A DNA stretch of 32,077 nucleotides from Gammaproteobacteria bacterium. Lineage in GTDB: Bacteria; Pseudomonadota; Gammaproteobacteria; Pseudomonadales; Pseudohongiellaceae. How positions within the stretch are numbered: the first letter of the stretch is position 1; the number at the start of each line of letters is the position of its first letter. Under the pieces are notes generated by a model. That model did not search any database and was not told the origin of the DNA. It was given only the letters and a program-made list of their open reading frames with translations. The DNA is taken from contig JASMER010000003.1 in assembly GCA_030752195.1 (NCBI GenBank), forward strand, positions 1-32,077, in the 5' to 3' direction. A program made the position numbers and the translations under genes. This document shows positions 1-32,077 of the stretch, one piece after another.

Positions 1-786
1 GGGCGCCTCGTTAAAGAACTCGAACAGCTGATCGAGCGAGAAGGAGCAGACACGATTGCCGCCTTCATCGCTGAGCCTATCGGCGGCGCTGCAGGTGTCG
101 TTGTCGCTCCGAACAGTTACTATCCCGCAGTGCAGGAGGTATTGAAGAAACATGAAATCCTGTTCTGGGCTGATGAAGTAATTTGCGGATTCGGCCGGAC
201 TGGTAATGACTTTGGCTCGAACACGATGGGCATAAAACCTGATCTAATGAGCCTTGCTAAACAGCTGTCCGCAGCCTATATACCCATAAGCGCGGCTGTC
301 GTGCCCGGCTTCATGTATGAAGCTATGCGCGAACCCAGCAATCAACTCGGCATTTTCGGCCATGGTTATACCTATACAGGCCATCCGGTCGCGGCTGCGG
401 CGGCGCTGAAGGCGCTGGAAATTTACCGGCGGGAGCAGCTGTTTGAACATGCCGCTCGGGTCGGCGACTACATGCAAAGTCGTCTGCGAAAGTACGAAAG
501 CCACCCTCTGGTCGGAGAGGTGCGCGGCAAAGGCCTGATCGCTGCGATCGAACTGGTTGCCAACAAGGCCCAAAGAAAAAGCTTCTCTGATGGCAAGGTT
601 GGCGCAGCAGCCAAACAGTACTGTCAGGATAATGGCTTGCTCATCAGGGCAGTCAGCGGCAACTGTATCGCCTTCTGTCCCCCCTTAATTATCAGCCGGG
701 AACAGATTGACGAGATGATCAGCATGTTTGACATCGCACTGAGTCAAACTCTGGATTACGTGCACAAGGAAAAACTATTGGTTTGA
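1..786 (+). CDS. Class III (omega-type) PLP-dependent aminotransferase, 5'-truncated by window edge
   Basis: Frame is open from base 1 (GRLVKELEQLIEREGADTIAAFIAEPIGGAAGVVVAPNSYYPAVQEV...) through the listed ORF. AEPIGG, FWADEVICGFGRTG and the PLP-lysine segment SLAKQLSAAYIPISAAVV are class III aminotransferase hallmarks. Confidence 0.93.
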   Translation, partial: GRLVKELEQLIEREGADTIAAFIAEPIGGAAGVVVAPNSYYPAVQEVLKKHEILFWADEVICGFGRTGNDFGSNTMGIKPDLMSLAKQLSAAYIPISAAVVPGFMYEAMREPSNQLGIFGHGYTYTGHPVAAAAALKALEIYRREQLFEHAARVGDYMQSRLRKYESHPLVGEVRGKGLIAAIELVANKAQRKSFSDGKVGAAAKQYCQDNGLLIRAVSGNCIAFCPPLIISREQIDEMISMFDIALSQTLDYVHKEKLLV

Positions 787-808
787 AATACTGGCCGGAG
801 AGGATCCC

Positions 809-2500
809 ATGTTGATTAATAAAGTGAGAACCGCTACTTTACAACTTTTCATCCTGGTTTTCCTGATCGCTTGCGGCGGACAGGAATCAGAGACAATGCG
901 CTCTCCGAGTCCCGCTGACCTCATTCTGACCAACGGCAAGATATTCGTTGCCGATGAAGCTTTCTCACTAGTCGACACCCTCGTAGTCACTGACGGGCTG
1001 ATCGCGGCGATCGGTGACAGCAGCCTGACTGAACGATTTGACGCTGAAGAGACAGTCAATCTAGAAGGTAAGCTTGTCATACCCGGGTTCAACGACTCTC
1101 ACACACACATCCGTGGACGGCCACAGCGCTATATCGAACTGAGCGAAGTCACCTCTATCGAAGAGATTCAACTGCTCATCAGGGCTAAAATCGCAGAGAT
1201 TGGTGAGGGCGAGTGGATCACTGGCTACGGTTGGTCTGAGGACGAGCTTGATGAAGGGCGGCGCCCACTGCGTCTTGATCTTGATGCGGTTTCTCCAAAC
1301 AACCCGGTCATCCTGACTCGGGCAGGAGGGCATAGTGCAGTAACAAATTCCATGGCATTGCAGCTCGCAGAAATCACCCTCGAGACCCCTCAACCGGCAG
1401 GAGGTGTCATTGAAGTCGGTGAGGATGGAATGCTAAATGGGATCATTAGGGAGCGCCAGAATCTTGTCGGAAAGCTAGTACCAGATTCCACCTACGAGGA
1501 GATCATCGCCAGCCTGGAGGTTAACCTGAATGCTCTATTGGCCCAGGGCATCACTTCCATCACCGATGCCTCTAAAACCGTCGAAGACTATGAAATGTTT
1601 GAGGAGCTTTATCAGAGCAATGAGTTGGCACTGCCGCGGTCAACCCTACAGTTCCAGTGGTATGATGCCGCTGCAATTAATGCGCTGAACGCTCGGGTAG
1701 GAAAAGGAGATGACTTTCTGAAGCCTGGGGCAATAAAAGTCTTTGCTGACGGTGGTTTCACAGGACCGGCCGCCTATACACTGGAGCCCTACGTCAATCA
1801 GGGAGAGTACCGAGGGTATCTAAACATGCCTGAAGGGGTACTAGTAAATCACCTCAACTTGATTCATGACGCGGGCTACCAAATGGGTATTCACGCAATT
1901 GGAGACGCTGCCATTGTATTAGTGGTCAATACCTTAGCGGATGCCCTCGAACGCAATCCTCGTGAAGATCATCGCCACTACCTGAATCATTTTTCTATGC
2001 GGCCTCCAGAGTTGACCATGGAACTGATGGCAGAGCATGACATTCACATTACCCAACAGCCAAATTTTACCTATACCCTCGAAGGGCGCTACGCAGAAAA
2101 CCTCGATGGCTGGAGACTGCAGCACAACAATCCGCTGCGCGGCCCGATGGATCACGGAATAACCGTGGCCATTTCCAGCGACATTTTGCCGATCGGACCG
2201 CTGGTAGGTCTATACGCCGCCGTAACCCGCAAGGGGATGACGGGCACTGTATACGGAGAAGACGAAGCTATCACCATGGAAGAAGCCATCCGCGCCTACA
2301 CGGCGCTGGGGGCCTACCTCAACTTCGAAGAAGACAAAAAAGGCACGCTTGAGGTAGGCAAGTTTGCCGACATGATATTGCTGTCCGAAGATCTGCTGTC
2401 TATCGATCCGGAGCGCATCATGGAGGTCGACGTCGAGAAAACCTGGATAGGGGGTTCGCTGGTGTACGAATCTGACGCCCTGAAGCGCACGGCGCCATAG
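809..2500 (+). CDS. YtcJ-like amidohydrolase family lipoprotein
   Basis: N-terminal hydrophobic segment with lipobox (VFLIAC|GG); VIPGFNDSHTHI metal-binding motif; GGHSAVTNSMAL; C-terminal GTLEVGKFADMILL. Confidence 0.9.
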   Translation: MLINKVRTATLQLFILVFLIACGGQESETMRSPSPADLILTNGKIFVADEAFSLVDTLVVTDGLIAAIGDSSLTERFDAEETVNLEGKLVIPGFNDSHTHIRGRPQRYIELSEVTSIEEIQLLIRAKIAEIGEGEWITGYGWSEDELDEGRRPLRLDLDAVSPNNPVILTRAGGHSAVTNSMALQLAEITLETPQPAGGVIEVGEDGMLNGIIRERQNLVGKLVPDSTYEEIIASLEVNLNALLAQGITSITDASKTVEDYEMFEELYQSNELALPRSTLQFQWYDAAAINALNARVGKGDDFLKPGAIKVFADGGFTGPAAYTLEPYVNQGEYRGYLNMPEGVLVNHLNLIHDAGYQMGIHAIGDAAIVLVVNTLADALERNPREDHRHYLNHFSMRPPELTMELMAEHDIHITQQPNFTYTLEGRYAENLDGWRLQHNNPLRGPMDHGITVAISSDILPIGPLVGLYAAVTRKGMTGTVYGEDEAITMEEAIRAYTALGAYLNFEEDKKGTLEVGKFADMILLSEDLLSIDPERIMEVDVEKTWIGGSLVYESDALKRTAP

Positions 2501-2582
2501 GCCTAGAGACATAAATTCAAGTCAGCGTCAGCTATGGCCGGGCGATTCCGAGCGCTGCGTAGAGCAAGTCAGAAGATGCGGC

Positions 2583-2858
2583 TTATTCGACACCAGAATA
2601 GCCGGGAATAGTATTCATTACGCCGAGTTGCCCGATCTGTTCACGGGATCCATACCTCGCTTCGACCGTCATACAACGGCGCCGGCGCACCCGACTAAAA
2701 GAACGGTTCTCATCATCGCATACGATCATCTGAGCGAGTGACTTGCCACGGTTGTACTCTGCCAATTCCTCGAAGCTCATCCTTTCGAATCTAGGGGTGG
2801 TATCGACTTCGCATGCAATGAGCGCCACGCCCATCAGGAAAAATGTAATCAGTCTCAT
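2583..2858 (-). CDS. Small putative lipoprotein, function unknown
   Basis: 91 aa ORF starting MRLITFFLMGVALIAC with lipobox (LIAC) and a basic/Cys-containing remainder; no overlapping gene. Confidence 0.6.
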   Translation of the reverse strand: MRLITFFLMGVALIACEVDTTPRFERMSFEELAEYNRGKSLAQMIVCDDENRSFSRVRRRRCMTVEARYGSREQIGQLGVMNTIPGYSGVE

Positions 2859-2918
2859 TGCTGGTAAAAACCTCGCATAATTGTTTTACTGACAGCAGTT
2901 AAGTCAGAAGACCCGCCA

Positions 2919-2948
2919 GCTGGTCATTGAGGGGACCAGCCGTTTTTT
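2919..2948 (+). terminator. Intrinsic terminator-like hairpin in the leader of the APC permease gene
   Basis: GCTGGTC (2919-2925), 8-nt loop, GACCAGC (2934-2940), CG, then TTTTTT (2943-2948). Confidence 0.6.
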
Positions 2949-3050
2949 GGCCTGAGTCCACCAACTGGAACTGCACCTCGAACAGCGCGGGAAAAAGACC
3001 ACGACAGTCCGGTTCAAAAGCAAAAACGACAGGAATCCAGAAACAGTTTC

Positions 3051-4421
3051 ATGTCTGACAGTTCTCATCAATCGAGTTTTCTTCGCGTTCTGGGCAGACG
3101 GGACGTGGTCGCGCTCGCCTTCGGTGCGATGATCGGCTGGAGCTGGGTCGTCCTCACCGGCACCTGGATCACTTCCGCAGGCGTTCTTGGTGCCATCACC
3201 GCGTTTCTGCTTGGCGGTGGCGCCATTGCAGTAGTCGGCCTGACTTATGCAGAACTGTCGTCCGCACTACCTTACGCGGGCGGCGAACACGTCTACAGCG
3301 AAAGAGCCCTCGGCTATCGGGCTTCATTCATCTGCACTTGGGCCATCATTCTAGGCTATATGTCTGTTATCGCTTTTGAAGCAGTTGCTCTGCCGACGGT
3401 CATGGACTCGCTGGTGCCCGGGCTGGACATAGGCTATCTGTGGACGGTTGCGGGTTGGGATGTTTATGCCACCTGGGTAGCTACCGGCATTGCCGGCGCA
3501 GTCATCATGACCACGCTGAATGTTGTCGGCGTCAAATTTGTTGCCATCGTACAGACCACGGTCGTTCTGCTGATCCTCATCGTCGGCTTCTTCTTTGTCA
3601 GCGGCGCTGGGGTTACCGGCTCGGTCTCCAATCTTGAACCGCTGTTTGCTGAAGGGGCGGCCGGTATCACGATTGTGCTGGTCATGGTGCCGTTTATGTT
3701 TGTGGGCTTTGACATCATTCCACAGGCCGCTGAAGAAATTGATCTCCCCTACCGCGATATCGGCACGGCTCTAATTCTGTCCGTGATGATGGCCATTGCC
3801 TGGTATACGCTGATCATCATTGGTGTGGGTCTGGTCATGAGCAGTGAAGCGCTTGCCACAGCTGATCTGGTGACAGCTGAAGCCAACAGCATGATTTACG
3901 GCGAAATGGGCGAAACTGTTTTGCTCGTGACGGGACTTGCTGGCATCGTGACCAGCTGGAATGCCCTGATCGTCGGTGCTAGCCGCGCCCTCTATGCCAT
4001 GGCAAAGGCGGGCATGCTCCCCGCAGCGCTGGCCAAAGTCCATCCCCGATATCACACCCCCAAGAATGCGATTCTGCTGATTGGGGCATTGTCGGTGATC
4101 TCACCTTTTTTTGGTCGGCCGGCACTGGTTTGGCTGGTTAATGCAGGCGGGCTCGGCATCGTTTTGGCCTATGCCTTCGTTGCATTGTCATTTCTGGCGC
4201 TGCGCAAAAATGAACCCGAACTGGAGCGGCCCTATCAAGCACCAGGGGGCAGTTTCACAGGTTACCTCGCTCTTGTTCTCTCAGTGGCCATCGGCGCGCT
4301 CTATTTCCCCGGTAGCCCATCGGCACTGGTCTGGCCGCAGGAATGGTCGATCATTGTGTTCTGGATCATTCTAGGCGCTCTGCTGTTCGGCCTGTCACGG
4401 CTCCCCAGCCGGGCAGACTGA
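3051..4421 (+). CDS. APC-superfamily amino acid permease
   Basis: 456 aa polytopic protein; N-terminal LGRRDVVALAFGAMIGWSWVVLTGTWI and ELSSALPYAGGEHVYSERALG match the APC family TM1-TM2 region. Confidence 0.9.
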   Translation: MSDSSHQSSFLRVLGRRDVVALAFGAMIGWSWVVLTGTWITSAGVLGAITAFLLGGGAIAVVGLTYAELSSALPYAGGEHVYSERALGYRASFICTWAIILGYMSVIAFEAVALPTVMDSLVPGLDIGYLWTVAGWDVYATWVATGIAGAVIMTTLNVVGVKFVAIVQTTVVLLILIVGFFFVSGAGVTGSVSNLEPLFAEGAAGITIVLVMVPFMFVGFDIIPQAAEEIDLPYRDIGTALILSVMMAIAWYTLIIIGVGLVMSSEALATADLVTAEANSMIYGEMGETVLLVTGLAGIVTSWNALIVGASRALYAMAKAGMLPAALAKVHPRYHTPKNAILLIGALSVISPFFGRPALVWLVNAGGLGIVLAYAFVALSFLALRKNEPELERPYQAPGGSFTGYLALVLSVAIGALYFPGSPSALVWPQEWSIIVFWIILGALLFGLSRLPSRAD

Positions 4422-4530
4422 GCGACAACTACCCTCTCAAACGAGGCTCTGGCGCAGTTCCGGGCACTTGCGAAATGACAGCCAGTAGTTGAAGATAAAC
4501 CATCACTGTTGAGCATTGAGGACAGCCCCC

Positions 4531-5538
4531 ATGACCCGCACAATAATAAAAATTAGCTCGTTGATTTTGCTGCTTTTTTTAGCAATTTCCGGCCAAGTAA
4601 ACGGTCAAGCAGATTCCAACTATCAGGCCCCGCGAACACCCGACGGACATCCCGATCTGCAGGGCGTGTGGGAAAATAACACCATCACCCCGGTGGAGAG
4701 ACCCGATGTCTTCGGCGACAAGGAATTACTGACTGACGAAGACGTAACTTTCATTCAACAGCGAATCGGCGAAATCATGGCGGCTGGAGAAGATGCGCTG
4801 TTTGGTGGCGGCGTTCTCGAAGCCGTGTTTAGCGGCGAAATCAACTCCTACGATCCAACTACCGGGAACTACGACTCGCAATGGATGGCGGAGCGGACCG
4901 TACACCGCCGTACTTCTCAGATCACAGACCCACCCAACGGTAAATATCCTCCGCGAACCGAAGCAGCCGTTGCCGCAGCCCGGGAATTGCGAGAGTGGCG
5001 CGCGAGCCATCCTGCGGATTCATGGACTGACCGACCGCTGGGAGAGCGCTGCCTGTCGTTCGGAGCGCCCCGGCTTGGCTCAGGCTATAACAGCTACTGG
5101 CAGATTGTGCAGTCGCGGGACACTGTGGTGATCTATCAGGAAATGGCCCACGATGCGCGCATCATCCCGATCATCGAACAACCCCATGCACCTGCCAGCG
5201 TGAAACTCTGGCACGGCGATTCACGCGGCTGGTGGGAAGGCGACACACTAGTCATCGAGACAACAAACTATTCTGATGCCAGTAGCAGCAGTCCGCAGAC
5301 GGACAGAAAAGTAAACGTTGAACGTATCACCAGAATCAGCGACAACGCACTTCAGTACCAGCTCACGTCGAGTGATCCAGGGCAATTTACCTCCCCGTAC
5401 ACCCGGGAGATCATTTTTGACCATACGCCTGACAAAATTTATGAATATGCCTGTCATGAAGGCAACTACGGGATGTACAACATTCTTTCTGGGCACCGGG
5501 CCGAAGAGAGAATGGCAGCGCAAAATCAGGACGATTAA
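4531..5538 (+). CDS. Secreted protein of uncharacterised family (paralog 1 of 3)
   Basis: Signal peptide MTRTIIKISSLILLLFLAISGQVNGQ; motifs DGHPDLQGVW, GERCLSFG, EMAHDARIIPI, GWWEGDTLVIETTNYSD, YEYACHEGNYGM shared with the ORFs at 11460 and 12337. ATG 4531 preferred to 4516 because it directly precedes the signal peptide. Confidence 0.85.
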   Translation: MTRTIIKISSLILLLFLAISGQVNGQADSNYQAPRTPDGHPDLQGVWENNTITPVERPDVFGDKELLTDEDVTFIQQRIGEIMAAGEDALFGGGVLEAVFSGEINSYDPTTGNYDSQWMAERTVHRRTSQITDPPNGKYPPRTEAAVAAARELREWRASHPADSWTDRPLGERCLSFGAPRLGSGYNSYWQIVQSRDTVVIYQEMAHDARIIPIIEQPHAPASVKLWHGDSRGWWEGDTLVIETTNYSDASSSSPQTDRKVNVERITRISDNALQYQLTSSDPGQFTSPYTREIIFDHTPDKIYEYACHEGNYGMYNILSGHRAEERMAAQNQDD

Positions 5539-5544
5539 AAAGCG

Positions 5545-6366
5545 GTGAAACTGAAAACAATCGCTGTCGCCTTTGCTTCAATTCTGACGCTGACGACGCA
5601 AGCGATCGCGCAGCAGGCGTTCTACATGGCGAACGAAGCGGTGATGGTTACGGACGGCGACACCAAGGTGCTGTTCGACCCGCTGTACGCAGAGAGCTAT
5701 GGTCAGTATCTGCTGGTACCCGAAGCGATGCGGGCGGCGCTTTTTGCCGGCAACGAACCCTTTGATGGCGTAGACGCGATTTTTGTTAGTCACTTTCACG
5801 GAGATCACTTCTCCGCTGACGACATGCTCAGCCTACTGGTTGCGCAGCCCGACATCATTCTCTACGCACCGCAGCAAGCGGTTCTCGCTATGCGGTCAAG
5901 AGCGGCCCGCGAACAAGAGTTGGTTTTTGATCGGGTGAACGGCGTTGCCCTCGAGTATCAGGATCCACCTGTCACACTTTCCATGGACAAGCTGAAAGTG
6001 GAGGCCGTTCGGATTCCACATTCTGGATGGCCAACCGACCGTCTGAACGTCCAGAATATTGTCTGGCGCGTTACCCTCGACGAACGTAGCGTGGTCGTGC
6101 ATATGGGGGATGCCGATTCTCATGACGTCCATTTCGCTCGAGACACCGACTATTGGAGTCAGGTCTCTCCGAGTATGGCTTTCCCTCCGTACTGGTTTTT
6201 TGGGAGCCGCGAAGGCAGAAGTATTCTAGAAAACCGAGTCGGCGCCAAACGCAATGTCGGCATCCACGTCCCCAGAACGATTCCCGGAGACCCGATGCAG
6301 AGACCACGGCCGTTGCGCGGAGCAGATCTTTTCATGGTGCCCGGCGAGACCCGCCGTATCAACTGA
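5545..6366 (+). CDS. Secreted MBL-fold metallo-hydrolase
   Basis: GTG start; signal peptide MKLKTIAVAFASILTLTTQAIAQ; SHFHGDHFS metal-binding motif and downstream VVHMGDADSHD. Confidence 0.88.
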   Translation: MKLKTIAVAFASILTLTTQAIAQQAFYMANEAVMVTDGDTKVLFDPLYAESYGQYLLVPEAMRAALFAGNEPFDGVDAIFVSHFHGDHFSADDMLSLLVAQPDIILYAPQQAVLAMRSRAAREQELVFDRVNGVALEYQDPPVTLSMDKLKVEAVRIPHSGWPTDRLNVQNIVWRVTLDERSVVVHMGDADSHDVHFARDTDYWSQVSPSMAFPPYWFFGSREGRSILENRVGAKRNVGIHVPRTIPGDPMQRPRPLRGADLFMVPGETRRIN

Positions 6367-6367
6367 T

Positions 6368-7777
6368 ATGGTGTCAGATAAGTTCAGATTCCCCACCCTC
6401 ACCGCAGTTGTCATCGCCAATATGGTGGGGACGGGTGTCTTCACCAGTCTTGGTTTTCAACTGCTTGATATCAGATCAGGCTTCGCCCTGCTCGCTCTAT
6501 GGGCAATTGGAGGTGTGGCCGCCCTCTGTGGGGCCATGACCTACAGCGAACTCGGTGCCGCCCTGCCCCGCTCAGGTGGAGAATACAATCTGCTCAGTCG
6601 AATTTATCATCCTGCTGCGGGCTTTGTGTCGGGCTGGGTTTCCTCGACGGTGGGTTTTTCCGGACCGGTCGCGCTGGCTGCGATGACGTTTGCCGCTTAT
6701 GCCTCTTCGATTTTTCCGGAGGGCCTGAGTATAAATATTCAGAAGCTTCTTGCAGCAGCCCTTCTCATTATGCTGACAGGAATCCACGCCACCAATCACA
6801 AAAACAGCAGCGGCACCCAGGTGATTTTCACCCTGATGAAAATCGGTGTGATTCTAGCTTTTGTTTTCGGCACCCTGATAGCGGTGGACACACCACCGCC
6901 GGTGAGTTTCCTTCCCACCGAGGGGGACTTCGCAATAATCACCAGCGGAGCCTATGCTGTGGCACTCATCTACGTGTCCTTTGCCTACACTGGGTGGAAC
7001 GCGGCAACCTATCTCAGTAGCGAACTAGAGGACCCCCAACGCACGCTTCCCTGGATTTTGATTTCCGGCACAGCTGCTGTCACCCTGCTTTACCTCGGGC
7101 TCAATTTTTCTTTTCTCTACGCTGCACCGATGGACCTGATGGCAGGCCAGGTTGAAATAGGAGCTATCGCAGCGCAGGCTGCTTTCGGAGAGACGGCGGG
7201 ACGTCTCACTGGCCTGGTTCTGGCCATGCTCCTAATCTCTACTGTAAGCGCAATGACCATGGCCGGTCCGAGGGTAATCCAGGTCATCGGCGAGGATTAT
7301 CCTGCAATCGGAATACTAGGCCGTAAGAACCGCAGCGGAATACCTGCCACCGCAATCTGGATACAGTCTTCCGTCGCACTGATATTTATCATTTCTTCGA
7401 CCTTTGAGTCCGTGCTGGTTTTTTCCGGCTTTACCCTCGCACTCAATAGCTTCGTTACCATCGCAGGCATTTTCGTACTACGCTACCAACAGCCAGATCT
7501 GGAGAGACCTTACCAAACGTTTCTTTACCCCCTGCCGCCATTACTCTATCTCCTGCTCACTGGCTGGATTCTGGGATTCACCCTGATCAGCCGACCGGTG
7601 GAGGGACTGTTTAGTCTGGGCTTTATCGGGTCAGGACTGATCTTTTACTGGCTTGCAGCCAAACGTCTCAGCTCTCGCCGAGCTTATCGAAAATTCATCG
7701 TAAAACTACGCCGAGCCCGGGTGAGACAACCAACAGCAAATGCGTTCCGGATCTGGAAATTTCATTCCAAAACCTGA
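6368..7777 (+). CDS. APC-superfamily amino acid permease
   Basis: MVSDKFRFPTLTAVVIANMVGTGVFTSLGFQ; GAMTYSELGAALPRSGGEYNLLSRIYHPAAGFVSGWVS. ATG 6368 follows the upstream stop by 1 nt; the longer ORF from 6254 overlaps the MBL gene and lacks support. Confidence 0.92.
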   Translation: MVSDKFRFPTLTAVVIANMVGTGVFTSLGFQLLDIRSGFALLALWAIGGVAALCGAMTYSELGAALPRSGGEYNLLSRIYHPAAGFVSGWVSSTVGFSGPVALAAMTFAAYASSIFPEGLSINIQKLLAAALLIMLTGIHATNHKNSSGTQVIFTLMKIGVILAFVFGTLIAVDTPPPVSFLPTEGDFAIITSGAYAVALIYVSFAYTGWNAATYLSSELEDPQRTLPWILISGTAAVTLLYLGLNFSFLYAAPMDLMAGQVEIGAIAAQAAFGETAGRLTGLVLAMLLISTVSAMTMAGPRVIQVIGEDYPAIGILGRKNRSGIPATAIWIQSSVALIFIISSTFESVLVFSGFTLALNSFVTIAGIFVLRYQQPDLERPYQTFLYPLPPLLYLLLTGWILGFTLISRPVEGLFSLGFIGSGLIFYWLAAKRLSSRRAYRKFIVKLRRARVRQPTANAFRIWKFHSKT

Positions 7778-7829
7778 ATCCGCGCACCATTGCTATGCTG
7801 TACATTCAGTCGCGTGAGTTCGATCCGGC

Positions 7830-9080
7830 TTAAAATCGTTTTTTAACGGCCTTTAACGCGTCGGCGAAAATCTCGAAGCTCTGCGCGAGATCTTCCTCAT
7901 TGTGGGCAGCGGAAACAAACAGGTTATGGTGAGAAGTTAAAAATAAACCCCGCCTCGTGCACTCTCCACATAAGGCCTGATGAAACCCCGGCCCGGCCTC
8001 GTGCTCTGTACGCAAGTAAGCCATTGAAGGAATCCCACTTACAACCAACTCGTGGCCGGCGTCTGCGGAGATCGATTGCAAACCACTCCACAGCGCGGTT
8101 CCTGTCTTGAGAACACGCGCGGGCACTTCAAGACGCTTCAGTTCCCGCAGGCACGCGAGCGCTGCCGCCATAGGTCCAGCCGAGAACCAAAAGCTGCCGG
8201 TCTGAAAGACGCTAGCCGCCGCATCCTTAAGTTCGCCGCGCCCAACCACAGCTGCAATCGGATATCCGTTGGCGATCGCCTTACAGTAGCAGCTGAGGTC
8301 CGGCGTATAGCCAAAGTAAGCGGGGGAACCCTCCATATGCAGGCGGAAACCCGCTCGCACGTCATCACAGATTGATAGCACCTGATGCTCACGCAAAATT
8401 TCGTGCACCCCCTTCCAATAGCCAGAATCTGGCAGGGCATTGTCTTCATAAACCGGGTGATGGTAGGGCGAGCTGATGAATGCTGCGACTTCTCCCGGAT
8501 GTTCAAGCAGTGCTAATTGCAAGGCGGGAAGATCGTTCCAGGGAATCCGAATCAATTCATGGTGATCACGCTCGCTGATACCGGCACGGCCTCTTGCCTG
8601 CATCCAGGGGGAACTGCCATGGTAGCCCCCTTCAATGGCGATCAGTTTCCGACGGCCCGTGTGCGTGCGTGCAATGAGCACCGCCATGTTGGTCGCGTCA
8701 GCGCCATTTTTCGCAAAAGTCGCCCAATCCGCCCAGGGTATCAAATCCACGAACGTTTCCGCTAAATCGACCATCACCGGAGAGGCAAGTGAGCAAGTGT
8801 CTGCTTTGGACAGCTGATCGCGTACCGCCTGTTCGATAACTTCGTTATCGTAACCCAGAATCATAGGACCATAAGCGCACATGTAATCAATATATTCATT
8901 GCCATCCACATCCCAGAACCGTGAGCCCTTCGCGCGGTCCACATAATGAGGGTACGTTCCCGCTGGCACCTGTGCCATCGGATTGAAGTGTCCCGGAATG
9001 CCGTTAGGAATCACGTTCTTTGCTCTTTGCAGCAGAGCCTCACTTTTGCTGTAGCTGTGGTTTCGCCTCTGCTCAGTCAT
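7830..9080 (-). CDS. Class III aminotransferase, glutamate-1-semialdehyde 2,1-aminomutase-like
   Basis: Starts MTEQRRNHSYSKSEALLQRAKNVIPNGIPGHFN; DGNEYIDYMCAYGPMILGY; FAKNGADATNMAVLIARTHTGRRKLIAIEGGYHG; SICDDVRAGFR; PLP Lys in LSCYCKAIANGYPIAAVVG. Confidence 0.9.
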   Translation of the reverse strand: MTEQRRNHSYSKSEALLQRAKNVIPNGIPGHFNPMAQVPAGTYPHYVDRAKGSRFWDVDGNEYIDYMCAYGPMILGYDNEVIEQAVRDQLSKADTCSLASPVMVDLAETFVDLIPWADWATFAKNGADATNMAVLIARTHTGRRKLIAIEGGYHGSSPWMQARGRAGISERDHHELIRIPWNDLPALQLALLEHPGEVAAFISSPYHHPVYEDNALPDSGYWKGVHEILREHQVLSICDDVRAGFRLHMEGSPAYFGYTPDLSCYCKAIANGYPIAAVVGRGELKDAAASVFQTGSFWFSAGPMAAALACLRELKRLEVPARVLKTGTALWSGLQSISADAGHELVVSGIPSMAYLRTEHEAGPGFHQALCGECTRRGLFLTSHHNLFVSAAHNEEDLAQSFEIFADALKAVKKRF

Positions 9081-10419
9081 TACTGCCTGCCTCATCATGA
9101 ATAATAAAGTCCATATCATAGCTCGCCATATACAAAGCAAAGAGTACTGCGGCAGTTCCCATGAAGCCTGCAAAAAATAAATGATACATGGCTCCTTCTA
9201 GTTTAGAGGAGCCATCAGGGTTTTGAATTATCTGGTTGACCACCGCGGTAAAGACATTACCTGCCGAGATCGACAAGTAGAAGAAAGACATGACCAGAGA
9301 CTTCATACGCTTGGGCGCCTGCGTGTAGGAGAATTCCATAACCGTTATCACCAGCATTACCTCAGCAACCGAGAGCAAAAGGTAAGCCAGCAGCTGCCAG
9401 CTGATATGGGGCGTCAAGCCCAGCTGAATTTGCGATTCACACCAAGCGGTGACGAGAAACGGAGTCAGAGCTAGAAACATACCAATACACATCTGCCGGG
9501 CAGGGGTAAGCTCGAACAGTTTGTTCATGGCCGGATAGATCAGGTAGGTAAAGGTCGGTATAAGCAAGATGATCAAAAACGGATTTGCAGCCAGAATCTG
9601 TGCGGGCAGCAACTCGACTCCGAATACCATCCTGTCCATATTCTGCGCCTGTAATACCCAAGTACTACCCTGTTGATCAAACAGGGACCAGAAAGCCGCA
9701 ACCAGAACATAAATCACCAATAGACGCTTCACCACCCGCCGGCCTTCGGGGCCGGTGATGTCCTGCAGATACCCCTGGCCTGCTGGCGGAATATGGACAA
9801 ATTCCCGACGGCCTGCCCAAAAGGTCAGCGTCGCCAGCGCCATGAAAGCGCCGGGCACGCCAAAAGCTACTGCCGGCCCAAAGTGTTCCAGCAGCCAGGG
9901 CGTAAGCAAGGAAGAAGTTGACGACCCAAGGTTAATGCCGAGGTAATACCAGCTGTAAGCCCGTGACAGTAGATGCTTATTGGTCTTGCCAAACTGGTCG
10001 CCGACATTTGAGGCCACACAGGGCTTGATGCCCCCGGAACCTACCGCGACCAGGGTCAGACCTAAAAACAGGCCGATCTGGGTATCGTCCAGAAACAGCG
10101 AGAAATGCCCCGCGCAGTAAACAAGCGACAGCGAGATGATGGTCTTGTATTTACCCCAGAAGGCATCAGCAATGATCGCGCCAAGCAGCGGCAGAAAATA
10201 GGCAGTTGCGGTAAATAAGTGGAAATATGACGTCGCATCTTCATCAGGCAGCGTGGCTAACTGCCCGTCCGAAGACATCAGATACTGGGTCATGAAAATG
10301 ACCAGAATTGCCCGCAAGCCATAAAAACTGAAGCGCTCAGCAACGTCATTCACAATGATGTAAGGAATCCCGCCCGGCATGTCGGGTGTTGAAACGGGCG
10401 CTGTCAGATAGTGGGACAT
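9073..10419 (-). CDS. POT/PTR-family proton-dependent peptide transporter (MFS)
   Basis: PYIIVNDVAERFSFYGLRAILVIFMTQYL (ExxERF-type motif); VAVGSGGIKPCVASNVGDQF; RAYSWYYLGINLGS. Confidence 0.93.
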   Translation of the reverse strand: MSHYLTAPVSTPDMPGGIPYIIVNDVAERFSFYGLRAILVIFMTQYLMSSDGQLATLPDEDATSYFHLFTATAYFLPLLGAIIADAFWGKYKTIISLSLVYCAGHFSLFLDDTQIGLFLGLTLVAVGSGGIKPCVASNVGDQFGKTNKHLLSRAYSWYYLGINLGSSTSSLLTPWLLEHFGPAVAFGVPGAFMALATLTFWAGRREFVHIPPAGQGYLQDITGPEGRRVVKRLLVIYVLVAAFWSLFDQQGSTWVLQAQNMDRMVFGVELLPAQILAANPFLIILLIPTFTYLIYPAMNKLFELTPARQMCIGMFLALTPFLVTAWCESQIQLGLTPHISWQLLAYLLLSVAEVMLVITVMEFSYTQAPKRMKSLVMSFFYLSISAGNVFTAVVNQIIQNPDGSSKLEGAMYHLFFAGFMGTAAVLFALYMASYDMDFIIHDEAGSND

Positions 10420-10610
10420 TAAGCCATTGTAACGAAAATCCAGCGGGAAGCATCGCAGGATTCCAGACGCAGGGAAGATGAGACTTTTGTCCTGCCAACC
10501 AGACTGGGCGAAATCATGGCGGCCTGATCTACGCCTCGCCGTTGGCTTGCAGACCGGAATACGAGATGGTTTGCTATGTCTTTGCCAACCTTCCGTATGG
10601 AGCCCGCCCC

Positions 10611-11234
10611 ATGTTCTACGAACCGAAAAACCAGAACCACGGACTGCCCAAAAATCCCTTCAATAGCCTAGTGATCCCGCGGCCCATAGGCTGGATCAGC
10701 TCAATCGACAGCGATGGGGTGTTTAATCTAGCCCCTTACAGCTTTTTCAATGCTGTCTGTTACCGACCTCCAACCGTTATGTTTTCAGCAGGCGCAAGCA
10801 GTACAGATGATCGTAACAAGGACACGGCACGGAATGTCGAGACTACCGGTGAGTTCGTATGCAATCTGGCAATATGGGAACTCAGGGAACAGATGAACCT
10901 CTCTTCTGCCACCTTGCCTCCGGAAACGGACGAGATTGCGCTGGCAGGTCTGACGCCCGTCGGTTCCACTCTGGTAAAGGCGCCGAGAATTGCCGAGGCT
11001 CCGGTTCAGCTTGAATGCAAGTATGTTAAAACCACCCTTATACCAGGATGGGATCACGGAGATGGCTATAAGGTGATATTTGGAGAAGTCATTGGTGTTC
11101 ACATTGATGACGCCATGATCACCGAAGGCGGCCTTATTGATGTGGCTAAAATGATGCCGATCGGCCGCCTTGGATACAATGATTACGCGCGGGTAGACGC
11201 GGATTCCATCTTCACGATAGCTCGGCCTGGATAA
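10611..11234 (+). CDS. Flavin reductase-like (FMN-binding split barrel) domain protein
   Basis: MFYEPKNQNHGLPKNPFNSLVIPRPIGWISSIDSDGVFNLAPYSFFNAVCYRPPTVMFSAG is typical of the family; GGAG upstream of ATG 10611. Confidence 0.87.
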   Translation: MFYEPKNQNHGLPKNPFNSLVIPRPIGWISSIDSDGVFNLAPYSFFNAVCYRPPTVMFSAGASSTDDRNKDTARNVETTGEFVCNLAIWELREQMNLSSATLPPETDEIALAGLTPVGSTLVKAPRIAEAPVQLECKYVKTTLIPGWDHGDGYKVIFGEVIGVHIDDAMITEGGLIDVAKMMPIGRLGYNDYARVDADSIFTIARPG

Positions 11235-11459
11235 AACGGCCTAGACGCGCCTGAAGGTGCACGTAGTGAGTATCATTGGTTCGTGCCGGGCGAGGACAGC
11301 AGATTTTTCTTTCTGCGCGACATACGGCACAATCGGAGGGAGTGGCATGATCACTGATGCCACCCATCGTAATGTAGCCAACGGGGTACATATGCGACCA
11401 CAATAACAAGTAAATCAGGTTCCAGATCTTTTATCATGGCACCCTGCACGGAGACATCA

Positions 11460-12320
11460 ATGTCCTTCAAGCAAAGATCTTATTTCAGCTTTCTACGACT
11501 GTCTGTTCTGATGGTGATGCTTACGGGCCATCTCCCGCTGAGCGGTCAGGAAATTCCACGCCTCTCGAGTGGACTGCCAGACTTTAATGGTGTCTGGCAA
11601 GTCTTGAACGAAGCAAACTGGGATTTAGAACCGCACATTGCGAGACACTCGGTGATGATGCGGGAAGGTCCGGTAAATGCTGTGCCTGCTGCAGAAACAC
11701 TCGCAGCCGGGGCCGTTCTGTCGGTACCCGGTTCCATGGGTGTCATTGAAGGTGGCGGCCGGATTCCTTACAACGAGCAAGCTCGCAGGGTCAAAGAAGA
11801 CAACGCGGCCAACTGGATCACCCGCGATCCTGAAGTTAAGTGCTATATGCCGGGAGTGCCGAGGGCGACCTACCTGCCACACCCGTTTCAGATCATCCAG
11901 AGTGATAACGATTTTTTTATTGCCTATCAGTTTGCAGGCGCCGTACGGGATATTTACCTCGAAGACCCGGGTCCAGCACCGCTTGACTCCTGGATGGGGT
12001 GGTCCGCAGGCCGCTGGGACGGAGACACGTTGGTCGTCGAGGTGACGGGATTGCACGACGGCACCTGGCTGGACCGCGCCGGCAGTCATCACAGCTATCA
12101 GATGAAAGTCACCGAGCGCTACACCCTGATGGGCCCCAATCACATCGACTATGAGGCGACAATTGAAGATCCCTTGGTACTGACCGAACCCTTTACCATC
12201 AAAATGCCTATTTACCGCCGCATGGAATCTGACGCCCGAATCATGGATTTCCGATGTGTCGAATTCGTTGAAGAGCTTATTTATGGTGAGTATCGCAGAT
12301 ACCCGCTTCCCCGAGATTGA
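11460..12320 (+). CDS. Secreted protein of uncharacterised family (paralog 2 of 3, most divergent)
   Basis: Signal peptide SFLRLSVLMVMLTGHLPLSGQ; GLPDFNGVW; EVKCYMPG; AGRWDGDTLVVEVTGLHD; IMDFRCVEFVEE aligns with the CHE region of the other paralogs. Confidence 0.83.
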   Translation: MSFKQRSYFSFLRLSVLMVMLTGHLPLSGQEIPRLSSGLPDFNGVWQVLNEANWDLEPHIARHSVMMREGPVNAVPAAETLAAGAVLSVPGSMGVIEGGGRIPYNEQARRVKEDNAANWITRDPEVKCYMPGVPRATYLPHPFQIIQSDNDFFIAYQFAGAVRDIYLEDPGPAPLDSWMGWSAGRWDGDTLVVEVTGLHDGTWLDRAGSHHSYQMKVTERYTLMGPNHIDYEATIEDPLVLTEPFTIKMPIYRRMESDARIMDFRCVEFVEELIYGEYRRYPLPRD

Positions 12321-12336
12321 GTTCAGGAGCATGCAC

Positions 12337-13452
12337 ATGAAAACTTCAAAAAAACGTTCCACTTACCTGCTTGTTGTTGCCGGGTTCTGCATCATGCCCC
12401 CCAGCCTGGCGCAGAACGGTGAAATTCCCCGTACCGCCGATGGCAAACCGGATTTTTCCGGCACTTACGACGTGTCTACGCTGACGCCATTTCAACGTCC
12501 CTCTCGATTCGGAAATCGGCTGATCCTGACCAACGATGAAGCCTTTGGCATTGCTAATGCCGAATTCGAGCGTAAAGAAGAGAATCAGGTGGGCAGTGAC
12601 CCCGACCGTTCGGCACCCCCTCAAGGTGGAGATGGTTCTACGGGTGCTGCCGGCAATGTCGGGGGCTATAACACATTCTGGGTAGATAACGGCACAGATG
12701 TGGTCCGCATAAACAGCGAATTCAGATCGTCCATTATTACCGACCCGCTTAACGGCAGGATGCCACCCGTAACCGATGCACTGCGTGATGCGCAGCGTGC
12801 GGCTCTGGGTGCGGGCGAAGCGCCACGCCGGGAAGGTGGAGCAAATGATGGTACAGCCTACTGGCTGGATGCGGGACTAGATGCACCCGGCCCCTACGAC
12901 AATCCCGAAAACCGGCCGTTTGCGGAGCGCTGCATCATGTCATTTGGCTCCACTGCAGGGCCACCGATGCTTCCCGCACTTTACAACAACCACAAACGCA
13001 TCGTGCAAACGGAAGACACGATTCTTATTCAGATTGAAATGGTGCACGAAGCGCGCATCGTCAGAATGAACGCCGAGCACGACCCGTCTAACATTCAAAA
13101 ATGGCTCGGCGATTCTATCGGATGGTGGGAAGGAGACACTCTGGTGGTTGAGACGACAAACTTCAGGGACACCCCCAATTTCTCGCGCGGCTCAGCCAAT
13201 ATGAAGGTCACAGAATACTTTGAGTACGAGAACCCCGACAAGGTGATATACCGCTTTACCGTAGAGGACCCTTCCGTGTGGACTGCTTCTTTCAGCGGCG
13301 AGTACTCGTGGCCACGCACCGACAACAAGCTGTTCGAGTATGCTTGTCATGAAGCGAACTATGCACTAGAAGGCATCATGAAAGGCGCTCGTGTACTAGA
13401 AGCAGAATACCGGGGTGAAGATCCGGGCGGTATCGCCAATCCGACTCATTAA
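12337..13452 (+). CDS. Secreted protein of uncharacterised family (paralog 3 of 3)
   Basis: Signal peptide STYLLVVAGFCIMPPSLAQ; DGKPDFSGTYDV; AERCIMSFG; EMVHEARIVRM; WLGDSIGWWEGDTLVVETTNFRD; FEYACHEANYALEGI. AGGAG at 12325-12329, 7 nt before ATG 12337. Confidence 0.86.
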   Translation: MKTSKKRSTYLLVVAGFCIMPPSLAQNGEIPRTADGKPDFSGTYDVSTLTPFQRPSRFGNRLILTNDEAFGIANAEFERKEENQVGSDPDRSAPPQGGDGSTGAAGNVGGYNTFWVDNGTDVVRINSEFRSSIITDPLNGRMPPVTDALRDAQRAALGAGEAPRREGGANDGTAYWLDAGLDAPGPYDNPENRPFAERCIMSFGSTAGPPMLPALYNNHKRIVQTEDTILIQIEMVHEARIVRMNAEHDPSNIQKWLGDSIGWWEGDTLVVETTNFRDTPNFSRGSANMKVTEYFEYENPDKVIYRFTVEDPSVWTASFSGEYSWPRTDNKLFEYACHEANYALEGIMKGARVLEAEYRGEDPGGIANPTH

Positions 13453-13482
13453 GCGACCACAAGACAATCAGGGAGCACTATT

Positions 13483-13920
13483 ATGAAATCAATTTCTTTT
13501 TGGCTTAAAACAGGCGCAGCAGGACTTCTTGCTGCTGGGCTGTGGATGAGCGCTGGTATGCAGGCAGTCGCCCATCACGCCTTCAGCGCCGAATTTGATC
13601 CTAACCGTCCGGTGCTGTTGCGTGGACCGATTGTGCGCGTTGAGTGGGTGAACCCTCATACCTGGATACATCTGGACGTCACCAATGATGACGGTAGCAA
13701 GACCACCTGGATGGTGGAAGGCGGCACACCAAATACCCTGCTGCGTCGTGGACTTTCCCGCGACACAATTCTGCCGGGAACGTTTATCGTGGTCGACGGA
13801 TATCAGAGTAAGGATCGCAGTGCACGCGCCAATGGCCGGGACATCACTTTTGAAGACGGACGCAAGTTCTTCATGGGTTCTTCAGGGACCGGGGCACCCT
13901 ACGATCGGGACCGCAATTAA
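13483..13920 (+). CDS. DUF6152-like secreted protein
   Basis: Signal peptide then AHHAFSAEFDPNRPVLLRGPIVRVEWVNPHTWIHLDVTNDDG...WMVEGGTPNTLLRRGLSRDTILPGTFIVVDGYQSKD, a pattern I recognise as DUF6152. Confidence 0.82.
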   Translation: MKSISFWLKTGAAGLLAAGLWMSAGMQAVAHHAFSAEFDPNRPVLLRGPIVRVEWVNPHTWIHLDVTNDDGSKTTWMVEGGTPNTLLRRGLSRDTILPGTFIVVDGYQSKDRSARANGRDITFEDGRKFFMGSSGTGAPYDRDRN

Positions 13921-13998
13921 CTCAAACGCGGAAAAACGGCTGATGGACCCCGCCCGGGACCGTAAGCCTGTTGTCGGACGAAGGCTGGGAAGTTAAAT

Positions 13999-14718
13999 TT
14001 GATAGAGAAAGAAATCGACATAGCAACCGCCGATGGCGACATGAATACCTTCATCACCCACCCGGAGGAAGAAGGGCCACATCCTGTCGTTCTATTCCTG
14101 ATGGACGCACCGGGCAAGCGCGGCGAGCTGCATGACATGGCCAGGAGACTCGGCACCGCCGGCTACTACGTCATGCTGCCCAATCTCTACTACCGGCGCG
14201 TGCGTGTTTATCGCATTGCTGAATCAACCCGGGAAGAAATGCATGAGCATATGGACTCGCTAAGTAATGACATGGTCTGCAACGACATAGCACAGCTTAT
14301 CGACTATGCAGACCAGGACGATGCGGCGAAATCGGGCAAGCTCGGCTGTGTCGGCTATTGTATGAGTGGCCCTTTCGCTTTTGCTGCCGCAGCGCGATTT
14401 CCTGATCGCGTTGCCGCAAGCGCCTCATTTCATGGCGTCAGGCTGATGATCGATGCACCAGATTCACCGCATCTTGAGGCACATAAGATTGCCGGAGAGA
14501 TGTATTTTGGCTGTGCCGAAACCGACAGCTACGCACCGACAGAAATGGTAGAGTCCTTACAGTCACATCTCGAAGAAACTGCGATCAATGCACGCGTGGA
14601 GTGGTACCCGGGGACCCAACACGGTTTCGTGTTCCCTAAAAGGGAGGGTATGTATGACAAGGCCTCAGCAGAGCGGCACTGGGAAAGACTTTTCGCCTTG
14701 TACCGCCGCTGCCTCTGA
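13999..14718 (+). CDS. Dienelactone hydrolase family protein
   Basis: TTG start; HPVVLFLMDAPGKRGELHDMARRLGTAGYYVMLPNLYYR; nucleophile Cys in GCVGYCMSGPFAF; C-terminal YPGTQHGFVFPKR with catalytic His. Confidence 0.88.
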   Translation: MIEKEIDIATADGDMNTFITHPEEEGPHPVVLFLMDAPGKRGELHDMARRLGTAGYYVMLPNLYYRRVRVYRIAESTREEMHEHMDSLSNDMVCNDIAQLIDYADQDDAAKSGKLGCVGYCMSGPFAFAAAARFPDRVAASASFHGVRLMIDAPDSPHLEAHKIAGEMYFGCAETDSYAPTEMVESLQSHLEETAINARVEWYPGTQHGFVFPKREGMYDKASAERHWERLFALYRRCL

Positions 14719-14725
14719 CCACGTC

Positions 14726-15103
14726 TTACATGCGGTGTAGTGCGCAAATCTTATTACCCGCCGGATCTCTCAGATAGGCAATATACATCTTCACCCCCGC
14801 ACCTTCGCGAATACCGGGAGGATCTTCGCAGTCTTTACCACCTGCTTCAACGCCGGCTTTATGCCAGGCGTCCACCGCTTCCGGACTCTCCGCGGCAAAG
14901 CCGAGGGTGAAGCCGTTGCCGTGCGTCGCCGGTTCACCATTAATAGGATTGGTAATACCGAATATGCCGGTAGGGGTACGATAAAAATAGCGACCCTTCG
15001 GGTCATGGGCGGGTCCCCCGATCCCCAGAGTGGCCAGCGCCGCGTCATAAAATTTGCGGGAAGCTTCCAGGTCATTTGCTCCCAAAATTACATGGCTGAA
15101 CAT
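14726..15103 (-). CDS. VOC (glyoxalase/bleomycin-resistance) family protein
   Basis: MFSHVILGANDLEASRKFYDAALATLGI; AESPEAVDAWHKAGVEAGGKDCEDPPGIR; YIAYLRDPAGNKICALHRM. Confidence 0.92.
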   Translation of the reverse strand: MFSHVILGANDLEASRKFYDAALATLGIGGPAHDPKGRYFYRTPTGIFGITNPINGEPATHGNGFTLGFAAESPEAVDAWHKAGVEAGGKDCEDPPGIREGAGVKMYIAYLRDPAGNKICALHRM

Positions 15104-15244
15104 GTGTCTCTCCTAAAGTTGCTCAAACCTCTTAATCAAGGTGTCTGGCAATACGCCAGAAGCGCGCAGACATCTTGTGCGTAGCCAAGAAGCTCAGGGC
15201 CGAGAGGCAGGGCCCCAGTTCCTATAACATTAATTCACTGAGGA

Positions 15245-16447
15245 TCAGCTAATCACCAGCGTGCGTGGCATTTGACCAAAATTCTCCCAGCGGCTGACTT
15301 TTTCAGGCAATTCACTTTGAGCCGGCTGAACGTTCCCATTCGCGTCCGTCACGCGTGAGACAATAGTATGCTCTCCGGCACCCGGATTGCTCCACGGCAT
15401 AGAGAACAGCTTCCAGGAATACTGACTGGAGCGCGGATCTATTTCGGCACGCTGCCAGGGCCCATCATCAATCTTCACCTCTACGCTCTGCAGCGGCGTG
15501 CCATCGTTCAGCACAAAACCGGTAATCGTAAACTCGTCTGCCACTCGGCTCACCCGAACAATGGCCGATTTGAGATTAATGCGCGTCACGGAGTTTTCAA
15601 CCCAGCGCTCTTGATCCCCTACACGCTCTTTTTTCAGAGTGACGTAATCACGACCCATGAATCTGCCCATGTATCGTCGGTCCTGCACATGAATCTGGGT
15701 CAGCCACTTCACGTTTGCCACCCCGTAAAACCCGGGCACAAGCAGCCTGACAGGACGGCCATGGCCTTGCGGCAAGGCTTCTCCATTCATCTGCAGCGCC
15801 AGCATGTTGACGTCACGCATCGCATCGACTAACGGCAGGCTTCGGGCGAAGGCCTGCTCAACCTCCGTCTCCCTGATTTCCTCGACGCCGATATCGCCGC
15901 CGAAAAACACGATTTCCTTCCCTTCCGGCTGAATACCGGCCGCCTCAAGCAGATCTCTGAGCCGTACACCACGCCAGTTTGCGTTGCCAATCAGGCCCTG
16001 AAAAATCCCGAGCGGCCGATTGCCACCACACTCGAAGCCGGCATCGAGATCAACCTGCGGCATAGCCTGCAGGTCCGCAAGGGAATATTCGATTGGATTA
16101 TCCACCAGACCCGTGATCTGCAGACGATAGCTGGGCAAATCAAGCTCGGGCTGACCGTAGTGCTGGACCACATAGAAATCCTGGTTGTCCGTGTAAAAGC
16201 TGTCCGAGGAAATCTGCCGGGTATCGAGGAAGTGGGTTCCTCCGGGCCGCGCAGGTGGTCGGGAATAATCTTCCGGCATATCATTGAACGGTACAAGCTC
16301 TTCACCTTGAGCGAGTGCCGGCAGGACCCATGGAGGTGCCGACGCGACGGCGCCGGCGGCAAGCCCAGCGTTCACGGTCTTTTTAATTGCTGCTCTGCGC
16401 GAAATCTTCTGCGACTCCGATTCGCTTGATAGTTCGTGGTCAGACAT
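15245..16447 (-). CDS. Tat-exported sulfite oxidase-like molybdopterin oxidoreductase
   Basis: Twin-Arg signal SRRAAIKKTVNAGLAAGAVASAPPWVLPALAQ; molybdenum-ligand Cys in DAGFECGGNRPLG; NANWRGVRLRDLLEAAG; GHGRPVRLLVPGFYGVANVKWLTQIHV. Confidence 0.92.
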   Translation of the reverse strand: MSDHELSSESESQKISRRAAIKKTVNAGLAAGAVASAPPWVLPALAQGEELVPFNDMPEDYSRPPARPGGTHFLDTRQISSDSFYTDNQDFYVVQHYGQPELDLPSYRLQITGLVDNPIEYSLADLQAMPQVDLDAGFECGGNRPLGIFQGLIGNANWRGVRLRDLLEAAGIQPEGKEIVFFGGDIGVEEIRETEVEQAFARSLPLVDAMRDVNMLALQMNGEALPQGHGRPVRLLVPGFYGVANVKWLTQIHVQDRRYMGRFMGRDYVTLKKERVGDQERWVENSVTRINLKSAIVRVSRVADEFTITGFVLNDGTPLQSVEVKIDDGPWQRAEIDPRSSQYSWKLFSMPWSNPGAGEHTIVSRVTDANGNVQPAQSELPEKVSRWENFGQMPRTLVIS

Positions 16448-16583
16448 GCCTTTTTCCTCCGATTATTCTCATTTTTCTATGGTAGACGCAGCGATTCATC
16501 CCGCTTTGCCGTTGTTCGTTCTGTCCTACAGCACCCAGATCTCGTGGCTTCACTCGCCCCGACCCCGGTGACCATACATATGA

Positions 16584-17588
16584 CTAGGCCGCTTTTTGAC
16601 TCACCAAATCCCGCGCCTCCAGCGCTAGGCCGAAAGAGCGCACCCGCGTATCATGGTCATAGATTGAACTAACACACATCAACTCATCAGCACCTGTACG
16701 CATCAGGAACTCGCCCATCTGATTCGCCGCACTCTGAACTGAGCCGACCGCCGAGCATCGGGTGATCATCTCCAGCATGGCCGCTTCCGGAGCGCTCAAG
16801 CTTGCCTCAAGCCCCTCCACCGGTGGCGGCAGCTGTATCGGGTTTCCCCGTCGAAGCGACAGCATGGACTGCAGAGCAGAAGAGCGCAGATACAGCGCCT
16901 CCTCGTCTGTGTCCGCGACGAAGACGTTATAGCCAAGCATGACATGAGGTTTTTGAAGCTGTTCGGACGGTTTGAAACGCTCGCGATAGATGGCTATGGC
17001 CTGCATCATGTCTTGAGGCGCGAAGTGTGACGCAAAGGCATAGGGCAAGCCAAGCGCAGCCGCGAGTTGGGCGCCGAACAGGCTTGAACCGAGAATCCAC
17101 AGCGGTACATTGGTGCCGGCGCCGGGCGTGGCGACCACCGCCTGCCCCTCGCTGGCCTCTCTCAGATAGTGCTGGAGTTCCACCACATCGTTGGGAAAAT
17201 TGTCGGCACTCCCGGTGAGATTTCTGCGCAGGGCATGAGCAGTCCGCTGATCAGTTCCCGGTGCCCGACCCAGCCCCAGATCGATACGTCCGGGATAGAG
17301 AGAAGCAAGAGTGCCGAATTGCTCGGCAACCACCAGTGGAGCATGATTGGGAAGCATGATTCCCCCGGAACCCACCCGAATTTTCGAAGTACCATTCGCG
17401 ATGTAGCCGATCACCACCGCCGTCGCTGCACTGGCAATGCCTTTCATGTTGTGATGTTCGGCAACCCAGTATCGATGATAGCCAAAACCCTCGGCCGCCC
17501 GGGCGAGCTTTAGTGTGTTGCTCAGCGCCTCTGCAGGAGAGCTGCCTTGCGGCACTGGCGCCAGATCAAGAACTGAAAGCGTGGTCAT
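16584..17588 (-). CDS. Luciferase-like (LLM class) flavin-dependent oxidoreductase
   Basis: [22 protein letters not shown]...[29 protein letters not shown]...[44 protein letters not shown]. Confidence 0.94.
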
Positions 17589-17677
17589 AGCAGAACCGAA
17601 TGAAAACAGAAAAGCGCCAGGTTCCCTGAATTATAAATTGGCATTGATATCGGTAACCTCTTTGACTGATGCCGTCG

Positions 17678-18985
17678 CTACCTCGCACGCCGTTCAGCAA
17701 TGAGTCGCTCATATTCTTCTTGCCCGAGGTAGGTCACATCAACCCAGTTGTGCGCCATCTCATCAACGGTACGATCACCCCAGCCTACCCATTGGTTCGG
17801 GTCCGGGTTGTAGGGATTTTGTGCAGTGTTGTCATGCCAGGCCGTCGTCACAATCATTGTGCCTTTGGGCACGATTGGCGCTGATTCTTCCTCATACACG
17901 TAATTGATTTGCCAATTCCATTGGAAGTTGTCTACGAAGGACAGCATCTCACGCTCCCCGTTCGGATAAATGGCTTCCATGGACATCGCCTTGCCTCTCA
18001 TATGCATGTGCGGCTGAAAGTTTTCAATGCGGGCAGGTGCGGACAACACGAATGTCCCCTGAGTCACGGCGATTTCATTCGGCGGTATGTCAAGGCTGTG
18101 CGGCCCCTGCGCGTCGAACATACTGAGAATAGTGCGGTGCTCAGGCGGCTCATCATGAAACCAGACACCCAGCTCAACCTGCGCCTGCGGCACTCTTTCC
18201 CCGTTCGCATGTAGATGCATTTCCCACATAATCTGGGACCCGGGCATCATCAATTTACCCGTATCTGGGCGAAAAATCTGGCCAGCTTTACCAACCGCCC
18301 ATTCCATAAAGAGACTCGGCCCGAATGGCACATCAACATCTTCAGGCAAGCCCCGTTTGCCGTCTTCCTGCTGCAGCAAAAATGCCAGAGAATGATGCAC
18401 CACTCTGCGGCTTGCATCATTCTTAGGACGGATCTCAATGGCTTTTACCCAGCGCTCCTCCGTGAGTCCGGTCGGAGTCATCGGACGAAACCATTTGTCC
18501 TGGGTGACAGCGGCCAGATCATAGGGCTCCGATTCGACCACCAAATCCGGAGGGCTTCCCATCTGATTCTCAAGACGCCAGACCAGCGCATCGTTAAATT
18601 CAAGTGAGGCCGGTGCCTGTGCAGGATCACCTTCCAGTGCACCCTGATCGACCCAAGCCAGAATCGTGGCGCGCTCTGCCTCAGTGAGGCCCCGGTCGTT
18701 GGTAAACTCCTGAATACCGACCTGCGGGTTAACGTGCCAGGGAGGCATTACACGATTTTCGACGCGATAGCGAATCACCGGCGCAAACAGCTTGGCCTCT
18801 TCATAGGTCAACAGCGGCATGGGCGCGATGGAGTTGGGCCGGTGGCACTCCTGACATTTTTCCTGAAAGATCGCAGCAACATCACCGGTCCAGGTGACCT
18901 CTCGATCCGACTCGGACTGCCCGAGTGTCCAGCCTGATGTCATTGCCGCAGCAATTGCCACGCTCCAGATTTTTAGCAGTCTCAT
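17678..18985 (-). CDS. Cytochrome c domain fused to copper type II (PHM/DBM-like) monooxygenase domain
   Basis: Signal peptide; CQECH heme c motif with NRVMPPWH; downstream VVHHSLAFLL, WEMHLHANGE, QPHMHMRGKAMS and GWGDRTVDEMAHNW match the order of PHM copper ligands (HH, H, HxH, M). Confidence 0.85.
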   Translation of the reverse strand: MRLLKIWSVAIAAAMTSGWTLGQSESDREVTWTGDVAAIFQEKCQECHRPNSIAPMPLLTYEEAKLFAPVIRYRVENRVMPPWHVNPQVGIQEFTNDRGLTEAERATILAWVDQGALEGDPAQAPASLEFNDALVWRLENQMGSPPDLVVESEPYDLAAVTQDKWFRPMTPTGLTEERWVKAIEIRPKNDASRRVVHHSLAFLLQQEDGKRGLPEDVDVPFGPSLFMEWAVGKAGQIFRPDTGKLMMPGSQIMWEMHLHANGERVPQAQVELGVWFHDEPPEHRTILSMFDAQGPHSLDIPPNEIAVTQGTFVLSAPARIENFQPHMHMRGKAMSMEAIYPNGEREMLSFVDNFQWNWQINYVYEEESAPIVPKGTMIVTTAWHDNTAQNPYNPDPNQWVGWGDRTVDEMAHNWVDVTYLGQEEYERLIAERRAR

Positions 18986-19055
18986 CGTCTACCTCCACGC
19001 GGCCCAGCCGTCTCACTGTTTATGCTTCCTGTGCTGTTAGTATCTGATCGATTCA

Positions 19056-19955
19056 TTAGTCTGTTACCGTTATTTTAACGAAGCTGTTGGTCCAGCAACA
19101 CTGAGAATGCCCTGCCATCTCCGGACCGCCGAGGTCAGTCAGTCGGACTCTGAGCAGATAGTCACCTGGTTCACTAAAAACAACCTCCGTTGCGACCTGA
19201 CCACCCTCTGCCGGTATTTTTGCAGTCTGCTGGTTGAACGACACAGCACCCGGCCCCTGATGCTGAAACCAGGTCAGATCGATCGGCGGCGTTGAGCCAC
19301 TCTGTGCAACAAACATCGCGGCTATCCCGCTGACTTTCCCATCATCGCTTGCCCATGTCTCAATGGTGACAGGCTCATCCACCCGGGCAGTCAATGGACC
19401 CGCTATGATACCACCAGGGCCTCTACCGGTCGGGCCATCCTCTTCAAAGCTGATTTCAGGCGGCAAATTACCGTTCGCATCCCCTACTATGGCATCAATG
19501 ATGTAGTCGGCATCAAGATTGGCAGGAACATGAAACACCTTGCCCTGATTTTCCAGATGCCAGGCGATCTCACCCTCATGGTTCGCCGGCACGGTCACTG
19601 TGAACACGCCCCAGTGTCGTTCAACTTCAAACCGCGTGGGCTGACCCTGGTTAGGCAGAGCGTCTGGCGCACCCACGATGCGGTTTGATGGCCCAATCGG
19701 AATATTGACCACCTCTTCCGTATTGCGATTGTAGTAGCCGAACGACAGAGCCAGGCTGCCATCTTCATTTTCATACCAGCCTTCATAGGCAGGGGTCACC
19801 GTTTGGCCGGAACGTAATCCGAGATCCTTTCCCAGCGGCAACAGTTCAACAGGCAGTGGCGTACCCTGTGCGTAGACGCCCGCGGCAACCAGAGAACTGG
19901 TCAGCACAACCGGGCAAACCGCGACAGCGCGAACTGACAGACTTCGTGTTTTCAT
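19056..19955 (-). CDS. Secreted protein of unknown function, probable partner of the downstream copper/heme protein
   Basis: 299 aa; signal peptide VRAVAVCPVVLTSSLVAAGVYAQ; beta-rich sequence with Ig-like terminal strands (TEVVFSEPGDYLLRVRLTDLG); same strand, about 70 bp upstream of the copper/heme gene. Confidence 0.8.
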   Translation of the reverse strand: MKTRSLSVRAVAVCPVVLTSSLVAAGVYAQGTPLPVELLPLGKDLGLRSGQTVTPAYEGWYENEDGSLALSFGYYNRNTEEVVNIPIGPSNRIVGAPDALPNQGQPTRFEVERHWGVFTVTVPANHEGEIAWHLENQGKVFHVPANLDADYIIDAIVGDANGNLPPEISFEEDGPTGRGPGGIIAGPLTARVDEPVTIETWASDDGKVSGIAAMFVAQSGSTPPIDLTWFQHQGPGAVSFNQQTAKIPAEGGQVATEVVFSEPGDYLLRVRLTDLGGPEMAGHSQCCWTNSFVKITVTD

Positions 19956-20175
19956 TATCTTTCTCTATCCGCGCTTTGACGCCGTTCGATCGGAGCAGAG
20001 CCGAATTAGGCCGGCGTCGTGAAGCGTAACCCACGCGGTTTATCCTTGAAGTCGATTAATATAGCAAGTTAGGCGGCATTTTGCTGCCCCAGCGCAGCGC
20101 CATTACCAATACTTCTGAGGCCAGTCAAGCAGCGTCTTTAGCCCGCGACTGTGGCTCAGACCACCCGCTAACGTC

Positions 20176-20625
20176 TCAAGTTCGCCGCTTGTAAAGTACG
20201 ATAGGGCTATAGCTCATGACCACCACATCGTTTTGATTAATCACTTCATTTAGGATAAAGACAGAGCCCAGTTCGGGTCTTGATCTGGAGGGTTTCTTAT
20301 CAGTGATGGTACTGCGAACCCGGAGTACATCGCCAGGGAAGACCGGTTTTCTCCAGCGCAATTCATCAATGCCCGGCGAACCCAATGAGGCAGAATGTTT
20401 CGGCATGTTGTCGCAAATCAGCCGCATTGCGATACTGCCAGTGTGCCAACCCGACGCAACCAGGCCACCAAAGTGTGTCTGTTTCCCGCCATCTTCCGAA
20501 AGGTGGAAAGGCTGTGGATCGTATTTGGTCGCGAACTCAATAATCTCCTGCGCGCTGACTTCATAGCCCCCGAATTCTTCGACGGATCCTACTTCAATGT
20601 CCTCAAAGAAGTTAGGCTTGGACAT
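20176..20625 (-). CDS. MaoC-like hot-dog dehydratase
   Basis: MSKPNFFEDIEVGSVEEFGGYEVSAQEIIEFATKYDPQPFHLSEDGGKQTHFGGLVASGWHTGSIAMRL; GGAG RBS 7 nt before ATG at 20625. Confidence 0.92.
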   Translation of the reverse strand: MSKPNFFEDIEVGSVEEFGGYEVSAQEIIEFATKYDPQPFHLSEDGGKQTHFGGLVASGWHTGSIAMRLICDNMPKHSASLGSPGIDELRWRKPVFPGDVLRVRSTITDKKPSRSRPELGSVFILNEVINQNDVVVMSYSPIVLYKRRT

Positions 20626-20661
20626 TTCATCACTCCGCATAGCTGATAGTTGGTTTGGGGT

Positions 20662-21096
20662 TCAACTCGGATTCGGTTCCAGCCGGAGAAAATACCTTGG
20701 CGGAAAGCCGGTCCGCCAACGAAAACTGAAGCCAACGTTATAAATTTCCCGCACAAAGGCATCTTCTTCTCCCACGACAGTCACAGCTTCAAAAGAGGCA
20801 AAACTGTCCTGACCAGGCATTTTGACTTCAATCTGAGGGTTGGCAAGAGCCTGGTTATACCAAGCTCTGGGCCAGTGGTTAGCGGCGACGTAGTATTTAT
20901 CGTCAATGGTTTCAAGGCGGACTACCCGCTCATGCCGCTCATTGTCTTTATTGAAGGTCGCGATGACGATTGAGGTATCGCCCTGCGGCTGATTAATTCC
21001 CAGTTGTGCCTCGAACCAGACTACGTAACCCACATACAAGAACATCAGAGCACCGACGCCAAGGCCACTCAACTTAAAAATTCGCCTGCTATTCAT
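20662..21096 (-). CDS. Membrane-anchored protein resembling DDN-type nitroreductase/deazaflavin-dependent family
   Basis: N-terminal TM helix LSGLGVGALMFLYVGYVVWF; RVVRLETIDDKYYVAANHWPRAWYNQALANPQIEVKM resembles the AWYxNLxANPxVEV core of that family. Confidence 0.55.
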   Translation of the reverse strand: MNSRRIFKLSGLGVGALMFLYVGYVVWFEAQLGINQPQGDTSIVIATFNKDNERHERVVRLETIDDKYYVAANHWPRAWYNQALANPQIEVKMPGQDSFASFEAVTVVGEEDAFVREIYNVGFSFRWRTGFPPRYFLRLEPNPS

Positions 21097-21213
21097 CTGA
21101 AATCTCCCGAAGCATCAAAATCGCTGCCGGCATCCCGCCGCGACAGGTACGGAATCAGGATAGTGAGGTTGTGATCAATAAACCAGAGATAAAATACTTA
21201 GCGACGGTGCAGC

Positions 21214-22194
21214 TTATTGTTCGATAGAGCGCAACAAAAACGTCGCTGAGGTCGCATCGCTGAGCTCAAAAACGATATTGCGAAAGCGAATTTCCCCATC
21301 AATCCCGATCGAGGGCAGTGTCAGACGGCCGCTGATAGCGTCGTAGGATGCCATATTCGGCACCGGCTGATGTAAATCGACTGCAGACTCAAGCCTGGCG
21401 CTTATGATGGTCTGATCGTCGGAAACAGAGACCGCGAACGGCACCCGGATAAATCCGTCTACGCCCAAGTCGACATTGACTTCTAACAGCTCATTGACCG
21501 CATCATAGCTGGCCGTTGCCGCCAGAGAGTCCTCATTCACAACAGCCATTAAAACCAGAATCAGATTATCCCGTGAGAACTGCTGGCAGTTTACCGAGGA
21601 CTGAAAATAGTTGGTAGTTGGGGTTTCCAGAAAAAAACCCAATCGCACGAGGTTGGCCAGGGAAATATTGCGAACTATATTGAGCCCGTCGCCCAAGACT
21701 CTTCCAAACACGGCATAGCCGCCGTCCTGGGTATCCAGGCCCGTATCAGCACCCAAGTTTATAAACCACTCACTGGTGGCGCCGTTGATGTCACTCGCCG
21801 GTCTGAGCGCCGCGATGGTGCCATCGAGATTCGATAGCCCCGTGTCCTCAAGCGGGATCGGGTCATCCAGCTCGATCCTCTGTGGACCTTCGGCGCAGTT
21901 GGCGAAGGTGTAGCCGCCACCACGGATGAGAGAGCCGCCGATGGCGCCGTGAATGACGGTGTTGTTGTATCGCCCGCTTCTGACGTAATTAAGGAAATTG
22001 CCGCCGGTCAGGGGCGCAGATTCCTCGTCAATTTCCAGATAAAAGGTACCCAACGAAGTCTGCACCTCCACAATGGCGCCGGCTTCAGCAATCGTGGTGA
22101 CTAAAAGGCATAGCAGGGCTGACAGAACTGAGCGCTGAATCAGCTTTACGCTAGTATTGAAACAATCGTAGAAGAGAAAACGGGGAGCCGACAT
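21214..22194 (-). CDS. Exported cyclophilin-type (PPIase-like) protein with C-terminal repeat extension
   Basis: AIVEVQTSLGTFYLEIDEESAPLTGGNFLNYVRSGRYNNTVIHG...GGGYTF; NGATSEWFINLGADTGLD; GGYAVFGRVLGDGLNIV. True start may be downstream of the listed Met. Confidence 0.85.
   Translation of the reverse strand: MSAPRFLFYDCFNTSVKLIQRSVLSALLCLLVTTIAEAGAIVEVQTSLGTFYLEIDEESAPLTGGNFLNYVRSGRYNNTVIHGAIGGSLIRGGGYTFANCAEGPQRIELDDPIPLEDTGLSNLDGTIAALRPASDINGATSEWFINLGADTGLDTQDGGYAVFGRVLGDGLNIVRNISLANLVRLGFFLETPTTNYFQSSVNCQQFSRDNLILVLMAVVNEDSLAATASYDAVNELLEVNVDLGVDGFIRVPFAVSVSDDQTIISARLESAVDLHQPVPNMASYDAISGRLTLPSIGIDGEIRFRNIVFELSDATSATFLLRSIEQ
21217..21513 (-). repeat. Two degenerate tandem protein repeats at the C-terminus of the cyclophilin-like protein
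   Basis: ASYDAVNELLEVNVDLGVDGFIRVPFAVS (starting at 21513) and ASYDAISGRLTLPSIGIDGEIRFRNIVFELS (starting at 21351). Confidence 0.6.
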
Positions 22195-22306
22195 TACAAA
22201 AAAAGGGGCAAAAACTTAGGTCGCAATTCAGATACGCGTTGACGCTTCAGTTGGATTTTTCCGATTCTGTGCCCTGACTGCAGCGACACAGCCCACAAGG
22301 TCGGTT

Positions 22307-22328
22307 TGCAGTATGTTAAAACACTGCA
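22307..22328. promoter_or_regulatory. Inverted repeat upstream of the DUF1800 gene, possible operator
   Basis: TGCAGT (22307-22312), 10-nt spacer ATGTTAAAAC, ACTGCA (22323-22328), about 45 bp before ATG 22374. Confidence 0.3.
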
Positions 22329-22373
22329 ATTTGGGGTAATTTGATAAAAGTCGATCAAAAATCAAAATGAGTC

Positions 22374-24221
22374 ATGATGTTCGAACAGAATAAGAGCCAA
22401 CGTCGTGCCAGCACAGGCCTGCAGGTAATCCTTTTGATTTACCTTGTCAGCTCCGCATTTGCCGCAAGCGGGTCAGCGCCCGATGCCTGGCAAGATAATC
22501 TTACCCCTTTACCAGCGTCCAGCTGGAACCAAGACACTGCTGCGCACCTCCTCGAACGCGCAGGATTTGGTGGGACGCCGGAACAAATTCAGGCTCTGTT
22601 CGAACTGGGCGTTCGGGACGCCGTCGAGCAGTTAGTACATTTCGATAGGGCTGGGGGTACCTCCGCCTTACCGTTTGATCATTCAGGAGTTCATGACCCA
22701 GGCCTAGAGCCATTCCCCCCCAGCAGACCAGCAACAACTGAGTTGGCGAAACGAACCGGAGAAGCGCTGGGAATAAAGGTTAAGCCTGAAGGCAATCGTC
22801 GGCTGCAGCCAGTCGTGAACAAGTTCTTCTACTGGCTGCGTGCAAGTCGGCTTGAAACAGAGAGAGTCGCATACTGGTGGGCGAACCGAATGCTGACAAC
22901 CGAATCTCCTCTACAGGAAAAAATGGCCTTGTTCTGGCATGGACACTACGCGATCAGCGAAGGCAAGGTAAGGGATTACCGCAAGCTACTCCAAGAACTG
23001 GAACTCTTCCACGCTATGGGCGCCGGTAATTTCCACGAGCTCATGCTGGCAGTGGCAAAAGACCCCGCAATGCTGGCGTTTCTTGATGCCGGAGTGAACG
23101 TCAAAGGAGCGCCCAATGAAAATTTTGCCCGGGAGATCATGGAACTCTTCACCATGGGCGTTGGCAACTACGATGAACTGGACATACGTGAGGCCGCCCG
23201 GGCGTTTACCGGTTGGAACTATGTAGATCTGCAATTCGTCTTTAATGAGCATGAGCATGACGGTGCTCGCAAAGTCTTTCTCGGTCGCTCCGGCGAATTC
23301 GATGGCGAAGACATTATTGCGATGATAATGGAGCAGCCTGCGACAGCCGAATATATCGCTGGCAAGATTTATCGCTTTTTCGTCAGAACAGAGCTGAGCA
23401 AGGAACTGCAAAGCGAATTAGGCTCGGTGTTGAGGGCAGCAGACTACGAGATTGCTACCCTGTTAGAAACGATTTTCCTTTCTAAGGATTTCTACAGCGA
23501 CGCTTCCGTTGGCACACACATCAAAAGCCCTGTTGAACTGGCCATATCGACCTACAAGAAACTAGGTCTGGATAGCGTTCCCGGTGTTCCAGATTTCAAT
23601 CGTACAACCGGTTCACTCGGTCAAACTCTGTTCAGACCGCCAACCGTTGCAGGTTGGGCTGGAGGACGGAGCTGGATCACGCCAGGGCTTTTGCTGGAGC
23701 GTGGCAATTTCGCCCGCGATGTGCTCTTTCCGGATATCAACTTCATCCCTCCTGACCGGCGCAACGGGAGCCGCGAAATCCAGAGCGTAGCCCAACGGAT
23801 TCGGGATGGCATGGACATCACTTCTGCAACCCAGCCTTCTAACATCGGAGAAGGAGCGGTCATGGCCGAGTCCAACCAGCTGGCGGATAGAGATGAGGAC
23901 TTTAACACCCGCTACGGCAGTTTTCGGGGCTGGCAAATGGCCATTCAGCGCGTCAAGCCGATCCCCCGTCATACAGCGAGGCTAAGCCTCACTGAAGACG
24001 TTCTCCAGCAGGAGTTAACCACAGCCAGCGAAGTCGTAGACTATTTTATCTTTCGATACATGAGGGTCGAGCCAGGCTCTGATACCCGCACTATGCTAAT
24101 CGGTTTTCTTGAGGAAGAGCTCGGGACATCGGATATCGCAGCGGCACGGACCTACATGGAAGATGCTTTGCGCATGATGCTGCATCTGCTTATGAGCCAA
24201 CCTGAGTACCAGCTCGGATAA
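22374..24221 (+). CDS. DUF1800 domain-containing secreted protein
   Basis: Signal peptide; AAHLLERAGFGGTPEQIQALFELGVRDAVEQLV; EKMALFWHGHYAIS; NENFAREIMELFTMGVGNYDELDIREAARAFTGW. Confidence 0.93.
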   Translation: MMFEQNKSQRRASTGLQVILLIYLVSSAFAASGSAPDAWQDNLTPLPASSWNQDTAAHLLERAGFGGTPEQIQALFELGVRDAVEQLVHFDRAGGTSALPFDHSGVHDPGLEPFPPSRPATTELAKRTGEALGIKVKPEGNRRLQPVVNKFFYWLRASRLETERVAYWWANRMLTTESPLQEKMALFWHGHYAISEGKVRDYRKLLQELELFHAMGAGNFHELMLAVAKDPAMLAFLDAGVNVKGAPNENFAREIMELFTMGVGNYDELDIREAARAFTGWNYVDLQFVFNEHEHDGARKVFLGRSGEFDGEDIIAMIMEQPATAEYIAGKIYRFFVRTELSKELQSELGSVLRAADYEIATLLETIFLSKDFYSDASVGTHIKSPVELAISTYKKLGLDSVPGVPDFNRTTGSLGQTLFRPPTVAGWAGGRSWITPGLLLERGNFARDVLFPDINFIPPDRRNGSREIQSVAQRIRDGMDITSATQPSNIGEGAVMAESNQLADRDEDFNTRYGSFRGWQMAIQRVKPIPRHTARLSLTEDVLQQELTTASEVVDYFIFRYMRVEPGSDTRTMLIGFLEEELGTSDIAAARTYMEDALRMMLHLLMSQPEYQLG

Positions 24222-24240
24222 GAAGAACGAGGAGAAAGAT

Positions 24241-25491
24241 ATGAAAACAGCCAATAACAGACGGTTTTCCTCAACACTCACCCGTCGGGAAATACTTCGA
24301 AGGGGAATGGCTGGAATCAGTCTGGCGGGCCTGAGTGGCACCGTATTGGCGCCCTCATTAATCGGACAGGCTGCCCATGCAGCCGCAGCGGCGCAAGCCA
24401 ACGAAAAGATACTCGTGATCCTTGAGCTTTCCGGGGGCAATGATGGATTGAACACAGTAGTGCCCTACGGAGACGATGCTTACTACCGGCATCGCCCGAA
24501 CATTGGTCTGGCCAAGGGTGAGCTTCGGATACTGGATGATCACTTCGGGCTCAACGGCGGCATGGCAGGTTTTGAGCGTCTGTATAAAGATGGTTCCATG
24601 GCTATCTTTCACGGATGTGGCTATGAAAACCCCTCATACTCGCACTTCACCTCGATGGCGTATTGGCACACGGCCGCCCCAAACAGCGGAGATGAATATG
24701 GATGGGTTGGCCGCTTGGCTGGGGAAATAGCGCCCGATGCGCCCCCGAACTATCTCGTCAATATCGCCGCAAGACAGTCTCTCGCCGTTCGCAGTGCGGC
24801 TCATGTGCCGGTTGTGTTCGATCAGCCTGCCCGATTTACGCGTGAGGCATTTTATGAGGAGCGAGACGAGCTGAACCGGGTGGCCGAGACCGGCAGTCAG
24901 TCCAACGGCTCCAGAGACTTTTTACTGAATATCGCCCGCAGCGCTCAAGATGCGTCTGGTCTGGTTAGGCAAGCCTGGGAGAACTACAGCTCACCCATAG
25001 ACTATGGGGTGAACAACCTGGATTTGCCGAAAGTGGTGTCGCTGATAGATGCAGGAATGCCCACCAAGGTCTACTACGTTTCATACAGAAACAATGCCTT
25101 TGACACGCATGTGTTCCAGAACAATGTTCACCGCCGCCTCCTCACCTACACCTCCGACGCAGTCTCTGCCTTTATGCAGGATCTTGAGCGAATAGGTAGG
25201 GCAGATGATGTCGCGTTGATGATCTTTTCAGAGTTCGGTCGACGCGTCCCTGAAAATGTAAATCTCGGCACGGATCACGGTGCAGCGAATAACATGTTCG
25301 TGATCGGTAAACAGGTACAAGGTGGACAATACGGAGAGTTGCCCAGCCTTACACAGCTCAATCCGGAGGATAATCTTGCCTACACCACTGATTTCCGACG
25401 CGTCTATCAGACCGTCATCAATGGCTGGCTCGGGCATCAAGGGTCACAGGATTTACTCCACGGCGAATTTGAGCCTTTTGAGCTGTTCTAG
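24241..25491 (+). CDS. DUF1501 domain-containing protein (Tat-type signal)
   Basis: TRREILRRGMAGISLAGLSGTVLAPSL; ILVILELSGGNDGLNTVVPYGDDAYYRHRP; MIFSEFGRRVPENVNLGTDHGAANNMFVIG. Confidence 0.94.
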   Translation: MKTANNRRFSSTLTRREILRRGMAGISLAGLSGTVLAPSLIGQAAHAAAAAQANEKILVILELSGGNDGLNTVVPYGDDAYYRHRPNIGLAKGELRILDDHFGLNGGMAGFERLYKDGSMAIFHGCGYENPSYSHFTSMAYWHTAAPNSGDEYGWVGRLAGEIAPDAPPNYLVNIAARQSLAVRSAAHVPVVFDQPARFTREAFYEERDELNRVAETGSQSNGSRDFLLNIARSAQDASGLVRQAWENYSSPIDYGVNNLDLPKVVSLIDAGMPTKVYYVSYRNNAFDTHVFQNNVHRRLLTYTSDAVSAFMQDLERIGRADDVALMIFSEFGRRVPENVNLGTDHGAANNMFVIGKQVQGGQYGELPSLTQLNPEDNLAYTTDFRRVYQTVINGWLGHQGSQDLLHGEFEPFELF

Positions 25492-25554
25492 CCGCTCTGG
25501 CAGAGGGTGAGCCTCACCGATATGGGTTAATGTTAAATCAGACCTGAATTTCAC

Positions 25555-25830
25555 TGTGCAGCGAGCTCTCTCATGCGCAGTGCCATACCAGCTACCTCCG
25601 CCTCCACGTGGATTTTTGGTTCAGCTAGCCCATGCTGCCCCTCCTCGATGACTTCACGCACTCCGGGTAATGCCTTTACATCCTGGCCTGCACAAAAACC
25701 GAGCCATTATTAGGACGCGCCAACAACAGTCAGCCGGAAAGGCCGTCATTGCGGGTGAACTCTCGCTCGATGGTATCAAAGAGTTCATTCACCACCTCTA
25801 TGCTGTGGCCCGGCAATTAAGCCACCCAGA
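25555..25830 (-). pseudogene. Possible remnant of a decayed reverse-strand gene
   Basis: Reverse strand reads protein-like text in two short pieces: LPGHSIEVVNELFDTIEREFTRNDGLSG* and WLGFCAGQDVKALPGVREVIEEGQHGLAEPKIHVEAEVAGMALRMRELAAQ*, each bounded by stops, in an otherwise geneless gap. Confidence 0.3.
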
Positions 25831-25942
25831 CTCATTCATGCCGCCCCGCGCAGAACCTGTCCCACTGAAGCCCCAGATGCCGCGCCAGCGAGCGCTTCGA
25901 GGTTGGTCTTGAAGATTCGATAGCCGCTATACTTCGCCCTTA

Positions 25943-27739
25943 ATGACAACCCCAACCCATATACTGCAGCAAGTCTTTGGCTTCAGCGCCTTTCGTCAAC
26001 CACAGGACAAGATCATACAAACCCTGATTGCGGGTAATGATGCCCTGGTGCTGATGCCAACCGGCGGAGGCAAATCCCTGTGCTATCAGATACCTGCGCT
26101 GGCCAGGGACGGCTGCGGCATTGTCATCTCTCCCTTGATCGCCCTGATGCAGGATCAGGTTGATGCGATGCGGCTGTTGGGCGTCAAAGCCGCATTTCTC
26201 AATTCGACTCAGTCAGCAGACGAGGTCAGAGCCATCGAACAGCAGCTCATCGAAGGGGTTATCGACCTTCTGTATATCGCGCCCGAACGGCTGACTCAGG
26301 CGCGCACTCTCCATTTGCTGAAAGAGGCTAAACTGGCGCTGTTTGCGATCGACGAGGCGCACTGCGTGTCCCAGTGGGGGCACGATTTTCGCGCAGACTA
26401 TCTGCAGCTCAACCTGCTGCACGAGATTTTCCCCGCAGTGCCGCGTATCGCTCTGACCGCCACCGCCGACGCCAGGACTCGGGAGGAGATCGTCAGCCGT
26501 CTTCAGTTAGACGACGCTGAGAAATTCATTGCCGGTTTTGATCGCCCGAACATCCGTTACCGAATTGGCGTAAAACATAACGCTAGGCAGCAACTGTTGA
26601 AGTTTCTAAAGTCTGAGCATCAGGGTGATTCTGGCATTGTCTATTGCCTTTCCCGCAACAAGACCGAAGACATCGCCGCCTGGCTCAGTGAGCAGGGCTT
26701 CAACGCTTATTCCTATCATGCTGGCCTGAGCGCGGAGTTGCGTTCTGCCCATCAGGCTCTGTTTCTCCGGAATGAGGCTGTCATTATCGTGGCCACCATC
26801 GCCTTCGGCATGGGAATCGACAAACCGGACGTTCGGTTTGTCGCTCATCTTGATTTGCCAAAGACCCTAGAGTCCTACTATCAGGAAACCGGCCGGGCCG
26901 GCCGCGACGGCGAGCCGGCAACAGCATGGATGATCTATGGATTGCAGGACGTCATCAAACTGCGCCAAATGATGGCCAATTCTGAAGGCAATGAACATCA
27001 CAAACGGGCCGAGCAGCATCGACTCAACGCCATGCTGGGATTGTGCGAAATCACGACCTGCAGGCGGCAGGCCCTGCTGTCCTATTTCGGCGAACATCGG
27101 AACCAGGCCTGCGGCAACTGTGACACCTGCCTCGACCCGCCTGAGACCTGGAACGGCTCAGAGGCCGCCCGCAAAGCGTTGAGCGCCGCCTTTCGCACAG
27201 AACAGCGTTTCGGCGTCAATCACTTGATTGAAGTTCTAAGAGGCACAAACAATGACAGAATTTTTCAGTATGGGCATCAGAAGCTGCCCGTTTACGGCAT
27301 TGGCCAGGATCTAAACAACAATCAGTGGCGATCTGTTTTCCGCCAGCTGGTGGCTCGCGGCTATATGAGTGTCGATCTGGAACGCTTTGGCGCCCTCCGG
27401 CTTGAAGAGAAATGCCGCCCCCTGCTGCGCGGGGAAGAAACCATTGCGCTGCGCAAAGACGTTCAGCCGACCGCTGCGAAGGCGCAGACCAAAGTTCAAC
27501 TGGCGCCGGAAGTTGACATTGCGCTGTGGGAAGCACTCCGGGAATGCCGTCGCGGCTACGCGGAAGAGCTGGGCGTCCCGCCTTACGTTGTGTTCCATGA
27601 TGCTACGCTGCAAGAGATGTGTTTGCGTCTGCCGCAGACCATGGAAGAGTTCAGTCAGCTGTCGGGCGTCGGAGAGCGAAAGCTGCAACGCTACGGCCCG
27701 GCGTTTGTGGGCGTTATAAACCAGCACCTGGCTGCCTGA
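25943..27739 (+). CDS. recQ: ATP-dependent DNA helicase RecQ
   Basis: VFGFSAFRQPQDKIIQTLIAGNDALVLMPTGGGKSLCYQIPAL; DEAHCVSQWGHDFR; SYYQETGRAGRDG; RQC Zn cysteines CRRQALLSYFG...CGNCDTC; HRDC-like C-terminus. Confidence 0.95.
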   Translation: MTTPTHILQQVFGFSAFRQPQDKIIQTLIAGNDALVLMPTGGGKSLCYQIPALARDGCGIVISPLIALMQDQVDAMRLLGVKAAFLNSTQSADEVRAIEQQLIEGVIDLLYIAPERLTQARTLHLLKEAKLALFAIDEAHCVSQWGHDFRADYLQLNLLHEIFPAVPRIALTATADARTREEIVSRLQLDDAEKFIAGFDRPNIRYRIGVKHNARQQLLKFLKSEHQGDSGIVYCLSRNKTEDIAAWLSEQGFNAYSYHAGLSAELRSAHQALFLRNEAVIIVATIAFGMGIDKPDVRFVAHLDLPKTLESYYQETGRAGRDGEPATAWMIYGLQDVIKLRQMMANSEGNEHHKRAEQHRLNAMLGLCEITTCRRQALLSYFGEHRNQACGNCDTCLDPPETWNGSEAARKALSAAFRTEQRFGVNHLIEVLRGTNNDRIFQYGHQKLPVYGIGQDLNNNQWRSVFRQLVARGYMSVDLERFGALRLEEKCRPLLRGEETIALRKDVQPTAAKAQTKVQLAPEVDIALWEALRECRRGYAEELGVPPYVVFHDATLQEMCLRLPQTMEEFSQLSGVGERKLQRYGPAFVGVINQHLAA

Positions 27740-27760
27740 TCACTAACATCGGAATCTTTA

Positions 27761-29671
27761 ATGTCGCTACTTCGCCTCGACAAAGTATCACTGAACTTCG
27801 GCACACACATCTTGCTGGATGAGATTGATTTTCAGATCGCCAAAGGCCAGCGAATTGGCCTGCTGGGCCGCAACGGCGCCGGCAAAACGACCCTCATGAG
27901 GATCGTTGCGGGATCTGCCCAGCCTGATGGGGGTGAACGCTGGATTCGGCCTGGTACGGCTGTTGCCTGGCTGGAGCAGTCCCTACCGGAAGCAGGCAGT
28001 GAGACCGTTTACGACTTGGTGGCAGACGGGCTGTCTGATGTCGGCGACCTATTGAAGCGATACCACCATCTGACATCACTCGGCGATGCCGCCAGCTTCG
28101 CCGAGCTAGAACAGATTCAGGCAAAGCTGGAACTTAATGACGGCTGGAATCTTAGCACTAAAGTGGACACGATCATTGATCGCCTTCAGTTACCGGCGGG
28201 CGAGGTTATGAGCAACCTGTCCGGCGGCTGGCGCAAGCGCGTCGCTCTGGCAAGAGCGTTGGTCAAAGAACCGGAAATCCTGCTGTTGGATGAGCCGACA
28301 AACCACCTGGATATTCCTGCCATTGAGTGGCTTGAGCAGGCGCTTCAGGAATTTACCGGGGCGTTGCTGTTGGTGACCCACGACCGCCATTTCCTTGAAA
28401 AAGTGGTTAATGAGATTGCCGAAATCGATCGTGGCAAGCTGCATCAATTCGCCGGCACTTATACGCGCTTTCTGCGTTTCAGAGAGGAACAGCTCGCGGC
28501 GGAGGAGTCCGCCAACAAACTCTTTGATCGGAAACTCGCCGAGGAAGAAGTCTGGATCCGACAGGGAATCAAGGCCCGGCGGACACGCAATGAAGGGCGT
28601 GTTCGAGCGCTCAAAGCGATGCGCGATGAACGGAGACAAAGGCGAAGTCAGCAGGGTAAAGCCAGCTTCGAAGCCAGCCAGGGAGAGCGATCAGGCAAAC
28701 TTGTTGTCGAGTTAACCCGCGTATCACACCGCTTTGATACCAAAGAAATCATCAAAAATTTGTCGGCGACCGTCATGCGAGGTGACCGGATCGGATTGAT
28801 CGGAGTTAATGGCGCAGGTAAATCGACTCTGCTTAAACTTATATTGGGCAAACTCACGCCCAGTGAGGGCAGCGTCAAGTTGGGCACGAAACTGGAAATC
28901 GCCTATTTCGATCAGCTTCGGGAACATCTCGATCCGGAGAAGGACCTGATCGATAACGTTTGTGGCGGGCAGGACTTCATCGAAATAAACGGCAAGCGAA
29001 AGCACGCCATCACCTACCTCAACGACTTCCTGTTCACGCCTGACCGGGTACGCACGCCGGCCGGAGCACTCAGCGGTGGCGAGCAGAACAGAGCAATTAT
29101 GGCCAAGCTGTTCAGCAAACCCGCTAACATCCTCGTGCTGGATGAACCCACCAATGACCTGGATATTGAAACTCTGGAGTTGCTGGAAGACATTCTGATT
29201 TCCTTTGAAGGCACCGTTCTGATGGTGAGCCATGACAGACAGTTCATGGACAATACCGTGACCAGCGTGATGGTATTCACCGGCGGCGGCAGCATCGAAA
29301 CACATGTCGGTGGTTACACCGACTGGACCCGCGGAGGAGGATCGTTGCAGCACATTCAGGATCAAGAAAATTTAGCATCTAGACCGAACACCCTAGTAGC
29401 GTCAGACACGGGCGGTAAGCGCAGTCCGCAGCAGATGCAGGCGGAACGGAAAAATGCCAACAAGAAGAAAAAAGAGCTTGAACGGCTGATGAGACAAATC
29501 GACAAGCTCGAGAGCCAAGCGCAGAAACTGGAAGCAGAGATGGCAGCAGAGGGCTTTTATGATGGTGATCAGTCTGACGTTGAGGCTGTACTTAAAAAGA
29601 TGGAGGAAAATCGTCTCGAGTTGAATGCGGCCTATGAGGCTTGGGAGATCCTGGAGCAAGACGAAGACTGA
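27761..29671 (+). CDS. uup: ABC-F family ATP-binding protein Uup
   Basis: Two ABC domains (GLLGRNGAGKTTLMR, NLSGGWRKRVALARALV; GLIGVNGAGKSTLLK, ALSGGEQNRAIMAKL), no TM segment, charged C-terminal coiled coil typical of Uup. Confidence 0.93.
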   Translation: MSLLRLDKVSLNFGTHILLDEIDFQIAKGQRIGLLGRNGAGKTTLMRIVAGSAQPDGGERWIRPGTAVAWLEQSLPEAGSETVYDLVADGLSDVGDLLKRYHHLTSLGDAASFAELEQIQAKLELNDGWNLSTKVDTIIDRLQLPAGEVMSNLSGGWRKRVALARALVKEPEILLLDEPTNHLDIPAIEWLEQALQEFTGALLLVTHDRHFLEKVVNEIAEIDRGKLHQFAGTYTRFLRFREEQLAAEESANKLFDRKLAEEEVWIRQGIKARRTRNEGRVRALKAMRDERRQRRSQQGKASFEASQGERSGKLVVELTRVSHRFDTKEIIKNLSATVMRGDRIGLIGVNGAGKSTLLKLILGKLTPSEGSVKLGTKLEIAYFDQLREHLDPEKDLIDNVCGGQDFIEINGKRKHAITYLNDFLFTPDRVRTPAGALSGGEQNRAIMAKLFSKPANILVLDEPTNDLDIETLELLEDILISFEGTVLMVSHDRQFMDNTVTSVMVFTGGGSIETHVGGYTDWTRGGGSLQHIQDQENLASRPNTLVASDTGGKRSPQQMQAERKNANKKKKELERLMRQIDKLESQAQKLEAEMAAEGFYDGDQSDVEAVLKKMEENRLELNAAYEAWEILEQDED

Positions 29672-29882
29672 ACAGTGCTGAAACGAGCCAGCGAATCAAC
29701 ATTCATGACATGGTCTACCCTCTCTGACTGCAGAAACGGATCCCGGGCCGGGAAATCGGACTGCCTCTCTTTATTGGCTTTTTTGCGGTACCAGGACAAA
29801 AAATAGGGGCTAGCGGCCTACAATCGCAGCCGAATCTGTTATGGTTCGCGCTTCGTGTTTATAAAGCCAGACTCTGACATCC

Positions 29883-32036
29883 ATGCGACCGCTTTATTTT
29901 CCGAGTTTCGTAAAAATATTAACCGGCATGATGGCGCTCAGATGCCTGCTGCTTGCACCTGCAGCAATCAGCCAGCAGGCTCCGGAAATCGTAGCACCTT
30001 TGGCCGGGACGGACAGCGGCGAGCGCAACAGCACAGTAGACCTCGGCACGGCAAATTCAACAGTCGTCTACGAGTCCGGGTTCTTTGATCAGTACAATCC
30101 CATCACTGCCAGCGACATGCTGGACCGAATACCCGGCGTCAATGTTTTCGGCGGGAATCGCGGTGGCGGTGGCCGCGGTCTGGGCACCGGAGGCAATATC
30201 CTCATCAACGGACAGAGGATCGCGGGCAAGGACAACTCAGCGCGAGATCAGTTGGATCGTATTACTGCCGCCGAAGTCGAGCGCATCGAAATCATCAGGG
30301 ACACCTCCGGGGAGCTGAACGTGAGGGGCGCTGGTGAGGTCATCAACATCATTCTTCTGGCGGTGCCCTCACGGTCGAGCACTCAGGTAGAGCTCGTTCA
30401 GCGCCTCAATCACGACGACACCTATGAGATAGGCGGCAGCATCGGCTGGTCTATGCAAATCGCCAACTTTCAAGCACTGGTCAATGCTGAATCGAGACCT
30501 AACTACGAAAACCGTGACAACAGGGAAGTTCGGGTAACCCCCGGCGGTGAAGTGTTGGGCACGCTGTTTGAAGAGAATATTCGCGATCAGGATCGGCGAT
30601 CCCTGAGCACCAACATGAGCTATGGCCTGGGTGCCCACCGCATGCAACTCAATGCCCAACTTCAGCAGGGCGATTTCCCGCGCGCTATCCAAAGAGATTT
30701 CGTCGACTTTGTCGACGATGTGGGCATTGAAAGTGTCCAGGAGGAACGGATAGATAACGACGAAAGTAACTGGGAAGTCGGCGGCGACTATGAATACAGC
30801 TTCGCCAAAAGCTCCCGGCTGGCCGTGCTGTTTGTCACCAACAACGAAATTCGCAACTCGATCAGAGAGCGGTTCATAGCAGACCCTTCCACTGAGCCGC
30901 TGTCCAAAAATCTGTTCATTGATTCTCAGCGGGAGCGAAGCGAATTCATCGTTCAGTCGAACTATAATTTTTCACTGAGCGCAGAGCAATCTGTCCGGAT
31001 AGGCTTTGAGCGGGCTATCACGGAGTTGGATTCAGCTCTTTTCATAGCCAGTCCTTTCGGTACCGAGCCGGCGTCAGATCAGTATGGTAGTCTGTCATTG
31101 TTGCCTTCAGCCTCTAACGCAGGAACGAGTGTAAAGGAAACCCGCTATGAAGGTTTCGCTTTCCACAACTGGACAATTAACGACAAAAGCTCACTCGAAA
31201 GCAGCGTCGTCTATGAAAGCTCGGAAATTGCCCAGACCGGTGAGGTCAGCAAAACCCGTGACTTCCAGTTCTGGCGCCCGACTTTTGACTATCGCTATAA
31301 CTTTGCTGACAACTTCCGATTTCGCGGGACTGTACGCCGGAATGTCTCCCAGCTGAGCTTCTCGGCATTCGCAGCAACTGCAAATGATGAAGACCGTGAT
31401 ATTGACGGCTTTGCCGGGAATCCGGAGCTCGAGCCCGAAACCAGCTGGTCTTACGAAGGAGAGCTGGAGTATCGCCTGCCCAATGATGCGGGTGTGCTGG
31501 CCACCAGCGTCTTCTACTCAGACATCGATAACAAGATTGGCCGGATCAATGCCACGGTTGATCCGGACAGACCGGTTTCTGCCACAGGAAACGTAGGACC
31601 GGCCAAGCAATACGGATGGTTCACGCGAGCCAGCCTGAGGCTGAATCAGTTTAATCTGCCAAACGCCATCGTCTCGGGCCGAATGGGTCTGTTTGATTCT
31701 GAGATACTTGACCCTTTTATAAATCAAAAAGTCAGGACCGGCGGCAGAGGATTTGCTAACCTGAATTTCAGACAGGACATTACCTCCATCAACCTGAGTT
31801 ATGGCATCGATTACAGCCACTCGGTATGGGGTGGTTACTACAACATCGACATCGTAACGCGAACGCGTAATGACCGACAGCGGTCTCTGGATCTGTTCGT
31901 GCAGAAAATCTGGTTCGATGACTGGGTGTTCAGACTGGAAACCGACAACACGCTCGACGCCATCGGCGCAGCGAGGCTGGAACCCTCTCGGGGGAGACGG
32001 CTGCAGGATTTACACCACCAATCGACCTGTCCATGA
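29883..32036 (+). CDS. TonB-dependent receptor (C-terminus atypical, possibly frameshifted)
   Basis: Plug domain: NPITASDMLDRIPGVNVFGGN...ILINGQRIAGKDNSARDQLDRITAAEVERIEIIRDTSGELNVRGAGEVINIIL; long beta-barrel region with RNVSQLSFSAFAATANDEDRDIDGFAGNPELEPETSWSYEGELEYR. No C-terminal aromatic beta-signal in this frame. Confidence 0.87.
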   Translation: MRPLYFPSFVKILTGMMALRCLLLAPAAISQQAPEIVAPLAGTDSGERNSTVDLGTANSTVVYESGFFDQYNPITASDMLDRIPGVNVFGGNRGGGGRGLGTGGNILINGQRIAGKDNSARDQLDRITAAEVERIEIIRDTSGELNVRGAGEVINIILLAVPSRSSTQVELVQRLNHDDTYEIGGSIGWSMQIANFQALVNAESRPNYENRDNREVRVTPGGEVLGTLFEENIRDQDRRSLSTNMSYGLGAHRMQLNAQLQQGDFPRAIQRDFVDFVDDVGIESVQEERIDNDESNWEVGGDYEYSFAKSSRLAVLFVTNNEIRNSIRERFIADPSTEPLSKNLFIDSQRERSEFIVQSNYNFSLSAEQSVRIGFERAITELDSALFIASPFGTEPASDQYGSLSLLPSASNAGTSVKETRYEGFAFHNWTINDKSSLESSVVYESSEIAQTGEVSKTRDFQFWRPTFDYRYNFADNFRFRGTVRRNVSQLSFSAFAATANDEDRDIDGFAGNPELEPETSWSYEGELEYRLPNDAGVLATSVFYSDIDNKIGRINATVDPDRPVSATGNVGPAKQYGWFTRASLRLNQFNLPNAIVSGRMGLFDSEILDPFINQKVRTGGRGFANLNFRQDITSINLSYGIDYSHSVWGGYYNIDIVTRTRNDRQRSLDLFVQKIWFDDWVFRLETDNTLDAIGAARLEPSRGRRLQDLHHQSTCP

Positions 32037-32077
32037 ATATTTATGCAGCCACCACCCCCTCCAGACCTCCCCCTTGT

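Follow-up and report, generated by a model that had tools for sequence, protein, structure and literature searches.

A gene of a Pseudohongiellaceae genome (Gammaproteobacteria bacterium, GCA_030752195.1, contig JASMER010000003.1) encodes a protein in which a predicted c-type heme domain precedes a two-copper double jelly-roll of the kind seen in peptidylglycine alpha-hydroxylating monooxygenase (PHM) and DBM, an assignment supported by conserved ligands and a structural model. The gene lies in the 32,077-nt stretch analyzed here (positions 1 to 32,077, hereafter the window). We consider it probable, though well short of certain, that the product is secreted, into the periplasm or out of the cell, and acts there as a two-copper monooxygenase with its own electron inlet, which hydroxylates a C-H bond, works with an Ig-like partner, and, at many homologous loci, is coupled to a dehydrogenase. 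PHM and DBM, the type of oxygenase behind animal hormones and noradrenaline, are familiar as ascorbate-dependent enzymes of the eukaryotic secretory pathway, and debate continues over the path of electrons to their two coppers and across the wide gap between them. A search of the open literature, with subscription papers mostly outside its scope, found no description of a bacterial cytochrome c-PHM fusion.

Heme and copper ligands in a PHM-like fold

The open reading frame lies on the minus strand, at exactly the position that the preliminary description had given, and every motif string quoted there is present (Table 1). Close relatives start at the same Met, which supports the assigned start. 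By inspection, the precursor appears to open with a Sec-type signal peptide; confidence in the AlphaFold model is low over residues 1-24. Helices in the modelled cytochrome domain span residues 32-43, 61-65, 68-77, and 102-113. CQECH together with M80, which lies within an invariant MPP motif, gives the combination of CxxCH and distal Met that marks class I c-type cytochromes, with M80 as the putative axial ligand. The protein has only two cysteines, Cys44 and Cys47, both within CxxCH, and its first histidine is H48 of the same motif. With Pfam, the window protein fell below the gathering scores of PF01082 and PF03712 (14.6 bits versus 23 for the latter) and below the cut-offs of Cytochrome_CBB3 and Cytochrom_C, and PF13442 was matched at E<0.1 by 33 of 35 relatives. 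An NCBIfam search of the window protein returned no family.

Table 1. Positions in the window of the oxygenase gene, its predicted functional features, and the adjoining partner gene.
Feature	Position	Strand	Remarks
Heme c-dicopper monooxygenase ORF	17678..18985	-	435 aa, ATG start
Signal peptide, residues 1-23	18917..18985	-	By inspection; MRLLKIWSVAIAAAMTSGWTLGQ
c-type cytochrome domain, about residues 28-120	18626..18904	-	Pfam and modelled helices
CQECH heme c attachment motif, residues 44-48	18842..18856	-	C44, C47, H48: 69/69 homologs with letters
M80 in MPPW, candidate axial heme ligand	18746..18748	-	70/70 homologs
PHM-like double jelly-roll core, about residues 126-420	17726..18610	-	Foldseek best matches 3mll, 1phm, others
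H197-H198, CuH ligands (predicted)	18392..18397	-	VVHHSLAFLL; 70/70 homologs; aligned with DBH H262/H263
H257, third CuH ligand (predicted)	18215..18217	-	WEMHLHANGE; 70/70 homologs; aligned with DBH H333
H326-M-H328, CuM ligands (predicted)	18002..18010	-	In QPHMHMRGKAMS; 67/70 homologs; aligned with DBH H412/H414
M410, CuM Met ligand (predicted)	17756..17758	-	In GDRTVDEMAHNW; 68/68 homologs with letters; aligned via L086 with rat PHM DEM motif
Partner gene	19056..19955	-	Secreted 299-aa protein, two Ig-like beta-sandwich domains; 70 bp upstream of oxygenase

A homolog scan with one genome per species yielded 38 loci, and at 35 the match was an extended one; the genomes are Gammaproteobacteria (several carrying a Pseudohongiella or Pseudomonadales label), Gemmatimonadota, and Acidobacteriota. 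Only 27 columns of the 35-member alignment were invariant, and eight of these are predicted heme or copper ligands or M80 (C44, C47, H48, M80, H197, H198, H257, and M410); H326 and H328 were conserved at 90% or more. As judged from these columns, the motif set lies far beyond chance. The proposal that a heme c motif is followed by HH + H and HxH + M in the PHM/DBM order was borne out, with conservation across 70 homologs. The three homologs that depart from H326/H328 group together in the tree as a single supported subfamily from three genomes. These are long forms (L048:3781-5418 (-), L072:877-2628 (-), and L085:479-2191 (-)) in which both CuM histidines are replaced (R.N) and the CuH, CxxCH, and Met motifs are retained; by its aligned residues, this subfamily is a natural CuM-altered variant. 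Long forms (L046:952-2658 (+), L044, L045, and L047) also carry an extra N-terminal region with no obvious catalytic cysteine, called AhpC/TSA-like from the Pfam result for the one long form tested.

The PHM double jelly roll, which the preliminary description had named beforehand as the fold its reading depended on, was recovered in an AlphaFold2 model built with the family alignment as input (pLDDT 85, pTM 0.81). Foldseek matches to the PDB at ranks 1-31 were all PHM or DBM (E 2.7e-13 to 1.4e-10, probability 1.00), and PNGase, another double jelly-roll enzyme, appeared at rank 33 (E 4.3e-6). A single-sequence search of the PDB with the window protein gave no matches, so profiles were required. 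The best PDB match of the family profile was human DBH (4zel, E 1.1e-4), and in this alignment the HH, H, and HxH of the family fall in register with H262, H263, H333, H412, and H414 (chain numbering plus 39), the residues named as copper ligands in the structure paper (PMC4846438).

The DBH match was lost with a core-only profile (A3), and the register of the Met was therefore set through L086, a relative from a Pseudomonadota genome (G386) that was retrieved with the Pfam model. L086 aligned with residues 30-411 of the window protein (E 3e-30; E 1e-37 in the profile comparison) and, through the DEM motif, with rat PHM (E 2.8e-7). Five predicted copper ligands were in this way aligned directly with crystal ligands of human DBH, and all six with those of rat PHM via L086, giving three histidines for the putative CuH site and HxH plus M410 for the putative CuM site. 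Together with the fold, the six mapped ligands support the earlier claim of a heme c domain fused to a PHM/DBM-type two-copper core. L086 resembles the window protein (25% identity) in having its own CxxCH cytochrome c domain, a Cu2_monooxygenase region, and all ligands, but differs in scoring above both Pfam Cu2_monoox cut-offs (PF01082 and PF03712) and in being an apparent lipoprotein. The cytochrome c-PHM combination is thus visible in known Pfam families, and L086 shows that the predicted fusion extends beyond the family of the window protein.

A proposed route from heme c to the coppers

Rat PHM (1phm, 3mll) shares with the window protein the double jelly-roll, the CuH HH + H and CuM HxH + M ligands in the same order, and the DEM motif. 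It differs in that the window protein has a heme c domain in front and, with no cysteines beyond the heme pair, lacks the disulfides of PHM/DBM copper domains, and in that short-form cytochrome c-PHM genes are accompanied by an Ig-like partner. Human DBH (4zel) is alike in its copper core, ligand register, and extra N-terminal domain; however, that domain is DOMON in DBH and a c-type cytochrome here, and DBH is ascorbate-dependent and disulfide-rich. The residues aligned with R240, N316, and Y318, which we take to be the peptide carboxylate anchors of PHM, are Q324, H412, and W414, and for this reason we do not expect the window protein to hydroxylate peptidylglycine.

In the mechanism that we favor, electrons from periplasmic carriers would enter the heme c domain and pass to CuH (H197, H198, and H257) and then to CuM (H326, H328, and M410), where O2 would be split and a C-H bond of a non-peptidylglycine substrate hydroxylated. 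That the heme domain delivers electrons to the copper centers, in place of ascorbate, is plausible by analogy with CjX183, the cytochrome c domain of Cellvibrio Cbp2D, which passes electrons to LPMOs and is thus a documented case in which secreted copper monooxygenases of bacteria are reduced by a c-type cytochrome domain (PMC8981238). Both systems pair these two components, but CjX183 acts on separate one-copper LPMO proteins, whereas the heme domain here is fused to a predicted two-copper enzyme. Identity of the window protein as an LPMO was rejected, as it has no histidine brace and the region around its predicted mature N-terminus contains no His. With heme built into the enzyme, a single protein of this family would be enough to follow the entry of electrons optically.

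It is unlikely that hydroxylation is PHM-like with the heme outside the electron path, in a structural, sensor, or docking role, and with ascorbate-like or other small reductants feeding CuH. Such an arrangement would agree with the use of ascorbate by eukaryotic PHM and DBM (PMC4846438), and the AhpC/TSA-like domain of the long forms, with no obvious catalytic cysteine, suggests that extra domains need not be redox-active. However, CxxCH and M80 occur in every homolog that spans them, which is stricter than a spacer needs, and a relative as distant as L086 carries a similar heme domain. It is quite unlikely that the protein is not an oxygenase at all and instead transfers electrons, handles copper, or acts as an oxidase, with its PHM-type coppers and heme passing electrons to O2 or other acceptors. 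Some members cannot use a normal CuM site, since L048, L072, and L085 have lost both CuM histidines and retain the CuH and heme motifs, but the complete CuM site, where PHM and DBM carry out hydroxylation, is intact in almost the whole family.

An Ig-like partner and a quinoprotein neighbor

The partner gene adjoins the enzyme gene in all three groups, lying upstream in Gammaproteobacteria and Gemmatimonadota orthologs and downstream in Acidobacteriota loci. When three well-covered genomes of the genus were searched independently with a profile of each protein, 25 of the 27 partner hits abutted a same-strand oxygenase gene, where chance alone would give about 1% per gene; the other two were a fragment beside a full partner gene and one gene standing alone. 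Across the fetched loci, the partner was present with 57 of 65 short-form enzymes versus none of seven long forms, and several of the short forms that had none were at contig ends or were extra tandem copies. Among 12 pairs in a single genome, oxygenase and partner distances were correlated (r = 0.91; 0 of 2,000 permutations), consistent with the two genes having duplicated and diverged together. From these patterns, the Ig-like protein appears to be a near-obligate partner of the short-form oxygenase, working with it, we presume, as a subunit or a substrate-presenting protein. In two tandem arrays (L072:3977-8567 (+) and L085:3933-7281 (+)), two or three cytochrome c-PHM genes share one partner gene.

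The AlphaFold model of the partner (pLDDT 85) returned only generic Ig-like fold matches in Foldseek, and no conserved metal-ligand set was found among its members. A nominal profile match to the designed protein Tet4 was dismissed, no single domain being significant. The tandem beta-sandwiches, weak matches of which some are to carbohydrate-active enzymes, and weak PKD matches in 13 of 36 partner members would suit a carbohydrate-binding module, and cytochrome domains feed bacterial LPMOs (PMC8981238). Nevertheless, LPMO-like polysaccharide oxidation is very unlikely to be the role of this enzyme: its mature N-terminus is not His and a histidine brace is missing, the partner's fold matches are generic, and no glycoside hydrolase neighbors were seen within the window.

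A PQQ-type dehydrogenase gene lies within 3 kb of 23 of the 65 short forms in the fetched loci, and in several Gemmatimonadota loci (L025, L027, and L028) it abuts or overlaps the enzyme gene. At L024 and L028, a small cytochrome c gene may come next, and at L053, a paralog in the window genome, a CxxCH domain forms part of the dehydrogenase itself. In the two-copper hydroxylase scheme, the dehydrogenase of many homologous loci would oxidize the alcohol product and return electrons, in some cases with a cytochrome c domain of its own. No PQQ dehydrogenase occurs within the 32,077-nt window. Use of PQQ is uncertain because pqqC is patchy, being found in only 5 of 15 genomes of the genus and not in that of the window, and because the neighboring quinoproteins also match the "empty quinoprotein" model, below its cut-off.

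Genes for metallo-beta-lactamase-like proteins with an NHL propeller (590-618 aa; L053:133-1905 (-), L083:7507-9279 (+), and L080:65-1921 (-)) adjoin PQQ-type dehydrogenase and cytochrome c-PHM genes. That the enzyme is half of a bacterial PHM/PAL-like pair, in which a nearby NHL beta-propeller would act as the lyase that cleaves the hydroxylated product, is highly improbable: such propellers lie near 8 fetched loci and both of those examined gave matches to rat PAL structures (E 2.6e-7 and 1.1e-9), but other NHL proteins outscore PAL, most loci have no such gene, and the PHM peptide-carboxylate anchors are not conserved in the window protein.

Other genes of the window were also noted. Directly downstream of the oxygenase are a luciferase-like (MsnO8-type) monooxygenase (16584-17588 (-)) and a molybdopterin sulfite-oxidase-like protein (15245-16447 (-)); both are conserved in the closest relatives only. 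Three members of one secreted family with the motif PRTxDGxPDfxGvW (4516-5538, 11436-12320, and 12256-13452, all (+)), two of which (11436-12320 and 12256-13452) overlap in the called frames, gave no significant Pfam match, and the family is repeated in related loci.

Paralog expansion and distribution

The window protein is one of a large paralogous family, a point that, like the partner gene and the frequent PQQ-type dehydrogenase neighbors, had escaped the preliminary description. Its genome (2.07 Mb, 79% complete) holds 12 family matches and 18 other genomes of the same genus hold 11 to 27 copies each, while no match was found in 10 genomes representing other families of the order. A survey of 274 genomes of the class added just three with a match at 1e-20, one match each, in longer open frames.

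We tentatively suggest, as a possibility that is somewhat doubtful at present, that these genes represent an undescribed periplasmic module, in which a heme c-wired dicopper hydroxylase is joined by an Ig-like partner and often by an electron-recycling quinoprotein, and which serves as an organic-matter arsenal in three phyla. Such a module would parallel, in soluble form, the coupling of methane monooxygenase to methanol dehydrogenase. If so, the 11-27 paralogs per genome in a marine Pseudohongiellaceae lineage would form an arsenal oxidizing dissolved organic matter, and the module would be common to Pseudohongiellaceae, Gemmatimonadota, and Acidobacteriota. The family would then point to a large, uncharacterized class of secreted C-H oxidizing enzymes in marine and soil bacteria, accompanied by an equally uncharacterized partner protein family, and suggests that bacteria may oxidize organic matter outside the cell by an uncharacterized route.

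In the tree, the window protein falls in a Gammaproteobacteria clade next to Gemmatimonadota and then Acidobacteriota, and paralogs from the same genus sit on other deep branches. This placement suggests that transfer between phyla, together with old duplications, shaped the family.
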